NCBI RefSeq assembly: GCF_900172215.1
Contig: NZ_FWFP01000007.1
Coordinates: forward strand, 186,001-250,000
Length of the DNA: 64,000 bases
Reading direction: 5' to 3'
Origin: Ruegeria meonggei
GTDB taxonomy: Bacteria; Pseudomonadota; Alphaproteobacteria; Rhodobacterales; Rhodobacteraceae
Program-made: the position numbers and the translations under genes
Notes under the pieces: generated by a model
The model's input: the letters and a program-made list of their open reading frames with translations, nothing else
The model's database searches: none
Told to the model about the DNA's origin: nothing
In this document: positions 1-64,000 of the stretch, in pieces
Layout: every line of letters begins with the position of its first letter
How positions within the stretch are numbered: position 1 is the stretch's first letter

Positions 1-703
1 CGTAATGCATAACCGTCGCCACCGAGGTCGACGCAAAGCACAGCAGGAAGCCATACATGATGGCGTGGTGGATGTGGCGTCGTGCCTGACTGAACCGGTC
101 TTCGTCCTCGAAGTTGCAGCCTTCGCCATGGCCTGCCGCCAAATCCTGCATCTTGCCCGCACGTTTGAGCGCAACCGTTAGATCAGACATCTGGATCGGT
201 TTGCCGTTCACCTCGGCCCAATAGCGCCTCAGGCTGAAGGCGATACTGAACAGAGGCAGCAGGAATGCAGGCGCAAAGATCGCGACCATCGCGTTGTGGG
301 ACAGGACGGCATAAAACCCTTCGCCTCCACTGGAACCGATGGCGCGGGTCGCCCAGAACAACAGGGCAAATCCGACCACCAACGCCAGGGCGATGGCCCC
401 GCCATGGGTGTGGAACCGGCGCGCCAGCGGCTGCGGCCAGGTGAATCTCTCCCAACTGTCCCGCCGCACCTCGGCCAGCGCCTTGGGCAGGTTCAGGTCA
501 AACGCGTGCGGGGCGGTGTACTGACAGGCGTAGTAACAGCCTCGGCAGTTGTGGCACAGGTTGGCCAGTTGCGTGATGTCCCCATCCGAGAACGCACGCT
601 CTGCGTGCAGCGACGGGAAGACCGAACAATAGCCCTCGCAATAGCGGCAGGCGTTGCAGATCTCGGCCTGACGGCGGGCTTCCTGAATAAGATCAGTTTG
701 CAT
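1..703 (-). CDS. tcuB: Tricarballylate utilization protein TcuB (C-terminus cut by window edge)
   Basis: Iron-sulfur and membrane subunit that passes electrons from TcuA-bound FADH2 to the quinone pool. The ATG at 703-701 starts a frame that stays open to the window edge (234 codons visible). Cysteine groups CNACRYCEGYC (about residues 16-26) and CHNCRGCYYAC (about 50-60) are the two 4Fe-4S ligand sets expected of the TcuB/CitB family. Hydrophobic segments follow at about residues 103-120 and 132-155, and another begins near the edge. The start lies 11 bp inside the end of tcuA, so the two are translationally coupled. Family assignment is strong; the natural substrate (tricarballylate or a related tricarboxylate) is inferred from the family and the neighbouring transporter genes. 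Confidence 0.88.
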   Translation of the reverse strand, partial: MQTDLIQEARRQAEICNACRYCEGYCSVFPSLHAERAFSDGDITQLANLCHNCRGCYYACQYTAPHAFDLNLPKALAEVRRDSWERFTWPQPLARRFHTHGGAIALALVVGFALLFWATRAIGSSGGEGFYAVLSHNAMVAIFAPAFLLPLFSIAFSLRRYWAEVNGKPIQMSDLTVALKRAGKMQDLAAGHGEGCNFEDEDRFSQARRHIHHAIMYGFLLCFASTSVATVMHY

Positions 704-2087
704 AAGCGGCGGCCTCTCGTCCTGCGATGCGTCCAAAAACAGTTCCGATGGTCATGCCAAAGCCCGCCAGATAGCCTTGCCCAAGGATCGACCCGGCCAT
801 GGTCTCGCCAGCGGCCCAAAGGTTTTTGATCTTGCCGCTTGGGGTCGAGCACTGGGCCGTCTCGTCGACCTTCAACCCAAGATAGGTAAAGGTCACGCCG
901 GTCCGCAGCGAATAGCCATAAAACGGCGGTTCGGTAATTGGGCGCGCCCAGTTGGTCTTGGGCGGGATCAGGCCCGAGGTCGTCACCCCGTCCAGTTCAG
1001 TCGGATGAAACCCACTGATGTCACCACAGGCGGCGTTGAATGCGCTAACGGTTGCTTTCAGTTTCTCTGCGGGCAGGTCCATCATCCCGGCCAATTCGTC
1101 CAACCTGTCCGCCTTTAGCGGAGGGAACACGGACGGCATGAACAGGTTCAGCGACTTGGCGTCGATGATGGCATATCCCACCTGATCCGGCTGCGCCGCC
1201 ACCAAACGGCCCCAGATCGCGTAGCGCTTGGGCCAGACGTCTTCGCCCTCGTCATAAAATCGTTCTGCATCCTTATTCACGACGATGGAAAACGGCACGC
1301 AGTCCAGACGGGTGACGATGCCGCCGTCAAACTTCGGCGCACGCCCGTCGATAGCCACGGCGTGGCATTGGGTCGGGTCACCGACGCTTTCTACTCCTTG
1401 GTCCAACAGATCAGACAGGACCACGCCTCGGTTGTACGGCGTTCCTCGGATCAGGAAGTTCTTTGCAGGTTCACCCCACGCGCGGGTGAGCCAATCGGTG
1501 TCGGCCTGAAAGCCGCCGGATGCGACGATTACTGCCTTCGGTGTGATCCGTTGAGACTGGCCTTCATAGGTGTAATCGACCCACTCGATCTGGTCGCTGT
1601 TCAGTTCCAGATGCGTGACCGCAGCTTCATAGAGCACATCTACACCCAAACCTGCCGCCGTGCGGTAATAGGCATTCACCAGAGATTTGCCGCCCCCCAT
1701 GAAAAACGCGTTGGTCCGTGCCAATGACAATGTGCCGGAAAGCGACGGCTGAAACCGGACCCCGTGCTCTTCCATCCACGGCAGGCATTCTTCCGACGTT
1801 CGGATCGCGAGGCGGGCCAGATGTTCATCGGTTTTGCCGCCGGTGACTTTCAGCAGATCCGAGAGGTATTCATCTTCGCTATACGCCTCGACGAGCGGAC
1901 CCAACGGGCCGGAATGCATACACCGAAAGTTGCGCGTATGGCGGGAGTTTCCGCCGCGATAAGGTTTTGGCGCCGTTTCAAGGATCAAAACGCGCGCGCC
2001 GGCCTCAGCTGCAGTCATCGCAGCGCAGAGAGCCGCATTGCCGCCACCGATCACAGCGATATCGTAAGCTTCCTTTGGGGTGGCCAT
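693..2087 (-). CDS. tcuA: FAD-dependent tricarballylate dehydrogenase TcuA
   Basis: Flavoprotein of the fumarate reductase/succinate dehydrogenase type that oxidises tricarballylate to cis-aconitate. The 464-residue length fits the family. The N-terminal dinucleotide-binding motif AVIGGGNAALCAA is at about residues 11-23, followed by the FAD-binding acidic end of strand 2 (LILETA). The C-terminus has the conserved AAGETMAGSILGQGYLAG stretch typical of this flavin family. It lies 11 bp downstream of the GntR regulator and overlaps tcuB by 11 bp, forming a regulator-tcuA-tcuB operon. No MFS transporter TcuC is seen here; the tripartite transporter at 6.2-9.5 kb may take that role, which is inference. 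Confidence 0.88.
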   Translation of the reverse strand: MATPKEAYDIAVIGGGNAALCAAMTAAEAGARVLILETAPKPYRGGNSRHTRNFRCMHSGPLGPLVEAYSEDEYLSDLLKVTGGKTDEHLARLAIRTSEECLPWMEEHGVRFQPSLSGTLSLARTNAFFMGGGKSLVNAYYRTAAGLGVDVLYEAAVTHLELNSDQIEWVDYTYEGQSQRITPKAVIVASGGFQADTDWLTRAWGEPAKNFLIRGTPYNRGVVLSDLLDQGVESVGDPTQCHAVAIDGRAPKFDGGIVTRLDCVPFSIVVNKDAERFYDEGEDVWPKRYAIWGRLVAAQPDQVGYAIIDAKSLNLFMPSVFPPLKADRLDELAGMMDLPAEKLKATVSAFNAACGDISGFHPTELDGVTTSGLIPPKTNWARPITEPPFYGYSLRTGVTFTYLGLKVDETAQCSTPSGKIKNLWAAGETMAGSILGQGYLAGFGMTIGTVFGRIAGREAAAYAN

Positions 2088-2098
2088 ATCCTGTCTAC

Positions 2099-2779
2099 CT
2101 AGTGATTTTCGTCGATTGAGCGGTCGCGGTCCTGCAACGCTCGGATGCGCATCCGTTGTGCCGCATGAATATGTGCGCGCATCTCTGTCTCGGCCGCTGC
2201 GCCATCGCGGGCCTTCAAAGCCGCCATAATGTGCCGATGCTCCGCCACTGCGGCCTCGGCGCGGTCGCTATCCAGCAATTGCGAGGGCCCCAGGATCAAC
2301 AGCGCCTTTTGCAGAGACAACATGGATTTTGTCAGAAACCGGTTCTTGGCCGCATCCAGCAACGTCGCATGGAAAATCCGGTTGATCCGCGCTGCCTCGG
2401 GGCCGGTGCCTGCCTCTGCCAGCCGGTCGTTCAGCACGTCCAATTCGTCCAATTCGACATCCGAGGCCGCCCGAGCCGCTAACCGGGCCGCAGTGCCCTC
2501 CAAAACGGCGCGCATTTCATACAGCTCCATCACCTCGGCATAGTCCAGACTGCGCACTGTCGCGCCCTGCCGCGGAACATGCGTGACCAGCCCATCCGTC
2601 TCCAATTGCCGGATCGCTTCGCGCACGGGGGTGCGACTAACGCCCAGCCTTTCAGAAAGCTCAATCTCGCGCAGGCGCTCGCCGGGCAGAAGGCTACCAT
2701 CGCGAATCTCATCCAGCAGGCGCTGATAGGCGGAGTTGCCTTGCGGGCCAGGCTGTAACGGGTCGTCTTGGATGGTCAT
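2099..2779 (-). CDS. GntR family regulator with FCD ligand-binding domain
   Basis: Transcription regulator of the FadR/FCD branch of the GntR family, 226 residues. The N-terminal winged helix contains LSERLGVSRTPVREAIRQLE (about residues 39-58), a clear GntR recognition-helix signature, and the C-terminal all-helical FCD domain carries histidines that usually bind a metal and an organic acid. I chose ATG 2779 because the alternative start at 2818 would put the first codons inside the inverted repeat at 2810-2827. It is the first gene of the tcuA-tcuB operon and diverges from the AbrB-like membrane gene. It probably represses the locus and responds to a tricarboxylate or a derivative. Salmonella uses a LysR-type TcuR, so the regulator type differs here. 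Confidence 0.85.
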   Translation of the reverse strand: MTIQDDPLQPGPQGNSAYQRLLDEIRDGSLLPGERLREIELSERLGVSRTPVREAIRQLETDGLVTHVPRQGATVRSLDYAEVMELYEMRAVLEGTAARLAARAASDVELDELDVLNDRLAEAGTGPEAARINRIFHATLLDAAKNRFLTKSMLSLQKALLILGPSQLLDSDRAEAAVAEHRHIMAALKARDGAAAETEMRAHIHAAQRMRIRALQDRDRSIDENH

Positions 2780-2809
2780 CGAGTGCTCACTTGTCTTCTT
2801 GCGTCCACT

Positions 2810-2827
2810 TGTATACATTTGGATACA
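2810..2827. promoter_or_regulatory. Putative GntR operator (inverted repeat TGTAT-N8-ATACA)
   Basis: The arms TGTAT (2810-2814) and ATACA (2823-2827) form an inverted repeat in the 78-bp gap between the divergent GntR and AbrB-like genes. GTATAC cores are typical of FCD-type GntR operators, and the same hexamer recurs as a perfect palindrome at 5121-5136. Function is inferred from motif and position. Confidence 0.5.
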
Positions 2828-2857
2828 TATTGAGTCAACCGCATCGGAATCTGCGCA

Positions 2858-3922
2858 TTGCCTGACCAGAAAAACGAACCCTCAGCTTTAAGAAAGCGCG
2901 CCCTGACGTTCGGGCTTGCGATGCTGGGCACCGGAGTTTTCTGGCTGCTGGATCTGCCCCTGCCATTCTTATTCGGCCCGATGAGCGCTTGTCTGATCGC
3001 CGCCCTGGCTCATGCGCCGATGGAAGGGTTCGGGCAGGTCTCGGTGGCGGCCCGAACCATCCTTGGCGTGGCAGTCGGGGCGTCGATCACCCCGGCTCTG
3101 TTTGTTGAATTGCCGAAGATGGCTGCGTCAATAACGCTGGTCCCGTTCTTTATCCTGCTGATCGCCCTGGTCGGAGTACCGTTCTTCCGCAAGGTCTGGG
3201 GCTTTGACACGACAACCGCCTTTTACGCCGCCATGCCTGGCGGGTTGCAGGACATGATCATCTTCGGCACCGAGGCTGGGGCGAACCCGCGTACCCTCTC
3301 TCTGATCCATGGCACGCGCGTGCTGATCATCGTGACGCTGGCCCCCTTGTTTCTCACTGTGTTCTATGGCGCCGAACTCACCAACCCAATCGGAGAGCCT
3401 GCGCGCGACCTGCCAGTGCATGAGTTGGCCCTGATGGTTCTGTCGGCCTTCGTTGGTTGGAAAGGCGGAGAGCGCATTGGTCTGTTCGGAGCGTCCATTC
3501 TCGGTCCGATGATCCTGACGGCGGCCCTGTCGCTGGGCGATTTTATCCATACCCGCCCCCCGCGCGAGGCTATTCTGGCTGCGCAGTTCTTTATCGGCTG
3601 CGCGATTGGCGTGAAGTTTGTGGGCGTCACCTGGGTGGAACTGCGCAAAGTCGTGGCGGCGGGTTGCGCCTATGTGGTTGTTCTGGCTGTGCTGGCCGCG
3701 GCCTTCACCGCCGTTGTGACCACTTTGGGTTTCGGCCAACCGGTCGAGGCGTTTCTGGCCTTTGCCCCCGGCGGGCAAGCTGAGATGACGGTTCTGGCCA
3801 TTGTCTCGGGTGCGGATCTGGGCTTTGTGATCACCCATCATCTAACAAGGATCGTGTTGGTGATCATCGGCGCGCCCATCGCGGCAAATCTTATTCTGCG
3901 TTGGTCCAAACCTCGGGGTTGA
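2858..3922 (+). CDS. AbrB family (AmoA-like) integral membrane protein
   Basis: Multi-span inner membrane protein of 354 residues, made largely of hydrophobic helices with the twofold AbrB-duplication pattern: glycine/proline-rich segments LPFLFGPMSACLIAAL near residue 35 and a related FGASILGPMILTAALSLG near residue 215. The family is often annotated as ammonia monooxygenase-like or AbrB-type transport regulator; its biochemical function is not established. The start is a TTG at 2858; no better ATG is in frame before the first helix. It diverges from the GntR gene and shares the inverted repeat at 2810-2827, which suggests co-regulation with tricarboxylate use. Its last 32 bp overlap the 3' end of the convergent dehydrogenase gene. 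Confidence 0.8.
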   Translation: MPDQKNEPSALRKRALTFGLAMLGTGVFWLLDLPLPFLFGPMSACLIAALAHAPMEGFGQVSVAARTILGVAVGASITPALFVELPKMAASITLVPFFILLIALVGVPFFRKVWGFDTTTAFYAAMPGGLQDMIIFGTEAGANPRTLSLIHGTRVLIIVTLAPLFLTVFYGAELTNPIGEPARDLPVHELALMVLSAFVGWKGGERIGLFGASILGPMILTAALSLGDFIHTRPPREAILAAQFFIGCAIGVKFVGVTWVELRKVVAAGCAYVVVLAVLAAAFTAVVTTLGFGQPVEAFLAFAPGGQAEMTVLAIVSGADLGFVITHHLTRIVLVIIGAPIAANLILRWSKPRG

Positions 3923-4871
3923 TCGTGTGGATCGGAGCGCCTTCGGCATATGCGTTCACCTGATCGAAAATATCCGCGAATTGCAGGTCGAACTCGTCCT
4001 CTGTTACGAAGCCAATATGCGGTGTTGCGATCAGGTTAGGATGCGACAACAAAGGATCGGTCGGATCGGTCAGTGGCTCGGAATCGAACACATCAATCGC
4101 CGCTTTGCCGGGGCGACCGACGTTCAGCGCCTCAAGCAAAGCACCAGGTGCGATCAGCCCGGCTCGCGAGGTGTTCACAAACAGCGCCTCCGGCTGCATC
4201 TGTGCGAAATCCGATGCGGTAATGATCCCGCGCGTATCCGGTTTCAAGCGCACATGGACCGAGACAACATCGCTGCTGCCAAAGAACGCTTCACGGCTGG
4301 GCGCGACCTGCGCGCCATCGGCCTGCGCACGCGCCCGGCCTTCTACGGATGACCACCAGACCACATTCATCCCAAAGGCCTCGGCATAACTTGCAATGGC
4401 GCGAGCAATGCGGCCATAGCCATAGAGCCCCAACTGACGCCCCCGCAGCGTCTTGCCCACGCCCGCCTGCCAGTGCCCTGCTTTGACCGAGGCCATTTGT
4501 GCGGGCAAATCCCGCATCCCGACCATGATTAACGCCCAAGTAAGTTCAGCTGCAGCATAAGACGGCGTTCCACCATGCATGTTCGAACACAACAACACGC
4601 GGTGATCTGTACAGGCTTCGACATCGACATGAGGATAAACGCTGCGCTGGCTGATCAGTTTCAGGTTCGGTAACTTCCCCAGCAAGGAGCGAGTGACTTT
4701 GGTACGTTCGCGAAACAGCACCAGCACCTCTGCTTCCTGCAATCTCTCGGCCAGAGTGTCAGTGTCTTCGACATGATCCGTCCATACCGTCACCTCATGA
4801 CCCGTGAGTCTCTCAAAGCAAGGCAGGCCACGAAGCGTGTCAAACCAGTCATCCAGAATGTGTACGTTCAT
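3891..4871 (-). CDS. D-2-hydroxyacid dehydrogenase family protein
   Basis: NAD(P)-dependent dehydrogenase of the phosphoglycerate/D-lactate dehydrogenase superfamily, 326 residues. The Rossmann motif GLYGYGRIARAI is at about residues 148-159. The three catalytic positions are recognisable: Arg in VHVRLKPDTRG, Glu in IDVFDSEPL, and His in ATPHIGF near the C-terminus. Substrate cannot be read from sequence. Its ATG overlaps the stop of the 78-residue gene upstream (ATGA), so the pair is a two-gene operon behind the palindrome at 5121-5136. Convergent overlap of 32 bp with the AbrB-like gene. Confidence 0.85.
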   Translation of the reverse strand: MNVHILDDWFDTLRGLPCFERLTGHEVTVWTDHVEDTDTLAERLQEAEVLVLFRERTKVTRSLLGKLPNLKLISQRSVYPHVDVEACTDHRVLLCSNMHGGTPSYAAAELTWALIMVGMRDLPAQMASVKAGHWQAGVGKTLRGRQLGLYGYGRIARAIASYAEAFGMNVVWWSSVEGRARAQADGAQVAPSREAFFGSSDVVSVHVRLKPDTRGIITASDFAQMQPEALFVNTSRAGLIAPGALLEALNVGRPGKAAIDVFDSEPLTDPTDPLLSHPNLIATPHIGFVTEDEFDLQFADIFDQVNAYAEGAPIHTINPEVWTNAE

Positions 4872-5104
4872 CGGCTTTCGATACCCTTCCCGGTGGTCAG
4901 CTTTCTTGGGGTTGGCACAAAATGCGGCGCGTCTAGCGCGGCCAGCGCGCTTCGGACGCGTTCGATTTGGTCCAGCAGATGGTTGAACTGCTCATCGCAC
5001 CCGGCGATCGGCGTCGGGTACTCTGCCATGTCCCGCCGCAGGGCCGCTTGTGCCAGCTTGAGTTCCTGACGCGCGATATCGAGGCATTCCAAGTAGTCGT
5101 CCAT
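4868..5104 (-). CDS. Small conserved-looking helical protein, function unknown
   Basis: 78 residues, highly charged and probably mostly helical: heptad-like leucine/isoleucine spacing runs through residues 4-60. No domain recognised. It is translated immediately before the 2-hydroxyacid dehydrogenase with a 4-bp ATGA overlap, and its start lies 17 bp from a perfect GTATAC palindrome. The coupling argues that it is real and acts with the dehydrogenase or in the same pathway. Confidence 0.65.
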   Translation of the reverse strand: MDDYLECLDIARQELKLAQAALRRDMAEYPTPIAGCDEQFNHLLDQIERVRSALAALDAPHFVPTPRKLTTGKGIESR

Positions 5105-5120
5105 CGTGACCTCCGCTATT

Positions 5121-5136
5121 GTATACTATAGTATAC
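5121..5136. promoter_or_regulatory. Perfect 16-bp palindrome GTATACTATAGTATAC, putative GntR operator
   Basis: The 16 bases read identically on both strands and contain the GTATAC core seen at the GntR gene's own start region. It sits 17 bp upstream of the small gene leading the dehydrogenase operon and downstream of the PrpF-type gene, where an operator or overlapping -10 element would be expected. Binding by the window's GntR protein is inference. Confidence 0.55.
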
Positions 5137-5154
5137 TTAACATGGATTGCCCGA

Positions 5155-6243
5155 TCAACTCTCCTTCCACACCGATTTCGGCACATAGACATGCCCGTCC
5201 GCCAGCTTGCGCGCGGTTCGCACCAAGCCCGCCGCTTTCACCGTGAATCCTTCATCGGTTGAAAAATCCACCAACACGTCAATCTTGCCTGAGGCGTGCT
5301 CCAGCACGACTTCAGCCGGGCTTGCCGTGTGGCGATCCAGCAGACCGTCCGCAACGGTCCCGGGCGTCAAAGCGCAAGACGCCATGCATTGCGCCCCGGT
5401 GACGGCCATGGTCGGGTGCGTTTTCCAGGGCATGAAATACCGCACTGCAAGCGTTCCGCCGTCTCTGGCAGGCGCGACAAGGCCGAATTTGGGTGTCACT
5501 GACTTCGACACGTCTCCCATACCCATCCGTTCCCCGGCTTCGATCCGCACCGCCTCCATCTGGTCAAAAAAGGCCCGGTTGCCGTCCAGCTCCTCGGCGC
5601 TTTCGTAGCCGGTCAAACCGAAGTCGGCGGCACGGGCAATGGCCATCGGCATGGCGACATCCATGCAAGTCAGTTCAATACCTTGAACGGTATCGCGCAG
5701 TTTGCCCGTGGGCATAAAAGCTCCGGTTGCCGAGCCCACCACGCCCATGAAACTCAGCTGCACCGGCGCGGAATGACCGGGAACGCCTGCAATTTCCGCA
5801 TCGCCCTCATAGGTCAATTCGCCCCCGGGTGTATTCACCTTTGCCACGACACGAGCCCCAGTGTTGACGGCCCGAATGCGAATTTCGGTTTCATCGCCCT
5901 GCGGTTTGAACAGGCCCATCTCGATAGCCGCAGGGGCAACCCCGGACAGGATGTTGCCGCAAGTCGGTTTGAAATCGACCAGCTTGTCCTCGACCGAGAC
6001 CTGCGCAAAGAAATAGTCGATATCGGCCCAGTCATCCTCGCCGACCGACAGCATCGCGACCTTTGTGGTCACCGCCGCGCCGCCGCCGATGCCGTCGATG
6101 TTCAGCGACTGCCCGGACCCAAGAGCGGCGATCAGCACCTTGGCCAGCGCGTCCAGATCCTCAGGCAAATCCGAGCGGCGGAAATACGGGCCTTTCGACG
6201 TGCCGCCACGCATCAAGATATAAGGGATTGCGGTTTGAGTCAT
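5155..6243 (-). CDS. PrpF / 4-oxalomesaconate tautomerase family isomerase
   Basis: 362-residue protein of the PrpF family (diaminopimelate-epimerase fold). The signature MRGGTSKGPYF is at residues 11-21, and further family blocks include DGIGGGAAVTTKVA (about 49-62) and the central PTCGNILSGVAP (about 93-104). Members isomerise double bonds in polycarboxylates: trans-/cis-aconitate in PrpF and 4-oxalomesaconate in GalD. Next to TcuAB and a tricarboxylate transporter, aconitate isomerisation is a reasonable inference, but the GalD-type reaction cannot be excluded. It begins 10 bp after the TctA-TctB fusion gene, so it is the last gene of the transporter operon. Confidence 0.83.
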   Translation of the reverse strand: MTQTAIPYILMRGGTSKGPYFRRSDLPEDLDALAKVLIAALGSGQSLNIDGIGGGAAVTTKVAMLSVGEDDWADIDYFFAQVSVEDKLVDFKPTCGNILSGVAPAAIEMGLFKPQGDETEIRIRAVNTGARVVAKVNTPGGELTYEGDAEIAGVPGHSAPVQLSFMGVVGSATGAFMPTGKLRDTVQGIELTCMDVAMPMAIARAADFGLTGYESAEELDGNRAFFDQMEAVRIEAGERMGMGDVSKSVTPKFGLVAPARDGGTLAVRYFMPWKTHPTMAVTGAQCMASCALTPGTVADGLLDRHTASPAEVVLEHASGKIDVLVDFSTDEGFTVKAAGLVRTARKLADGHVYVPKSVWKES

Positions 6244-6253
6244 TTTGAACCCC

Positions 6254-8284
6254 TCACTTCAACGGCCAGGGCAGGCTGACCATGTCCTGCAACAGACCTG
6301 GCGGGAAATCGCGGTTCAGAGCGCCCGCCATCAGGCACATGAACCCGATGCCGCAGGCGGTCAGGATCAGAGTCATCTGCCAGCTGGACCCGGCGTGGAT
6401 ACGGAGAAAGGCGATCAGGAACCCTATCAGGGCGAGGATGAAGCCCACCACCCACGTGGCCGCGATCAAACTGGCGAACCACGCCAGAGTGGACCACAGA
6501 CCGTGGGGTGCGCTGGCGTCTTCACCGGCGATTTCCTTGTCGGCAAAGATCACGTCGCCTTCGGGACGTCGCATCATCTGGATTAGAAGGATCACGCAAC
6601 AGAATAGCGAGACGCTGCCGATAACCAGCGGGATGATCTTGTCGGTCATATTGTAGTCGGGGATCATGTTGGCGTTGACCAAAGCGACGATCAGATAGGC
6701 CATGATCACCAGCAGAAAGATAAGCGGCGCGCGTTTGGTACCGGCCTGAACATCACCCTCGGCCATGATCATCTTGGCCTGCCGGATACCCAGAATGACC
6801 GAAACAACCGTGACCACGATCAGCACGATGACGATTGGGCTGAAGACGTACTCCATGCCTTCGCCAAAGCTTTTTCGGAAGCGGAAAGAGGCGATCTGAA
6901 ACGCCTGGTTGGTGAACTTTTCAACCGGGTTCGACAAAACGAACCCGATCAGAAAGGCCGGACGCGACCAGTCGAAACGACGCAGGAAGATGCCGATCAG
7001 GCCGATGACGAACAGGGCCAGCAGGTCTTCGGAGTTTTGGCCGGACTGGAAAGCCGCAAAGCTGATCAGCATGAACAGAAACGGCGCCAGATAGGTGAAG
7101 CGGATTGTCGTCAGCTTGGCGATCCCACCCGAGGCAGCAATACACAGGATAGTCCCCACCACGTTGGCGAGAGCCAGCAACCAGACAATTGAATAGGTGA
7201 TGTCGAGATTATCCTTGAGCATGCTAGGACCGACCTCGATATCGCCGGATCCCAACAGTGCAACAGCGCCGATAAAGATCGCCATGGAACCCGAGCCGGG
7301 GATACCAAACAGCAGCGTTGGGACGAGCCCCCCGCCCTCCTTGGCGTTGTTCGAGCTTTCCGGCCCGATGACGCCACGCACTTCGCCTTTGCCGAAGTTG
7401 CTTTTGTCTTTGGTCGATTGAACCGAATGGCCATAAGCGATCCAGTCAACAACCGAGCCACCAAGGCCGGGAATAACACCGACAACCACGCCAATGATCG
7501 AACAGCGGACCGACAACCAGATGTTCGCAGCCCAGTCTTTGACGCCATCAAGCCATCCAGCCCCTAGCGAAGCGCCCTTGGCAATGGATCGGTCTTGTCG
7601 CAACAGCGAGACGATTTCGGGCACCGCAAAGATACCCAAGCCAACGATGACCAACTTCAGACCATCGGTCAGGTAAGGAATGTCATAAGTCGCCATACGC
7701 AGCGAACCGCCTGCGTCCGCCTCGCCAATGGTGCCGACCATCAGGCCCAGCCCAGCGGCGGCGACACCCTTAAGCGGGATACGTCCGGCTAGAATGGCGA
7801 CCATCGACAAGCCAAGAATGGTGATCATCAGCATCTCGGGCAGACCGAATGCCAGAACGATGGGCCGCGCGACCAAGATGAACATGGTCAGAAAAGTTGC
7901 GCCGACCAAACCGCCAAACAGCGATGAAGCAAAGGCCGCTGACAATGCCCGCGCGGCCTCGCCCTTTTTCGCCATCGGGAAGCCGTCCAGCACCGTAGCC
8001 TGCGAGGCAGAGCTACCGGGGATGCCCATAAGAACTGATGCGAAGGTGTCAGAGGTCGGAACAACGGCAACCATTCCGATCATCAACGCCAATCCAAGGA
8101 TCGGGTCCATGCCGAACATGAAAGGCAGCAATAGGGACAGACCAGCAATACCGCCAAGCCCCGGGAAAACACCTACGGCCAGTCCCATAACGACACCAAG
8201 AACAAGGTACCCCAGAACGATAGGTTGCAGGATCAGACCCCACGCGTCACTGAGCGCAGGAACAGCTGTGGCGAAAACCTCCAT
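6254..8284 (-). CDS. Tripartite tricarboxylate transporter permease, TctA-TctB fusion
   Basis: 676-residue inner-membrane protein. Residues 1 to about 505 are the large TctA subunit with about 12 membrane segments and the family motifs LAVGVFPGLGGIAGLSLLLP (about 36-55) and a second repeat GVIPGLGGSVVDW. Residues about 520-676 match a small TctB subunit with four membrane helices, ending with the NRDFPPGLLQ block. In many bacteria TctA and TctB are separate genes; here they are one frame without interruption. It lies between tctC and the PrpF-type gene and forms their shared operon. With TctC it imports a tricarboxylate, probably driven by an ion gradient. Confidence 0.9.
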   Translation of the reverse strand: MEVFATAVPALSDAWGLILQPIVLGYLVLGVVMGLAVGVFPGLGGIAGLSLLLPFMFGMDPILGLALMIGMVAVVPTSDTFASVLMGIPGSSASQATVLDGFPMAKKGEAARALSAAFASSLFGGLVGATFLTMFILVARPIVLAFGLPEMLMITILGLSMVAILAGRIPLKGVAAAGLGLMVGTIGEADAGGSLRMATYDIPYLTDGLKLVIVGLGIFAVPEIVSLLRQDRSIAKGASLGAGWLDGVKDWAANIWLSVRCSIIGVVVGVIPGLGGSVVDWIAYGHSVQSTKDKSNFGKGEVRGVIGPESSNNAKEGGGLVPTLLFGIPGSGSMAIFIGAVALLGSGDIEVGPSMLKDNLDITYSIVWLLALANVVGTILCIAASGGIAKLTTIRFTYLAPFLFMLISFAAFQSGQNSEDLLALFVIGLIGIFLRRFDWSRPAFLIGFVLSNPVEKFTNQAFQIASFRFRKSFGEGMEYVFSPIVIVLIVVTVVSVILGIRQAKMIMAEGDVQAGTKRAPLIFLLVIMAYLIVALVNANMIPDYNMTDKIIPLVIGSVSLFCCVILLIQMMRRPEGDVIFADKEIAGEDASAPHGLWSTLAWFASLIAATWVVGFILALIGFLIAFLRIHAGSSWQMTLILTACGIGFMCLMAGALNRDFPPGLLQDMVSLPWPLK

Positions 8285-8363
8285 AGCGGCCGCCTTTCAT
8301 AAATTGTCTTGTGTTTGGAAAAGCGCGCGCCCGACATTGGGGCACGCGCGGTGGTGTTTGGGC

Positions 8364-9452
8364 TTAGTTCAGCTCGACACCATAGGCTTCTTTGAGCCAG
8401 TTCAGAACGTAGGCTTTGGCGTTGTCGTCCACGTTTGTCGCGGTTTGCAGTGCCGCTTTAGAGCCGTCACCTGAGAACACTGGGTATTTGCCCACGCGCT
8501 TCGAGGAGATATCGGCAAAGTCGCCGCGCTCGGTCACAGCCTGGAACGCAGCTGTGTATGCGTCGACCACTTCCTGAGGTGTATCACCCGGCAGGAAGGC
8601 CAGCTTCTGAACCGGGAACCCGGCTACAAAGAACGCTTTCCACGCATCCCATGCCTCACCGGTGGTTTCACAGCCATCGGTGGCTTCGCACACTTCTTTG
8701 AAAGTCGGGATATCCGGGAAGGTCGGGTCGCGAACGATGTTGCCGTCTGCATCCAGAGCACCCCAGGTCATCATCGGAACAGCCTGACCGGATTCAACCA
8801 ACGGGGCCGACCCGCCCAGATAGCCCGAGGATGTCTGGTAGTCGATATTAGCCTCACCGCGTTCGAACATCAGGCGGCCATCACCGCGGCCCTTGATACC
8901 AAAGACAGGCTCAACATTCATGCCCAGCATCTGCCAGGCCAGCAGCGGCACAAGGTCTAAACGGGTCGCGCCCTGCGAGCCGTAGATGAAATTGGTGTCT
9001 TTCAGCGCATTGGCAGAACCATCAAACTTGGCCCCATCTTCGGCGTTCAGATAGGCGACACCGCCGGTGCCCGACGCCATAACCGGAATCCAATCGTTGT
9101 ATTCATAGCGCACACGCGGGTCGCTCAGCAGATACGGGAACTGTGTTGAACCCGACGTGCCAAACAGCAGCGTGCCGTCATCATGATTCTGCTCCTGAAA
9201 CCAGTTCGCACCTTTGGTCGAACCTGCGCCCGGCATGAATTTGACCACCACAGTCGGTTGGCCCGGCAGTGCCTCGGACAGAAGCGGCGCAAAGAAGTTG
9301 GCCCATTTGGCCGACCCGCCCGTTTCCGAGAAAGGAATGACCCATTCGATGGTCTTGCCCGAGAAATCGACTTCTGCAGCGGCAGGTGCGGCGAGTCCGG
9401 CGGCGGCGATCAGCCCCACGACGGCGCGGCGGGTGAAGTTGGAAATGGCCAT
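8364..9452 (-). CDS. tctC: Tricarboxylate-binding periplasmic protein TctC (Bug family)
   Basis: 362-residue solute receptor for the TctA-TctB permease. Residues 1-26 form a signal peptide with an RR pair, a hydrophobic AVVGLIAAAGLAA core and an AAA cleavage region. The mature N-terminus has the Bug-family ligand block IEWVIPFSETGGSAKWANFF, in which glycines and serine contact a ligand carboxylate. The start is backed by a strong Shine-Dalgarno site (GGAGGAA) just upstream. At about 360 residues it is longer than the common 320-330, as is usual for receptors paired with fused permeases. First gene of the transporter operon and divergent from tctD, with a 139-bp shared promoter region. Confidence 0.88.
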   Translation of the reverse strand: MAISNFTRRAVVGLIAAAGLAAPAAAEVDFSGKTIEWVIPFSETGGSAKWANFFAPLLSEALPGQPTVVVKFMPGAGSTKGANWFQEQNHDDGTLLFGTSGSTQFPYLLSDPRVRYEYNDWIPVMASGTGGVAYLNAEDGAKFDGSANALKDTNFIYGSQGATRLDLVPLLAWQMLGMNVEPVFGIKGRGDGRLMFERGEANIDYQTSSGYLGGSAPLVESGQAVPMMTWGALDADGNIVRDPTFPDIPTFKEVCEATDGCETTGEAWDAWKAFFVAGFPVQKLAFLPGDTPQEVVDAYTAAFQAVTERGDFADISSKRVGKYPVFSGDGSKAALQTATNVDDNAKAYVLNWLKEAYGVELN

Positions 9453-9591
9453 TGGTTCCTCCCTGTTGACCAGACAACCACGTCGGCGCCCTCCGCGCTA
9501 CCGTGATCGCATATAGAACTGTGGGGTTGATTCCCCCTCCCATCTGGCAATCATGGAGCGTCAACCTTGCGCGAAACTTGCAGGAGCCCGA

Positions 9592-10260
9592 ATGCGGATC
9601 GTCATCGTCGAGGATAACGAGACCCTCGCCAACGCCATTGCCTATCGCCTGCGGGATCGGGGCCATGCCGCTGATGTGCTGACAGATGGCGATGCCGCCG
9701 ATCTATATCTGGAACAAGAAGGCGCGGATCTGATCGTTCTGGACATCAACCTGCCGGGTCGGTCAGGGCTTGAGATTTTGCGGTCGCTGCGCCATCGGGG
9801 TGATAGCGCGCCTGTCATCCTGCTGACCGCGCGCACCGAGACCAGCGATCGCGTTTCAGGTCTGGATATGGGCGCCGACGATTACCTGGTGAAGCCCTTC
9901 GAGATGGATGAGCTTGAGGCTCGCATCCGCGCGCTTTCCCGTCGCAAACAACTGGATTATGGAGCGCGCGAGACCATCGGAGATCTTGAGTTCGACCGCA
10001 CCGCCCGGCAGGTGAGCGCAAAGGGCCAAGTTCTCGATGTGCCGCGTCGGGAAATGGCTGTGCTTGAATGCCTGCTGGAACGGCGGGGCAGGATCGTCCC
10101 CAAAAGTCAGTTGACCGATTACGTCTACGGCGTGGGCGCCGATGTCGACGATTCAGCCGTCGAGCCGCATGTGTCACGACTGCGCAAACGCCTTCAAAAC
10201 CTTGGTGTTGGGATCAAAACAGCCCGTGGCCTTGGGTATCTGCTTGAGGTGCAGAAGTGA
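9592..10260 (+). CDS. tctD: OmpR-type response regulator, TctD-like
   Basis: 222-residue two-component response regulator. The receiver domain has the acidic pair ED (residues 7-8), phospho-acceptor D51 in VLDINLPG and the conserved lysine in DYLVKPFE; a C-terminal winged helix with typical SRLRKRLQ recognition helix follows. I chose ATG 9592 because AGGAG lies 5 nt before it; an upstream ATG at 9553 lacks a site and adds a non-conserved tail. The gene is divergent from tctC and overlaps the sensor gene by 4 bp, the standard layout for the regulators that induce tripartite tricarboxylate transporters. Confidence 0.9.
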   Translation: MRIVIVEDNETLANAIAYRLRDRGHAADVLTDGDAADLYLEQEGADLIVLDINLPGRSGLEILRSLRHRGDSAPVILLTARTETSDRVSGLDMGADDYLVKPFEMDELEARIRALSRRKQLDYGARETIGDLEFDRTARQVSAKGQVLDVPRREMAVLECLLERRGRIVPKSQLTDYVYGVGADVDDSAVEPHVSRLRKRLQNLGVGIKTARGLGYLLEVQK

Positions 10261-11624
10261 TCAGACACGGTTCGCTCAGGCTGAGACTGTTCATTCTGAT
10301 CCTGACGCCTTTGGTGTTGCTCGCAATCCTGCTTGGATATTGGCGCTACACGGTTGCCAAGCAGACGGCGCAAGAGCTTTTTGATGACAGCCTGTTGTCC
10401 GCCGGTCTCGCGATTTCCCGAGACGTGGCGGTTTCGGAAGGCGATGCCTTGTCACCCACCACGCGCGGCTTAATTCGCGATGCATCGGGCGGAGAGATTT
10501 TCTATCATGTGACCGGACCCGGCGGCATCTATGTGACCGGCTACGCATATCCTCCAGCCTCGGTAACTCCATCGGGGAAGGATGTTTACCAACCACAGTT
10601 TTTTGAGGCTGTTTACCGTGACGAACCCGTGCGCGTTCTGAAAATGACTGAGCGGGTCACCCTAGGTAATCTGGTGGGCGATGCGACAGTCACTGCATGG
10701 CAACGCATTGCGGACCGCAACGCCTTTGCCAATGAATTATCGATCCGCGCAGCGATCCTGATGGGGATACTGCTGGCCACCCTAGCCTTTGTCGTCTGGT
10801 TCGGCGTCGCGCGCGGCCTGCGGCCTTTGCTGGATATACAGGACGCCATTGACCTGCGCTCACCCGACGACCTCAGCAAGATCAAACGCCCGGTCCCGGT
10901 CGAAGTCCACGGCATTGTCCGAACACTGAACCGGCTGTTTGGGCAGGTTGAACACAGCATCAACGCCCATCAAGTGTTTATCTCGGAAGCCGCGCATCAA
11001 CTGCGAAATCCGGCAGCCGCGGTTCAGTCCATGGCCGAGGCACTGCGCGATGCAAAAACGGATGAGGACAGGGACAAACGCATTGCTGAACTTGTCTCAG
11101 CGGCAAAGAACTCGGCCACGGTGGCAGAGCAGTTATTGTCACTGGAACGACTGCGGCAACCTACGCATCATGATCAGATGGAGAAGATCGATTTCCGCTT
11201 GGTCGTCGAAGAAGCTTGCGCAGAGATGGGCGTACGCATCCTTGCAAAAGGGATCGATTTTGAGGTCACGATGCCGGATTCGACAATTATGGTCTCAGGG
11301 GATCAGGTCTTTTTGACCGAGGCCATCAAAAACCTGCTGGACAACGCAGTTAAACACGGTGGTGCTGAGTTGAGCCGAATTTCAGTCGCGCTGTGCTGTG
11401 ACGGCGAGCACGTTAATCTAACTGTAGCCGACGACGGAACAGGTCTTTCGCCCGAACAAAGCGAAGCCGCGTTCAGCCGGTTTTCGCAGCTGGAATACTC
11501 CGACGGCAGCGGTTTGGGGCTGTCAATTGTCTCAGCTGTGGCGGAGCGCCATAGAGGAACGGTCGCGATCAACAAAGTCGAAAAAGGAGCGAGCATTACG
11601 CTTGAGCTTCCTTTAGTTCTGTAA
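10257..11624 (+). CDS. tctE: Sensor histidine kinase, TctE-like
   Basis: 455-residue membrane sensor kinase. Transmembrane helices lie at about residues 10-28 and 164-184 and flank a periplasmic domain that probably senses tricarboxylate. The phospho-acceptor is H247 in SEAAHQLRNP. The ATPase part has the N-box LLDNAVKHG, the G1 box VADDGTG and the G2 box GSGLGLSIV. The start is GTG, overlapping the tctD stop. It phosphorylates TctD and so controls the tctC-tctAB operon on the other strand; that target is inferred from synteny. Confidence 0.9.
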   Translation: MIRHGSLRLRLFILILTPLVLLAILLGYWRYTVAKQTAQELFDDSLLSAGLAISRDVAVSEGDALSPTTRGLIRDASGGEIFYHVTGPGGIYVTGYAYPPASVTPSGKDVYQPQFFEAVYRDEPVRVLKMTERVTLGNLVGDATVTAWQRIADRNAFANELSIRAAILMGILLATLAFVVWFGVARGLRPLLDIQDAIDLRSPDDLSKIKRPVPVEVHGIVRTLNRLFGQVEHSINAHQVFISEAAHQLRNPAAAVQSMAEALRDAKTDEDRDKRIAELVSAAKNSATVAEQLLSLERLRQPTHHDQMEKIDFRLVVEEACAEMGVRILAKGIDFEVTMPDSTIMVSGDQVFLTEAIKNLLDNAVKHGGAELSRISVALCCDGEHVNLTVADDGTGLSPEQSEAAFSRFSQLEYSDGSGLGLSIVSAVAERHRGTVAINKVEKGASITLELPLVL

Positions 11625-11788
11625 ATCGGACCGAATTCCCCAAGGGCCCCGAAACCCTTCACGATTAAAGCGCATTCTTTGTCATAGCAGCGATTGATCC
11701 TGCACGCCGAGGACGTCTGCACTGAGCCCAAAGCAACCTGTGCTGCAACTCGCGCAAAGGCCAGCTAAGCACTGATAGGTGACGTCAT

Positions 11789-11816
11789 TTGCTGCGCCAA
11801 CTGAGTTGGTGCGCAA
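11789..11816. terminator. Hairpin between convergent tctE and the 11.8-16.4 kb operon
   Basis: GCGCCAAC and GTTGGTGCGC form a compact stem with a three-base loop (TTGC / GCAA at the base, one bulge). It lies in the 228-bp gap between converging genes, which suits a terminator for both sides, but there is no clear run of T. Confidence 0.35.
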
Positions 11817-11852
11817 GGTCATTATGCGCGCACCAAGCCCAACCGGATCAGA

Positions 11853-12839
11853 TCACAGTTCCACAACGACTTTTCCGACCGCATATCCATTCGTTAGGTG
11901 CGCGTAAGCGGCGCCGACGTCGGACCACCCAAACTTATGTTCGTCAACAATCGGTTTGAGCGCGCCGTCATCCGCCAGATCAGCCAGTATCCTCAGAATG
12001 TCGCCATGTGTTTGCCGCCCGACATCGTGCATCATTGGGATCAGCATGAAGACGACGTGCAGGGACAAGCCTTTGAAATGAGCAGGCGTCAAGTCAATCT
12101 CGACCATCGCGACCGTTGAGGCGACATGGCCATTCAGCTTGGCGGCTGCGAACGAGTTTGTCATGTTCGGCCCGCCCACGCTGTCAAATACCACATCGAA
12201 ACCCACGCCGTCGGTGTGTTCGGCCACGTAATCTTCGACTCTTTGGGTGGTGAAATCCACGGGACGCGCCCCAAGACCCTTGATCAGGGCCATCTGATCC
12301 GCACCCCGGCCCGTCGCAGAGACGGTTGCCCCAAGATGGCGGGCGATTTGAACCGCGACATGGCCAACACCACCGGCGCCGCCCTGAACAAGAACGGTCT
12401 GTCCGCCGCCAACACCTGAGCGGGTCAGCCCTTCGTAGGCGGTGATGCCGACCAGAGGTAGCGCAGCGGCCTCCCGCATACTCAGCGATTTGGGCTTATG
12501 TGCAATAAGGCGGGCATCCGCGTTGATGTACTCTGCCAGAGAGCCCGGTAGATCCATCAAACCACCGGCGCAGCCATACACCTCATCACCTATGACAAAG
12601 CCTGTCACACCGTCGCCAACCGCAACAACGGTGCCGGCAAAATCCATGCCAAGGACAGCGGGCAATGTGGGGGACAGGGGCAGGTCCGCGCCCATGTTTC
12701 GGATCATCGTGTCGACGGTATTGACACTGGTGGCGGCCACTTTGACCAGCACATGTCCGGGTGAGGCGACCGGGTCGGGCATCTTAGTGGGCTCAAATGC
12801 CGCGCCGGGTCCGTAGGTATTCAGAACCATTGCTTTCAT
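11853..12839 (-). CDS. Zinc-type/quinone oxidoreductase of the MDR superfamily
   Basis: 328-residue medium-chain dehydrogenase/reductase. The N-terminal GroES-like domain contains LGMDFAGTVVAVGDGV, and the cofactor motif LVQGGAGGVGHVAVQIA (AxxGGVG type) lies near residue 145-160, which points to NADPH use. The structural-zinc cysteine cluster is absent, so it belongs to the quinone oxidoreductase-like branch. ATG 12839 is preferred because AAGGAA precedes it by 8 nt; the longer frame to 12905 adds an unlikely tail. Last gene of a five-gene operon. Substrate unknown; reduction of an enone or quinone is the family's usual activity. Confidence 0.82.
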   Translation of the reverse strand: MKAMVLNTYGPGAAFEPTKMPDPVASPGHVLVKVAATSVNTVDTMIRNMGADLPLSPTLPAVLGMDFAGTVVAVGDGVTGFVIGDEVYGCAGGLMDLPGSLAEYINADARLIAHKPKSLSMREAAALPLVGITAYEGLTRSGVGGGQTVLVQGGAGGVGHVAVQIARHLGATVSATGRGADQMALIKGLGARPVDFTTQRVEDYVAEHTDGVGFDVVFDSVGGPNMTNSFAAAKLNGHVASTVAMVEIDLTPAHFKGLSLHVVFMLIPMMHDVGRQTHGDILRILADLADDGALKPIVDEHKFGWSDVGAAYAHLTNGYAVGKVVVEL

Positions 12840-12920
12840 TGGGATATTCCTTTTTGGATGTGACGCCCGGCGCGCGCCGAAACAACGCACGCCGGATAAG
12901 ATCATTGGGTTGGGGGTTGG

Positions 12921-13766
12921 TCAGTTGATGTCCTGCACCTGCATCACGAGATCGCCCCAGTTGCGCTGGTTTTTGATGTCGTGTTCCAGACCCTGTTCAT
13001 CGGCGAGTGTGAAACGTTTGACGGCCGGGGTCTTGCTGGTCGCCTGATACAGCCAATAGGCTTCGGCCTTCAGCGCCTCATCAATCGGTTTGTCGATGGA
13101 TTCATAGACCATCTGCTTGCAGGCATTGATCGACTCCGCAGGGAATTTCGCGATCCGCTCGGCCAAAGCTGTCACATAGGGGCCAATTTCATCCGGCTCC
13201 AAGGCTTTGTTGATGGTGCCCAGACGCTCTGCATCATCGGCGTCATAGTCCTGCGCGCTCAGGATGATCTCAAGCGCTTTGCCAAGACCGGTCTGACGCG
13301 CCATGCGCGAGGCCCCGCCGCCGCAGGGCAGGATGCCCATTCCGACCTCCATCTGCATGAACTTGAACTTGCCTCGCGCCGCAAAGCGCATGTCAAGCGC
13401 CAGCGCCAATTCGTGCCCGCCGCCGCGCGCGAACCCTTCAAGCTTGGCGATGGTGGCTTGCGGCACCTTGCTGATCCGTTCACATACCGATTGCAGGTCC
13501 AAAAGCTGTGCATCTTCGCGGGATACCGCCTCGGTCGACATGTCCTTGAGCAGCTCGGTGTCGTAATGGCAGACCCAGATTTCCGGATTGGCGGATTGAA
13601 AGATCACGACCTTGGTGTCGCGGTCCCGCTCCAACCGCATAGCCAGACTGTTAAGGTCGGCCAGCATTTCCTGGCCTTGCACGTTCACGGGGCCAAAGTC
13701 GAATGTGACCGTGGCGATGCCATTTTCAACGGTGACGTCGAAGGTTTGAAAGCTCTCGTATTTCAT
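12921..13766 (-). CDS. Enoyl-CoA hydratase/isomerase family protein
   Basis: 281-residue crotonase-fold protein. The oxyanion-hole block KLEGFARGGGHELALALDMR is recognisable near residues 103-122, and the second oxyanion region has MGILPCGGGASRMARQTG with a glycine-rich loop. Typical members hydrate or isomerise acyl-CoA thioesters; the catalytic glutamate pattern is not standard, so the exact reaction is open. ATG 13766 was chosen because it is the natural start of the conserved region; the longer frame to 13799 adds 11 residues. It sits within the five-gene operon, between the SDR and the quinone oxidoreductase-like gene. Confidence 0.8.
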   Translation of the reverse strand: MKYESFQTFDVTVENGIATVTFDFGPVNVQGQEMLADLNSLAMRLERDRDTKVVIFQSANPEIWVCHYDTELLKDMSTEAVSREDAQLLDLQSVCERISKVPQATIAKLEGFARGGGHELALALDMRFAARGKFKFMQMEVGMGILPCGGGASRMARQTGLGKALEIILSAQDYDADDAERLGTINKALEPDEIGPYVTALAERIAKFPAESINACKQMVYESIDKPIDEALKAEAYWLYQATSKTPAVKRFTLADEQGLEHDIKNQRNWGDLVMQVQDIN

Positions 13767-13859
13767 CAGGCAGTCCTTTCTCGGGCCTCGACGCGGCATG
13801 CGTGAGGGTTTGTGTAGTGTTAAGAGTGGAAGTGCACGGCGTTTTCGCGCCGTGGGTGT

Positions 13860-14648
13860 TCAGCCCGTCTGGCTGATCAAGTCTTTGATGGTGTTCATGA
13901 CGTCGGCAGAGTGGTTTTCGTCAAGCGCTGCGGCATGGGGATCAGCGAAAGCCCCACTGTCATTGTCGAAATAGGCTCCTGACATGTCAGCGAACCGCGC
14001 GCCCAAAGCCGCATCAATCAAGATATCAGCGCCGATGTTCATATCGTTCCCGGCGAGGCCAAAGCCTTCTTTCACCATTTTCGAGGCCAAAAGTGATCCG
14101 GGATTTACCGCAACCATAACCGGAGCGTCTGTCAACGTTTTCGGCCATTCCCGTGTCCAGATGGTAATCGCAAGCTTGCTTTGAGCATAGGCTTCCATAT
14201 CTGCCAAAGAAACATTGCCGCGCAGAGCATTGATGTTTACCGGGGCTTGCGCTGCCGATGACAGATTCACGACGCGCCCGTCGGCGGGAATGATCGGCAG
14301 CAGCAATTCGGTCAGTAGAAATGGCGCAAGCGTGTTCACGACAAAGCGGATGTCCTGCCCGTTCGCAAGTACAGCTTGCGGGGCTTTCAGCACACCTGCG
14401 TTGTTGATCAGGACATCCAGCTTGTCATGTTTAGCCCTTACATTTTCAGCGAGGTTTCGAACCGCAGAAAGATCTCTGAGATCAGCAACATAGGTTTCGG
14501 CATTTCCACCGACTGCGGCAGTTGTGCTTTCCAGTTTGGACATACTGCGGCCATGCAAAAGCACGTTGTGCCCTTCGGCGATCAGCTTCTTGGCCGTAAG
14601 CAAGCCAATACCGTCAGTTGAACCCGTTATGAGAATGGTCTTGGTCAT
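13860..14648 (-). CDS. Short-chain dehydrogenase/reductase (SDR)
   Basis: 262-residue NAD(P)-dependent oxidoreductase with Rossmann motif [12 protein letters not shown] (TGxxxGIG, residues 8-19), the NNAG structural motif at about 86-89, and the catalytic region with Ser in VVNLSSAAQ and a YAQSK tyrosine-lysine pair (about 154-158). An Arg after the second strand ([10 protein letters not shown]) favours NADP(H). Within the same minus-strand operon, 12 nt after the upstream LLM-type gene. Substrate unknown. Confidence 0.85.
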
Positions 14649-14660
14649 CGGTTTGATCCT

Positions 14661-15629
14661 TTACGAAAAGTCAGGCAGCACAGTGTCTGCCAAGTGTTCA
14701 AGAGTTGCGGCGATAGGCGCTTGGTTGGACCTGAGGTTGAGCGCGACGTGGTTGATCCCAAGCGCTTCAATCTCACGCAGGTAGCTGCGCAGAAAATCGG
14801 TGCCGGACTGAAACCCAAGATGGATCGGTCGCGGTGGTTTGGCAGGGTCGGCAACAACATCGATATAGAGCGATTGCATCACAGGCTTGTCCGGTTGTCC
14901 CGCTGCCTTCACACGGCGCCGGTAGTCCGCGATGACCTGCCCCTGGGCCACCGCATTGCGCGGATAAGTCATCCAGCCGTCGCCGTTCCGTGCCACCCAA
15001 TCGGGCGTTTGCTGGCTGCCACCGGTAATAATCATAGGTAGTCGTGTGCCATGCGGCTTTGGCAATAGGTCAATTCCGCCCGACAAAGTGCCCTGAGCGG
15101 TTTGATGTGTGGGATAATCCGCCCCGACCGCCCGGATGTATTCAGTGCTGTCGCGGAAACGTTGCCCTCGGTCATCGTAACTTTGGTTCATCGCCGGGTA
15201 CTCTTCGGGGCGGTCACCGGACGCAACGCCCAACAGCAACCGCCCGCCCGAGAGGACATCAGCCGTCGCCGCCGCCTTGGCTACATGCGCGGGGTGACGC
15301 AATGGCAGGATCACACTCGATGTTCCAAGTGCAATCTGATCTGTCACCGTTGCCAGCGCCCCCAGATAGACAAAGGGATCGAAAATCTGGCCCGGATCAC
15401 CAAAGCTTGGGACATTGAAGGGCACGTCACGCAACCAAAGGGCTGCAAACCCAAGTTCCTCGGCTTTCTGAGCGGCTGCCAGATGCCCCCGCAACGTCGG
15501 CTCAGCGCCAACGGAATAGGCTTCGAGAGGCAACACAAGGCCAACGCTCAGCCGCCCGGGACGGAACACCCGGTTGTAGGCGAAGTTGATTTGGGCAAAT
15601 TCTTCAGGCTGCGTTTCATCCAACATCAC
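14661..15629 (-). CDS. LLM-class flavin-dependent oxidoreductase
   Basis: 322-residue protein of the bacterial luciferase-like superfamily (F420 or FMN dependent). The N-terminal part has the family pattern of AEELGFAALWLRDVPF followed by a FDPFVYLGALATVTDQIALG barrel strand (about residues 72-91), and the centre has LLLGVASGDRPEEYPA typical of the subfamily. Such enzymes oxidise small organic substrates with O2, often as monooxygenases with a separate flavin reductase; none is encoded alongside, which is a gap in the model. Ten nt separate it from the CmcJ-like gene upstream, so the two are cotranscribed. Confidence 0.82.
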   Translation of the reverse strand: MMLDETQPEEFAQINFAYNRVFRPGRLSVGLVLPLEAYSVGAEPTLRGHLAAAQKAEELGFAALWLRDVPFNVPSFGDPGQIFDPFVYLGALATVTDQIALGTSSVILPLRHPAHVAKAAATADVLSGGRLLLGVASGDRPEEYPAMNQSYDDRGQRFRDSTEYIRAVGADYPTHQTAQGTLSGGIDLLPKPHGTRLPMIITGGSQQTPDWVARNGDGWMTYPRNAVAQGQVIADYRRRVKAAGQPDKPVMQSLYIDVVADPAKPPRPIHLGFQSGTDFLRSYLREIEALGINHVALNLRSNQAPIAATLEHLADTVLPDFS

Positions 15630-15638
15630 TGGGCTCCT

Positions 15639-16448
15639 TTAATAGCGCACCAAAGTACGGCTCTCGATGCTTTTGCGAATGGTCGTGACACTTGGGTCCT
15701 CGACCATGTCCAGCGCGCTATGCGCAATCGACGGCAAGCCGCGATTGTCAAAAATATTGAAGATCGCGACCTCGTCCCGCTTCATCTTGGATTGATAAAT
15801 CCATTGATGCTGGGGGTTTCCCACCAGCCCCATGATTTGCCCTTTGCGGTTGGGATATATCAAGTCAAGCAGAAGCCAATCGGCCGGATCAACGGATGAC
15901 GGGCGGACAAACCCAAGGGGTGCTGAATTGATCGGATGCTCCAGCGGACGCCACACATTGACAAAGGCATAGTGACCCTGCGCCCATTCAGCTGCCGTCT
16001 GGGCGCCCAATAGATCGACAAGCCTCTGCTCAGCTCCGTCCTTGCTGTAGTCACTATGAACGTTGCGCGCAGGTTTGCGCGTCGCATCAGGGTCATCTGT
16101 CCGAACCGTGTGATCGAAAACCACAACCTCGCGCGCGCGCAGCCTGTCCGATAGCATCGCTGTCAGCTCAGCATCGTAAGTCGGTTTCCAGGCGTCGCCG
16201 GCAAAATCCCAAACCTGCGTTTCCAGCGTCGCGAATTCAACGGCATCAGAGGCAAACGTAACAGAGGTGGTCGTCGCTCGCATATCGGTCAACGTCACAA
16301 AGGTTGGGGCCAATTCAGGAGAAATCAGGTTTCCCGCAATCCCACCTGCATCCAGCTCAAAAGCTTGCCGATACGGCTTGTGAACATGGTAGTTGACTGT
16401 GGCTTTTCGTGTCACTTGCGCCTCCTGCTTTTGCGGTGCTGCATCCAT
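15639..16448 (-). CDS. CmcJ/NvfI-like oxygenase family protein
   Basis: 269-residue protein resembling the family of fungal NvfI/AsaB and bacterial CmcJ. Diagnostic features are the HSDYS motif (about residue 128), which would supply a metal His and Asp, a downstream FVNVWRPLEHPI block with the conserved Trp-Arg-Pro, and the late LLDLIYPNRKGQIMGL and IFNIFDNRG stretches. Characterised members include Fe(II)/2-oxoglutarate oxygenases, and CmcJ takes part in cephamycin methoxylation. First gene of the five-gene operon, divergent from the LysR regulator by 74 bp. Role in this host unknown. Confidence 0.7.
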   Translation of the reverse strand: MDAAPQKQEAQVTRKATVNYHVHKPYRQAFELDAGGIAGNLISPELAPTFVTLTDMRATTTSVTFASDAVEFATLETQVWDFAGDAWKPTYDAELTAMLSDRLRAREVVVFDHTVRTDDPDATRKPARNVHSDYSKDGAEQRLVDLLGAQTAAEWAQGHYAFVNVWRPLEHPINSAPLGFVRPSSVDPADWLLLDLIYPNRKGQIMGLVGNPQHQWIYQSKMKRDEVAIFNIFDNRGLPSIAHSALDMVEDPSVTTIRKSIESRTLVRY

Positions 16449-16464
16449 GAGAGGTATTTAACGC

Positions 16465-16487
16465 CAAGCTATTTGCATATAAACTTG
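16465..16487. promoter_or_regulatory. Candidate LysR binding site in the divergent promoter
   Basis: CAAG (16465-16468) and CTTG (16484-16487) form an inverted repeat around an AT-rich centre in the 74-bp gap between the CmcJ-like and LysR genes. LysR proteins commonly bind such interrupted palindromes between divergent genes; this one is short, so the call is weak. Confidence 0.3.
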
Positions 16488-16522
16488 CCATTCTTGGATT
16501 AATAATTCGGTTTTTGAAGATA

Positions 16523-17434
16523 ATGGGGCTTGATACAGACGCGCTCCGCCTGTTCGTAAGGGCAGCGGAAATGTTGAACATCAGCGCCGCAGGGCGCGGA
16601 TTGGGCATGGCCCCGGCTGTCTCTAGCGCAAAGCTTGCCAAGCTGGAACAAAGCCTGGGGTCTGAGCTATTGCATCGCACGACGCGCAAAGTGTCACTTT
16701 CCGTCGAAGGCGCCGATTTCCTGCCTTTCGCCCGCGAGATCATCGCACAGGAAGAGGCGGCATTTGCTGCATTGGGTAAGCAAACGACGACGATCAAGGG
16801 GACATTACGTTTTGCGGCGCCAAGCAGTTTTGCACAGCTCTACATCGCGCCAATTCTGCCAAGGTTCCTTGAACGGCACCCAGATCTCACGCTCGATCTG
16901 CGCCTTTCGGATGTACAGTTCGACTTGATCGAAGGAAGCTATGATCTAGCACTCAGGAACGCGCCACTTGTCGACACCAGCCTGAAGGGCCGCAAACTGG
17001 CCGATGACCAGCGTATTCTTTGTGCTGCGCCACACTACCTCGGTACGCACGGCGTTCCCGATACACCAGCCGATTTGACAAACCACCGTCTGATCGCATT
17101 CCAAAACCTCCAACCGCGGTCACTGATAGGACCGGCAGGCGAGAACGCCATTTTCGATCCCGCGTCAGCCAAAGGCCAACTGGTCATCGATGACGGTCAA
17201 AGCCAGGTCCGCGCCACCCTAGCCGGAGCCGGTATTTCCCTGAACGCTCGATGGAGCGTGCATGATCAACTGAAGTCAGGCCGTTTGATACGAGTTCTTC
17301 CAAACTTTGAGGCCAGTGAAGACAATGTCTTGTGGTTAATCTATCCCAAGTCCAACGTGCTGTCCCCCAAAGTGCGGGCGTTCATGGACTTTCTGGTTGC
17401 AGAGATTGGCGCAAAGCCTGCTTGGGAAACATGA
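16523..17434 (+). CDS. LysR family transcription regulator
   Basis: 303-residue LysR-type regulator. The N-terminal winged helix (LRLFVRAAEMLNISAAGRGL and the following APAVSSAKLAKLEQSLGSEL, residues about 7-45) is standard, followed by a periplasmic-binding-like effector domain. ATG 16523 is used; a TTG at 16514 would add three residues. It is transcribed away from the five-gene oxidoreductase operon and most likely controls it, a common LysR arrangement. Effector unknown. It is the last gene before the island. Confidence 0.88.
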   Translation: MGLDTDALRLFVRAAEMLNISAAGRGLGMAPAVSSAKLAKLEQSLGSELLHRTTRKVSLSVEGADFLPFAREIIAQEEAAFAALGKQTTTIKGTLRFAAPSSFAQLYIAPILPRFLERHPDLTLDLRLSDVQFDLIEGSYDLALRNAPLVDTSLKGRKLADDQRILCAAPHYLGTHGVPDTPADLTNHRLIAFQNLQPRSLIGPAGENAIFDPASAKGQLVIDDGQSQVRATLAGAGISLNARWSVHDQLKSGRLIRVLPNFEASEDNVLWLIYPKSNVLSPKVRAFMDFLVAEIGAKPAWET

Positions 17435-17457
17435 GCGCAATAGGATAATGCGCGCTC
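17433..17457 (+). terminator. Weak hairpin just after the LysR gene
   Basis: GAGCGC (17433-17438) pairs with GCGCTC (17452-17457) directly at the LysR stop codon. There is no strong T run, so a role as terminator is possible but uncertain. Confidence 0.3.
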
Positions 17458-17492
17458 TCAGAAATCGTGACGCCAAGGTCGGGGAAAGGCGC

Positions 17493-17589
17493 TAAGCGGA
17501 CATGCCTTGTCCAATTGCAAAAGTCTGTTTTCGTCCGCCAAGCGGATCTCAAGATGCGCCCAACACAATATCTGGGTGCTGGTCGCTTA
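17493..17589. repeat. Three spaced (T/C)AAGCG(G)A-type repeats, candidate transposon-end sites
   Basis: TAAGCGGAC (17493-17501), CAAGCGGAT (17539-17547) and, on the other strand, TAAGCGAC (17589-17582) occur at 43-46 bp spacing in the gap before the island's first gene. Spaced short repeats are what transposase-binding sites at a Tn7-like end look like. I did not find a matching set at the other side, so the call is tentative. The rest of this 229-bp gap shows no convincing gene. Confidence 0.3.
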
Positions 17590-17663
17590 GAACAACCAAA
17601 GCTTGAAAGTGAGTATTTTAACGAACCGCGAACGTCGTTGAACGGGTGTTATGTAAACCGCCT

Positions 17664-18026
17664 TTAGGTTGTATTCTCACCACCTAAATCTTCATCACTC
17701 GAGTGTCCCAGATCATAAATACCCTGCTTCTTCATACGGCGTATAAACGCTAGGTAGTTAATTACCTGATCGATTTCATCCATTTCTCCTGTGGCATAAG
17801 CGACGGCAATCATCTTGAACTGAGCCTCAGGATCGTCCGCATTTTTTTCGTCACGTCGAGCCGGACTATTTGCAGCCCCCAAAGAAGCAGTAGTTGTTTC
17901 GTCTTCGCTCCACATCTCATCGAGATAGGCCTTTAGATTAAGCTCGGGATTATTCGCGCCTAGCTTGCCTACGGCCTCCCATATTGGTTGAAGCCGTTCA
18001 ATAAGATTTCTTTGACCGCTGGTCAT
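17664..18026 (-). CDS. Hypothetical protein of the transposition island
   Basis: 120 residues, acidic and probably helical, no recognised domain. It follows tniQ on the same strand by about 120 bp and is the last gene before the chromosomal LysR gene, so it is probably element-encoded. Its base composition is lower in GC than the core genes to the left. Function unknown. Confidence 0.55.
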   Translation of the reverse strand: MTSGQRNLIERLQPIWEAVGKLGANNPELNLKAYLDEMWSEDETTTASLGAANSPARRDEKNADDPEAQFKMIAVAYATGEMDEIDQVINYLAFIRRMKKQGIYDLGHSSDEDLGGENTT

Positions 18027-18146
18027 GTTTCTTCACCTCGCAGTTTAGCAATTCAACGTAGTTGGCCCAATCGAGAGACCGCCACTAATACTGATGAGCA
18101 TGTGCGGCGAAGCATCAACTTTGCTCCGCCACCTGCTTTTCCTAGT

Positions 18147-19997
18147 TCAAGCAGTCGTTGAGGCACTCAGTTTGGATTGACGTTCTACCCTCCCCATCGT
18201 CAGTTTCCGAGCCACATCGCGTGTCTCTTTCGGGTAAGCGCGAACAAACCCAGCGTCACAGGGGATTGTCTCAACTTCTCTTCGATCCAATGCCGGACCT
18301 AGATGGATCGCGGCGATCTCAAACTGCTCTGCCATTTGGCCCAGCGTTACGTAGGATTTTTCAAATATCTGAATGCTCTCTTCAGTGATGTAGAAACGAT
18401 AGTGCTGCGTGTCCGGGTTTCGCACTTTTATCTGCTTCAGGTATCCACCATCCCGCAATAACCGGATTGACCCGACGCTAATTCTCAAGCGGGCCGCCGT
18501 ATCCAGAAGCGACAGATCGCCGGAAAACACGCGCTCCGATTTCTCCAGGATCTCAGCGCAGTCGATAAGAATTCCAGCCAACCCCTCCACGTCCGGATCT
18601 CTCCAAACGCCGGTCAGTCGGTCCGCTGCCCAATCGGCGACAACGCGAGCCAGGGCCACCCCGCTCTGTCGGCTGTACTCCGAGAGGGGCACCCTATGAC
18701 GTGCCCGAGAGGCAATGCGCAGACCTGCAAGTCGGGTCAGCAAGTCCTGTACCGAAGATGTTGGCACGTATCGTAGAGACGTTCCAAAACGATAGGCTTC
18801 CAGAACATTCTGTCGGATCAGCGCCTTCACCTGGACCGGATGGATATTGAGCTGGACCGCGGTGGATTTGATATTCTGCAACCCGGACCAGAAGTCGAGC
18901 ACGGCAGCCAGATCCTCATGGCTGACATCTTTCATGTATGACAGGTCGCGCGCATTTTTGCCACGAAGATGGGCGAGAATACCTCGCACCCGAACCTCGC
19001 CGACCCCATGTAGCTCCCGCGCGCGTTCAAGCGTGATGAGTTTGGGCGCAGAGATTTCCGTACCCAGAACTTTCGCGCCGGTCTGCAGCGGATAGTTTTC
19101 ACGCACAAAATCCTGCACGCAAGCCCTGAGGACTGCTGTCGCCGGGTCCTCTTCAGTTTCCTTAAGCCAGGTGTAGAATTCGCCCATATCTGTCGTGAAA
19201 TAAGACCGCCTGGAGGAAGACCGGCGCCTGGCACGCTCCAACTCAGATTTCAGGGTTTCCGGTCCATTCTTCAAAAACTCGAAACCAGCCGACATGGCGG
19301 TACGCTCCTGGTCGAAGTCCAAATCCGAACGACTAACGCCGCGATCCATGGCAAGTGTCATGCCTAATGTAAGAGCGGCTTGATGAAGATGTGTCAGGTC
19401 CAAAGAGTCCAACCAGTCACCACAAACCCCATTCTTGATACGGCGGCTCAGGTAAGTTTCAAACGAGGATCGCCCGCGCGTTTTCGCGACCTGAGCGGCC
19501 TCCAAGATCAGATCCCTATGACGCGCCACTTGTTCAATCACGTCATAGGTGAGATGTGCATGCGATGCATTGGGAAGCTGGAGTAACGGAACGGCGTGTT
19601 TGGCACAGGTCCTAATCGGCAGCACCAACCACTCGAGAAGTTGAAACGCGCTCTCGGGACCAGAAGCCTCCATAGCCTCCACAATACATCTCGGACAAAT
19701 GCGGATGGTTGCACGCCGTAGCGTACCATTGGTAGCCGATGACAGCCCGACGAGATACCGGCAGGGACCAATCAACCTGGCCGCTCCTTGTTCCAGTGTG
19801 TTAAGCGGCACTCTAGTTAGCAGTGACAACGTCGCCAACTGGTCCAAATGTGCCGAGCAGATATGAGGCCATCGCATTCCAAGATCCGAGCAGAAATCAC
19901 GTGGCGTGCTGGTGTACAGCCGGGCCAAACGAGCAACATAACTTGACGGGGTCTCCCTTTCTGTGAAGGGGAGAATTGGATTCAGCAGGGGTATCAT
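18147..19997 (-). CDS. tniQ: TniQ/TnsD-type target-selection protein
   Basis: 616-residue target-site selector of a Tn7-like transposon. The N-terminal TniQ domain begins MIPLLNPILPFTERETPSSY and carries a zinc-finger pattern: CPRC near residue 100 and a CAKH pair about 35 residues later. The remaining 450 residues are helical with probable helix-turn-helix segments, including TAARLRISVGSIRLLRDGGY. This long, TnsD-like form, unlike short TniQ, usually reads a fixed chromosomal attachment site; the tRNA-Arg at 30.2 kb is one candidate. Its ATG overlaps the tniB/tnsC stop by 4 bp, so it is the fourth gene of a tnsA-tnsB-tnsC-tniQ operon. Confidence 0.85.
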   Translation of the reverse strand: MIPLLNPILPFTERETPSSYVARLARLYTSTPRDFCSDLGMRWPHICSAHLDQLATLSLLTRVPLNTLEQGAARLIGPCRYLVGLSSATNGTLRRATIRICPRCIVEAMEASGPESAFQLLEWLVLPIRTCAKHAVPLLQLPNASHAHLTYDVIEQVARHRDLILEAAQVAKTRGRSSFETYLSRRIKNGVCGDWLDSLDLTHLHQAALTLGMTLAMDRGVSRSDLDFDQERTAMSAGFEFLKNGPETLKSELERARRRSSSRRSYFTTDMGEFYTWLKETEEDPATAVLRACVQDFVRENYPLQTGAKVLGTEISAPKLITLERARELHGVGEVRVRGILAHLRGKNARDLSYMKDVSHEDLAAVLDFWSGLQNIKSTAVQLNIHPVQVKALIRQNVLEAYRFGTSLRYVPTSSVQDLLTRLAGLRIASRARHRVPLSEYSRQSGVALARVVADWAADRLTGVWRDPDVEGLAGILIDCAEILEKSERVFSGDLSLLDTAARLRISVGSIRLLRDGGYLKQIKVRNPDTQHYRFYITEESIQIFEKSYVTLGQMAEQFEIAAIHLGPALDRREVETIPCDAGFVRAYPKETRDVARKLTMGRVERQSKLSASTTA

Positions 19998-20989
19998 GCA
20001 TCTTCTCCATCTTTAGGCTTGTCTCCGTCGTCCAGGAGCTTTCTTGGATTGATGCGCCCGTAGTCCTCGGCGATGAAGACATTCATCCAGGCCTCTGCTC
20101 CATTCCTTTCGCTGTAGATCTCAGCAAAATGCCGAATGCCCAGTTTTGCGTCGAACCCATCTGTAAACAGCGCATGTGAAACCGCGAGGACAACAATCTC
20201 GGCCAAAAGCCCAAACTGATAGTCCGCCGCGTGAATCAACCGCATGGCAAAGGCTTCGTTCTTAACCGAGGTCGCCACATCTATCTGCGCCCGATCAGCG
20301 TATTTTTGAACGATCTTGATGACGGGACCGACATCGCGCAGTGAATGCAATCGACCGATTTCCACCGGGTCAACCCGCCGTGCCAACTGAGCATCCTGGT
20401 TTACAATATCTTTGAGACCCGGCATCCCAGACAGCAGCAGACTCACAGGCCAGACAGAGTTTTCCATCATCGACTTAAGTGTGTTCACGACGGACTGACG
20501 CTCTTTCTCGGTTTGGTATCGAGCCAAATCCTGCGCTTCGTCAAAGCCAAGAAAAAGCGTATGGCGACGTTTGAGTTGTTCCTTGACCTGATCCCAAATA
20601 GCCGGTCCTTGTTTGTTGCCGGCATAGGGATATCCCAGCGCCCGTAGCGTAGCTGCACCAACGAACTTCATCGTAGCCGGGCTTGGCACCTGAAGTCCGA
20701 TATACTCACAGATTTCCTCACCTGGGTCTGTGGCCATCAAACGCCTATATTTGTGAACGAGATGTCTTACCGCTGTGGTCTTGCCACTGCCCGACTGTCC
20801 CACCAGCATAATGCTCCTGGCTTTGAAGACGACACCGTCGGCATCGTCAGCACGCCGCTGCTCAAGGAGACTGCCAAAGCGCGCGTCTAGCTTGTTGAAT
20901 TCCGGACGCGGGATGTGGAGAGTTCTCAAGCTTTGCACGGTTTTACGGATGTCTTTGTCAGACCGGAAGTTTTGAGGGTCCTTACTCAT
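19994..20989 (-). CDS. tniB: TniB/TnsC AAA+ transposition regulator ATPase
   Basis: 331-residue AAA+ ATPase that links target selector to transposase. Walker A GQSGSGKT (residues 64-71) and Walker B LFLGFDE (145-151) are intact, and sensor-type residues follow in SLLLSGMPGL. ATG 20989 lies inside the end of the upstream tniA gene (8-bp overlap), which supports coupling; a longer frame to 21082 has no support. Members of this family form filaments on DNA and recruit the transposase. Length is close to that of TniB of Tn5053-type elements. Confidence 0.87.
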   Translation of the reverse strand: MSKDPQNFRSDKDIRKTVQSLRTLHIPRPEFNKLDARFGSLLEQRRADDADGVVFKARSIMLVGQSGSGKTTAVRHLVHKYRRLMATDPGEEICEYIGLQVPSPATMKFVGAATLRALGYPYAGNKQGPAIWDQVKEQLKRRHTLFLGFDEAQDLARYQTEKERQSVVNTLKSMMENSVWPVSLLLSGMPGLKDIVNQDAQLARRVDPVEIGRLHSLRDVGPVIKIVQKYADRAQIDVATSVKNEAFAMRLIHAADYQFGLLAEIVVLAVSHALFTDGFDAKLGIRHFAEIYSERNGAEAWMNVFIAEDYGRINPRKLLDDGDKPKDGEDA

Positions 20990-23192
20990 CACCCTTCTCC
21001 TCGCCTCGATCTGCGTCTCTGGCCATGCCGTGATCGCCGTCTTCATCCTCCAGTTCATCGCTGAAGAACCACTCGTCTTCATTCACCTCCGGCAGCACAG
21101 GTTCCTCCTCGGGCAGCGGACCGGGAAGGTAGGGAATTTCATCTGACAGGAAACCGCTTTCCGGATCAGGGATTGCCGCCTTTTTGTCAGAGGCAATTTC
21201 CGGATCAGAGCCTAAAGACAGACCCCAAAACGTCTCTTTCTGCGCACGTCTGATCTGATCGCTGGTAAGCTTGATCGGGCCAAGCTGCCGCGCTGCGCAT
21301 TGTTCAGCGTCGATCTCCTTGATCCTGCGAATAGCGCGGTCCACCACACTCTGAGTCAAACTGGCGGCAGCGCGATTGTTTTGACGCAGTTCAAATATTG
21401 ACCGCTCCCAAGAGGCGAAGGATACCCCTTCGAGCCCCTCAAGCTTTGCACCCAGCGTTGACCACCCACTGTCTTTACCGCGCTCCAACCAGACAGAAAT
21501 GTGCCCCATATCTTCGGTATCGATACTGACTTCGACACTCTGCTGGCCGTATTTTTGAAAGTGTTCTGCCAGACGTTTGGAATGATAGTTCACGCCGTTC
21601 ATCAAAACGCCGTGCCGACCAGTCTCACGATTGAATTTCAGCCCCAGGATATGACGAAGCTTGTGCTTGCTCATCGGAGGAGACCAGCCGAACTCAGTGA
21701 CCAGCTTGTCCCACATGTTGTTGGGCGTTGCGTATTCCAAACCCCGATGCTTGCGATTGTGGTAGACATCGACGGTGAAGCGTACCAGCAACTCCAAGAT
21801 ACTCTCGGCAGTATGCACCGCGTATTTTTCCGACGGGTAATCCCCTCTTTGCTGCGGATTGGAGAATGTGCGCCCCGTCAAGTAAGGCATCAACAAAATC
21901 GCTATTGAGCGGAATAAGCGCTCAATAACCCCTCTCAACTTGGGAGCCCCAGCAGGTAGAACAGAGTAGTCGATCGCCAAATCGGAAAGCGCAGCCTTGA
22001 AGTCTGCGTTAACAAAGGCCGGACCGTTGTCGACAACTACATGATAAACATGCCCATGTTGCGACCAGGACGTTTCACATCCAAGCTGGGACGCGAGCAT
22101 GGTCTTGCCTCGCATGGCCATCCAAACGACTGCTTTCGCATCTTCGGCACTTGGTTTGGTCGAGAGTTTGAGACCGAGTATGGAGCGGCTGGCGACGTCA
22201 ATGGCAGCGCAAACCCAGTAGCGACCAAGCTCAAGATCACGCAGGCTCGGATGGGTGATATCTGCCCCTGCGCCCTGCAAGATCGACATGAGATCAATTT
22301 CCCATTCATCCATTTCGACACGAAGCAATGGTGCGTGAAGCTTGATGCCCCCGGCATGGGCGCCCAGCTTGTTCTTGGCATGCGCTACACCGCTGCGCGC
22401 GGCCAGGACTTCAAACCGATCCAACTCACTAATGCGCCGTTCAATCGTGCTCAGGGAACATTCTGGAATAAGATCTTCGCCAGCAAAGCCAAGGGCGGTG
22501 TTCTTTCGTCGCACTTCAGCATTTACGGCATCCAACACCTGCGAAGGGTAGATCTCGTTGGGATGAAGGTAGTTCTCGAGTTCCAACTGAATAATCGCTT
22601 CGGCCTGGGGATGGACACGCTTTCCGTTTTGGCCATTGAAGATCGACTTTTTGATAAAGATCGCCGGATCTCTGGTCTTTTCCCACTCACGGTATTTTTC
22701 CATGATGCTAGTGCGACCGGGCACATAAGAGAGAAAAGTGGGATCAACCCCCTCGCCCTTAATGCTTTTAAGCAGCCCATCGTGGAGCTTCTGCTGTACG
22801 CGTTCCTGCAGCTTCGGCAGAAATTCAGGCCACCGCTTTGATGATCTGTTGAACCACTCTTCGGCTTCACCCTCGCTCATCGATTCACACCAGGCTTCGC
22901 CAAGAAACGCGTTGAACTGGGTTTTGCGAGACAGCCGCGATATCACCGCACGTCCCATCCGCGCATGGCGCGCAGCTTGACGATCGGAGAAATAGCCATA
23001 TTCGATTGAGAAGTGCCCATCTTCTAGCAACCTCGCGAGCTCCGCATGGGAAAACGTCAGCGGTACAGCATCCGCTTGTTTTGCCAGCAGGGTCACCGTG
23101 TCGTCTGTCACCTTTTGAACAAAGTGAAGCTCACCCTTTCCGAGCACCGCATCTTCATGGCTGATGTTGAGCTGAAACTGGATATCTTTCAT
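20982..23192 (-). CDS. tniA: TniA/TnsB-type DDE transposase
   Basis: 736-residue retroviral-integrase-fold transposase with a Mu-type C-terminal domain. The catalytic triad is visible: D295 in VEMDEWEIDL, D388 in YHVVVDNGPAF and E424 in LRGVIERLFR, with 35 residues between the last two (D35E spacing). N-terminal helix-turn-helix segments would bind the element ends. The C-terminus is acidic and proline-rich, expected for the TniB contact region. It overlaps tnsA by 4 bp upstream and tniB by 8 bp downstream. Pairing with TnsA predicts cut-and-paste rather than copy-in transposition. Confidence 0.92.
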   Translation of the reverse strand: MKDIQFQLNISHEDAVLGKGELHFVQKVTDDTVTLLAKQADAVPLTFSHAELARLLEDGHFSIEYGYFSDRQAARHARMGRAVISRLSRKTQFNAFLGEAWCESMSEGEAEEWFNRSSKRWPEFLPKLQERVQQKLHDGLLKSIKGEGVDPTFLSYVPGRTSIMEKYREWEKTRDPAIFIKKSIFNGQNGKRVHPQAEAIIQLELENYLHPNEIYPSQVLDAVNAEVRRKNTALGFAGEDLIPECSLSTIERRISELDRFEVLAARSGVAHAKNKLGAHAGGIKLHAPLLRVEMDEWEIDLMSILQGAGADITHPSLRDLELGRYWVCAAIDVASRSILGLKLSTKPSAEDAKAVVWMAMRGKTMLASQLGCETSWSQHGHVYHVVVDNGPAFVNADFKAALSDLAIDYSVLPAGAPKLRGVIERLFRSIAILLMPYLTGRTFSNPQQRGDYPSEKYAVHTAESILELLVRFTVDVYHNRKHRGLEYATPNNMWDKLVTEFGWSPPMSKHKLRHILGLKFNRETGRHGVLMNGVNYHSKRLAEHFQKYGQQSVEVSIDTEDMGHISVWLERGKDSGWSTLGAKLEGLEGVSFASWERSIFELRQNNRAAASLTQSVVDRAIRRIKEIDAEQCAARQLGPIKLTSDQIRRAQKETFWGLSLGSDPEIASDKKAAIPDPESGFLSDEIPYLPGPLPEEEPVLPEVNEDEWFFSDELEDEDGDHGMARDADRGEEKGDE

Positions 23193-23920
23193 GGCCTGTC
23201 CTTTCCGGGGGCAACAATTGTGTTGATGGAGATGAGTTCACGCGAATTGGCCTTCAGAAGCCTCGCGTAGATGGCTCGGAAAGCCGCCCGGAACCCGCGC
23301 GCGCCAAGGTCCAGAGGTTTTATGAGATCACTGATCGAGAGTTCGTCTGTGAGACCCGAAACAAGCTCAGCAACTAGAAGATCGGCCTCTTCGTCTGGGC
23401 AGCGCCGAAAGAAGTTCAAAAGCTCTGCGTTTTGCACTTCTTTTGGGTGGTGGTTGTGTTCAGTGATGAGGCAGACTTTGTCAGCAAATCCCTTCGGCAG
23501 ATCGCGGCGGATTGCAGCGAGCGTGCTTCTGAAGTTCAGCCTTTCAACCCGTTCAGCGGGTTTGACGGCCATCGCAACCTTGGATCCGTCCCGGTACTCC
23601 GCCAGATAATCAAAGCGATGCGTGCGCTGACGCCCTGAGGCATCAATATAGCTGACGGGACGCGGCTGATCATGCAGGTTCCAAAGGTTTGGATCCGCGA
23701 GTGCGAGTAGGCAGGTTACCCGTTCATGTTGACTCGCTGAAATAAACTGCCGCCAGTACATTTCGGCAGGTGTCATAGCTAAGGTAAAACCGCGCGCAGT
23801 GAACTGTGAGCGCGCAGGAAACATCAGCCCAGCCGTGGTTGGCTCAGGGGGACGATAGAAATCGTCGTTGTCATCTTTAGACATATCTCTTGCCGTGGCT
23901 GCGAGCTCTGCCCGCGCCAT
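23189..23920 (-). CDS. tnsA: TnsA-like endonuclease
   Basis: 243-residue probable 5'-strand nuclease of a Tn7-like element. A PD-(D/E)XK pattern is visible: glutamates at E53/E66 in the first helix, D104 in THRFDYLAEY, and K120 in VAMAVKP. The residue two before the lysine is alanine, where Tn7 TnsA has glutamine, so full activity is not certain. ATG 23920 is preferred because GAGGAG lies 5 nt upstream; the frame extends to a TTG at 23947 without a site. It is the first gene of tnsA-tniA-tniB-tniQ and stands 25 nt after a terminator-like hairpin. Homology is judged from pattern and position, so moderate confidence. Confidence 0.72.
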   Translation of the reverse strand: MARAELAATARDMSKDDNDDFYRPPEPTTAGLMFPARSQFTARGFTLAMTPAEMYWRQFISASQHERVTCLLALADPNLWNLHDQPRPVSYIDASGRQRTHRFDYLAEYRDGSKVAMAVKPAERVERLNFRSTLAAIRRDLPKGFADKVCLITEHNHHPKEVQNAELLNFFRRCPDEEADLLVAELVSGLTDELSISDLIKPLDLGARGFRAAFRAIYARLLKANSRELISINTIVAPGKDRP

Positions 23921-23945
23921 TCGGCTCCTCTTCATTTGTGGAGAC

Positions 23946-23992
23946 AAAAGGCGACCCGCCCGCTGAAACGATCAGCGCGGTTGACGGGTCGC
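23946..23992 (-). terminator. Intrinsic terminator-like hairpin just ahead of tnsA
   Basis: On the minus strand GCGACCCG pairs with CGGGTCGC, with an inner stem CGCTGA / TCAGCG and a five-base loop, followed by CTTTTGTC. It ends about 25 nt before the tnsA start codon, which leaves no room for a separate promoter. Either it is an attenuator or read-through is normal. Confidence 0.6.
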
Positions 23993-24012
23993 AAATTTTG
24001 GGTCATGAATGA

Positions 24013-24041
24013 GGTGCAAACGGGTTCTATTCATTTGCACC
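24013..24041 (-). repeat. Inverted repeat GGTGCAAA-N13-TTTGCACC in the tnsA leader
   Basis: Perfect 8-bp arms (24013-24020 and 24034-24041) around a 13-nt loop, between two other hairpins in the leader upstream of tnsA. It could be an RNA hairpin or a protein-binding palindrome. Confidence 0.55.
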
Positions 24042-24042
24042 A

Positions 24043-24073
24043 AGCCCTTTGAGAGTGCCAGCTCTCGGGGGCT
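24043..24073 (-). repeat. Two-part hairpin in the tnsA leader
   Basis: Outer stem AGCCC / GGGCT and inner stem GAGAG / CTCTC with a short loop, lying 10 nt after the three-codon ORF. Together with the two hairpins closer to tnsA it makes a strongly structured 150-nt leader. Confidence 0.5.
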
Positions 24074-24082
24074 TTGCTATTT

Positions 24083-24094
24083 CTAGAGGCTCAT
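24083..24094 (-). other. Three-codon ORF (Met-Ser-Leu-stop) behind a near-consensus Shine-Dalgarno site
   Basis: ATGAGCCTCTAG follows AAAGGAG with an 8-nt spacer, a better ribosome site than most genes nearby have. Minimal ORFs placed before structured RNA are known in attenuation systems. It could also be the broken start of a lost gene, because the frame closes again two codons later (TAG AAA TAG). Confidence 0.4.
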
Positions 24095-24120
24095 TTGTTG
24101 TTCTCCTTTCTTTGAAGTGG

Positions 24121-24249
24121 CTAGAACAGCACGAAGACAGGTGCATCGAGGACATCAACTAAGGCTTGCTCGATGCGCGAATTCAGTAGTTTGCGTAAAC
24201 TGGCGAACCCACACCCAATAGACTGTTGTCTGGCCTCAGTCTGAAACAT
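24121..24249 (-). CDS. Possible 42-residue leader peptide
   Basis: ATG 24249 to TAG 24121, with AAAGGA about 10 nt upstream. The peptide contains QQSIGCGFASLRKLLNSR and a hydrophobic end (VDVLDAPVFVLF). No homology recognised. It lies between the Ner-like repressor gene and the hairpins ahead of tnsA on the same strand, so it may be a leader peptide of the transposition operon or a small regulator. Support is limited to the ribosome site and position. Confidence 0.4.
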   Translation of the reverse strand: MFQTEARQQSIGCGFASLRKLLNSRIEQALVDVLDAPVFVLF

Positions 24250-24311
24250 AGGATCTCGGTCCTTTCTGGTTCACAAATGGGTCCCATCGCAACGCCACAA
24301 CCGTTCCAGAA

Positions 24312-24587
24312 CTAGGGATTTACGGCGTTCCCGGGGCTTTGCTCCTCGGCCACCTCTGATTGGGCGTAGCGCTCAGGAAACAGCTCCTCAACCGACTGAT
24401 TTAACACAGAAGCCAGGTACTTTTCGATTTTCTCCGAACGGCTTTTCCCAAGCGACACAGAACTGACGGCGCTGGCTCCGACACCGATCCGTTGCGCTAG
24501 GTCCGTGAGCTTCAACCCTCTGATTTCTAATTCACACTTGATCCGCGCGTGCCTTGCTCGGTCGATAGGGATATCGTTGTGTCTCAT
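24312..24587 (-). CDS. Ner/Nlp-like helix-turn-helix regulator
   Basis: 91-residue DNA-binding protein. The segment LTDLAQRIGVGASAVSSVSL (about residues 27-46) forms the helix-turn-helix, and the end of the domain has SVEELFPERY, which matches the SPxEIWPxRY ending of Mu Ner and Nlp proteins. ATG 24587 is used because GAGGT precedes it by 7 nt; the longer frame to 24620 has no site. Ner of phage Mu represses the early transposition operon, so the same role over tnsA-tniQ is a reasonable inference. The first gene of the leftward transcript; diverges from the 172-residue gene. Confidence 0.75.
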   Translation of the reverse strand: MRHNDIPIDRARHARIKCELEIRGLKLTDLAQRIGVGASAVSSVSLGKSRSEKIEKYLASVLNQSVEELFPERYAQSEVAEEQSPGNAVNP

Positions 24588-24631
24588 GACTTGACCTCGC
24601 CAATGGAGTCGATTTTTCAACTATCCCAAAT

Positions 24632-24662
24632 AGATTTGATCGTGCGCGCGGCAGTCAAATCT
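24632..24662. promoter_or_regulatory. Inverted repeat AGATTTGA-N15-TCAAATCT, candidate Ner operator
   Basis: Perfect 8-bp arms (24632-24639, 24655-24662) around a GC-rich 15-nt spacer, 45 bp from the Ner-like start and in the 177-bp gap shared with the divergent 172-residue gene. Position and symmetry fit an operator for one or both promoters. A second TCAAATCTTTTA-like half overlaps the right arm. Confidence 0.5.
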
Positions 24663-24764
24663 TTTAAACGATGCCCCAAATTGCAAAAACACCTTCTTGA
24701 AAGCAAAAGCATAGAAATGGCGAATTGAAGACAAAGCCGTATGTAGTTTGCCCGCGATGTGTGA

Positions 24765-25283
24765 ATGGTTCAGAACGACTACGATACTTTCCGAAAGATA
24801 GACCCGGCGGCAGTTACACGCTGTCATATTCGTCTGGAAAAAAATGGTGATCTCCGTGCGACGGTCTGGTTGAAAGCCAAATCAGGGCTACCTTTCCAGT
24901 TCTCGTCTAGGCATCTCGTTGCAGACTTTCACGCCGTAGAAATGCTCAAGGATTTGCGTGCACGGTACTATTGTTCTCGCAAGTCTCTCTGGAGGCTGCT
25001 TGATCAACTGGGTTTGGATCCGTGGGAGCGCGCCATCAAGGACTACAAATCTGATATACCTTTGGCGCAGGTAGCAAAACGTCATGGGTTGAAAAAAACG
25101 ACACTTTCCAACGGCCTTAAGCATCGCGAAGTTCCAATTCGCATTGGAAGGCCTCCTATTCAATTCGATAGCATCGAAGTTCAAAAAGCGCTTCAAGACT
25201 GCCCTTCAGTCAAAGAACTGAGCAGAAGGTTAGGGTCTTCTTGGGACAAAGCCAAAGAGCAGTGGAAATCTTTTGAAGGATAG
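24765..25283 (+). CDS. HTH-containing protein of unknown function
   Basis: 172 residues, no family recognised. Residues about 90-125 read as a helix-turn-helix (LAQVAKRHGLKKTTLSNGLK), and a second candidate lies near the C-terminus (CPSVKELSRRLGSSWDKAKEQW). The N-terminal half has beta-strand-like segments (RCHIRLEKNGDLRATVWLKA). It diverges from the Ner-like gene and is the only rightward gene in the island, so it could be an activator, a target-selection partner or cargo. Its 3' end overlaps the 3' end of the low-confidence 25210-25536 frame. Confidence 0.65.
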   Translation: MVQNDYDTFRKIDPAAVTRCHIRLEKNGDLRATVWLKAKSGLPFQFSSRHLVADFHAVEMLKDLRARYYCSRKSLWRLLDQLGLDPWERAIKDYKSDIPLAQVAKRHGLKKTTLSNGLKHREVPIRIGRPPIQFDSIEVQKALQDCPSVKELSRRLGSSWDKAKEQWKSFEG

Positions 25284-25536
25284 GCATCCATTTGATGTTT
25301 ATTGCTCGAGATTTGCGTTGTGCGACAAGACTGATCGCTAGATTTGTAAGCTCACAGAACGATTGCGGATCTGCGATCATGAGCCCATTGCCGCCATCGA
25401 TCGTGCTTTGGCCCAACAGGTCGAATGAGCCCACAGCCGCCATTGCCCCAGTTTCGAGTATTTGCATGTGCGGCATGATGGTCGGCCCTTTGCTGCCGTT
25501 CGTATTACGCAAAACCAATGACCGCTCCGGGATCAA
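25210..25536 (-). CDS. Possible small gene or gene fragment downstream of the STAND-type NTPase
   Basis: A 108-codon frame begins with TTG 5 bp after the NTPase stop, on the same strand. Residues 20-80 read like real protein (MPHMQILETGAMAAVGSFDL and LMIADPQSFCELTNLAISLV), while the last 20 residues overlap the end of the 172-residue gene and look like run-off. It could be a partner protein of the NTPase truncated by rearrangement. No ATG start, weak ribosome site, no homolog recognised. Confidence 0.35.
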   Translation of the reverse strand: MIPERSLVLRNTNGSKGPTIMPHMQILETGAMAAVGSFDLLGQSTIDGGNGLMIADPQSFCELTNLAISLVAQRKSRAINIKWMPILQKISTALWLCPKKTLTFCSVL

Positions 25537-25540
25537 CTCA

Positions 25541-28500
25541 TCAATAGATTTCGCTCTCCAAAGAGCGGTTCACACCGTCCAGCATTGTAGCTGCCCAGTC
25601 TCCGAGGACCGCATCACTACTCCAAGAAGCAAGCGGCTCTGTGAAGATCAGTAGATGTGGTTTCCGCGAGCCGCTCCAAGAGCTGGGATAAATGCGCTGG
25701 CGCAAAGCATCACGGAACCGCTTTCTGTCGCCATACAGGTTGGCGAGTTTCTGGAGCGCGGGGTGCCAGTTCCATTTGCCGCTCTTCTGTTCGAGTATCG
25801 GGAAGAAGGTAAGGAGGAATGCAATGCGACCATCCGGATCGACCGCAACCCATTCAAGCATCAGTTCGATCGGGATATCGAATAGGGCTCCAGCGCCGAC
25901 GCGCGAGAGGTCACTTGCGAAGGGCTTGGTAGCGGAAGTGATGGTGTTCATCCGATCACGTTCGACCCGTGTTGCGATCTCGTAAAAGCTTGCGAGTACA
26001 GGCCAGACTGCAGCCGGAGCGCGTAGAACTATAGTGTCGAGGGCACCGCGTAGCACATCCGGAGGACCGCGGCGTCTCGATCCTGAGGTTCGGCATGCAA
26101 ACACTAGCTGATCGGCAAACCTACGAGCGAAGGTGTCGTCGATTCCGTTAGAGGCATCGACCAAACGGAGTAACCGACCGTAGGAATGATCAGCCATGGT
26201 AGTATTGCCATCTACTTCTTCGGCGATGGATGGTGAAAGGATCGTGAACTTTACCAGATCGACGATCTCGGGGGGAAGAATCTTCTGGCCGTGTGTATAC
26301 ATGGACAAGATCTCGAGTGCAGCCCATGCTCCTCCGTCAGAGCCACGCTCAACGAGCGCCTCGATAAACGTTGACAGAGCAGCGTGACCGACTTCCTCGA
26401 GACGACGTCCATAGGAAACCGAGACACTCTGAGCCGGCGCCACTCTGCCCTCGCGAACGTCGTTCGCGAAGTTGTTGAGGCGTTCATCAGTGACGCGGAG
26501 CGAAGTCATAATATACATCGGATTGGCAGTGAGGACACTCGATGTCTTTGCAATGGCTTCAAGCTTACCGACGCCGTCTGGTTTATCTTGAAGGTGGTAA
26601 TCGAGAGCCGATAAGAGGGAAGCGACAAAGTTGACGCCTTCCCGTGTGCCGCTCTCATCTAAGGCAGTGACGGCTTGCTCGAACGTATCCAAAGGGTCCC
26701 GCAATTCCGGGGCCAAGGCGTTCGCAAAGGCCTGTGGCGCATTCATCTCTTCGATCGCCATGACGTGGATGGCGCGGGAAAGCTGCTTCGGATTTCTAGC
26801 GATCATATGCGCAAGTTCTTGCACGCGACGCGCCGAATATTCGTAGTCGGGCTGGTCTTGGTCCTGAGCGTAGCGTTTCGCTGGATCGTGCAGGTCCGCC
26901 ATCCAGAAGCGGCTATAAAGACGGACCAGATCTACCGGGTCGGTCGGTAGGGTCGCGTCGAACAGCCTTCGCACAGCGAGCGAGAAGTCATTCGGCTCTT
27001 CGGGTCGATCGAAATAGAGCCAATCACCGATCCCGTGAGTGGCGTCGAACCAATGACCAGAGTAGGCAACCACTTCTTTGACAAATATCTCGAGGGTGGG
27101 CAAAAGTTCGGGCGAGAGGAGATTGCGGATGTCGCCTGCGACATGCTCCTCGACTACCCGGCGCAGTTTGATGTCCTTGCGCCAAAGTTCGAGCAGGCGC
27201 TGGAGAGCCCAATCGAAATAGGCGTTGATAGTGCCGTGATCGGCAGGCACCCATTCCGGGTGATAGGCTTCGGCGCCGATCTGCTCGAACTGTTCTGATC
27301 GAGAGATACGGGTCTGGATCATCGCCCCGAGCGCTTCGACACCAACGCGACGGATACGCGGATCGTCTTCGTCGAGGGCCTGTTCCAGGGCAACACGTCG
27401 GAGGCGATCATCGGCCTGCGAGCCTGTGAGCGCGACCTGGAAGAGCTGGCGTAACAGCTCCAAGATCGGCTGTGAGCCCTCGAGAGGGGCGACGGCCGCG
27501 AGCCGCAGGACCATCTGCACGGCGGGGCCGAAGCTTTTCTGGCGCGAGGCGAGGAGACGCAGCGCGTCAACGAGCTCTTCAGTGACGGAAATGGCTTCGA
27601 CATCGGAAAGCGATACATGCGCGATCGCCCGGTATAGGGATGTTCCTGTGCGATCGGGTTCGACATGAACGAAGGCAGTGAGATAGGGCGCGACGTCGGG
27701 TCGGACGATGTTCGCGTCAGCGAACGAGGTGCGTAATAGCGTATGGATGGCCTCGCTCAGCGTGCGGGACCGCGCGAGGAAGCGCCAGCGTGCGAGCATG
27801 GCGTCTCGGTGCTGACACGGCGCACTGTCCAGAAACGCTACCAGTGTTGAGGGGCGCAGATAATCAAGGCGACGCAGCGCGAGGAAGTTAGCAATCGGAC
27901 GGGGCTGTACGGTCATTGCGCTATGATTGCGTTCGACCAGATGCTGCCGGGTGGCAATGACGAGATTCTCGTACATCAGTTCACCCTTCATATGAACGAG
28001 CATCTCGGCGAGGTTATCGAAGGCGGCTGGATTCTCATCGGGCGAAAGGTTGTCGAACAATGAGAGGCATTCGAGCGCCCGCACAGTTTCTCGGTCAGCG
28101 CCGACCGCATCCATAATCTGCTGCGCAACATCGTCGACCGACTTTAGGATCGCTCTCTTCTCGTAGCTCTCGGTAGCGAACACAGCGATGCGGGGAAATC
28201 CGTCGCAAAGGTCGGCGATATAGTCGAGTTCATCGGCCTTGGCCTTGGTGAGCTTGGTCTTAAGGATGCCCCTTATCGTCGAGCGATCGGCCTTGGTGGG
28301 CCGAACCATGACGCAATGATCATCATGTTCGAGCCCCTCGGTGCCGATGGTGATGATGCGAAGCTGGCTACCTTCAGTAAGAGCGAGCGCGTTTAGCTCG
28401 CGAGCTTTGTCGAGCGGGCATCCGTCCACGACAAGCACTGCCGCCGAGCCCTCCTTCACGATCTGGTTCGCGACGTCCCATAGGCGATCTCCAACCTGGC

Positions 28501-29353
28501 TGGACTCGCAGAAAATGAAGTTGGCGGCAGCGAGTCCCCTGAGTAGACCAGTGCCCGTGCTAAGCGCTTGATACAGTGCGCGGGTCTTGCCGATTCCTGA
28601 GGCACCCCAGATGCGAACGGAAGCTCCAGACTCTTCCAATTCGACGAAGAGGCGCTCGGCAAGTTGAGAAAACTCGATCGCATCGGCTTCATACGGGCCG
28701 AGCAAGAATTTGCGGTCAGGGCTCTCAACGAACGTTGGCGCGGTGATGTCCGCGCGTTTGCCCCAATGATCGAGGGTAGAGAAGCCGGCAAGGTCGATCG
28801 CAGCGTGCCGCTGCTTGATCCAGACAGCAACACCGGGGTGCGCGCTGGCCCACGCGGCGAGCTTATTTCCCTCGTATACATCGACCGTGGCGAGATTGGT
28901 GGGATCACCACCGGCGGTCGCAATGCCATTCTTGATCGCTCTGACGCGATCTTCCGGTTTATTACCGACGAGCGCCGTCGCAGTGATGCCGATATAGCTG
29001 CCGCCGCGAGCGAGAACTTCGCGCACAGCGTCATTCAGAATCTTGGCCGCGACTCTCTTCTTTTGGGTGGGCTTGGTCCAAACCTCTTTTTCCCACTGAG
29101 CGTCGCCCGCGTCCTTCGCCTTGCATTGAAAGATGATGTCGCAGCTTGGGAAAAAATCTGTTGATGCTTCGCCACCGGCCCAGACAATTCTCGCGTCCTG
29201 ACCTCCATCGGCGACTGTGATTTGGAGCGGAACATCGACCCCTCGCAGTGGAACGCCAGCATTGCGGGCTTCGGCGTAAAGAAGACGGCGCAACAACTCG
29301 ACGAGCTCGTCTCCAGTGAAATCTTTGATTTCGTTAGGATGGACTGTAAACAT
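25541..29353 (-). CDS. Mrr-like nuclease / STAND-type P-loop NTPase, probable antiviral defence protein
   Basis: 1270 residues in three parts. Residues about 1-180 look like a Mrr/PD-(D/E)XK nuclease: ADGGQDARIVW (D53) and DIIFQCKAKD (Q76-x-K78) make the D...QxK active-site pattern, with E28 as a possible fourth ligand. Residues about 215-470 hold a P-loop ATPase with Walker A GASGIGKT (250-257) and Walker B AVLVVDG (305-311). The remaining 800 residues are helical repeat-like, without strong domain matches by eye. This effector-NTPase-sensor order is that of antiviral STAND (Avs) proteins, in which the C-terminus recognises a phage protein and triggers the nuclease. The location inside a transposon island supports a defence role. 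Exact Avs type not assigned. Confidence 0.72.
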   Translation of the reverse strand: MFTVHPNEIKDFTGDELVELLRRLLYAEARNAGVPLRGVDVPLQITVADGGQDARIVWAGGEASTDFFPSCDIIFQCKAKDAGDAQWEKEVWTKPTQKKRVAAKILNDAVREVLARGGSYIGITATALVGNKPEDRVRAIKNGIATAGGDPTNLATVDVYEGNKLAAWASAHPGVAVWIKQRHAAIDLAGFSTLDHWGKRADITAPTFVESPDRKFLLGPYEADAIEFSQLAERLFVELEESGASVRIWGASGIGKTRALYQALSTGTGLLRGLAAANFIFCESSQVGDRLWDVANQIVKEGSAAVLVVDGCPLDKARELNALALTEGSQLRIITIGTEGLEHDDHCVMVRPTKADRSTIRGILKTKLTKAKADELDYIADLCDGFPRIAVFATESYEKRAILKSVDDVAQQIMDAVGADRETVRALECLSLFDNLSPDENPAAFDNLAEMLVHMKGELMYENLVIATRQHLVERNHSAMTVQPRPIANFLALRRLDYLRPSTLVAFLDSAPCQHRDAMLARWRFLARSRTLSEAIHTLLRTSFADANIVRPDVAPYLTAFVHVEPDRTGTSLYRAIAHVSLSDVEAISVTEELVDALRLLASRQKSFGPAVQMVLRLAAVAPLEGSQPILELLRQLFQVALTGSQADDRLRRVALEQALDEDDPRIRRVGVEALGAMIQTRISRSEQFEQIGAEAYHPEWVPADHGTINAYFDWALQRLLELWRKDIKLRRVVEEHVAGDIRNLLSPELLPTLEIFVKEVVAYSGHWFDATHGIGDWLYFDRPEEPNDFSLAVRRLFDATLPTDPVDLVRLYSRFWMADLHDPAKRYAQDQDQPDYEYSARRVQELAHMIARNPKQLSRAIHVMAIEEMNAPQAFANALAPELRDPLDTFEQAVTALDESGTREGVNFVASLLSALDYHLQDKPDGVGKLEAIAKTSSVLTANPMYIMTSLRVTDERLNNFANDVREGRVAPAQSVSVSYGRRLEEVGHAALSTFIEALVERGSDGGAWAALEILSMYTHGQKILPPEIVDLVKFTILSPSIAEEVDGNTTMADHSYGRLLRLVDASNGIDDTFARRFADQLVFACRTSGSRRRGPPDVLRGALDTIVLRAPAAVWPVLASFYEIATRVERDRMNTITSATKPFASDLSRVGAGALFDIPIELMLEWVAVDPDGRIAFLLTFFPILEQKSGKWNWHPALQKLANLYGDRKRFRDALRQRIYPSSWSGSRKPHLLIFTEPLASWSSDAVLGDWAATMLDGVNRSLESEIY

Positions 29354-30201
29354 ATTGCCTTTCTAATGTGTCTGCATCGTCGGCAAAACGATAAGATGAT
29401 CTAACGGCAAAGGGTTGGAAGGAATAACATCGCCGGGGTAGTCGATCTCATACCAAGGCGTTAGCTTTTAAGCATAGGTTTGTGTCAGCAGTCCAATTGA
29501 AACAGGCAAAAAAATGAGCTCGTAGGATGAAGAATAACCTGTTTTCAGAAAGTGGTATCGATCCGCGACAGGCTCTGCTTCGTTCGCATTGCCGACCTTG
29601 GGGGAGAGCGCAGCGAAGGTCCGCTCCCCGCCCTCTCGACGGATCACATTGCGCATGCAGCAGTTTTTTCGCGTTTGCAGCGAACGGCAGCTCAGTGGCC
29701 ACAATTACTTTTTGAAGTTTGACAGAAGGGTTCGATCGCAAATAGCGGTAAGCCCTCTTTCCCATCACCTTCCTTTCGTGGGCCAGCGGGATTTGGACAA
29801 GCCAAACGCCCTTGGCCTTCAGGGTGAGGGCGCGGCCCTCCCCCTCGGGCAACGCTATTAGACAGGACCGTGTCCTCGGCTATGCCTGCGGGCCGCACCA
29901 CCCCTATCGAATAGCATTGCCTTGCCCCCTCCCGCGTTCGCCACGTGGCAGATCGGCAGAAACAGGCAGCTTCGCTGTCTGATCTGCAAATCAGCCCAGA
30001 TTTTCCAAAAGGGAAGTCAGATCAAACGAAATTCTCTGCGGGAGTACTAAAATGGGAAACTTGAGTCAGTTTAAGACGCGAAGGCCAAAATCAATTGATT
30101 TCCAACATCGGGGGGTACCTTCCGATGTCGAACGTTCACCCCGTTTCTGGTCCAACTGTGACGGTTGGGTCAGGTTCGTGTGACGTTCAACAAGAGGTAA
30201 A
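29354..30201. other. 848-bp non-coding interval between the NTPase gene and tRNA-Arg
   Basis: No convincing gene on either strand. Several frames of 60-134 codons open here, but none has a ribosome site or recognisable protein. Inverted repeats include GCAGATC / GATCTGC (29948-29954 and 29981-29987, with an inner AGGCAGC-like stem) and ACATCGG / CCGATGT just before the tRNA (about 30102-30127). Frames around 29700-29860 read partly protein-like on the minus strand, so a decayed gene is possible. One end of the island should lie here. Confidence 0.5.
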
Positions 30202-30278
30202 TGGCGGACCGAGGAGGATTCGAACCCCCGACCCCTTGATTCGTAGTCAAGTACTCTATCCAGCTGAGCTATCGGTCC
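30202..30278 (-). tRNA. tRNA-Arg (anticodon ACG)
   Basis: 77-nt cloverleaf on the minus strand. Acceptor GGACCGA pairs with TCGGTCC, followed by discriminator G and encoded CCA (30204-30202). The D-arm has AGCTGGATA, the anticodon stem CTTGA/TCAAG encloses loop CTACGAA (anticodon ACG, read as ICG), and the T-arm loop is TTCGAAT. The 3' end faces the island, the usual side for integration of mobile elements. Confidence 0.95.
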
Positions 30279-30343
30279 GCGTTGGTGAGGCGCTATGTAG
30301 ACCCGGCATTCAGGACGTGCAAGCCGATTCTGCAAAAAATATT

Positions 30344-31726
30344 CTAAAAAGTCCCCTCGCCCCGCGGAAGCCTGATTTCAAAGGTTGTGCCTTGCGGACC
30401 CGTCTCGGTAAGGACCAGATCTCCGCCATGGCCGCGCACAAGTTCCTGGGAAATGGCAAGCCCAAGACCCGAGCCGCCTTTGCGCACACCCCCCTGAAAA
30501 GGCGTGAACAGGTTTTCGCGGGCCTTCGGTGGCAAACCGGGGCCTGTGTCTCGAACCTCAACACACCAGTTGGTATCTTGCGTGCAGCCAGAAATCGTGA
30601 TCCTGCCGGAGTTCCCGGAAGCCACAAGCGCTTGTCTGGCATTTCGCACAAGGTTCATTAGGACCCGGAACATTTGTTCGGGATCGGCTCGTGCGATCAG
30701 ATCCTGGGGTACGTTGTTGATGATCTCTACGCAGGAATCCGCGACAGCAAGCTGCTCGCTGGCGACAACATCCTCGGCCACGTTTCGCAGGGGGACCATT
30801 GTCAGGGTCGGTGCAGGTTCCTCTGCTTTCCCGAACGCAAGTGTGCTTTCGCACAAGGACACCGCGCGGGTGATCGAGTTAACCAGCTTAGGTGCCATTC
30901 GCCGCACCAGAGGGTCGTCACTGGCCTCGATACGATCAGTGAACAGCTGGGCCGAGGTCAGGATGTTGCGCAGATCATGGCTGACTTTTGCGACTGCCCC
31001 ACCCAGCTGCGCCAAACGTTCTCGCTGTTTCAGGGCCTGCGTCAGTTCGGTCTGCAACTGCTGCAGGGCCTCTTCCGCCTCGCGCAGTTCTGTCACCTTG
31101 GACCCTGGAGAAATGATACCGCGCGCATCTTCGGGCGCGCTGGCGTAGCGCTGCATATACCCAACCACGCTTTTGATGGGTTTAACCAACACAACCCGCA
31201 CAGCCAGAAACAAAAAGAAGGCCGTGATAATCGAAATCACGAAGGAAAGGCCCAGAATACGCAAACCGTAATCTGTCATCGCCATACGCAGCGGCATGCT
31301 GTCGGTTGTCACCTCGATCAAAAGTCCAGCCCCTTTGACCGGCTCGCCGATCACGCGAATGATTTCGTTTTCCGGCGTGAACAGGCGCGCGACGGCATCG
31401 CCGATCAGAACCATCGGCCCCGCGTCTCGCAAATCGTAAGTCTTGGTGATCGGTTCCGGGATGGGCGAGGACAACATCAGCTGACGCACCTCATCCCGCC
31501 GCAGGACAACGTTATAGACACCCGCATTGGCCAGCAGCTCGGCCTCAAGTTCCTCGGCCAGCATGTCATCGGCCAGCAACGCCAATGAGGCGATCTGCGC
31601 ACGCTCAAGCCGGTTCAGCAGGAAATCCTCGCGAAACCGCGCAATGGAAGGAACAAAGATCAAAATCTCGGCCAACATCACGAAGACCGTCGTCAGGATC
31701 AGAAATCGGCCCGACAGCGAGTTCAA
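30344..31726 (-). CDS. Membrane sensor histidine kinase (orphan)
   Basis: 460-residue kinase. Transmembrane helices at about residues 7-27 and 155-180 bracket a periplasmic region; a HAMP-like linker and a coiled coil (about 212-240) precede the phospho-acceptor H250 in AKVSHDLRN. The ATPase part shows the N-box MNLVRNARQAL, G1 VRDTGPG and G2 GGSGLGLAI, with an F-box NLFTPFQGG. The HDLRN box and HATPase form resemble NtrB-class kinases. No response regulator is adjacent; the gene follows the flavin reductase by 18 bp on the same strand, so partner and signal are unknown. Confidence 0.85.
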   Translation of the reverse strand: MNSLSGRFLILTTVFVMLAEILIFVPSIARFREDFLLNRLERAQIASLALLADDMLAEELEAELLANAGVYNVVLRRDEVRQLMLSSPIPEPITKTYDLRDAGPMVLIGDAVARLFTPENEIIRVIGEPVKGAGLLIEVTTDSMPLRMAMTDYGLRILGLSFVISIITAFFLFLAVRVVLVKPIKSVVGYMQRYASAPEDARGIISPGSKVTELREAEEALQQLQTELTQALKQRERLAQLGGAVAKVSHDLRNILTSAQLFTDRIEASDDPLVRRMAPKLVNSITRAVSLCESTLAFGKAEEPAPTLTMVPLRNVAEDVVASEQLAVADSCVEIINNVPQDLIARADPEQMFRVLMNLVRNARQALVASGNSGRITISGCTQDTNWCVEVRDTGPGLPPKARENLFTPFQGGVRKGGSGLGLAISQELVRGHGGDLVLTETGPQGTTFEIRLPRGEGTF

Positions 31727-31744
31727 TCTGCTCTCCCTTCCAGG

Positions 31745-33163
31745 TCAGGATATCCAGCGCTGGACGAACCCGACAACACGTTTAACCATCTGATTCTCAA
31801 ACAGCCTTGGCGAGAAATAGGCACCCGCCACCCGTTTGTTAAGCTCTCCGATCGTCGGATAGGGCGAAACCATCGCAGCGATCTGCCCCATCTTCAGGTT
31901 ATTTGCCAGGGCCAGCGACCACAAGTTGATCAGTTCACCCGCCTGATGACCCACGATTGTGGAGCCGACGGGTCGGCCTTTCACCACCATGACCTTTATG
32001 AAGCCGGTCGTTTTGCGCTCGGATATGGCGCGGTCATTATGGTGATAGTCAAAGCGCGCAACTTCGACCTTGTCACCATGCAGGGCGCGGGCCTGCGCCT
32101 CGGTCAGACCCACCTGCGCCAATTCGGGGTCAGTATAGGTGGCCCAGGGGATATGGGCGGTCTTCGCCTTGGATGGCAGACCAAACAGCGCCGAGCGGAT
32201 GATGATACCCGCATGATACCCAGCGACATGGGTGAATTGCATCCCGCCGGCAACGTCGCCGATGGCATAGACCTTGCGGTTTGTCGTACGCAGTGCTTCG
32301 TCGACCTTGATCCCGGTCCGTGTCGGCTCAATCCCCGCGGCCTCAAGGTTCAGTCGGTCAGTGTTGGCCTTGCGCCCAGCCGCTATCAGCAGGTGCGAGC
32401 CCGAGAAGATCTCTCCCGTCTCGGTTACCACCTCGACAACGCCGTCCCTGCCGCGGATTTGCGCCACCATGGCCTGTTCGTGAATGGCAACGCCTTCGGC
32501 GCGCAACGTGTCCAGTACGATCTCGGCAGCCTCAGGGTCGTCTTTGCCCAGCGCCTGCATGCCTTCGATCACCGTGACCCTGCAGCCCAGTCGGATATGG
32601 GCCTGTGCCATCTCAATCCCGATCGGGCCACCGCCGATGATCAGCAGATGTTCAGGCTTGTCGCGCAGGTCAAATATCGTCTCGTTGGTGAAAAAATGTA
32701 CCTGATCCAGACCCGGAATTGGCGGAACCAGCGGAGAAGACCCTGTCGCAATCACCACACGCCGCGCTGTAATCATGTGATCACCCGCCTGCACCTGGGT
32801 CGGAGATACAAAGCTGCCAAACTCGCGGATCACCTTTACTCCGAAGCCCTCGAACCGCTCTTGGCTGTCCATCGGCTCAATCTGAGCAATTACGTCATGT
32901 ACGTGATCCTTGGCAGCAGCATAATCCACCTGAGGGACAACATCCGCCACGCCCAGCGCCGACGCATGTGCCTGCCCATAGGCCGCCTTGCCGCTGGCGA
33001 TCAGGGCCTTAGAGGGCACACAGCCGAAATTCAGGCAGTCGCCGCCCATCTTTTGGCCTTCCAGCAGGATAACGTCGGCCCCCATCTGGCTGGCACCGGC
33101 AGCAACGGACAGCCCGCCCGACCCGGCTCCGATCACCAGGATATCGGTTTTCAGTTCTTGCAT
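31745..33163 (-). CDS. Pyridine nucleotide-disulfide oxidoreductase (mercuric reductase-like)
   Basis: 472-residue FAD/NAD(P) enzyme of the dihydrolipoamide dehydrogenase group. FAD motif VIGAGSGGLSVAAG (about 10-23), redox-active disulfide C43/C48 in GGDCLNFGCVPSKAL, NAD motif IIGGGPIGIEMAQAH (about 175-189), and C-terminal dimerisation domain. The C-terminal His-Glu pair of lipoamide dehydrogenase is not clear (the end reads HQAGELINLWSLA), and no MerA heavy-metal cysteines are visible, so substrate is unknown. It follows the TVP38 membrane gene by 3 bp; this gene pair is frequent in Rhodobacteraceae and cyanobacteria. Confidence 0.82.
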   Translation of the reverse strand: MQELKTDILVIGAGSGGLSVAAGASQMGADVILLEGQKMGGDCLNFGCVPSKALIASGKAAYGQAHASALGVADVVPQVDYAAAKDHVHDVIAQIEPMDSQERFEGFGVKVIREFGSFVSPTQVQAGDHMITARRVVIATGSSPLVPPIPGLDQVHFFTNETIFDLRDKPEHLLIIGGGPIGIEMAQAHIRLGCRVTVIEGMQALGKDDPEAAEIVLDTLRAEGVAIHEQAMVAQIRGRDGVVEVVTETGEIFSGSHLLIAAGRKANTDRLNLEAAGIEPTRTGIKVDEALRTTNRKVYAIGDVAGGMQFTHVAGYHAGIIIRSALFGLPSKAKTAHIPWATYTDPELAQVGLTEAQARALHGDKVEVARFDYHHNDRAISERKTTGFIKVMVVKGRPVGSTIVGHQAGELINLWSLALANNLKMGQIAAMVSPYPTIGELNKRVAGAYFSPRLFENQMVKRVVGFVQRWIS

Positions 33164-33166
33164 GTC

Positions 33167-33925
33167 TCAGGCGTCCTTTCGGCCACGCAGGGCTTTGACG
33201 ACAATCGGCAATGTGGCCAGCACGCACAAGCCTATGATCGGGCCCATGACAAAGGGTTCCCACAGCAACGAGACATCCGGCGTCTCGCCGCGGTCGAACA
33301 CGCCGCCCAGCCCGACACCGATCCAGGTGTAGACGATACCGCCTGGAATAATGCCTAACGCCGTGGTGATCAGAAAGTTGCGAAACTTTACGCCAACCAG
33401 TGCAGGCACAAGATTGGCCACAAAGAACGGCACCACAGGTACAAGACGCAGCAGAAACAGGACCGAGATCTCATTCTCGCGCAGGCCGTCTTTCAGTTTT
33501 TTGACCGTCCCCTCTGAGGCCTCAAGCTTGGCAGTCAGCGATTGACCCAGCCCCCAGCGCGCGGCCAGAAAGATTGCCGAAGCCCCGATTGTGGCCGCGA
33601 ACACGTTGAACACGGTGCCTGCGAACAGGCCGAACAGGAACCCTCCGGTCATCGAGGCGACTGCAGCGCCAGGCAGCGAAAAGCCGACAATCACGATATA
33701 GATCGTCACAAAGGTGGCGACCATCGCCCAGTAATTCGCATCCCGCCAGGCCAACAGCACCTCGCGGTTGTCGCGCAGCGTTTCAAATGTCAGGTAATCA
33801 CCCAGTGTAAAGAACCCCACCGCGGCAACGGTAAGAATCACCAGCAAAGGTATGTGCCGCGCAAGCCCGCTGCGCGGTGCCTGAGTTGTATCGCTCATGT
33901 GAGTGTCCGGTTTTGTGCGTTTCAT
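33167..33925 (-). CDS. TVP38/TMEM64 family inner-membrane protein
   Basis: 252-residue membrane protein of the SNARE-associated/DedA-related family. Five to six hydrophobic helices are visible. The central PGAAVASMTGGFLFGLFAGT block (about residues 97-116) and VPFFVANLVPALVGV followed by FRNFLITTALGIIPGG (about 170-205) are the family signatures. Start at ATG 33925 (GGTGA upstream); ATG 33898 would also give a plausible 243-residue form. It is translated just before the flavin reductase gene with 3 bp between them. Transport or lipid-scrambling role is proposed for the family, not shown here. Confidence 0.82.
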   Translation of the reverse strand: MKRTKPDTHMSDTTQAPRSGLARHIPLLVILTVAAVGFFTLGDYLTFETLRDNREVLLAWRDANYWAMVATFVTIYIVIVGFSLPGAAVASMTGGFLFGLFAGTVFNVFAATIGASAIFLAARWGLGQSLTAKLEASEGTVKKLKDGLRENEISVLFLLRLVPVVPFFVANLVPALVGVKFRNFLITTALGIIPGGIVYTWIGVGLGGVFDRGETPDVSLLWEPFVMGPIIGLCVLATLPIVVKALRGRKDA

Positions 33926-34079
33926 TCTGTCACCAACATGCGCCGCCTGCCGTCTCTGCAACAGGGGGCTCACGCTGCGTTGATCTTTACGGCAGGGAAT
34001 GTGAGGGTTTCGGGACGTAAAACCGACTTTTTGAAACCTTTTACCCAACGCGGTTACAGAATTGTTGCAAAAGGCGTCA

Positions 34080-34126
34080 AAACCCCCACCTAGGGGTTTG
34101 ACTTAGCCCCCACTACCCAGTAGAGG
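34080..34126 (+). promoter_or_regulatory. rpmH: Candidate rpmH promoter with an overlapping inverted repeat
   Basis: TTGACT (34098-34103) and TAGAGG (34121-34126) are separated by 17 bp, a weak sigma-70-like match 67 bp before rpmH. The inverted repeat AAACCCC / GGGGTTT (34080-34099) overlaps the -35. Motif-based call only. Confidence 0.35.
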
Positions 34127-34193
34127 ACGGGCTTCGAACAACCGGGCAGGCGAATCCGCGCCGCACCCGACCGCATAAATTGGAGACGGAGCG

Positions 34194-34328
34194 ATGAAAC
34201 GCACCTATCAGCCTTCGAACCTGGTTCGCAAACGCCGCCACGGTTTCCGCGCGCGCATGGCCACCAAGGCCGGCCGCAAAATCCTGAACTCGCGCCGCGC
34301 ACGTGGCCGCAAGTCGCTGAGCGCGTAA
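34194..34328 (+). CDS. rpmH: 50S ribosomal protein L34
   Basis: 44-residue basic protein beginning [20 protein letters not shown] and ending KSLSA, a full and typical L34. GGAGACGGAG provides a good ribosome site. It heads the conserved rpmH-rnpA-yidD cluster, which in many bacteria lies near the replication origin. The gene is too short to appear in ordinary long-ORF scans. Confidence 0.97.
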
Positions 34329-34348
34329 ACCGCTCGACCTGTCAGGTT

Positions 34349-34780
34349 ATGAACATGACGCCGCCGGAGGCCCCTGAGGATGGTAAGAACCACCCCGGGG
34401 ATATGCCCCCGGCGGCGTCCGTTTGCGCGCCTGATACTTTGACCATTCTGAAAAAAAGATTCGACTTCCTAAAAGCCGCGCGCGCGTGTCGGCAAGGAAC
34501 ATCGTCTATGATGGTGCAGGCCCGCAAACGCGCACCTGATGAGGGCGCGGGTATTCGCGTCGGTTTCACCTGTTCCAAGAAGGTCGGCAATGCTGTGGCC
34601 CGCAACCGCGCCAAGCGCCGACTGCGCGAGGCCGCGCGTGCCGTGCTGCCCAGTCAGGGAAAAGATGGCTGGGATTACGTGCTCATCGGCCGTGCCGAGG
34701 CGACGGCCGCACGCCCGTTTGAAGGCTTGCTGGACGATCTGCGCTATGCGCTGCGCAAGGTACACGGTCCCCGGAAATGA
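34349..34780 (+). CDS. rnpA: Ribonuclease P protein component
   Basis: 143-residue basic protein subunit of RNase P, which matures tRNA 5' ends. The RNA-binding signature [20 protein letters not shown] and [11 protein letters not shown] (about residues 68-98) is intact. The first 33 residues are an unconserved, proline-rich extension; translation might start later, but no better ATG is in frame. 20 bp after rpmH and overlapping yidD by 4 bp. Confidence 0.94.
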
Positions 34781-35022
34781 CGCTGTTGTCTCATATCTTC
34801 GCCCTGCCCGTCCGGGCCTATCGATTGATCTTCAGCCCCTGGGTCGGTTTCAACTGCCGCTATCAGCCTACGTGTTCGGCTTATGCGCTGGAGGCGCTGG
34901 AAAAACACGGCTCGATCAAAGGCGCATGGCTGACCGCGCGCCGGATCGGGCGCTGCCACCCCTGGGGCGGTGATGGTTATGACCCGGTTCCAGAGTACAA
35001 GGCTGACGACCACGCCTCCTAA
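34777..35022 (+). CDS. yidD: Membrane protein insertion efficiency factor YidD
   Basis: 81-residue protein with the YidD signature: [20 protein letters not shown] followed by [10 protein letters not shown] and [17 protein letters not shown], holding the conserved cysteines. Acts with YidC at the inner membrane. ATGA overlap with rnpA. Normal length for the family. Confidence 0.95.
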
Positions 35023-35089
35023 CCCGCCGTCAGACTTGACCGACGTCTTGCCGCGTTAAACACTCGGACCGGTACAGCCCGAGGTTCAG

Positions 35090-36706
35090 ATGACATCCGA
35101 CGCCCGCCACAGCCTGCCCACCCATGACGTCCTGAACCAACCGCCCCTGCGCGGCGATGCCGATTTATGGGGGGCTGATCCCGTGCTGCAAAACTGCATC
35201 CGCTTTGCCGGGGGACGCACCCAACCATTGCAGGCTTACGGAGCGACGCTTGGGCGCACCCAGACACGTGCGCTGGCAGGCGAAGCCAATCGCCATACGC
35301 CCGAGCTGGTTTTGTTCGATCCCGGAGGGCGGCATCTGGACGAAGTCCGGTTTCATCCCGCCTACCATCAGATGATGCAGATCAGTCAGACCGCTGGCTA
35401 TGCCGCGCTGGCGTGGGACGGCCAACCCGGCGGCCATGCCACCCATGCGGCAATGATCTATATGGCCAGCCAGGTTGAGCCCGGCCATTGCTGCCCGCTG
35501 ACCATGACCTATGCCGCCGTCCCCGCCCTTGCGGCAAACGAGGCGATCGCGTCTGTCTGGACATCTCGGCTGACGGAACGCGGCTATGATCCATCCACGT
35601 TACCGATCGCTGCAAAGAAATGCGCCACGTTGGGCATGGCAATGACTGAAAAGCAGGGCGGCTCGGACGTGCGGGCCAATACCACCGAGGCCACCAGTGA
35701 CGGCGATCACTGGCGGTTGCGCGGGCATAAATGGTTCTGCTCCGCTCCGATGTCAGACGGTTTCCTGACGCTGGCGCAAGCGCCAGGTGGGCTGACCTGT
35801 TTCCTCGTCCCCCGCTGGCTGGAGGGCGAACGCAACGCGATCCATCTGATGCGGCTGAAGGACAAGCTGGGCAACCGCTCTAACGCCTCTGCCGAGATCG
35901 AATATCACGATGCGCTGGCCTATCAGCTGGGCGACGAAGGCGCGGGTGTTCGCACCATTCTTGAGATGGTCCATCACACCCGGCTGGATACTGCCATGGC
36001 CCCGGCGGGCTTGATGCGGGCAGCCCTCAGCGAAGCACATCACTGGGTCAGCCACCGCAGCGCCTTTCAACGCCGATTGATCGATCAACCCCTGATGCGC
36101 ACGGTTCTGGCCGATCTGGTGTTGGACTGGGAAGGCACGCTATCGCTGGGGATGCGCGTGGCGCAGGCTTTTGATGGCCAATCGCCGGAAGACAAGGCCT
36201 TTGCCCGGATCGCAGTGGCGTTGGCCAAGTTCCTAAACAACAAGCGTTGCCCCACAGTGGTGGTCGAAGCGATGGAGGTGCTGGGCGGTATGGGTTATGT
36301 CGAAGACACCCCCTTGCCCCTGCTCTACCGCGAGGCCCCGCTGAACGGCATCTGGGAAGGCTCGGGCAATGTGATCTGCCTGGATATCCTGCGCACTCTG
36401 GCCCGCGAGCCACTGGCCGCCGAGGTTCTGGCGGCGGAACTGGACGCAGCAACGGGCGCAGACCGCGGCTATGACGCCGCCCTCAAGGTCCATCGCGACC
36501 GCTGGCCCGGCCTGCCGCCTGAGGCTGAGGCGCGCTGGTTCGCGGAACGCACGGCGCTATTGCTGACGGCATCGCAACTGCTGCGCCACGCGCCCGGCGC
36601 AGTCTCTGACGGGTTCATCGCCACGCGGCTGACCGGCAACAGCGGCCGTATTCCTGGATCGGTGTCGGGGCTGGACGCAAACGCCTTACTTGCGCGGCTG
36701 GGCTGA
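35090..36706 (+). CDS. AidB-like acyl-CoA dehydrogenase
   Basis: 538-residue flavoprotein of the AidB branch of the acyl-CoA dehydrogenases. Visible features are the N-terminal HDVLNQPPL region, TEKQGGSDVRANTT (about residues 184-197) and the flavin-binding LRGHKWFCSAP, and the C-terminal domain NGIWEGSGNVICLDILR with the conserved tryptophan. AidB in E. coli responds to alkylation damage and binds DNA; conserved length supports this branch over fatty-acid dehydrogenases. Sits between yidD and ttcA. In vivo role in this genus is unknown. Confidence 0.85.
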   Translation: MTSDARHSLPTHDVLNQPPLRGDADLWGADPVLQNCIRFAGGRTQPLQAYGATLGRTQTRALAGEANRHTPELVLFDPGGRHLDEVRFHPAYHQMMQISQTAGYAALAWDGQPGGHATHAAMIYMASQVEPGHCCPLTMTYAAVPALAANEAIASVWTSRLTERGYDPSTLPIAAKKCATLGMAMTEKQGGSDVRANTTEATSDGDHWRLRGHKWFCSAPMSDGFLTLAQAPGGLTCFLVPRWLEGERNAIHLMRLKDKLGNRSNASAEIEYHDALAYQLGDEGAGVRTILEMVHHTRLDTAMAPAGLMRAALSEAHHWVSHRSAFQRRLIDQPLMRTVLADLVLDWEGTLSLGMRVAQAFDGQSPEDKAFARIAVALAKFLNNKRCPTVVVEAMEVLGGMGYVEDTPLPLLYREAPLNGIWEGSGNVICLDILRTLAREPLAAEVLAAELDAATGADRGYDAALKVHRDRWPGLPPEAEARWFAERTALLLTASQLLRHAPGAVSDGFIATRLTGNSGRIPGSVSGLDANALLARLG

Positions 36707-36750
36707 CCCACGCTCTTGCCCGGTTGCGCCATCTGCGATAGGGGCAGCGC

Positions 36751-37644
36751 ATGTTTGACGAAGCTGACGATATTCACCCGCTTTTTGCCGGCGCGCCCTC
36801 GACCACCGAGTTCAAAAAGCTGCGCAAACGCATCGTGCGCCAAACCCGCGAAGCCATCGAGCACTACGGGATGGTGGACCCGACGGCGCATAACAAGGAC
36901 GGTAACCCGCCCCGCTGGTTGGTCTGTCTGTCGGGTGGCAAGGACAGCTATACCCTGCTGGCCGTTCTGTACGAGCTGAAATGGCGTGGCCTGCTGCCGG
37001 TCGACCTGCTGGCCTGCAATCTGGATCAGGGGCAACCTGGTTTTCCTGCGACTGTGTTACCCGAGTTTCTGGAACGGATGGGGGTTCCGCATCGCATCGA
37101 ATATCAAGACACCTATTCGGTTGTGATGGACAAGGTGCCCCAGGGCCGCACGTTTTGCGCCCTGTGTTCACGCCTGCGCCGGGGCAACCTGTACCGTGTC
37201 GCGCGCGAAGAAGGATGCTCGGCCGTGGTTTTGGGCCATCACCGGGATGACATCCTAGAGACGTTCTTTATGAACCTCTTTCACGGTGGACGTCTAGCAA
37301 CCATGCCCCCCAAACTGGTGAATGAAGAAGGTGATTTGTTTGTCTTCCGCCCCCTTGCCCATGTGGCCGAGGCCGATTGCGCCAAATTCGCCACCGCGAT
37401 GAATTATCCGATCATCCCCTGCGATCTGTGCGGCAGTCAGGACGGGCTGCAACGCCAGCAGGTAAAACAGATTCTGGACCAGTGGGAGAAAAACAGTCCC
37501 GGACGGCGTCAGGTGATGTTCCGGGCGCTGACAAATGCGCGGCCGTCGCATCTGCTGGACCCGAAACTGTTCGATTTCCAGAACCTTGCCCTAGGTTCTG
37601 ACAAAAGTACTGAAAACTCAGATGAAATTCCGCGACTGCGTTAA
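36751..37644 (+). CDS. ttcA: tRNA 2-thiocytidine(32) synthetase TtcA
   Basis: 297-residue PP-loop ATPase that thiolates C32 of certain tRNAs. The PP-loop SGGKDS is at residues 61-66. [10 protein letters not shown] (about 133-142) holds the CxxC cysteines that bind an iron-sulfur cluster, and a later CDLCG provides another pair. The length is typical for TtcA. Starts 45 bp after the AidB-like gene on the same strand. Confidence 0.9.
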
Positions 37645-37687
37645 CGTCTGACTCAGATTGGTTTTCTACGGTTGCCTTTAGCGTGCG

Positions 37688-39148
37688 ATGCCCAACGTAA
37701 AGGCCCAGAAACCGATGTGGAAACATATCTCACTGAACCGCCTACTCGATTCCGTTGCCTCGGGGCTGAGCGGCCCGCCTGCACTGGCCTTTGCCCCTGC
37801 GATCAGCCTGGGTGCGTTCTGGCTGGGCGGCGAAGGGGCGTTGGTGGCCGCAGCCCTCGGGTTGCCCGTTGTGATTGCCGGTGTCGCTGTGATTGCAGTC
37901 CGTACACACCTGCGAACCGGCCCTCATGGCCCGTCTGACGGTCTGCTGACCCTCGATGCTTTTGCCTCCAGGATGGAGGAGATGTTTAACCAGACGGACG
38001 CGAATGTCGAAAACTCGGCCTGCATGATTGTTGCGCTCGACGATTACTCGGATTTCCTGGATCTTCACGGCAATTCTGCCGCCAATCATCTTACGGCGCA
38101 GTTCAGCAAGCGGGTTCTTTCGGTCATCCGAACGCAGGATATCGTGACCCGGCTGGATCAGAACAAAATCGCCATTGGCCTGAACCCGGCGCAACAACTG
38201 GATCTGGAAGCCTGTATTCAGTTGTCCGGCAGGATTCAGTCGGTTGTCGAAGACCCCATTACGCTGAACGGGGCCGGAATCTATGTATCCTGCTCAATCG
38301 GCTTTTGCCTTTTGTCCAACATGGCTAAGGGTGCGTATGAGGAATGGATCGACGCCGCCTCAGCCGCGTTAAGCGAAGCGCAAAGGAACGGACCGTCGAC
38401 CATTCGCGCATTTTCCAGCGACACCCGCCGCAGGTCTCGTATTCAGGCAAACCTGCGCAAGGAATTTGACGCAGCCCTGGACAGTGGCGAAATCCGCCCC
38501 TGGTTTCAGCCTCAGATCTCAACGGATACCGGACGTGTCACCGGGTTCGAGGCTCTGGCCCGTTGGGAACACCCGCAAAAAGGCATGCTGAGTCCACAGG
38601 TGTTTCTGCCCTTTGCCGAGCAGGCCGAACTGATGGAGCGGCTTGGACAAGCGATGCGCCATCACGCCTTTGCAGCCATGCGCGACTGGGATCGGGCCGG
38701 GGTTGTGGTGCCAAAGATCGGGGTGAATTTCTCCTCGGACGAGCTGCGCGACCCTACCCTGATCGATCGCCTGAAATGGGAGCTGGACCAAAATGACCTG
38801 ACCCCGGACAGGCTGGCCGTCGAGGTGTTGGAAACCGTATTTTCGCGCCGCCCCGACGATGTCATCACCCGGAACGTGACCAGCTTGTCCAAACTTGGCT
38901 GCTGCATTGATCTGGACGATTTTGGAACAGGTCATACGTCAATTGCCTCTATCAAACGGTTTGACGTCTCTCGGATCAAGATTGACCGATCTTTTGTGGC
39001 CAAGGCCGACCGCGACGCCAGCCAGCAACAACTGGTCAGCGCCATTTTGACGATGGCTGAACGTTTAAGTCTCGAGACCTTGGCCGAAGTGTTGGAAACC
39101 AAGGGCGAACACGCTTTAATAGCCCAATTGGGATGCGACCACGTTTAG
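37688..39148 (+). CDS. GGDEF/EAL-domain protein, cut short by an in-frame amber codon
   Basis: 486 residues to the first stop. Two N-terminal helices lie at about residues 33-75, then a GGDEF-like domain whose active-site loop is degenerate (IAIGLNPAQQ), then an EAL phosphodiesterase domain with FEALARWEHP (about 296-305), the ligand stretch NFSSDEL and the metal motif LDDFGTGHTS. EAL activity, hydrolysing cyclic di-GMP, is therefore likely but GGDEF activity is not. The frame stops at TAG (39146-39148), and the next 36 codons to a TAA at 39257-39259 continue the expected EAL ending (GFGIGKPIPFEKTLDWIARH). A single CAG to TAG change would explain it. Residues lost are at the end of the domain, so folding may be affected. 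Confidence 0.88.
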   Translation: MPNVKAQKPMWKHISLNRLLDSVASGLSGPPALAFAPAISLGAFWLGGEGALVAAALGLPVVIAGVAVIAVRTHLRTGPHGPSDGLLTLDAFASRMEEMFNQTDANVENSACMIVALDDYSDFLDLHGNSAANHLTAQFSKRVLSVIRTQDIVTRLDQNKIAIGLNPAQQLDLEACIQLSGRIQSVVEDPITLNGAGIYVSCSIGFCLLSNMAKGAYEEWIDAASAALSEAQRNGPSTIRAFSSDTRRRSRIQANLRKEFDAALDSGEIRPWFQPQISTDTGRVTGFEALARWEHPQKGMLSPQVFLPFAEQAELMERLGQAMRHHAFAAMRDWDRAGVVVPKIGVNFSSDELRDPTLIDRLKWELDQNDLTPDRLAVEVLETVFSRRPDDVITRNVTSLSKLGCCIDLDDFGTGHTSIASIKRFDVSRIKIDRSFVAKADRDASQQQLVSAILTMAERLSLETLAEVLETKGEHALIAQLGCDHV

Positions 39149-39259
39149 GGCTTTGGCATCGGCAAGCCGATACCGTTTGAAAAGACACTGGACTGGATTG
39201 CGAGGCACCAGAACAAGGTGAACGACGTGCCGAAGATTGGGCGTCAAACCGGCTCGTAA
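39149..39259 (+). pseudogene. In-frame remainder of the EAL gene after the amber codon
   Basis: 36 codons in the same frame as 37688-39148, ending in TAA. The encoded GFGIGKPIPFEKTLDWIA is the normal C-terminal block of EAL proteins, where the stop codon replaces a glutamine in CDHVQGFGIG-type sequences. Unless TAG is read through, this part is not made. Confidence 0.8.
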
Positions 39260-39382
39260 TCACGGATTCCCGACAAAGAAACGCGATACGTGACGAAATG
39301 ACAGGCGAATCCGCTTGACCTTTGGGCCTGCACTCTGTTGAACCCACCGGGTGTGTTTCACTGCTTAAGGTGGCTGTCCCTG

Positions 39383-41212
39383 ATGGACGATCAGAACAAG
39401 AATCTAATCCTCGCAACCGCGCTCAGCTTTCTCGTGATCCTTGTCTGGTTTGTGCTATTCCCGCCACCGGAACCTGCGACCACACCTGATCAGGCTGAAA
39501 TCACTGCCACAGAAGGCGGCGAGATCCAGACGCCCAGCGCCCAGGACACCGGGTCCGTGGGTGAGGCGACCGCCGCAGCTGAAGAGACCCTGCCCGAGGC
39601 AGCGGCCCCGCGGGTTCAGATCGACACCCCGCGCCTGACAGGCAGCCTGTCGCTGTCGGGGGGCCGGATCGATGAGCTGTTCCTGAAAGACTACAAGGTC
39701 TCGATCGATGAAGGTGCGCCGATCGTGGAACTGTTGTCTCCTGTCGGCTCAGACTCGGCCTATTACGCCCTATATGGTTGGGCCCCAGGCACAGGGGTCG
39801 CTGGCGCAGACGTTCCCGGCCCCAACACGCCTTGGTCTGTTGAGCAGGGTGAGGTATTGGGCGTCGACACACCGATTACCCTGAAATGGGACAACGAAAA
39901 CGGCCTGACCTTCCGTCGTATGATTTCGGTCGACGAAAATTACATGTTCAGCGTCACCCAGTCGGTAGAAAACAACACGCAGGCCGAGGTTGGCATGGCC
40001 CCTTATGGTATCCTTGCCCGTCACGGCATCGGCGAGGATGGTGATCTGCCGGGCCTGAAGAACTTCTTCATCCTGCACGAAGGCGTGATGGTCATGGCCG
40101 ACGGCGTGCTGGACGAGATCGATTACGGCGATGTCCGTGATTTCGACATTGATCCAAACGAACGTGCCCAGGCTGAGGTTTTTCAGGTCTCTGAGGGTGG
40201 CTGGGTAGGCTTTACCGATCACTACTGGATGACCACGCTGATCCCAGAAGAGGGTGCAACCTTCAAAGCGGCCGCAAAATACGATGCCCGCCGCAAGATT
40301 TACCAGACCGAAACGGTGCTGCCGACACTGACCGTAGCCCCCGGCGCAACCGAAGAGGTCACGACCCGGTTGTTTGCCGGTGCCAAGGAATGGGAAACCA
40401 TTCGTGAGTATCAGGCCGAAGGCGTCCAGAAATTCATCGACAGCATCGACTGGGGCTGGTTCTATTTCCTGACCAAGCCGATCTTCTGGCTGCTGCACAA
40501 CATCAACGCCCTGATCGGCAACATGGGTTGGTCGATCATCGGCCTGACGCTGATCATCAAGGCAATCCTGTTCCCGTTGGCGTTCAAGTCCTACGTCTCG
40601 ATGGCGAAGATGAAGGAATTGCAGCCGCAGATGGAGGCCCTGAAGGAGGCCGCTGGCGATGACCGCCAGAAGATGCAGCAGGGCATGATGGAGCTGTATA
40701 AGAAGGAAAAGGTGAACCCCGCAGCGGGTTGTTTGCCGATCCTGATGCAGATCCCGATCTTCTTCTCACTGTATAAAGTGATTTTCGTCACCATCGAACT
40801 GCGTCAAGCGCCTTGGTTCGGTCCGTTCCAGGACCTAAGCGCGCCGGATCCGACCTCGATCATGAACTTGTTCGGTCTGCTACCATTTGCCGGACCGCAA
40901 CCTGATACGCTCATGGCGCTGATCTTCATCGGTATTCTGCCGCTGTTGCTGGGTATCTCGATGTGGCTGCAGCAGAAACTGAACCCGGCACCAACGGACG
41001 CGACACAGGCGATGATCTTTGCCTGGATGCCTTGGGTGTTCATGTTCATGCTAGGCAGCTTTGCCAGCGGGTTGGTGGTCTACTGGATCGCGAACAACAC
41101 GATCACTTTCACCCAGCAATACCTGATCATGCGCAGCCAAGGATATAAGCCGGACGTCTTCGGCAACATTAAATCCGGCTTTAAGCGTGCGGCCAAGACG
41201 GACGACAAATGA
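39383..41212 (+). CDS. yidC: Membrane protein insertase YidC
   Basis: 609-residue inner-membrane insertase of the Gram-negative type. The N-terminus MDDQNKNLILATALSFLVIL is the usual first helix, followed by a large periplasmic beta domain (about residues 30-360) and the conserved C-terminal core with SWSIIGLTLII-like, ILMQIPIFFSLYKV and the terminal helices; the hydrophilic groove arginine lies near the SYVSMAKMKEL region. ATG 39383 is chosen as the normal YidC start; the upstream frame from 39338 is not conserved. Cotranscribed with the MOSC gene, which overlaps by 4 bp. Confidence 0.95.
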   Translation: MDDQNKNLILATALSFLVILVWFVLFPPPEPATTPDQAEITATEGGEIQTPSAQDTGSVGEATAAAEETLPEAAAPRVQIDTPRLTGSLSLSGGRIDELFLKDYKVSIDEGAPIVELLSPVGSDSAYYALYGWAPGTGVAGADVPGPNTPWSVEQGEVLGVDTPITLKWDNENGLTFRRMISVDENYMFSVTQSVENNTQAEVGMAPYGILARHGIGEDGDLPGLKNFFILHEGVMVMADGVLDEIDYGDVRDFDIDPNERAQAEVFQVSEGGWVGFTDHYWMTTLIPEEGATFKAAAKYDARRKIYQTETVLPTLTVAPGATEEVTTRLFAGAKEWETIREYQAEGVQKFIDSIDWGWFYFLTKPIFWLLHNINALIGNMGWSIIGLTLIIKAILFPLAFKSYVSMAKMKELQPQMEALKEAAGDDRQKMQQGMMELYKKEKVNPAAGCLPILMQIPIFFSLYKVIFVTIELRQAPWFGPFQDLSAPDPTSIMNLFGLLPFAGPQPDTLMALIFIGILPLLLGISMWLQQKLNPAPTDATQAMIFAWMPWVFMFMLGSFASGLVVYWIANNTITFTQQYLIMRSQGYKPDVFGNIKSGFKRAAKTDDK

Positions 41213-41946
41213 CCGCTGAGGTAACCCAGATTTGGCGGCATCCGATCAAAAGCCATGGTCGCGAAGCCGTCCAGACCGTAACCGTGAACCCCGGGCAGAC
41301 CATGCCCGGGGATCGCGTTTGGGCGGTTGCGCATACTGAATCCAAAGCAGATGAATCCGAATGGGTGCCCTGCGCAAATTTCAGCCGCGGCTCGAAAGCA
41401 CCGCAATTGATGGCGATTTCAGCCAAATTGGATGGGGACATGCTGACCCTGACCCATCCAGAGCGCCCGGATCTGACCTTCAACCCGGATAGCGAGCAGC
41501 AGGTTTTTCTGGACTGGGTCAGCCCGCTGATGCCTGCGAACCGGGCCGCGTCCGCGCGGATCATCCGCGTCCCCGGGCGTGGAATGACTGACAGTGATTT
41601 CCCGTCAATCAGCTTGTGCAATATGGCCTCGCACCGGGCTGTCGCCCAAAAACTGGGTCAGGATCTGTCGCCGCTGCGCTGGCGCGGCAACATTTGGTTC
41701 GACGGCATGCCCCTGTGGGAAGAATTCGACTGGTTGGACCGCGAGGTGCAGGTCGGCGAGGCGGTGTTCCATATACGCGAACGCATCACGCGTTGTCTTG
41801 CGACAACCGCCAACCCCGAAACCGGCGCGCGCGACGCAGACACCCTTGGCGCACTGAAAACCTGGGGTCATCAGGAATTCGGGATCTATGCCGAGGTGAT
41901 CCGCGGTGGCGCGATCTCGATCGGTGACAAGGTACATGTGATATGA
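41209..41946 (+). CDS. MOSC domain protein
   Basis: 245-residue protein. The N-terminal MOSC-N-like beta-barrel begins with VTQIWRHPIKSHGREAVQTV (about residues 4-23) and PGDRVWAVAH, and the C-terminal MOSC domain has the cysteine in ERITRCLATTANPETG (about 195-210), which would bind molybdenum cofactor sulfur. Members carry or transfer sulfur for molybdoenzymes. 4-bp overlaps with yidC and engB show a translationally coupled set, usual in Rhodobacterales. Confidence 0.87.
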   Translation: MTAEVTQIWRHPIKSHGREAVQTVTVNPGQTMPGDRVWAVAHTESKADESEWVPCANFSRGSKAPQLMAISAKLDGDMLTLTHPERPDLTFNPDSEQQVFLDWVSPLMPANRAASARIIRVPGRGMTDSDFPSISLCNMASHRAVAQKLGQDLSPLRWRGNIWFDGMPLWEEFDWLDREVQVGEAVFHIRERITRCLATTANPETGARDADTLGALKTWGHQEFGIYAEVIRGGAISIGDKVHVI

Positions 41947-42596
41947 GCACCCTTCCCTTCCCAATTGCCGAAACCCCGGACGAATTCGCGATGGAGCGCG
42001 GCCGCAAGCTGTTTGCGGGCCCGTCCGAGTTCGTCAAAGGCGTCGTCGCCATGGATGGTCTGCCCGACCCCGACCGGCTTGAGGTATGCTTTGCCGGCCG
42101 CTCCAACGTTGGAAAGTCCAGCCTGATCAACGCGCTGACCGGCACCAAGGGGCTGGCACGCGCGTCTAATACGCCGGGCCGCACGCAAGAGATCAACTTT
42201 TTCACCCAAGGCCCCGAGCTCTATTTGGTGGACCTGCCCGGCTATGGCTATGCCAACGCGCCGCTTAAGGTGGTTGAGAAATGGCAGCGACTGCTGAAGA
42301 AGTACCTCAGCGGCCGTCAGACGTTGCGCCGTGCCTTTGTCCTGATCGACGCACGCCACGGCGTCAAACCGGTCGATGCCGAGATCATGAAGCTGCTGGA
42401 CACCAGCGCCGTGACCTTTCAATGCGTTCTGACCAAGGCCGACAAGGTCAAGGCCAATGACCGTGCGAAGATTCTGGATCAAGTCCGCGCGGCGCTGTCG
42501 AAACATCCGGCGGCTTTCCCTGAAATCGTGCTGACCTCGTCCGAGAAGGGTGACGGCATTCCAACACTTCGCTCGATCATCACGCATCTGGAATGA
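41943..42596 (+). CDS. yihA: YihA/YsxC/EngB ribosome-assembly GTPase
   Basis: 217-residue GTPase for 50S assembly. G1 motif GRSNVGKSS (about residues 50-58), G2 TPGRTQEINFF, G3 DLPGYGYA and G4 TKADK are all intact, and the length is typical. Overlaps MOSC and the downstream small gene by 4 bp each. Cytoplasmic. Confidence 0.95.
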   Translation: MSTLPFPIAETPDEFAMERGRKLFAGPSEFVKGVVAMDGLPDPDRLEVCFAGRSNVGKSSLINALTGTKGLARASNTPGRTQEINFFTQGPELYLVDLPGYGYANAPLKVVEKWQRLLKKYLSGRQTLRRAFVLIDARHGVKPVDAEIMKLLDTSAVTFQCVLTKADKVKANDRAKILDQVRAALSKHPAAFPEIVLTSSEKGDGIPTLRSIITHLE

Positions 42597-42961
42597 CCCT
42601 GTCGCTCCGCCTTCTAACTCTGCTGACCGTGCTGGCCCTGTTGCTGACTGGCGCAATACCGCAGGGTTGGATGCCGACCATGGGGGATGACGGCAAAGTC
42701 CTGCTGGTTTTGTGCACCGGCGAAGGTACTGTTGAACAATGGGTCGATCTGGACCCCGACGATCCTATTCATGACAACACTGACGAGCGTGCCATGTGCC
42801 CCTTTGCGGGCCTGACCGCGGATGTTGATTTTCCGTCGGTCGGCGCAATCACGCCGTTTACCGCCACGATCCAGCCGCGCTGGACCCACCTTGAATTCAC
42901 CCATCGCAGCGCTGGGTTCCATGCGCGCTATGATGCGCGGGCGCCACCCCTCTTCTCCTGA
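42593..42961 (+). CDS. DUF2946-like small secreted protein
   Basis: 122 residues with an N-terminal hydrophobic helix (residues 5-22) and two cysteines (LCTGEG and MCPFAGLT), a pattern seen in DUF2946-type proteins found near copper or iron uptake genes. Membrane-anchored or periplasmic. Overlaps engB by 4 bp and precedes the PepSY gene by 68 bp. No function assigned. Confidence 0.6.
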   Translation: MTLSLRLLTLLTVLALLLTGAIPQGWMPTMGDDGKVLLVLCTGEGTVEQWVDLDPDDPIHDNTDERAMCPFAGLTADVDFPSVGAITPFTATIQPRWTHLEFTHRSAGFHARYDARAPPLFS

Positions 42962-43029
42962 GTCACCTCAACCCAACTTTGAGCCTGCGCAGATGCTGCG
43001 CGGGGCAATTTCCGACTCTGGAGAGCACT

Positions 43030-44433
43030 ATGGCATTAGACAGCCAAACCGTGGGGGACACCCCGACGCAAAACACTGTTGCGCAAAAATTCTACTTCGC
43101 TGCCTGGCGGTGGCATTTCTATGCGGGAATATTCGTCATTCCCTTTCTGATCACACTTGCCACAACCGGGCTGATGATGATGTTCATCACGCAGTTTGAC
43201 GGACGGGATGGCGAGAAAATCGCGGTCTTGGTTCAGGGCACTGCCCTGCCCGTTTCGCAACAGGCTGACGTGGCCCTGACAGAGGTCCCCGGGACTGTTG
43301 TCGAATGGATCGGACCCAAGGCCGCCGATCTGGCCACCGTGTTCCGCATCAAAACCGAGGATGGTCAGCGCCTTGTGGCCGTCGACCCCTATGCCGGAGA
43401 GGTTCTGGATATCTGGGATCGCCGCGCCGGGTGGTATGATCTGGCCGACAACATCCACTCGACCCTGATGATTGGCACCACCGGAGACCGCATTCTTGAG
43501 ATCGCCGCCGGGCTGAGCCTGCTGCTGGTGTTCACCGGCCTGTACATGTGGTGGCCGCGCGAAACCGGGTGGGCCGCAATTGTACCCAACCTGCGGGCGC
43601 AGGGCCGCGCCTTGTGGAAGTCCTTGCACGCTGTGGTCGGGTTCTGGGTATCGCTGTTGCTGGTGGTTTTCTTAATCTCGGGCTTGGCCTGGGCTGGCGT
43701 CTGGGGTGGCATGTTCGTGCAGGCCTGGAGCAGCTTTCCCGCCGAAAAATGGGACAATGTCCCCTTGTCTGACGAAACCCACGCCAGCATGAACCACGGT
43801 CACCAGAACGACGTCCCCTGGGCGCTGGAGCAAACACCGATGCCTGCCTCAGGGTCGGACGTCGGGATAGACGGGGTACCGCAGGGCACACCGGTGAATA
43901 TCGACGCGCTTGTGGCCCTTGGAACCACATTGGACATGACCGGGCGTTTCCGTGTGGCCTATCCCGGAGATGAAACAGGGGTCTGGACCCTGAACCGCGA
44001 CAGCATGAGCAGTGATTCAACCGATCCGGTCAATGACCGTACCGTTCATGTGGACCAGTTCACCGGCAAGATACTGGCGGATGTGCGGTATCAGGATTAC
44101 TCGCTGATGGGAAAATCCATGGCTGTTGGCATTCCCTTTCATATGGGTCTGATGGGCACGTGGAACTTTGTTCTGAACGTGCTGTTCTGCCTGTCGGTCA
44201 TCTTTGTCTGTGTCTCGGGCGTGATCATGTGGCTCAAACGCAGGCCCCACGGCGCGGGGCGGCTGGCCGCGCCGCCGATGCCGGCAGAATTGCCGCTGTG
44301 GAAAGGGGCGGTTCTGATCGGGCTGTTCACAGCGATGGCCTTTCCGTTGGTGGGCCTCACATTGCTGGCCGTGCTAGTCATTGATCTGCTGCTGGTCAGA
44401 AATATTCCAGCCATGAGGCGCGCCATCAGTTGA
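43030..44433 (+). CDS. PepSY-associated transmembrane protein
   Basis: 467-residue membrane protein with the PepSY-TM architecture: [20 protein letters not shown] near the N-terminus (first helix with the conserved WHFYAG histidine), a central [19 protein letters not shown] pair with conserved histidines, and a last helical region with the late GMGIPFHMG-like histidine. Related proteins act as ferric-siderophore reductases or sulfite-type cytochrome partners; no haem-binding proof here. ATG 43030 was chosen (GGAG 6 nt upstream) rather than the longer frame from 42979. Adjacent to the DUF2946-like gene, so a metal-uptake link is plausible. Confidence 0.78.
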
Positions 44434-44537
44434 CGCTCAGACGGTCGCACTGGGCAATCGGTGCGACCGTTTCAGCGATCCGGTCTTGGCAGCACGTTCC
44501 AAAGGTCCTAACACAGGATTCCAGAGGAACAGCAGCC

Positions 44538-45401
44538 ATGAAGACACGTGATATGAACCGGGACTGGATCGCCACCGCCGCCACTTTGAACAGCGCTTTG
44601 CCGTATCTGCAACGCTATGACGGCGCAGTTGTCGTCATCAAGCTGGGCGGGCACGCCATGGGCAGCGACGAAGCGATGGAGAGCTTTGCTCGCGACGTCG
44701 TTCTGATGCGTCAGGTGGGGGTAAACCCGGTTGTCGTGCATGGCGGCGGCCCCATGATCAACGCGATGCTGGACAAGCTGGATATCCAGTCGGAATTCGT
44801 CAACGGCAAACGCGTGACCGACAAAGCCACCGTCGAAGTGGTTGAGATGGTGCTGTCCGGCCTGGTCAACAAACGCATCGTTCAGGCCATCAACGGTCAG
44901 GGCGGCACGGCTGTAGGCCTGTCGGGTAAGGACGCCAACCTGATGACCTGCGATCAGACCGACGCCTCGCTTGGGTTTGTCGGCTCGCCTGCGGAGATGA
45001 ACCCGAAAATCCTGCACGATCTGTTTGCCCATGACGTAATCCCGGTGATCGCACCGCTGGGTGCCGGGCGCGCGGGTGAGACGTTCAATGTCAATGGCGA
45101 CACCGCCGCCGGGGCCATCGCCTCGGCCTTGAAAGCGGACCGGTTGTTGTTGTTGACCGACGTTTCGGGGGTGAAAAATGCCGCGGGTGAAGTGGTGACC
45201 GAACTGAAAGCCGGTCAAATTCGAGAGATGACATTGGATGGCACCATTGCAGGCGGCATGATCCCCAAGACGGAAACCGCGCTGGACGCGCTGCACAGCG
45301 GTGTGCGGGCGGTGGTCATTCTGGACGGACGTGCGCCCAATGCAGTGCTGCTCGAGCTGTTTACAGAACACGGCGCCGGATCGCTGATCCGTCCCGACTG
45401 A
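44538..45401 (+). CDS. argB: N-acetylglutamate kinase
   Basis: 287-residue arginine biosynthesis kinase that phosphorylates N-acetylglutamate. Family blocks include [11 protein letters not shown] (about residues 31-41), [32 protein letters not shown] and [20 protein letters not shown]; all are intact. ATG 44538 carries AGAGGAAC upstream; the longer frame from 44430 runs over non-conserved sequence. Cytoplasmic. The next gene starts 20 bp downstream. Confidence 0.94.
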
Positions 45402-45420
45402 TGCGCACAGCGGAGGAGAG

Positions 45421-46107
45421 ATGACCGGACTGCCCTCAACATCCTCTTACCGCGCATCAATCAGCTATGGCTGGGTAGGGCGTGTTGCGCACCAGGCAGG
45501 CCTGATCGTCATGGGCGCATTGCACCCCCGGCGCACTGAGACCAAGCAACTGGACAGCGGCACCCTGATCCTGCTGGGCGCGGGGTCTGCGTTCTGGCCG
45601 GTGTTGAAAGCCTCGCCAGAATGGCAAGGCCCCAATCCTGTAGACCGGTGGTCGGCGCGCGTCATTGGACAAATGGCGGTGGATCTGGGGGCCAATGCCT
45701 ATTTCCCTTTTGGCGGCCCGCCCTACACGCCCTTCATTGACTGGGCACTGAAATCCGGCCGCACCTTCAGCAGTCCGGTGGGAGCGCTGGTGCACGATAC
45801 GGTGGGCATGATGATCTCATACCGTGGGGCGCTGCATTTTTCCAAAGAGCTTGAAATCCCCATCGCAACCGGCCCATCGCCCTGCATCACCTGTGACGCC
45901 CCCTGCACGCGCACCTGCCCGGTCGGTGCCCTAAACACCCACAGCTTCTATGACGTTGAGGCCTGCCAAGGGCATCTGAATACAACAGAAGGGCAAACCT
46001 GCATGACAGGCGGTTGCCTTGCGCGACTGTCGTGTCCGCTCAGCGCTGGCGCAGGGCGGGACCCGGGTCAATCTGCCCACCACATGAGAGCCTTTCACCC
46101 AACATGA
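45421..46107 (+). CDS. 4Fe-4S ferredoxin-like protein, QueG-related
   Basis: 228-residue protein with a single clear cluster-binding sequence CITCDAPCTRTCPVGAL (about residues 158-174) and a second loose cysteine group (CQGHLN...CMTGGCLARLSCPLS). The rest resembles the region before the clusters in epoxyqueuosine reductase-like proteins but lacks the B12 domain. GGAGGAG precedes the start. Overlaps sixA by 4 bp. Redox function likely; substrate unknown. Confidence 0.65.
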   Translation: MTGLPSTSSYRASISYGWVGRVAHQAGLIVMGALHPRRTETKQLDSGTLILLGAGSAFWPVLKASPEWQGPNPVDRWSARVIGQMAVDLGANAYFPFGGPPYTPFIDWALKSGRTFSSPVGALVHDTVGMMISYRGALHFSKELEIPIATGPSPCITCDAPCTRTCPVGALNTHSFYDVEACQGHLNTTEGQTCMTGGCLARLSCPLSAGAGRDPGQSAHHMRAFHPT

Positions 46108-46601
46108 CCCGCACGCTGATCCTGACCCGTCACGCAAAATCCAGCTGGGACAGCGCTGCAACCGGCGATCACGACCGGCCATTGAACAAACGCGGCCGCA
46201 AATCAGCTCCGGCGATTGCGGCCTGGCTGCGAAAGAACGGCTGGCTGCCGGATGAGGTGCTAAGCTCTAGCTCCACGCGCACCCGAGAAACATGGGACCG
46301 GATGGATTTGACGGCAGAAAAACAGTGCTTTCACCGAAATCTCTATCTGGCCGAGCCCGAGGACATGCTGATTGAACTGTCCGGTGCGGCAGGACAATCT
46401 GTTCTGATGCTAGGCCACAATCCCGGCATCGCTGAATTCGCCAACCGCATCGTCCGGCAGCCTCCGGCTCACGCCCGGTTCCACGACTACCCCACCTGCG
46501 CGGCTACAGTGGTCCGGTTCGACATTGACGTTTGGGCAGATATCCAGTGGCGCAGCGGCACGGTTCTGGGTTTTGTTATACCGCGCGAGCTTGTGGAATA
46601 G
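46104..46601 (+). CDS. sixA: SixA-like histidine phosphatase
   Basis: 165-residue phosphatase of the histidine phosphatase superfamily. The RHAKSS motif (TLILTRHAKSSW, about 4-15) holds the catalytic His, and LGHNPGIAEF supplies the second. Length matches SixA, which dephosphorylates histidine phosphotransfer domains. ATG 46104 overlaps the upstream stop; the longer frame from 46014 is not conserved. The gene ends at TAG, followed by a bidirectional terminator. Confidence 0.85.
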   Translation: MTRTLILTRHAKSSWDSAATGDHDRPLNKRGRKSAPAIAAWLRKNGWLPDEVLSSSSTRTRETWDRMDLTAEKQCFHRNLYLAEPEDMLIELSGAAGQSVLMLGHNPGIAEFANRIVRQPPAHARFHDYPTCAATVVRFDIDVWADIQWRSGTVLGFVIPRELVE

Positions 46602-46603
46602 AA

Positions 46604-46634
46604 AAAGGCGAGGCCAAAGCCCCGCCTTTCTTTT
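46604..46634. terminator. Bidirectional intrinsic terminator between sixA and bztD
   Basis: AAAGGCG-A-GGC pairs with GCC-C-CGCCTTT, loop CAAA, flanked by A run on one side and TCTTTT on the other. It sits between convergent sixA and bztD. Confidence 0.8.
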
Positions 46635-46650
46635 GAGTTTTTAACCGGGA

Positions 46651-47442
46651 TCAGTGGCCCAAAATCTGGCTGAGGAACAGCTTGGTCCGCTCGCTTTGCG
46701 GGTTGTTGAAGAACTCTTCGGGTTCGTTCTGTTCCACGATCTGACCGGCATCCATAAAGATCACGCGGTTGGCGACCTGACGGGCAAAACCCATCTCGTG
46801 GGTCACACACAGCATGGTCATGCCTTCTTCGGCCAGCTCGATCATGGTGTCGAGCACCTCTTTGATCATCTCGGGGTCCAGCGCCGATGTCGGTTCATCG
46901 AACAACATGATCCGCGGCATCATGCAGAGCGAGCGGGCAATCGCCACACGCTGCTGCTGACCACCCGAAAGCTGGCCGGGGTATTTGTCGGCCTGCTCGG
47001 GGATCTTGACCTTTTCCAAGAAGTGCATCGCACGCTCTTCCGCCTCTTTCTTGGGCGTCTTGCGCACCCAGATCGGGGCCAGCGTGCAGTTTTCCAGAAT
47101 GGTCAAATGCGGGAACAGGTTGAAGTGCTGGAACACCATGCCAACCTCGGACCGGATCTTGTCGATGTTCTTGAGGTCATTCGACAGCTCGGTCCCATCC
47201 ACCATGATCGTGCCCTGCTGGTGTTCCTCCAGCGCGTTCAGGCAGCGGATCAGGGTGGACTTGCCCGACCCTGACGGGCCCGCGATCACGATCCGCTCGC
47301 CCTGATTGACGGTCAGATTGATGTCGCGCAGCACATGGAATGACCCGTACCACTTGTTCATGTTGTTGATTTCGATGGCGACCTCGTCGCTCACCTGCAT
47401 CTTGGATCGGTCGATTTCGCGTTCAATTGCAAGTTCAGACAT
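46651..47442 (-). CDS. bztD: Glutamate/aspartate ABC transporter ATP-binding protein BztD
   Basis: 263-residue ABC ATPase of the polar amino acid (PAAT) family. Walker [10 protein letters not shown], signature LSGGQQQRV and Walker [14 protein letters not shown] are intact. With BztB and BztC it forms the importer for glutamate, glutamine, aspartate and asparagine described in Rhodobacter capsulatus. Last gene of the bztABCD operon; starts 12 bp after bztC. Confidence 0.93.
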
Positions 47443-47454
47443 ATGTTGAACTCC

Positions 47455-48759
47455 TTAACGGTGGCCAGTCTGAAGCTTGCGCTCCAGATACATGGAATAA
47501 CGGGACATGGAGAAGCAGACGACGAAGAACAACGCGCCAATGAAGGCGAACAATTCCCAGTAGATGCCATTCCATGCGGTATCGGCGCGGATCGCGTTGG
47601 CTAGGCCAAGCACGTCGAACAGCCCGATGATCGACACCAGAACCGTATCCTTGAAGATCCCGATGAATGTGCTCACGATGCCCGGAATTGAGATTTTCAG
47701 GGCCTGCGGCATGATGATCAGTCGCTGAGCTTGCCAGTAGTTCAGGCCCAAACTGTCGGCCCCTTCATACTGACCCCGTGGCAGAGCAGCCAAACCACCC
47801 CGGATCACCTCGGCCATATAGGCAGCCGAGAACAGGGTCATCATAATCATCACCCGCAGGATGATGTCAAAGTTGGTACCCGGTGGCAGGAACAGGTTCA
47901 GCAGCAGCGACGCCACAAACAACAGGGTGATCAGCGGCACGCCACGAATGAACTCGATAAAGCCCACGCACATGTATTTGACGATCAGCAAGTCGGACTG
48001 ACGGCCCAGCGCCAAAACGATGCCGATTGGCAGCGAGACACCGATGGCTACAACGCCCAGCAGGATCGCCAACATGAAGCCGCCGAACTGGCGGCTTTGT
48101 ACAGCCTCGATGCCTATCGGCAAGATGGAGTCCATCGCGCCTGTGAAGTAACCCGACAGAACCAACCACCAGATCACCGCAGCCACGACTGCACCGATCA
48201 TCCCGATCAACTCACTCAGTTGTTTGCTGAGGACGCTGTAGACGCCCCAAGCGACGACAAATCCAAGCGCGGCTGAGATTGGGCCCCAAATGGTGCCACC
48301 CCACATCAGGAACGGCATCAGGAACGGGTAGATCGCACTGAAGATCAGCAGCTTGCTCGGCACGCGATCCGAATACAGAACCGGCGCCAGCGCAACCAGC
48401 AACAGAACAAGCGACAGAATCGGGCGCCAGTACAGATGGCTTGGGTAGAAGCCGAACAGCAGCTGCAGCCAGCGGTCGTTGATGACGGCCCAGCAAGCAT
48501 GACCATGGGTAGACCCCCAGGTCGCCATCATGATCTCACGACACTCTGTCAGTGAATTAGCGTTCCAAACGGATTGGAACGTCCATGGCAGAACACCCGA
48601 CAGCACGTAGTAGATCGCATACAGCGAAACCAGCGTCAGGATCGAGTTGAACCAGCCAGAAAACAGGTTGTGCTTGACCCAACCGATCACACCAACTTCG
48701 GATGCGGGCGGAGCTTGCTCCGGCAACATCTCAGTGCGGACAAATGAAACATCACTCAT
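47455..48759 (-). CDS. bztC: Amino acid ABC transporter permease BztC
   Basis: 434-residue inner-membrane permease with about eight helices. The C-terminal half has the permease EAA-type loop (EVIRGGLAALPRGQYEGADS) and IPLITLLFV-like hydrophobic stretches; the N-terminal half with extra helices and a cysteine-containing periplasmic loop is the extended form typical of the Bzt/AapM subunits. One bp separates it from bztB. Pairs with BztB in the membrane. Confidence 0.92.
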   Translation of the reverse strand: MSDVSFVRTEMLPEQAPPASEVGVIGWVKHNLFSGWFNSILTLVSLYAIYYVLSGVLPWTFQSVWNANSLTECREIMMATWGSTHGHACWAVINDRWLQLLFGFYPSHLYWRPILSLVLLLVALAPVLYSDRVPSKLLIFSAIYPFLMPFLMWGGTIWGPISAALGFVVAWGVYSVLSKQLSELIGMIGAVVAAVIWWLVLSGYFTGAMDSILPIGIEAVQSRQFGGFMLAILLGVVAIGVSLPIGIVLALGRQSDLLIVKYMCVGFIEFIRGVPLITLLFVASLLLNLFLPPGTNFDIILRVMIMMTLFSAAYMAEVIRGGLAALPRGQYEGADSLGLNYWQAQRLIIMPQALKISIPGIVSTFIGIFKDTVLVSIIGLFDVLGLANAIRADTAWNGIYWELFAFIGALFFVVCFSMSRYSMYLERKLQTGHR

Positions 48760-48760
48760 A

Positions 48761-50029
48761 TTACCGCTCCACCAGTTTGACGCTATTGTTGTACCAGTTC
48801 ATCACACCTGAAATGCTCAGAGAGATGGCCAGATAGACCAGCATCAGCAGCAGAACGCATTCCAGCTCTCGCCCGGTCTGGTTCATAGTGATGCCACCCA
48901 ACGTACCCGTGATATCCATATACCCCACCGCGATTGCCAGCGATGAGTTCTTGGTCAGGTTCAGATAGTTTGAGATCATCGGCGGAATGATTACCCGCAG
49001 CGCCTGCGGCAGGATTACCAGTCGCATGGTCCGACCAGAACGTAACCCAAGTGCAGATGCCGCCTCGGTCTGGCCTTTGGAAATGGCCAGAATACCAGCG
49101 CGTACGATCTCAGCGATAAATGCTGCAGTGTACAGCGACAAAGCCAGCCACAACGCGATCAGCGAGTTGCGCATATGGGTGCCGCCCTTGAAATTAAACC
49201 CTTTCAGTTCGGGATACCCAAGATGCAATCCAAGTGCCGTCATCAGGACAATCATAGGGACAAACAAAATGCCCAACTGGATATACCAGATGGTTGGGCG
49301 ATCACCGGTTGCCTCTTGCTTGGCTGCGGCATTGGCAGAAACTTTGCGCATCGCAAAAATGCTGCCTCCCAACACGATCAAGAACGCAAGCAAATCCAAA
49401 GATACGTCAAACCGAATGCTCGACGCACCAAAAAAATGGATGTCGCCGAGGCTCCGGGTAAACAGGAATTCCGGGATGTAGACACCGCGGTTGGTCACAG
49501 CAACTGAGTTGAACAAGTCCATCGTTGCTGTCGGGTTTTCACCTCGGAACGCATTTGGTGCGGGCAGGCCTTCGATCAGGATGGCCATGGCCAATACGAT
49601 CCAAAGCAAAACAGGTACATTGCGGAACATCTCGACGTAAACAGTCATGATCCGCGCAATTAGCCAGTTGTTGGACAGGCGCAGAACGCCTACGAAAACA
49701 CCAACTATCGTGGCAGTGATACATCCCAGAACAGCAACAACCAATGTATTCAGCAACCCGATAAAGGCTGCGCGTAAATGGCTATCGCGCGAGCTGTACT
49801 CCAGCAGACGCTGGTTGATGTCGTAGCTTGCAGGTTCTCCGAAAAAGCCGAATTCAACGGGTTTCCCGAGCGCTTCAAGGTTTTGAATAGTATTCGAAAT
49901 GATCCAAGCTGCCAAAAGCATGAAACCGAACAGAGCGATTACTTGTATCGTCGCAGATCGGTACCGCGTGTCATAAAGGAGCATGGACAGCCGGAACTGC
50001 TCCTTCGGCGGGTCAGTGAGAGTCGTCAT
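48761..50029 (-). CDS. bztB: Amino acid ABC transporter permease BztB
   Basis: 422-residue permease, extended like BztC. Recognisable are the first helix IQVIALFGFMLLAAWII (about residues 27-43), a large periplasmic segment (about 165-240) and the permease coupling loop FIAEIVRAGILAISKGQTEA near residue 303-322. The gene follows bztA across a hairpin at 50115-50147. Confidence 0.92.
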   Translation of the reverse strand: MTTLTDPPKEQFRLSMLLYDTRYRSATIQVIALFGFMLLAAWIISNTIQNLEALGKPVEFGFFGEPASYDINQRLLEYSSRDSHLRAAFIGLLNTLVVAVLGCITATIVGVFVGVLRLSNNWLIARIMTVYVEMFRNVPVLLWIVLAMAILIEGLPAPNAFRGENPTATMDLFNSVAVTNRGVYIPEFLFTRSLGDIHFFGASSIRFDVSLDLLAFLIVLGGSIFAMRKVSANAAAKQEATGDRPTIWYIQLGILFVPMIVLMTALGLHLGYPELKGFNFKGGTHMRNSLIALWLALSLYTAAFIAEIVRAGILAISKGQTEAASALGLRSGRTMRLVILPQALRVIIPPMISNYLNLTKNSSLAIAVGYMDITGTLGGITMNQTGRELECVLLLMLVYLAISLSISGVMNWYNNSVKLVER

Positions 50030-50114
50030 GACCTATGTATATCCCCGTGCATCCCGTTTTTACCGGCAGAGTTGGTCTCCGCTCAGGTCTATGCGGGCGT
50101 GTTTCTTATTGATG

Positions 50115-50147
50115 AAAAAAGGGCGCAGGTTGCCCTGCGCCCTTTTT
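50115..50147 (-). terminator. Terminator-like hairpin between bztA and bztB
   Basis: AAAAAGGGCGCAGG pairs with CCTGCGCCCTTTTT (one short loop), giving a strong GC stem followed on the minus strand by a run of T. It lies 10 bp after bztA and 85 bp before bztB. Such intercistronic hairpins usually let only part of the transcripts continue, so that the binding protein is made in excess over the permeases. Confidence 0.75.
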
Positions 50148-50157
50148 CGTAGGCTTT

Positions 50158-51174
50158 TTAACGGAATGGCGGCGAGTACAGCAGGCCGCCATCGGTCCAC
50201 TGCGCGTTCAGGCCGCGTGCTAGACCGATCGGAGTTTCCTCACCGATGTTCTGCGCGAACACTTCGCCATAGTTACCACCCGCTTTGATTGCGCGCATGG
50301 CCCACTGTGCGTCCAGGCCCAGCATCTCACCCAGAGTGCCTTCGCTGCCCAGCAGACGGTTCACTTCGGGGTTGTCTGTGCCAGCCGACATCTCATCGAT
50401 GTTGGCCGAGGTCACGCCCAGCTCTTCAGCCGAGACCATCGCATTCAAAGTCCAGCGTACTACGTCGCCCCACTCGTGGTCACCGTGGCGAACCAGCGGG
50501 CCCAGCGGCTCTTTCGAGATAATCTCGGGCAGCAGAACGTGGTCACCGGGGTTTTCGAACGTGGCACGTGTTGCGGCCAGGCCCGATGCGTCGGTGGTGT
50601 AGACGTCACATGCACCAGCCAGATACTGCTGCTGCGCTTCGGCGTTGGTTTCGATCGGAACCGGCTCATAGCTGATGTTGTTCGAGCGGAAGAAATCCGC
50701 CAGGTTCAGCTCGGTTGTGGTGCCGGTCTGGATGCAGACAGTTGCGCCGTCCAGTTCCTTGGCCGAGCTGACGCCCAGTGCCTTAGGAACCATAAAGCCC
50801 TGACCGTCATAGTAGTTCACACCAACGAATTCGAACTTCAGGTCGACATCGCGGCTGAAAGTCCAGGTTGTGTTACGGGCCAACATGTCGATCTCACCCG
50901 AAGCCAGCGCGGTAAAGCGTGTCTTACCGGTGGTTGGAACGAATTCAACAGCGCTTGCGTCACCCAGAACAGCGGCGGCAACGGCACGGCATACCGCCAC
51001 GTCAAAGCCTTTCCATTCGCCATTCGCGTCAGGCGCAGCAAAACCAACCAGACCGGTGGTCACACCGCAGTTCAGCTTACCGCGGGCTTTGACGTCGTCC
51101 ACGGTTCCCGCCATGGCTGCGCCCGCTGCCAGACCGGCAATTGTGGCCGCGCCCAAGATTACGGATTTTTTCAT
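50158..51174 (-). CDS. bztA: Amino acid-binding periplasmic protein BztA
   Basis: 338-residue binding protein with a signal peptide (MKKSVILGAATIAGLAAGAA, cleavage near AMA). The mature part has DVKARGKLNCGVTTGLVGFA and FDVAVCRAVAAAVLGD typical of PAAT receptors. It binds acidic amino acids and amides for the BztBCD permease. A strong AGGAAGAGG site lies just upstream. The 209-bp region 51175-51383 before it holds the operon promoter; no gene seen there. Confidence 0.93.
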   Translation of the reverse strand: MKKSVILGAATIAGLAAGAAMAGTVDDVKARGKLNCGVTTGLVGFAAPDANGEWKGFDVAVCRAVAAAVLGDASAVEFVPTTGKTRFTALASGEIDMLARNTTWTFSRDVDLKFEFVGVNYYDGQGFMVPKALGVSSAKELDGATVCIQTGTTTELNLADFFRSNNISYEPVPIETNAEAQQQYLAGACDVYTTDASGLAATRATFENPGDHVLLPEIISKEPLGPLVRHGDHEWGDVVRWTLNAMVSAEELGVTSANIDEMSAGTDNPEVNRLLGSEGTLGEMLGLDAQWAMRAIKAGGNYGEVFAQNIGEETPIGLARGLNAQWTDGGLLYSPPFR

Positions 51175-51383
51175 TTTTACCTCTTCCTGATTGTCCGCCC
51201 CGGACTTGGGACGGTTCCGTCCGGCACCTTTGGTACCAGAAAGGTTTCCCCAAAGGTGTTCTCCCCTTTAGTGGGCATGAGTTTGGTCGCATTCATAAAC
51301 AAACGTCAAGGGTCGGATCAGGGAAATCGATGAGTCAATTCGGACTTGGATAGCTTAGCGTTCGAAATTCAGGCCAACTAGGA

Positions 51384-52091
51384 TCAAACCGAGATATCAA
51401 AGAACCTTTTGGCATGCAGGAAGGCCGCTTTCTTGTTTTCAGCCAGTGCATGGGCCTCGTCATCGTGGCCCCATTGTTCGATCTGCCAAAGCTCATCCAA
51501 CCTGGAAATGGACCAAATTTCTTCTGCCGGGCGCCAGTTTTCTGCTGCGGCAAACCCGAGGACGAGCGAGCCCGAAAGGCTGACCAGATCGTGGAAGGCG
51601 GCGAGCTGAAAATCACTTAATCCATGAACACGCTGCCGGAGGGCGGTCAGCGATGCCTCGGGCTGCGGCTGGTGCAAAACTCCGGCTACAGGCAGCAACC
51701 GTGCGGACAATGTATCAGCGGCCCAATCCAGCGCCGGGTCCCATTGTGCGGCCTGACGGTGCTGCAACTCTTGCGGGTGCGTCGCCCGATAGCACAACAA
51801 ATCCGAATCACCATAGTCGGCGAGCATATCTGCCACTTCGGCATGTTGGTGATGAACCTTGTCCAAAGATGCATTTGCCGAGCGTGTGAACGGCATCGAA
51901 GTCGGGTCGACCTCTTTCTCCTGCGCGTCCCATTCTGCAGCGACCTCCTGGGCCATGGCACGTGTCGGCAGAACCAGGGCGGCTTTGGCCGGAGTCTTTA
52001 CCCGGCGGCCGTCCAGTTCGATGGTGTATCCGCCGCCCGTTTCGACCACGGCACTTTCGGTCCAGAATCGCTTTGGCTTCAAATCGCTCAT
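51384..52091 (-). CDS. ATP12-like F1-ATPase assembly chaperone
   Basis: 235-residue protein of the ATP12 family, which in mitochondria and alphaproteobacteria helps assemble the F1 alpha subunit. Recognisable blocks are FWTESAVVETGGGYTIELDG (about 9-28), the LPTRAMAQEVAAEWDAQEKE helix, and DLLCYRATHPQELQHRQAAQWDP in the middle. ATG 52091 starts the conserved part; the longer frame to 52151 overlaps the HAD gene. Nothing nearby belongs to the F1 operon, but the family is broadly conserved in this clade. Confidence 0.82.
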   Translation of the reverse strand: MSDLKPKRFWTESAVVETGGGYTIELDGRRVKTPAKAALVLPTRAMAQEVAAEWDAQEKEVDPTSMPFTRSANASLDKVHHQHAEVADMLADYGDSDLLCYRATHPQELQHRQAAQWDPALDWAADTLSARLLPVAGVLHQPQPEASLTALRQRVHGLSDFQLAAFHDLVSLSGSLVLGFAAAENWRPAEEIWSISRLDELWQIEQWGHDDEAHALAENKKAAFLHAKRFFDISV

Positions 52092-52095
52092 GGTG

Positions 52096-52767
52096 TCAGG
52101 TCCAGATGTCGTCCAGCGCCTGCGGCAACTGATCAAAGGTTTCAATAACACGGGCAGCAGCGGTCAGAGCCGACCGGTCATGATAGCCCCAGGCCACGCC
52201 AATGCCGACCACGCCAGCGGCTTTGGCCATATCCATATCAAACCGAGTATCGCCGATCATGGCGGTCGCCGCGGCATCCACACCGGTTTCCGCCCGCGCA
52301 GTATCAATCATCGACGGGTGCGGTTTTGACGGGTGATGATCTGCAACCTGCCGGGTTACGAAGTATCGCTCCAGCTCATGTGCTTCGATCAGTGCATCCA
52401 ACCCACGCTGTGATTTGCCCGTGGCGACCCCCAGCAAAACTTCGGGGACTGCATGAAGCGCTTCGATGACCTGACGTGCACCGGGATATAGCGGAGAGCT
52501 GGCCGCCCCCTGTTCCAGACGATGGGCATGATAGGCATCCTTGTACCCTTCGACCAGACGATGCTGATCCGCAGCCGAATGCTGGGACGCAAGCTGCGCC
52601 ATCGCGTTGGGCAAGGACAGGCCCACAATGCACAGGATCGCCTGCCGATCCGGCACCGGCAAGGCCAGCGCATCGAAACTGGCAGTCATGGCCGCAACGA
52701 TACTGCCCTGACTGTCAACCAGGGTTCCGTCGACATCGAACAGCACCAAACGCAGCGGTGCGCTCAT
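52096..52767 (-). CDS. HAD-superfamily phosphatase (phosphoglycolate phosphatase-like)
   Basis: 223-residue HAD hydrolase. The nucleophile motif LVLFDVDGTLVDSQ (residues 6-19) and the later GDTRFDMDMAKAAG loop are intact; a cap domain lies between them. Subfamily is Gph/pyrophosphatase-like and substrate cannot be fixed from sequence. It overlaps the pseudouridine synthase gene by 4 bp and precedes the ATP12 gene by 4 bp. Confidence 0.85.
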   Translation of the reverse strand: MSAPLRLVLFDVDGTLVDSQGSIVAAMTASFDALALPVPDRQAILCIVGLSLPNAMAQLASQHSAADQHRLVEGYKDAYHAHRLEQGAASSPLYPGARQVIEALHAVPEVLLGVATGKSQRGLDALIEAHELERYFVTRQVADHHPSKPHPSMIDTARAETGVDAAATAMIGDTRFDMDMAKAAGVVGIGVAWGYHDRSALTAAARVIETFDQLPQALDDIWT

Positions 52768-53807
52768 TGCAAGGCCTCAAACGGATCGCCTGCGGCCAGA
52801 TCCTCGGACCAGCCGAACGTGTCCCAGCTGCGCTCCATATGCTCCGGCAGCGGTGCGGTGACGGTGATCAGCTTTCGGGTCACCGGATGCCGGAACGAGG
52901 CCTGACGGGCATGCAGGTGCAGCTTTTTGCTGATGATCCCGCCCAGTTGTGCGCCCCAGCCGTCGCCCAGGTTTTCCTGCCCCGAGCCGCCGTATTTACC
53001 ATCCCCGATGATCGGGTGACCAATCGCCGCCATATGCGCCCGCAACTGATGCGTGCGCCCGGTGATTGGCTCCATCGCCACCCAGGCGGCACGTCCGGCC
53101 ACCCGATAAAGCGTGGCATAGAGCGTATGCGCCCGCTTGGCACCCGGTGTGTCATCGATTTCGTTCAGGTGAACGGCGATCATCTTTTCGCCCTCCCCCT
53201 GTTTGCCGTGACCTGGCGCTTTGACTAGCCCGGTCTTGATTTCACCAAGATACGGGGTCGGCACCCCGGCCACCAATGCCCAATAGATCTTGCGGGTATC
53301 GCGATGCCTGAACGCTGCTGTCAGCCCTTTGGCCGCCTCGCGTGTGCGCGCCATTAGCAAAACGCCCGAGGTGTCCTTGTCCAGTCGATGCACCAGACGG
53401 GGGTTTTCGTCATAACCAAACCGCAGTGCCTCGGACAAGCCGTCCACGTGGCGGGTCTGGCCACTGCCTCCCTGTACCGGCAACCCTTGAGGTTTGTTTA
53501 ACGCCAGCACGTGATCGTCTCGGTAGATCACGCAGGATTGCATCATCTTGGCATCCGCATCGGTGATCCGCAGTTTGACCTCGACCGGTTTGTGATCTGC
53601 ATCCGGCAGAGGCGGAACCCGCACAGCCTGCCCGACCTCAAGCCGGGTCGAGGCTTTGACCCGCCCGCCTTCAACACGCAGCTCACCCTTGCGGCACATC
53701 TTTTCAATGCGACCCTGGCTGACATGGGGAAACAGCCGGCGCAGCCAGCGATCCAGACGTTGGTCGCCGTCGCCCTCTTCCACGGTGATCATCTGTACGC
53801 CGCTCAT
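52764..53807 (-). CDS. RluC/RluD-type 23S rRNA pseudouridine synthase
   Basis: 347-residue enzyme. N-terminal S4 RNA-binding domain (DQRLDRWLRRLFPHVSQGRI, about 15-34) and the catalytic block HRLDKDTSGVLLMAR with the aspartate after RL. C-terminal GRTHQLRAHMAAIGHPIIGD confirms the family. ATG 53807 has GAGGAAA upstream; the longer frame to 53909 is not conserved. Translationally coupled to the downstream HAD gene. Confidence 0.9.
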   Translation of the reverse strand: MSGVQMITVEEGDGDQRLDRWLRRLFPHVSQGRIEKMCRKGELRVEGGRVKASTRLEVGQAVRVPPLPDADHKPVEVKLRITDADAKMMQSCVIYRDDHVLALNKPQGLPVQGGSGQTRHVDGLSEALRFGYDENPRLVHRLDKDTSGVLLMARTREAAKGLTAAFRHRDTRKIYWALVAGVPTPYLGEIKTGLVKAPGHGKQGEGEKMIAVHLNEIDDTPGAKRAHTLYATLYRVAGRAAWVAMEPITGRTHQLRAHMAAIGHPIIGDGKYGGSGQENLGDGWGAQLGGIISKKLHLHARQASFRHPVTRKLITVTAPLPEHMERSWDTFGWSEDLAAGDPFEALQ

Positions 53808-53916
53808 GCCGATTTCCTCTGCTTCGCGCAGAAACACTGCGCGGTTTGCCTGTTTGGTCGTGCCCAAGAAAACATGCGCGTCTGTGGCGCGCCAAGACCC
53901 AAGAGTCAAGCCAAGG

Positions 53917-55230
53917 CTAGTGCGGGCTCCGTTGCGCCCGCAACTTGGCGAAATACTCCAGCCGTTTTTTCAACTCACGCTCGAACCCACGTTCAACCGG
54001 CTGGTACAGTTCGGGCCGCTCCATCCCGTCCGGAAAGTAGTTCTGGCCGGAAAACCCGTCCTCGGCATCGTGGTCATAAGCATAGCCCTTGCCATAGCCC
54101 TGATCCTTCATCATTGAGGTCGGCGCATTCAGGATATGTTTGGGCGGCGGCGCGCTGCCCGATTGCTTGGCCAGACGCATCGCTGCCTTATAGCCCACAT
54201 AAGTTCCGTTCGATTTGGGGGCCAGCGCCAGATAGACCAGCGCCTGCGCAAGCGCCAGCTCCCCTTCGGGACTGCCCAGTCGTTCATAGGTTTCCCATGC
54301 ATGCAGACAGATCGACTGTGCCTGTGGATCAGCCAGACCAATGTCTTCCACGGCCATCCGGGTGATCCGACGCGCCAGAAACCGAGGGTCCTCTCCCCCG
54401 GTCAGCATCCGCGCGAACCAGTACAGCGCGGCATCCGGGTCTGAACCGCGCACCGATTTGTGCAGGGCCGAGATCAGGTTGTAATGCTCTTCGCCGGATT
54501 TGTCATATTTCGCCGCCCTGCGCATCAGCCGGGTCGACAGTGCGTCGGGGTCCAAGGGCGCATCGACCTTCCATGCCGCAACCTGTTCGATCAGGTTCAA
54601 AAGCGCACGCCCGTCACCATCCGCCATCTCGTGCAGCGCGTCCCGGGCGGGACCAGTTAGCGGCAGAGCGCGGTCCAGTTCTTTCTCAGCGCGTTGGGTT
54701 AATCGCTCCAGATCAGCCAGGCTAAGCCGTTCCAGAACCAGCACCTGCGCCCGACTGAGCACAGCGGCGTTCAATTCAAAGGACGGATTCTCGGTCGTGG
54801 CCCCGACCAGCAGGATTGTCCCGTCCTCCATATGGGGCAGAAACCCATCCTGCTGCGCTTTGTTAAAGCGATGGACCTCATCAACAAACAGCAGCGTTCC
54901 CTGCCCGTTCTGGCGCCGGATCTTCGCAGCCTCGAACACTTTCTTCAGGTCGGGGACACCGGTGAAAATCGCGCTGATCTGAACGAAATGCAGATCGGTC
55001 TCTTGCGCCAGCAAACGTGCGATAGTGGTTTTACCGACGCCCGGCGGCCCCCAGAACACCAGACTGGACAGGCTGCCTGAGGCCAGCATGACGCCCAACG
55101 GTGCCTCAGGGCCCAGCACCCGTTCCTGCCCGATCACCTCGGCCAGCGTTTGCGGTCGCAACCGATCCGCCAGCGGGCGATGCGCGGGCAGTGCGGGCTC
55201 GGACGCCCCGGTATCGAACAGGTCGCTCAC
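53917..55230 (-). CDS. rarA: Replication-associated recombination protein RarA (MgsA)
   Basis: 437-residue AAA+ ATPase acting at stalled replication forks. Walker A GPPGVGKT (61-68), Walker B LLFVDEVHRF (about 117-126), sensor region ATTENPSFEL, and a C-terminal tetramerisation domain. The GTG at 55230 is the likely start because it lies 4 bp after the Deg protease stop; a longer frame to 55284 would overlap that gene by 50 bp. Confidence 0.9.
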   Translation of the reverse strand: MSDLFDTGASEPALPAHRPLADRLRPQTLAEVIGQERVLGPEAPLGVMLASGSLSSLVFWGPPGVGKTTIARLLAQETDLHFVQISAIFTGVPDLKKVFEAAKIRRQNGQGTLLFVDEVHRFNKAQQDGFLPHMEDGTILLVGATTENPSFELNAAVLSRAQVLVLERLSLADLERLTQRAEKELDRALPLTGPARDALHEMADGDGRALLNLIEQVAAWKVDAPLDPDALSTRLMRRAAKYDKSGEEHYNLISALHKSVRGSDPDAALYWFARMLTGGEDPRFLARRITRMAVEDIGLADPQAQSICLHAWETYERLGSPEGELALAQALVYLALAPKSNGTYVGYKAAMRLAKQSGSAPPPKHILNAPTSMMKDQGYGKGYAYDHDAEDGFSGQNYFPDGMERPELYQPVERGFERELKKRLEYFAKLRAQRSPH

Positions 55231-55234
55231 GCGG

Positions 55235-56620
55235 TTACAACCGGAACCGCAGCGAGACCGATCGACCACCACGTAGAATATCAAGATTGATCCAGCGGCC
55301 CGGATCGGTCAGCGCCCTGACCACATCGGCGGGATGTTCAATTTGCGCACCGTTGATGCCGCTGACCACATCGCCGGGACGCAGCCCGGATCGGCCGCCA
55401 TAAGGGCCGGCATCCACTACGACCACACCAGTCTGGGCCAGCAATAGCCCCATCCGGGCAATCACTGCCGGATTCACCCGCGACACGGTCAGCCCCGGCA
55501 TTACAGTGTGATCATCCAGCGTCGTTTCTTCAGCTGCCGGGGTTTCGGGCGCTTTGATCAGATCAATCTCAACCTCGGTTTGCTCTTCCCCCCGCAGGCG
55601 GGTCACCAGTGATGTGCCGCCCACACCCGCAATGGACATACGGAACTTCATCTCGGCCGGAGAGTTCACTTCATCACCGTCCACATGGGTCACCACATCA
55701 CCCACCCGCAACCCGGCATCGGCCAGCGGGCTGAGGGGGTGCAGGTCGGAGATCACGACACCCAGCGGTATGGCCAGTCCCAGCGACTCGGCAATATCTG
55801 CGCTCATGTGCTGACCCGCCATCCCGGCCCAAGGGCTGACGAAACTATCGTTACCGTCTTGGGCCTGCCGCAGAAACTCAGCCACCAGATTGGCCGGAAT
55901 CGCAAACCCGATACCGTTCGACCCGCCCGAACGTGTCAGGATCGAGGTGTTGATCCCGATCAGATCACCGTTCACATCGATCAGCGCCCCGCCGGAATTG
56001 CCGGGGTTGATCGCCGCATCGGTCTGAATGAAATACCCCCGCGCATTGCCAGTGGCCGTCCCGGTCCGCGCAAGCCCCGAGATGATGCCCGACGACACAG
56101 TCTGCCCCACGCCAAACGGATTACCGATGGCCAGCGCCAGTTCGCCTACTTCAACCTGATCGGAATCGCGCATCTGCAGATACGGCAGGCCGTCTGCCTC
56201 TTGCAGCCGAAGAATCGCAATGTCACTTTCCTTGTCACCTAGCACCACCTGAGCCGAAAACTCGCGCCGGTCGGTCGTCACCACCTGGATTTCAGTGGCC
56301 GTGCCGACCACGTGGTAATTGGACACCACAAACCCGTCATCCGACAGGATCACGCCCGAACCCAGCGAGTTCTGCACCCGTTGGCGCGGCTCATCAAAGC
56401 CCCGACCAAAGAAATCCTGAAAAAACGGGTCCGAGAAAAACGGATTCGCCCGCCCCTGCCGCACGATCTTGGCATAGATGTTCACCACCGCAGGCGAGGC
56501 TTGTTTGACCACAGGCGCAAACCCAAGGCTGATCTCGGCCTGTGATGTCGGTACTTTGGTTTCGGCCTGGGCTGAAACCGCGAATGAGGCCAACAGTAGC
56601 GTGCACAGAATTTTCCGCAT
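55235..56620 (-). CDS. Deg/HtrA periplasmic serine protease
   Basis: 461-residue Do-like protease with a signal peptide (residues 1-20, cleavage AQA). Catalytic triad H103 (VSNYHVVG), D133 (DKESDIAIL) and S209 (NPGNSGGAL). Two PDZ domains follow (about 255-335 and 375-455). It degrades or refolds misfolded periplasmic proteins. ATG 56620 is the natural start for the signal peptide; the longer frame to 56677 is not supported. Confidence 0.92.
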   Translation of the reverse strand: MRKILCTLLLASFAVSAQAETKVPTSQAEISLGFAPVVKQASPAVVNIYAKIVRQGRANPFFSDPFFQDFFGRGFDEPRQRVQNSLGSGVILSDDGFVVSNYHVVGTATEIQVVTTDRREFSAQVVLGDKESDIAILRLQEADGLPYLQMRDSDQVEVGELALAIGNPFGVGQTVSSGIISGLARTGTATGNARGYFIQTDAAINPGNSGGALIDVNGDLIGINTSILTRSGGSNGIGFAIPANLVAEFLRQAQDGNDSFVSPWAGMAGQHMSADIAESLGLAIPLGVVISDLHPLSPLADAGLRVGDVVTHVDGDEVNSPAEMKFRMSIAGVGGTSLVTRLRGEEQTEVEIDLIKAPETPAAEETTLDDHTVMPGLTVSRVNPAVIARMGLLLAQTGVVVVDAGPYGGRSGLRPGDVVSGINGAQIEHPADVVRALTDPGRWINLDILRGGRSVSLRFRL

Positions 56621-56761
56621 GATCTTTCCGTCGATGACTTGCCCATCGGATATGCGAGGCATGTGACGAGATTGCAAGCGTGATGCTGTCTCTTGCGGAT
56701 TGACTTGGGCTGGGGGCGGTGAAAGCGTTCGCCCGAATTACTCAACCGAAACGGACCAATT

Positions 56762-57744
56762 GTGCTTAGTAGAAAACTTGCGGCGGGGCAAAAGCACCTG
56801 CGATCATCCTCTTTACGCCTAACCGCTGCCCTTGGGTTGTCCGCACATAACGCGCGGGCTGCGGATACCAAAATGACCATGGGGACAGGGAGGAAAGCGG
56901 ATACTATTTTGCGGTTGGCTCCCTGCTGTGCGCATCGTTTGCTCAAGGTACAGTTGGGTACAAATGCATCGCCAAGGCCACGGATGGCCCACGGGAGAAT
57001 TTACCAAAGCTGCGCCGGTGTAAATTCAACCTCGTGGTGGCGCGGTCGGATTGGGCGCAAGACGCGCTGAAGGGCGCGCACTTTTTCAAAAACAAGGGGG
57101 CGGACACATCTCTGCGCTCTTTGTTCTCAATTCACAGCGCACCTTTGACCGTCATTGCGCGCGCTGGGTCCGACATCAGGTCTGTTGATGATCTGAACGG
57201 GAAGCGTGTCAAGCTGGATGGTTCAGCCACGCACTTGGTGAAACAACTTCCCCAAGCGGCAAACTGGGTTACCTCCGCCTTTGACACCTTTAAGCTCAAC
57301 GAAAAGAACCCATTGCGAAAACAGTTGTGTTCGGGTGACATTGACGCCGTTGCAACTGTCGTCAGCTACCCGGCCAGTTGGATTCAGAAAACGGCACGGA
57401 CCTGTCCGATCCAATTGGTTTCGGCGTCTGGTCGTCAGATTGATCGCTTGGTTTCCCGGTCAGATGCGATCAGCAAAGTTTCGATCCCTGCGAACACGTA
57501 TAAAGGGGTGACAACACCCAAAAATACACTTGGCTACAAGGCCACCTTGCTGAGCAACGCCAGCGTACCCGAGGGCGATGTCTATGCCTTCGTCAAATTC
57601 ACTTTTGAAAATCTGCCGCAAATGAGACAGCAACACCCGGCCCTGAGAGGATTGCAACCATCACAGATGATCCGGGACGGCCTGCCTGCGCCGTTGCGTC
57701 CGGGGGCGACCAAATACTACCGAGAACAGGGTTGGATCAAATAG
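56762..57744 (+). pseudogene. TAXI-family TRAP-like solute-binding protein, frameshifted
   Basis: A GTG start at 56762 opens a signal-peptide-like N-terminus and reaches TKMTMGTGR, then the frame goes wrong. One frame over, the expected GYYFAVGSLLCASFAQGTVG follows at about 56899 and continues without stop to 57744 (NLVVARSDWAQDALKGAHFF, then LTVIARAGSDIRSVDDLNG). The shift lies at 56888-56900 in GGGAGGAAAGC; one missing G would restore MGTGRESGYYF. Without correction the product is truncated or starts inside at 57034. No TRAP membrane genes are adjacent. This can be a real pseudogene or a sequencing error. Confidence 0.82.
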
Positions 57745-57779
57745 GCCTTTTGTGATCCGCCAGCGTTACCGACAGGCAA

Positions 57780-57811
57780 AAAAAACCCCGCGTCTGGGAC
57801 GCGGGGTTTTT
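57780..57811. terminator. Bidirectional intrinsic terminator between the TAXI gene and rplQ
   Basis: AAAAACCCCGCGTC / GACGCGGGGTTTTT with a TGG-type loop; long A and T runs on both sides. It ends both the TAXI gene transcript and the ribosomal operon. Confidence 0.85.
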
Positions 57812-57830
57812 ACATGAAGGCGGGGCTTTC

Positions 57831-58250
57831 TTATTCTTCTGCGGCCTCTTCGGCGGCAACGCGGGCTTTGTCAGCCGCGCCTTTGGCGTCCAGATCACGG
57901 TCAACGAATTCGATGATCGCCATCGGGGCCATGTCGCCATAGCGGAAGCCTGCTTTCAGGATGCGGACATAACCGCCCTGACGCTCGGCGTAGCGGGGGC
58001 CAAGGATTTCGAACAGCTTTGCGACGTATTGGTCTTCTTTCAGCTGCGATGCGGCCTGACGGCGGGCGTGCAGGTCTCCGCGTTTGCCCAGAGTGATCAG
58101 TTTTTCAACGATCGGGCGCAGTTCTTTTGCCTTGGGCAGAGTTGTCTTGATCTGCTCATGTTCAATGAGTGAGCCAGCCATGTTCGCAAACAGAGCCTTA
58201 CGGTGCTCGTGAGTACGGTTCAGGCGGCGGTAACCACGTGCGTGACGCAT
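57831..58250 (-). CDS. rplQ: 50S ribosomal protein L17
   Basis: 139-residue L17 ([20 protein letters not shown], then [20 protein letters not shown]). Last gene of the alpha operon. The acidic alanine-rich tail (AAEEAAEE) is normal for alphaproteobacteria. Confidence 0.96.
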
Positions 58251-58367
58251 TTTCTAGTTCCTTCTTCAGCGTTTTGCTTTGTCTGGCCGGCGATGCGTGT
58301 CACCGGCTCTCCTTGGGGCATGATTGCCCGTGCATTCCCCGCAAGCGCGGGCATTGGGAAGACGCGC

Positions 58368-59384
58368 TTAAAACGCGTCTTCGAATTTCTTCGCCAGATC
58401 TTCGATGTTGTCAGGCGGCCAATCCTCGACATCCATGCCGAGGTGCAGACCCATGCCGGACAGCACTTCTTTGATCTCGTTCAGCGACTTGCGGCCGAAG
58501 TTCGGGGTGCGCAGCATCTCGGCTTCGGTCTTCTGGATCAGATCGCCGATATAGACGATGTTGTCGTTCTTCAGGCAGTTTGCCGAACGGACCGACAGCT
58601 CCAGCTCGTCGACCTTTTTCAGCAGCAGCGGGTTGAACTCCAGACCATCGTCTTCGTCCTGGCGGCCTGCCGATTCCGGCTCGTCGAAGTTGACGAAGAT
58701 CGACAGTTGATCCTGCAGGATGCGTGCAGCAAAAGCCAGCGCGTCCTCGGGAGTGATCGACCCGTCGGTTTCGATCTTCAGGGTCAGCTTGTCATAGTCC
58801 AGAACCTGACCTTCACGGGTCGGCTGAACGTCATAGGCAACCTTTTTGACCGGCGAATAGATCGCATCGATCGGGATCAGGCCGATGGGCGCATCCTCGG
58901 GCTTGTTCTTCTCAGCCGAGACGTAACCCTTGCCGGTGTTGACGGTCAGTTCCATGAACAGGTCGGCGCCATCATCCAGGTGGCAGATGACGTGATCGCG
59001 GTTCAGAACCTCGATACCCGCGCTCTCGCTAATGTCACCGGCGGTAACAACGGCGGGGCCCTTGGCATTGATCGATAGGCGCTTGGGCCCTTCGACTTCC
59101 ATGCGCAAGGCAACCTGCTTGAGGTTCAGGATGATGTCGGTGACATCTTCGCGAACACCCGCAACTGACGAGAATTCGTGCAAGACGTTGTCGATCTGAA
59201 CGCTGGTGATGGCCGCGCCTTGCAGCGAGCTCATCAGAACGCGACGCAGCGCGTTGCCCAAAGTCAGACCAAAGCCACGCTCCAGCGGCTCGGCTGCCAG
59301 GGTTGCCTGACGCGCGGGGTCGTTGCCCGGCTTGCCGTCCAGCTGTGTCGGCTTGATCAATTCAGCCCAATTCTTGTGGATCAT
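58368..59384 (-). CDS. rpoA: RNA polymerase alpha subunit
   Basis: 338-residue RpoA. N-terminal dimerisation domain with [20 protein letters not shown], and C-terminal domain with [20 protein letters not shown] and [20 protein letters not shown] 59384 has GGAGGG upstream; the longer frame to 59423 is not conserved. Separated from rplQ by about 117 bp. Confidence 0.96.
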
Positions 59385-59499
59385 GTAATCCCTCCATTCC
59401 TGTCCGCGCCCCATGACCAACAAGGTGCAGACGCCCGAGGTTTAAAATGACGTGCTGGGGCCGTGCGAAAACGCGGGCCCCAGCTCAATTCTAAATCGC

Positions 59500-59889
59500 T
59501 TAGACGCGGCGACGCTTCGGCGGGCGGCAACCATTGTGAGCGATCGGCGTCACGTCGCGGATCGACGTGATGTTGAAGCCCACAGCAGCCAGCGCACGTA
59601 GAGCCGATTCACGACCCGAACCGGGACCCTGAACTTCGACTTCCAGCGTTTTGACGCCATGATCCTGCGCCTTTTTGCCTGCATCTTCTGCAGCCATCTG
59701 TGCGGCGTAGGGGGTAGATTTACGCGACCCTTTGAACCCCATGGTCCCGGCCGACGACCATGCAATGGCGTTGCCCTGCACGTCCGAGATCAGGATCTTG
59801 GTGTTGTTGAAGGTCGAATTCACGTGGGCGACGCCCGATGCGATATTCTTGCGCTCTTTTTTCTTAGTACGAGTCTTTTCGCGTGCCAT
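59500..59889 (-). CDS. rpsK: 30S ribosomal protein S11
   Basis: 129-residue S11, ending with the invariant [18 protein letters not shown] block and containing [20 protein letters not shown]. 14 bp after rpsM. Confidence 0.97.
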
Positions 59890-59903
59890 CTGTCAGACCC
59901 CCC

Positions 59904-60272
59904 TTATTTCTTCTTACCGGCAATGGCCTTTGCGGGGCCTTTGCGAGTACGAGCATTGGTGTGAGTACGCTGACCGCGAACGGGCAGGTTACGGCGATGG
60001 CGCAGGCCGCGGTAACAACCCAGGTCCATCAGGCGCTTGACGTTCATCTGAACTTCACGACGCAGGTCACCTTCAACGGTGAAGTTGGCGTCGATGTGCT
60101 CGCGGATGGCCAGAACTTCGGCGTCAGACAGTTCATTGACGCGACGGGTCGCATCGATGCCTACGGCTTCACAGATGGCCTGCGCCGAGGTGTTGCCGAT
60201 TCCGGTGATATATGTGAGGGCGATAGGTACCCGCTTTGCAGTCGGGATGTTTACGCCGGCAATACGTGCCAC
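59904..60272 (-). CDS. rpsM: 30S ribosomal protein S13
   Basis: 122-residue S13 starting [20 protein letters not shown] and ending with the [20 protein letters not shown] basic tail. First of the rpsM-rpsK-rpoA-rplQ set. The gap to the upstream small membrane gene (60273-60479) holds no gene that I can see. Confidence 0.97.
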
Positions 60273-60479
60273 GTGTCACTTTCCTTTTTTGTTGCGGTTC
60301 CGTAGCTCCGGAACCTTTTTTCACAACACTTGATCTTGGCAGTGACGCCAGAGGATCCAGCATTTGTACGAGGTAGTCGGGGCATTTGGGACGAATCCCG
60401 CATGCGGTCTTGATTCCCGTTAGGGATGGGGGTGCGTAGAGAGTTTTTTAAATGACGTCAAGGGCACTTGCCCACTTCA

Positions 60480-60851
60480 TTAGCCTTCGGCTTTTGCGAT
60501 GTCGAACTTCAGATTTTTTACCCTGAAAATTCTAAGCCCCTGCTCCGAGAACTCACGTTCAATTTTCAGTTTTTCTTTCTCTATTGGTTTCCAGAGCGCC
60601 TTGACCACCAAAAAGAACAACACGACGTAGCTTAATAGCAAAACGGCGAAACCAACGGTGTATACTGAAACGCCCATTTTTACCGTCGCTAAAAACACGG
60701 AAAATACCGTTAGGCCTGTCGGAAGATAGACCAACCCGAATGCCGCCATTGTTGCCAGCAAAAGACGCAGTTCTGATCGCTACAGCTCTCCATAACGATC
60801 AAACGCAGCGCTTAATTCAGGGGGAACATCAACCTTGGCGTCTGGCTTCAA
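60480..60851 (-). pseudogene. Small two-helix membrane protein split by an in-frame amber codon
   Basis: A TTG at 60851-60849 overlaps the adk stop and opens 23 codons ([20 protein letters not shown]), then TAG at 60782-60780; the same frame continues for 99 codons to 60480 with two hydrophobic helices (LVYLPTGLTVFSVFL and a following VLLLSYVVLFFLVV). Read as one frame it would be about 123 residues, a cytoplasmic start plus two membrane helices and a basic C-terminus. Alternatively, a shorter protein starts at TTG 60761 or ATG 60749. No homolog recognised. Base composition is lower in GC than its neighbours. It sits inside the ribosomal operon. Confidence 0.6.
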
Positions 60852-61492
60852 CCCAGCACTGCCTCAATTGACGCGGTAACCTCGCTGATATCCGCTAGTC
60901 CATTCACCGGGCGCAGATCGCCTTTGGCATAGTAATAGCCAATCAGCGGCGAAGTCTTCTTGTAATACTCCATCAGACGCGTGCGCAGGCTGTCTTCGTT
61001 GTCATCCGCGCGACGTTTGAAGTCGTTTTCCTTGCCGCAATTGGTGCATTTTCCATCCGCCGGGATCGGCTTGGTGTTGTCATTGTAGACTTCACCGCAG
61101 CCACCACAGGTCGACCGGGCCGTGATCCTTTCGACCAGCGCCTCGTCGTCCACGCGCATCTCGATCACGGTGTGCAGCGACTGGCCCAGCTTCGTCAACA
61201 GCGCCGACAGAGCGTCCGCCTGAGCCAGCGTGCGCGGAAAGCCGTCAAAGATGAAACCAGCGCCGGTTTCCGTGGTCAGCTTTTCTTCGATAAGGCCGAT
61301 CACGATCTCATCGGTCACAAGCTGACCCTTGGCCATCACCTCGGCCACACGGTTGCCCATTTCGGTGCCGCTGTCCTTGGCCTCTCGCAACATGTCTCCG
61401 GTGCTCAACTGCACCATGCCGCGTGTTTCAACCAGATGACGCGCCTGCGTCCCCTTGCCTGCCCCCGGGGGGCCCAAAAGTATGATGTTCAT
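60848..61492 (-). CDS. adk: Adenylate kinase
   Basis: 214-residue adenylate kinase: P-loop [10 protein letters not shown] (residues 7-16), [12 protein letters not shown], and a LID domain with four zinc-binding cysteines ([12 protein letters not shown]...CTNCGKEN). The stop overlaps the next small frame, and the start overlaps secY by 4 bp. Confidence 0.95.
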
Positions 61493-62853
61493 CGACGAGA
61501 GGGTCCCTTCCTGCCGCGTTTCTTGCTTTTACCGCGCAGCTGGGACTTTTCGATAAGGCCTTCGTATTGATGCGCAAGCAAATGACTCTGAACCTGTTGG
61601 ATCGTGTCCATGGTCACAGAGACGATAATCAGAACCGAGGTGCCACCGAAATAGAACGGAATGGCAAACTGGCCCCGCAGAATTTCAGGCAGCAAACACA
61701 CTGCCGCCAGATAAGCCGAGCCCAGAACCAGCACGCGATTGACCACGTATTCCAGATATTCGGCGGTTTTCTTGCCCGGACGGATTCCCGGCACAAAACC
61801 GTTCTGCTTTTTCAGGTTATCTGCCACATCGTCCGGTTTGAACGATACGTTGAACGTGTAGAAATAGGCGAAGAACACGATCATCGACGCAAAGAACAGC
61901 AGGTACAGCGGCTGTCCGGGGCCGAAGTTGGCCAACAGCCAGGACATGACCGGCCCGTTGGTGGCGCCCGACGAGAAGGTCGAGATCGTCACCGGCAGCA
62001 GCAGCAGCGAGCTGGCGAAGATCGCCGGAATAACGCCCGCAGGGTTTACTTTGACCGGCAAGTGGCTGGAACCGCCCTCATAGATCTTCATACCGGCCTG
62101 ACGGCGCGGATACTGAATGTGGATCTTGCGCAATGCGCGCTCCATGAACACCACAAAGGTTATCACGGCGATCACCATCACGATCACACCGATGATCACG
62201 GCGGGACTGATTGCACCGCTGCGTCCGCTGGCAAAGAACTGTGCCATCGCCGCCGGCACTTCGGCGATGATGCCCACGAAGATGATTAAAGAGATACCGT
62301 TGCCGATGCCGCGCGCGGTGATTTGTTCACCCAGCCACATCAGGAACATGGTGCCGCCAACCAGCGTAATCATGGTCGACATGCGGAAGTACAGGCCCGG
62401 ATCTGTTGCCAGATCGCCCGATTCCAGCGAAACAGCCAGGCCATAGGCCTGAACGGTGGCCAGCGCGACGGTGCCGAAACGGGTGTATTGGTTGATCTTC
62501 TTACGGCCCTGCTCGCCCTCTTTCTTGAGCTGTTCGAGGGCGGGAACCATGGATGTCAGCAGCTGCACGATGATCGAGGCCGAGATATAGGGCATAATGC
62601 CGAGGGCAAAGATACCCATCCGCCCCAGCGCCCCGCCGGTGAACATCGAAATCATGCCGCCGATGCCCTGCCCCGCCTGTTCCATGAACTCGCGCAGGGC
62701 TGCACCGTCTATCCCGGGCACGGGAATGAAAGTGCCCAGACGATAGACGATCAGCAATGCAAGCGTGAACAGGATGCGGTTGCGCAGATCGGTGGCTTTA
62801 CCAAGGGCAGACCAGCTTGTGTTGGCTGCCATTTGTTCTGCTGCTGATACCAT
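61489..62853 (-). CDS. secY: Protein translocase subunit SecY
   Basis: 454-residue SecY with ten membrane helices. Characteristic are [20 protein letters not shown] (about residues 72-91), [11 protein letters not shown] and [20 protein letters not shown] near the C-terminus, followed by a basic tail. 4-bp overlap with adk. Confidence 0.96.
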
Positions 62854-62962
62854 AAATCGGTCTCTCTTATGAAAACACCGCCCGGAACCGTTTTCCGGCT
62901 CGGGCGGCGTCTTGGAAAACTCTGGGGTCTATGTAAGCGGGACTTTGCCCGCTCACAAGCGC

Positions 62963-63436
62963 TTACTCTGTCGCAGCGGCTTTTGTGACCGTCAGTGAAC
63001 CGCCCGCTTTCTCAACTGCCTCAACGGCAGCTTTCGATGCTCCGGTCACTTCCAGGTTCACCTTGGCGCTGATTTCGCCTTTGGCTAGAACGCGGACACC
63101 GTCCAGCTTGCGACGCACCAGACCCGATGCGATCAGCGCATCTTCGGTGATCGCTGCCTTGGCGTCCAGCTTGCCGGCGTCGACGAATTTCTGGATCAGG
63201 CCCAGGTTAATAACGGAGAATGCCTTGCGATTCGGCTTGTTGAAGCCACGCTTGGGCAGACGTTGGTACAGCGGCATCTGGCCGCCTTCGTAACCATTGA
63301 TGGCCACACCCGAACGGGATTTCTGACCTTTGATACCACGGCCACCCATTTTACCCTTGCCAGAGCCGGGACCACGGCCAACGCGGGTCCGTTTCGGAGT
63401 GGCGCCTGGGTTGTCGCGCAATTCGTTCAGTTTCAT
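62963..63436 (-). CDS. rplO: 50S ribosomal protein L15
   Basis: 157-residue L15 starting [20 protein letters not shown] with the [20 protein letters not shown] glycine-rich arm and [14 protein letters not shown]. 109 bp before secY. Upstream in the same direction lies a non-ribosomal gene rather than rpmD. Confidence 0.96.
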
Positions 63437-63580
63437 TTCGCTTCTCCTTCGCCGGAAATGACCCCGAAGCGTGATGGGTCAGACACGGCATTTCTTGGTT
63501 TTGATTCTTGCGGACACAGGTCCACCGGAGGCGTATAGGCTCGTTCCTGCCTCTTGGCAAGTCCGCGGGTCAGCGAGGGG

Positions 63581-64000
63581 TTACTCCTCGACCTGGGCGA
63601 CGTCTTCTTCGGTGTTTTCTATTGGTAAAATAGGGGCCGCACGGGGGTCGATTCCATGTTTCTCAACCAGCTTTCCGATCAAACTGTCCGGATGTGGTAT
63701 ACCGTCGAACCGATACCGAATAAACGCGCGCATGCGCCGACCATAAAAATGGATCGACATAGTATTGTCCGTGATAAACTGGTTTGGGTTTGCGCCTGGG
63801 CGACTCATCAGGCGACGGTCTTTGTACCCTATGGGATAGAGCACCTCTTGCGGGTGAGAAAACCGGGCTTCGTTGTTTTGCTTCAACAGCCACGTAAGTG
63901 CGCGCGGCCCCCAAACCCCCCAAGGCATGTCGCTTGCGTGCTTTGGGTTTCCTGCCATTGCATCATGGATGAGCGGGTTACGGATTTTCGCGGGAAACCA
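63581..64000 (-). CDS. Glycosyltransferase-like protein, C-terminus only (runs off the right edge)
   Basis: The frame is open at the edge for 139 codons. HDAMAGNPKHASDMPWGVWG followed by PRALTWLLK resembles the C-terminal WGxxGPxLLTxxL block of DXD-type sugar transferases, and a late FYGRRMRAFIRYR with HPDSLIGKLVEKHGID completes it. The DXD motif would lie beyond the window. An internal ATG at 63958 could start a shorter 125-residue protein, but the open upstream frame (WFPAKIRNPLIHD) argues against that. Lies upstream of rplO on the same strand. Confidence 0.5.
   Translation of the reverse strand, partial: WFPAKIRNPLIHDAMAGNPKHASDMPWGVWGPRALTWLLKQNNEARFSHPQEVLYPIGYKDRRLMSRPGANPNQFITDNTMSIHFYGRRMRAFIRYRFDGIPHPDSLIGKLVEKHGIDPRAAPILPIENTEEDVAQVEE

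Follow-up and report, generated by a model that had tools for sequence, protein, structure and literature searches.

A predicted cis-antisense RNA in the leader of a Tn7-like transposition operon of Ruegeria meonggei and its relatives

The leader that precedes the Tn7-like transposition operon of Ruegeria meonggei probably encodes, on the opposite strand, a predicted cis-antisense RNA that is about 70 nt long (approximately 24013-24086 on the plus strand) and would repress the operon. Positions are those of the window, the whole stretch of 64,000 nucleotides that was analysed. In the aligned sequences a promoter-like pair of elements, hairpins and a T-tract are conserved together at the head of the operon, and the antisense candidate lies opposite the leader of its putative target mRNA, at an operon head in 54 of 55 loci and at a contig end in one. 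Judged by base pairs and predicted folds, hairpin P1 is built for the antisense strand and hairpins P3 and P4 for the sense strand. In other Rhodobacterales, transposons related to this one are preceded by the same arrangement, which suggests that an RNA acts as a brake on when they transpose.

The operon and its leader in the window

The open reading frames and Pfam domains of the window, which belongs to a genome of 4.54 Mb, give the order Ner-like HTH gene, leader, tnsA, tnsB, tnsC and tniQ on the minus strand (Table 1). By its protein domains the operon is Tn7-like, with a TnsA nuclease, a TnsB DDE transposase, a TnsC AAA+ protein and TniQ found together, TnsA being weak by Pfam. Of three relatives scanned, L007 and L040 have the TnsA domain above the cut-off, and the third, L016, scored 26.3 against 26.5; residues Q85, D104 and K120 are invariant in an alignment of 14 TnsA proteins (A1). 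The start of tnsA is probably the ATG at 23884-23882 and not the one upstream at 23920, because the upstream ATG is ACG in L117 and a hairpin parts the Shine-Dalgarno site (SD) from the shared downstream ATG.

Table 1. Features of the operon and its leader, with the IS66-associated leader matches.
Feature	Position	Strand	Basis
tniQ	18147..19997	-	TniQ domain
tnsC	19994..21082	-	TniB / AAA_22
tnsB	20982..23192	-	rve + Mu-transpos_C
tnsA	23189..23884	-	likely start ATG 23884-23882; PF08722 weak, E 0.0056, below cut-off
P4 hairpin, between tnsA SD and likely start	23892..23925	-	SD AGAGGAG 23925-23931
P3 hairpin, sense leader, then CCTTTTGTC	23951..23992	-	covariation; G.U 40 vs A.C 0
-35 element TTGACG, predicted antisense promoter	23981..23986	+	TTGAC in 55/55 loci >=39 bits
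-10-like element CATGAA, after 17-nt spacer	24004..24009	+	second base A invariant, 55/55
P2', first hairpin of predicted antisense RNA	24013..24041	+	predicted start near G 24016; fold
P1', second hairpin, predicted terminator hairpin	24042..24074	+	terminator-like 24046-24071 (+) in terminator scan
T-rich tail TGCTATTTCTAG, predicted antisense 3' end region, opposite mini-ORF stop	24075..24086	+	T counts
Mini-ORF ATG AGC CTC TAG (M S L stop)	24083..24094	-	SD AGGAG at 24103-24107
42-codon ORF, putative decayed C-terminal part of second Ner-like HTH gene	24121..24249	-	protein match, relatives
Ner-like HTH gene, upstream of leader	24312..24587	-	PF13693
IS66-associated leader matches	L151 oriented 2563-2675; L155 oriented 2479-2601		HTH + small ORF + antisense-type leader

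A single search for exact inverted 14-mers between the two flanks gave one match and no recognisable element ends. Other genes lie nearby. A divergent gene of 172 aa (24765-25283, plus strand), with similarity to HTH_Tnp_ISL3 below the cut-off, faces the HTH gene in an arrangement as in a repressor/Ner control region. A protein of 1270 aa encoded near the transposition genes (25541-29353, minus strand) matches PADLOC PD-Lambda-4_A (1.7e-49), one of a set of models for proteins with a known or candidate role in anti-phage defence. Slightly past this gene there is a tRNA-Arg (acg) at 30202-30278 (minus strand), a possible insertion landmark. A phage origin of the element was considered and is unsupported, TnsA having no match in phage records nor, with one peptide pattern, in IMG/VR; one exact leader pattern also gave nothing in IMG/VR.

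All the leader features described in the earlier note are present on the minus strand: the 42-codon ORF, the three-codon ORF (ATG AGC CTC TAG at 24094-24083, behind AGGAG), two hairpins and, after them, the terminator-like hairpin, to which CCTTTTGTC is attached. The 42-codon ORF, although present, does not look like a leader gene; it is rather, by protein comparison, an HTH-gene remnant. Over its last 25 residues it aligns with the C-terminal portion of a Ner-like HTH protein (12/25 identical, E 6e-6) whose gene occupies the same place in a related element. In a Shimia relative (L222) an intact HTH reading frame reaches the mini-ORF, and L117, L210 and L201 represent other stages of decay of that gene.

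The stretch 23946-24110 folds at -59.5 kcal/mol against a shuffle mean of -41.6 kcal/mol (z -4.8), with none of 200 shuffles as low. An Rfam search of the leader gave nothing at the gathering score and three matches far below it (E 1.2-5).

Conservation and distribution of the leader

Relatives of TnsA were found in 63 of 394 genomes of the same family, and the plan of the leader is common to many of the closer ones despite widely differing sequences. In a hand alignment of 11 leaders (A7), whose stems were hand-picked and which favours the structure, 93.9% of the cells are paired and 20 of 25 pairs show two-sided change; the covariation score is 0.84 against 0.20 when shuffled and 0.08-0.18 when slid. 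An alignment of 87 rows gave 90.8% of cells pairing against 59.7% in shuffles, percentages that lean towards the structure since the alignments (A8/A9) were fitted to that of the model. Its covariation score was 0.53 against 0.15 shuffled and at most 0.11 slid, and the number of pairs changed on both sides was nearly as high in shuffles (23.2/25). Covariation in related leaders, a check named in the earlier note, is present in both alignments, and the view that a conserved, structured control leader precedes the operon is borne out by the comparison.

A first covariance model gave 21 matches over 83 sources at E <=5, 20 of them at the expected place; the one new place was a locus whose first gene is tniQ (L094). 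With a second model, matches at E <=1, often weak ones, were found in at least 37 of 394 family genomes; at E <=0.05 at least 41 of 390 genomes of the order had a match, 35 of these below 1e-5. The counts are lower bounds, as at most eight candidates per genome were scored under strict filters. In a sample of the class, three of 385 genomes had a match at E <=0.05, namely the window's own and two weak ones (21-22.5 bits).

From the 87 model matches 15 were removed (wrong strand or secondary, all below 20 bits) and 72 retained; the 55 of at least 39 bits are the loci counted here, while the pair counts of the covariation test take in all 87. An ORF matching tnsA lies directly downstream in 52 of the 55, and tniQ followed by tnsA in two (L094 and L152); in L212 the contig ends 333 bases past the element. 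The window itself and the loci retrieved by way of TnsA make up 21 of the 55, so a fair count comes from the other 34, which the RNA model alone detected: 32 stand before tnsA, one before tniQ-tnsA (L152) and one at a contig end. Upstream of the leader an HTH gene was detected in 49 of the 55. The 55 leaders are related to each other; grouping at 60% identity gives 16 groups, of which 12 have the small ORF and eight have P4.

Carriers include records of Ruegeria, Shimia, Thioclava, Sulfitobacter, Loktanella and Paracoccus, as well as plasmids of Tritonibacter and Phaeobacter; Tritonibacter mobilis A3R06, Phaeobacter inhibens M624, Ruegeria spongiae and Shimia sp. R10_1 are among them. Some genomes hold several copies of the element, three in G475 and four in G589 (L183-L189). 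There was no convincing leader match at the Hyphomicrobiales TnsA loci L234, L235, L236, L238 and L239 (L238 reached 11.8 bits, on the wrong strand), and none at the Rhodobacterales loci L231, L240 and L241. Four loci of another TnsA subfamily (L070, L071, L076 and L113) share a leader of different sequence, about GCAGCCTGCGGGCAGCGTCGGAG...CCGGCGAGCGATA, and may represent a second, unrelated element.

Promoter, hairpins and terminator on the antisense strand

On the strand antisense to tnsA, TTGAC is present in all 55 loci and is followed, with exactly 19 nt between, by an A that is likewise invariant. The hexamer around this A is mostly [GC]A[TA]GAA, and the predicted start base, the seventh past the -10 element, is G in 46 of 55. 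The 17-nt spacers exist in 42 distinct versions among the 55 loci, and their conservation is weaker than that of the TTGAC / A pair. Such a pattern would be expected of a promoter that has a spacer of 17 nt and the key base -11A. The invariance of TTGAC is partly a matter of selection, because GTCAA, the same string on the sense strand, guided the first placement of leaders by eye and is carried by the models; the A and its spacing were not selected on, and the matching T was present at 89 of 403 other occurrences of GTCAA in the same loci. The pair was also seen in 15 of the 17 weaker matches (below 39 bits); these are not independent support, because seven of them (L153, L154, L156-L158, L198 and L199) lie in unrelated contexts and the model favours that string.

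A strict sigma-70 scan found no promoter on either strand between 23000 and 25000 of the window. The predicted antisense -10 element bears little resemblance to TATAAT and is a poor match to the enterobacterial consensus. In start-site maps the commonest values are a 17-bp spacer and 6 bp from the -10 element to the start, and the -7T is missing from many alphaproteobacterial promoters, being absent in more than 60% of those of Rhodobacter sphaeroides (extract of PMC8407463).

The fixed spacing of the pair, together with the Ner-like HTH gene detected upstream in 49 of 55 loci, would also suit a bipartite DNA site for that regulator or another protein, the hairpins being secondary. Such a site leaves unexplained the compensatory changes in the hairpins, the strand-specific wobble pairs and the T-tract, and we regard it as very improbable.

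The hairpins downstream of the predicted promoter differ in the strand they prefer. The non-Watson-Crick pairs of P1 are, read on the sense strand, 58 A.C and two G.U, and therefore G.U on the antisense strand. P1 alone has the lower fold energy as antisense in 55 of 55 loci, and for P1 and P2 together the antisense fold is also lower, by 8.6 kcal/mol on average. P2 is strand-neutral (22 G.U and 31 A.C on the sense strand), while P3 has 40 G.U and no A.C on the sense strand and folds lower there in 39 loci, against four in which the antisense fold is lower. An antisense gene therefore does not make up the whole of the conserved unit, of which P3 and P4 are sense-strand features. As the strand-specific wobble pairs decided the case, hairpin-rich leaders need to be read on both strands.

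After P1' there are at least 5 T in 8 in 51 of 55 loci and at least 6 in 38, against 738 of 11,000 random places (6.7%) and 1.8%, respectively. The T-tract is missing in four loci (L041, L191, L054 and L055). The antisense RNA predicted for the window consists of two hairpins and a loose tail (-33 kcal/mol, z -5.0), and the predicted length over the 55 loci has a median of 73 nt (range 54-92). From the sequence, a discrete structured RNA with its own putative terminator is thereby predicted on the antisense side. The motif YUNR was seen in sense loop 2 in 34 of 55 loci, where shuffling gave a mean of 21.6 and a maximum of 34; sense loop 1 has it in 23 loci (shuffled mean 7.8, maximum 15) and the antisense loops in 19 and 21 of 55. 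It is not part of the argument.

These counts bear on one mechanism proposed in the earlier note, in which transcription would end at hairpin P3 as an intrinsic terminator and antitermination would switch the operon on. P3 is indeed followed by CCTTTTGTC in the window, and attenuation induced by antisense RNA has a precedent in plasmids pT181 and pIP501 (extract of PMC5415839). At least 5 T in 8 follow P3 in 12 of 55 loci and at least 6 in six; because the window is among these six, termination at P3 is possible for its element. In the other 43 loci there are fewer than 5 T in 8, despite the wider stretch that was scanned than for the antisense count, yet the hairpin is kept. As a general mechanism antitermination before tnsA is unsupported, and we give it hardly any credence; the terminator that is conserved is, from the T counts, P1 on the plus strand.

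Mini-ORF, ribosome site and proposed mechanism

On the sense strand 38 of 55 loci have, behind an SD, an ORF of two to four codons that ends 5-42 nt before P1; it frequently reads M T, M I or M S P followed by a stop. These 38 are a subset of 40 loci with an ORF of at most eight codons, L094 and L216 having been omitted for their longer ORFs. The 17 loci in which it is absent are L094, L152, L212, L218 and a clade of 13 in which the HTH frame itself terminates at that place.

Of 51 loci, 43 have the arrangement SD-hairpin-AUG at tnsA, compared with 40 of 253 control ORFs taken from this set of loci, the hairpin bridging about 20-60 nt; together with the lack of a good linear SD it was found in 24 of 51 against 24 of 253. 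The 51 are those tested out of 52, L042 having no in-frame ATG candidate; a count of 45 of 52 was obtained with looser limits that include the doubtful cases L054, L215 and L189. P4 is absent in eight of the 51. The fold of P4 is lower on the sense strand in 30 of 41 loci and on the antisense strand in eight, and compensatory changes are few (4/12 pairs in the group of the window, and 1/14, 0/23 and 0/17 in three others). In the group of L066 the stem of P4 also incorporates bases of the SD. The arrangement points to a hairpin-bridged ribosome site at tnsA, of the type of T4 genes 25 and 38, and with the mini-ORF it suggests that translation is the target.

These features could also be read as a translational attenuator of the sense mRNA acting with no antisense RNA. 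Ribosomes on the mini-ORF would refold P1, P2, the linker and P3, P4 would bridge the tnsA SD to the start, and the pyrimidine-rich linker CACCUCAUUCAUGACC would mask an SD; in some single folds this linker does pair with the region of the tnsA SD, and a possible switch in which it would pair with either of two SDs was considered on such folds. The mini-ORF behind its SD (also in L039 and L041, without a detected HTH gene), the hairpin-bridged SD and the preference of P3 and P4 for the sense strand would all be accounted for. There are precedents as well, since two-codon ORFs alter the expression of the next gene in axe-txe (extract of PMC8708949) and hairpin-bridged SDs function in T4 genes 38 and 25 (extract of PMC3014915). 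What it leaves unexplained is the lower antisense fold of P1 in every locus, the antisense T-tract and the fixed TTGAC / A pair. The preference of P1 for the antisense strand in 55 of 55 loci is the reason why a sense-only leader, riboswitch-like or purely translational, was dropped as the main reading, and we consider such a leader unlikely. The earlier note's suggestion of translational attenuation may still apply, the mini-ORF and the SD-hairpin-AUG arrangement being conserved; the note overlooked the antisense anatomy of the opposite strand.

The predicted antisense RNA is the most likely reading. It would start inside the leader, at the TTGAC / [GC]A[TA]GAA promoter with its 17-nt spacer, and end at an intrinsic terminator opposite the stop codon of the mini-ORF. 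Its position would make it complementary, over its full length, to an mRNA leading from the Ner-like HTH gene into tnsABC-tniQ. Once transcribed it would pair with about 70 nt of the leader, and the pairing would lower the expression of the first transposition gene, most likely through a block of translation acting on the mini-ORF and the hairpin-bridged SD. Both this block and the alternative, in which the head of the operon would be exposed to RNase III, are proposed by analogy with CopA and IS10 RNA-OUT. The brake would tighten with copy number, because more copies of the element would make more antisense RNA.

Two further matches of the model, L151 (31.0 bits) and L155 (23.6 bits), each have a related HTH gene on one side and an IS66-family transposase on the other (PF03050, 9e-73 and 3e-90, respectively). 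Their small ORFs are M S stop in L151 and M T stop in L155; TTGAT replaces TTGAC in L155, and the T-tracts after P1' are weak by eye in both. The HTH protein of L155 had no match in plasmids; among 41 genomes, its matches were its own locus and, at 34% identity, three known tnsA loci. From these two loci, which are all the evidence for an IS66 cassette, it can tentatively be proposed, with more doubt than confidence, that a portable brake, composed of a Ner-like HTH gene, a minigene of two to four codons and an antisense RNA, serves unrelated transposases, both Tn7-like operons that start with tnsA or tniQ and the IS66-type transposases of L151 and L155, which would count copies as plasmid antisense RNAs do.

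Comparison with known systems

IS10 RNA-OUT is a cis-antisense RNA to the transposase mRNA. In IS200, art200 pairs with the tnpA mRNA and promotes its decay (extract of PMC12594629). As in these elements, the RNA predicted here lies within the element and opposite the transposase transcript; unlike them, it comes with a mini-ORF, and its promoter, two hairpins and terminator separate an HTH gene from a Tn7-like operon. For a relation in sequence, the RNAs of IS10 and IS200 were compared through the Rfam search, which gave no match at the gathering score.

An antisense RNA directed against a leader is also known from the IncFII-like copy control of plasmid R1, in which CopA blocks translation of the leader protein, and hence synthesis of Rep, through translational coupling (extract of PMC5415839). 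Unlike CopA/CopT, the small ORF here has two to four codons and is not a peptide gene, and the putative target is a transposition operon. In this it resembles the minigenes mg2 of axe-txe and that of LEE1 ler, an ATG, a codon and a stop behind an SD in the leader of the regulated gene (extract of PMC8708949). The minigene mg2 is ATG ACT TAA (M T stop), as are the encoded products of several mini-ORFs found here, and it ends 15 nt before its gene, whereas three hairpins intervene in the present leaders (same extract). In T4 genes 25 and 38 the effective distance from SD to AUG is reduced by an intervening hairpin (extract of PMC3014915); here, unlike in T4, the arrangement stands at a transposon operon.

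CAST elements likewise carry a small DNA-binding regulator beside the Tn7-like unit (the Xre proteins RtaC/RtbC, and CvkR); these are protein repressors, and antisense RNA or leader control is not mentioned in the extracts concerned (PMC11406308; PMC9938897). Among the matches listed, little is described on the restraint of the transposase in Tn7-like elements without CRISPR, the regulators there being the CAST repressors. In Ruegeria pomeroyi one sRNA lies opposite a truncated transposase (extract of PMC4809877). The matches listed in open-licence PubMed Central, including the extracts of PMC10293859 and PMC11406308, contained no antisense or leader RNA control of a Tn7-like element.

If the predicted RNA is real, a layer of RNA control is added before the tns operon, and the activity of the element could be coupled to its copy number. 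This is directly testable, because the promoter, hairpins and terminator are pinned to single bases. Antisense control of transposases, two-codon minigenes and hairpin-bridged ribosome sites are each known separately; what appears new, there being none among the matches listed in open-licence PubMed Central, is their combination at the head of a Tn7-like operon.

Follow-up and report, generated by a model that had tools for sequence, protein, structure and literature searches.

The gap between a Ner-like regulator gene and tnsA in a Tn7-like element of Ruegeria meonggei is filled by a leader that is real and widely conserved. It is probably a cis-acting mRNA leader, which holds down the translation of tnsA and, via overlapping stop and start codons, in all probability also that of the later genes. 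Its anatomy is conserved, it contains a conserved mini-ORF, and a covariation signal was found for a helix, P4, which is formed by a linker and the Shine-Dalgarno region of tnsA. Translational control of tnsA is supported by these sequence comparisons. Discussions of how Tn7-like elements are controlled usually center on target choice and transcription. Searches of the open-access literature, with subscription papers and preprints outside the scope, showed no comparable leader in Tn7-like elements. We rate the sequestration of a transposase ribosome-binding site as already known and the RNA architecture as apparently new. The leader is a natural co-occurrence of an ORF of two to four residues, a sequestered Shine-Dalgarno motif, and a split ribosome-binding site, and it is open to analysis with simple reporters.

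The Tn7-like element and its genes

The window, i.e., the whole stretch of 64,000 nucleotides that was analyzed, contains the element on its minus strand, with the gene order Ner-like HTH_35 regulator, tnsA, tnsB, TniB/TnsC ATPase, and tniQ. It was classified as Tn7-like because a TnsA-like nuclease, a DDE TnsB, an AAA+ TnsC, and a TniQ/TnsD protein are encoded in one operon. The genes are:

24312..24587, minus strand: Ner/Nlp-like HTH_35 regulator gene (Pfam PF13693, E = 1.7e-11 for the longer ORF call)
23189..23884, minus strand: tnsA, TnsA-like endonuclease subunit (NCBIfam NF033179, E = 7.8e-7; start revised to 23884)
20982..23192, minus strand: tnsB (rve and Mu-transpos_C), start overlapping the tnsA stop
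19994..21082, minus strand: tnsC/tniB ATPase gene (Pfam PF05621, E = 1.7e-17)
18147..19997, minus strand: tniQ/tnsD-like gene (Pfam PF06527, E = 2.6e-13), start overlapping the tnsC stop

The regulator gene starts with an ATG at 24587, and the longer ORF call begins with a TTG at 24620. By eye, a ner-like ORF was seen upstream of 17 of 27 related leaders. The tnsA product reached 28.8 bits with NF033179, under the cut-off of 110, and had no match in Pfam; the putative identity of the gene rests on this sub-cut-off match and on plasmid relatives that are annotated as TnsA. The start of tnsB lies within the stop codon of tnsA and that of tniQ within the stop codon of tnsC, and therefore a gate at tnsA could reach the later genes by translational coupling. 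A search of two flanks for terminal TnsB sites and a 5-bp target duplication gave no end pair.

Two further features of the neighborhood were observed. A cargo gene for a protein of 1270 aa (25541-29353, minus strand) matches the PADLOC model PD-Lambda-4_A (E = 1.7e-49), and thus the element probably carries an anti-phage defense gene. A tRNA-Arg (acg) gene at 30202-30278 (minus strand), on the far side of the presumed element, might be an attachment neighborhood for the TniQ/TnsD protein.

Anatomy of the leader

In the direction of transcription of tnsA the parts of the leader are the mini-ORF, the hairpins H1 and H2, a pyrimidine linker, hairpin H3 with a GUCAA motif, the tnsA Shine-Dalgarno motif, hairpin H4, and the AUG of tnsA. 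The features of the region are:

24121..24249, minus strand: ORF of 42 codons, resembling the C-terminus of Ner, probable remnant of a second ner-like gene
24083-24094, minus strand: mini-ORF ATG-AGC-CTC-TAG (MSL*), with the Shine-Dalgarno motif AAAGGAG at 24103-24109
24042..24074, minus strand: hairpin H1 (from folding), with an A-rich spacer 5' of it
24013..24041, minus strand: hairpin H2 (from folding)
24005..24013, minus strand: linker CUCAUUCAU, 5' strand of helix P4, pairing with 23928-23935
23951..23992, minus strand: hairpin H3 with the GUCAA motif at 23981-23985 (from the alignment of related leaders)
23925..23935, minus strand: 3' strand of P4, AUGAAGAG (23928-23935), overlapping the tnsA Shine-Dalgarno motif GAGGAG (23925-23930)
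23892..23925, minus strand: hairpin H4, between the Shine-Dalgarno motif and the tnsA ATG (z = -3.6 against mononucleotide shuffles)

An initial annotation of this DNA had listed a 42-codon ORF, a three-codon ORF behind AAAGGAG, and hairpins before tnsA. Both ORFs are present, and three hairpins (H1, H2, and H3) were confirmed, with a folding that is beyond chance. The window leader of 350 nt has a folding z of -3.2 and none of 100 shuffles was as stable, and for 23930-24050, which comprises H2 and H3, z is -5.4 and none of 200 shuffles was as stable.

Two other parts of that annotation had to be revised. The distance between the last hairpin and tnsA, given as about 25 nt, is about 65 nt after H3, when the TnsA start common to the relatives, the ATG at 23884, is used. 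An ATG at 23920 is replaced by ACG in L003, L087, and L100, which are close relatives, and 23884 is probably the true start. The 42-codon ORF had been regarded as a component of the leader; it is absent from the conserved anatomy and lies outside of the conserved leader. In a comparison with the Ner C-terminus 10 of 18 residues were identical (single-pair E = 4e-5), and L003 contains a longer frame of this type. Therefore, it is best read as the remnant of a second ner gene, which is probably decaying.

The absence of a promoter between the hairpin and tnsA, a further point of the annotation, is in agreement with a scan of 23500-25500, which covered E. coli-type promoters and found none of that type. 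A terminator scan yielded four sites in 2 kb, compared to 2.3 +/- 1.5 in shuffled sequences.

Occurrence of the leader in related elements

A starting point was a stretch of 86 nt on a plasmid of Tritonibacter mobilis, which is 78% identical. The covariance model R1 was built from four sequences, taken from this match and from the closest TnsB relatives, and it found the leader in further loci. In 394 genomes of the family it gave matches at E<=1 in 34, of which 7, including the genome of the window, were strong (E<=1e-15). A scan of 84,980 species genomes with an exact pattern retrieved 27 stretches, 24 of which had at least 50 bits with R1 and came from genera that we take to belong to the Rhodobacterales, while three were below that value. 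These three, in Bacteroidota and NC10 (L071, L072, and L077), had no match to the R1 model and were dropped as chance matches. Of 27 distinct strict-pattern leaders, 23 adjoin a TnsA-matching ORF, and L036 and L074 also show a tnsA start; this set is not independent, because the pattern and R1 were built from these leaders. L084 and L092, both from Tateyamaria, are leader-like with about 51 bits and had no recognizable tnsA in the stretch searched, and were read as decayed or repurposed copies.

Conservation of the structure in related elements had been proposed as a check in the initial annotation, and it was analyzed with a set of loci that was chosen blind to the leader. A TnsA profile matched 106 of 390 genomes of the order, and the 30 loci of the best matches were selected; they include the window's own locus (L097), and several repeat earlier loci, e.g., L098, L101, L105, L106, and L118. 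In 24 of these 30 loci the leader is present directly before tnsA. Eleven of them, L097 among these, had at least 67 bits with R1, eight more had E<0.1, which is weak alone but rightly placed, and five (L098, L105, L111, L118, and L120) showed the same order of parts by eye. In L114 and L119 the leader was not seen, and L124 was weak. In L115, L116, and L117 a GUCAA leader stands before an extra small ORF (MFTEPR...), which itself precedes tnsA, and thus the leader may control another first gene there.

The leader recurs beside TnsA proteins that are only 30-68% identical to that of the window (12 relatives). A class-wide TnsA search in 385 genomes gave eight matches (L125-L132) in seven genomes besides that of the window. 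Among these eight, only L126, from another family, was similar in layout by eye: it has a hairpin, a start-stop unit AUG-UAA preceded by AGGAGG, and 9 nt that are complementary to the Shine-Dalgarno motif of tnsA; the helix with this complement is absent from the predicted best fold. This layout hints that the arrangement might extend past the family. By eye, no such leader was seen in twelve more distant TnsA loci that the TnsB search had yielded (L016-L019, L022, L023, L025-L029, and L031). Six other loci (L004, L006, L013, L020, L021, and L030) had no TnsA in the stretch searched and were covered by the scans, L004 also by the ORF list. The strict pattern was not found in viral contigs, a search of viral contigs for TnsA relatives gave 20 stretches that matched a pattern, none of which was confirmed, and a search of phages for similar DNA found none. 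Rfam 15 contains no family for the leader; only a tRNA was matched in the window, and four matches in the leader region reached at best 16.5 bits, with the cut-off at 50.

The comparisons described below are based on an alignment of 25 distinct leaders and on a table of 39 leaders, which was anchored on GUCAA and contains 23 representatives that are less than 80% identical to each other. Repeat leaders were counted once, and L084 and L092 were left out of both collections. Not in the table are L003, L008, L010, L065, L073, L074, L076, L080, L087, and L090, which are close to rows that were kept, and also L126. For L086 the start in the table lies 6 nt upstream of the ATG in the alignment, which touches only its H4 distance. 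The whole leaders had a mean folding z of -3.7, with 20 of 23 below -2, compared to -0.4 and 1 of 23 for tnsA coding controls.

The mini-ORF

An ORF of two to four residues with a Shine-Dalgarno motif is present in 29 of the 39 leaders and in 18 of the 23 representatives. In 1000 dinucleotide shuffles the mean was 1.1 (maximum 5) for the former and 0.7 for the latter, and none was as high in either set. The ten leaders without the mini-ORF are L005, L011, L012, L066, L121-L123, and L115-L117. In many leaders the end of ner and the start of the mini-ORF overlap as ATGA. Elsewhere the mini-ORF forms the end of ner in the same frame, and the ner frame of L036 crosses it out of phase. These varied overlaps indicate that the mini-ORF has been retained in different frames relative to ner.

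Helix P4 and the tnsA Shine-Dalgarno motif

Pairing is possible between the linker and the Shine-Dalgarno region of tnsA, and both segments vary jointly across lineages. On average, a linker fits its own Shine-Dalgarno region better than that of another leader. Examples of such swaps are CUCCUU:AAGGAG, CAUCCCCU:GGGGGAUG, CCACCUUCU:AGAAGGUGG, CGCUUUCUUC:GAAGGAAGCG, and GCCUUCU:AGAAGGC. In a permutation test with the 25 leaders, in which relatedness is kept, none of 5000 permuted partner sets was as good as the observed one. With the 23 representatives 37 of 20000 were as good, and 91 of 20000 when only uninterrupted helices were admitted. Other segment pairings, which served as controls, gave 5126, 18002, 1424, 3141, 5523, and 6622 of 20000. 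Thus, of the covariation that the initial annotation had asked about, a signal was found for P4, and the region has an anti-Shine-Dalgarno helix with compensatory changes, as is characteristic for a leader that sequesters the Shine-Dalgarno motif.

By our own reading, the best linker helix lies on or beside the Shine-Dalgarno motif in 17 of the 23 representatives and elsewhere in L009, L024, L100, L109, L111, and L124. In the window P4 is formed by CUCAUUCAU and AUGAAGAG, with eight pairs, one bulge, and -10.2 kcal/mol; it covers only part of the Shine-Dalgarno motif and is among the weaker cases. An RNAalifold consensus of the 25 leaders, calculated for the sense strand only, recovered H3 and part of H1, and did not recover P4 and H4. 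A competing helix P0, in which the linker would pair with the mini-ORF or A-rich region to give a two-state switch, was rejected, since 14204 of 20000 permutations were as good; it is strong only in single leaders, e.g., L014.

The location of P4 also bears on the idea that processing of the leader yields a small RNA that acts in trans, like 5'tnpA of IS200 (PMC12594629), with control of tnsA being secondary. The leader is highly structured, which is in agreement with this idea, as is the IS200 precedent itself. However, P4 reaches the tnsA Shine-Dalgarno motif and a TnsA ORF adjoins most of the distinct strict-pattern leaders, as described above; beside this stand L115-L117, which put another ORF between leader and tnsA. 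We regard a small RNA as quite improbable.

Hairpins H3 and H4

H3 is well kept, and the proof of covariation is moderate. In the 25 leaders 93.2% of the cells were paired, compared to 85.1% in shuffles, and the covariation score was 0.294, compared to 0.183 (0 of 500 shuffles as high in both cases); the structure tested came from the same alignment, and the test does not remove relatedness. When the partners were slid by one to three columns, 53.2% or less of the cells were paired. Five pairs were changed in both partners, a number reached by 109 of 500 shuffles, and there were 15 pair types, reached by 226 of 500; neither count is in excess, so that H3 exceeds the shuffles only on measures that are sensitive to relatedness. 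An alignment of H3 with seven rows was set aside, because L063 was misaligned. The presence of GUCAA in 39 of 39 leaders is no evidence, because GUCAA served as the anchor, and, as the leaders were chosen by means of GUCAA and the strict pattern, the conservation of both is not independent. The GUCAA motif is also kept in L099 and L100, which were found via TnsA and do not match the strict pattern.

The initial annotation had interpreted the last hairpin as similar to an intrinsic terminator, and had suggested that the operon is switched by antitermination or translational attenuation. H3 is GC-rich and is followed by CUUUUG in the window, and L036 has eight U at this place, as would be expected for transcription attenuation or antitermination at H3. 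However, although the hairpin itself is kept, only 9 of the 39 leaders have at least four U in the stretch scanned after it. A GC-rich hairpin with a conserved U-tract is thus not found at H3, its terminator character being weak also in the window, and a terminator at H3 is unlikely because the U-tract is not conserved. For this reason antitermination was rejected and attenuation at H3 is deemed very improbable, while translational control, the other half of the proposal, gains from the compensating changes in P4 and the conserved mini-ORF.

Translation could also enter the region in another way, if the AUG in the linker (24006) opened a conserved leader peptide of 20-40 codons (MTQ-x-x-x-PVNRA...) that is coupled to tnsA. 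In 25 of 27 strict leaders this frame continues through H3 without a stop and encodes similar peptides. Yet no Shine-Dalgarno motif was seen before this AUG, the AUG is absent from that place in the divergent leaders that were read, and L008 and L087 have an in-frame stop near the start. These stops speak against the linker-encoded peptide, which we consider extremely unlikely.

Control of tnsA translation by P4 is preferred. The last paired base of the H4 region is 4-11 nt away from the AUG in 36 of the 39 leaders (exceptions: L012, L024, and L066). The stretch has a z below -2 against mononucleotide shuffles in at least 22 of the 39 leaders, and L115-L117 are without a stable H4.

The active strand

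Palindromic covariation alone is no indicator of the acting strand, and folding favors neither: the pairs predicted for the two strands alike comprise 23 G-U and 33 A-C cells, and of five classes three (A, F, and G) fold better as antisense. By position the strand from ner to tnsA is favored as the active one, because P4 lies on the tnsA Shine-Dalgarno motif, H4 lies between this motif and the start codon, and the conserved mini-ORF is located there together with its own Shine-Dalgarno motif.

A short antisense RNA from the plus strand, comparable to R1 CopA or IS10 RNA-OUT, which would start near H3, end at H1, and bind the leader to control tnsA, is conceivable because H1 is terminator-like on that strand. 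H1 and its A-rich 5' flank correspond to a stem plus a T-rich tail on the plus strand, and the site (24046-24071) has 11 pairs, the most of the four sites of the terminator scan, and the tail CTTTGCTATT. An A-rich 9-mer with five to eight A precedes H1 in 39 of 39 leaders, including those without the mini-ORF, as a raw count without control. In the leaders read, the complement of GUCAA, TTGAC, resembles a -35 element and lies 17 nt before a purine-rich stretch. In the window, this motif and the terminator-like H1 with its flank fall within 23981-24086 (plus strand). The lack of a strand preference in folding would also be compatible with an antisense RNA. However, a -10-like hexamer was not seen at the right place, the scan for E. 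coli-type promoters was negative here as well, and the pairing of P4 with the tnsA Shine-Dalgarno region would be needless for an antisense RNA. Antisense control is therefore viewed as unlikely.

Proposed mechanism and comparison with known systems

With the strand from ner to tnsA as the presumably active one, the following mechanism is regarded as the most likely one. The linker after H2 would pair with the tnsA Shine-Dalgarno region and close P4 around H3, and P4 would repress the translation of tnsA by hiding its Shine-Dalgarno motif. The mini-ORF would act as a guard, as it could capture ribosomes that finish ner and halt them just before H1; ribosomes halted there would not run into the leader, and thus P4 would not be melted. 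Some factor, perhaps one that reads H3, may open the switch. With P4 open, the folded H4 would bring the Shine-Dalgarno motif and the AUG to a usable distance. In its most specific form the proposal is a new class of RNA switch, guarded by a minigene, in which the GUCAA hairpin H3 is read by a factor from the element or the host and toggles P4, and in this way controls the coupled translation of tnsABC-tniQ in a large group of Tn7-like elements; in this form it is tentative and rather doubtful.

Parts of this arrangement have counterparts elsewhere. For tnpA of IS200 in Salmonella it has been reported that a stem-loop in the leader sequesters the ribosome-binding site and that transposition is kept low (PMC12594629). 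The likeness is that the ribosome-binding site for a transposase is hidden by structure of the mRNA leader. In contrast, IS200 is a single IS element with the antisense RNA art200, and a mini-ORF or a hairpin between Shine-Dalgarno motif and AUG is not described in the parts of that source considered here. In genes 38 and 25 of phage T4 a structure is located between the Shine-Dalgarno motif and the AUG, and the ribosome-binding sites are split (PMC3014915). H4 resembles this structure; however, it promotes translation in T4, while here the Shine-Dalgarno motif can also be paired in P4. The bar minigenes of phage lambda consist of a start codon, one codon (AUA), and a stop codon and encode fMet-Ile (PMC8012679), and the mini-ORFs of L007, L109, L110, and L113 also read MI*. 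Expression of bar is toxic in cells that are deficient in the rescue of peptidyl-tRNA, whereas the mini-ORF stands at a regulatory junction and has no known toxicity. CvkR of the V-K CRISPR-associated transposons likewise regulates a Tn7-like transposition operon, but it is reported to be a MerR-type protein that represses transcription, in contrast to the RNA leader found here.

The loop of H1 often has six bases of the form CNNNAA (CGCCAA, CUGCAA, CGGCAA, and CGCUAA), and it might be a second recognition site.
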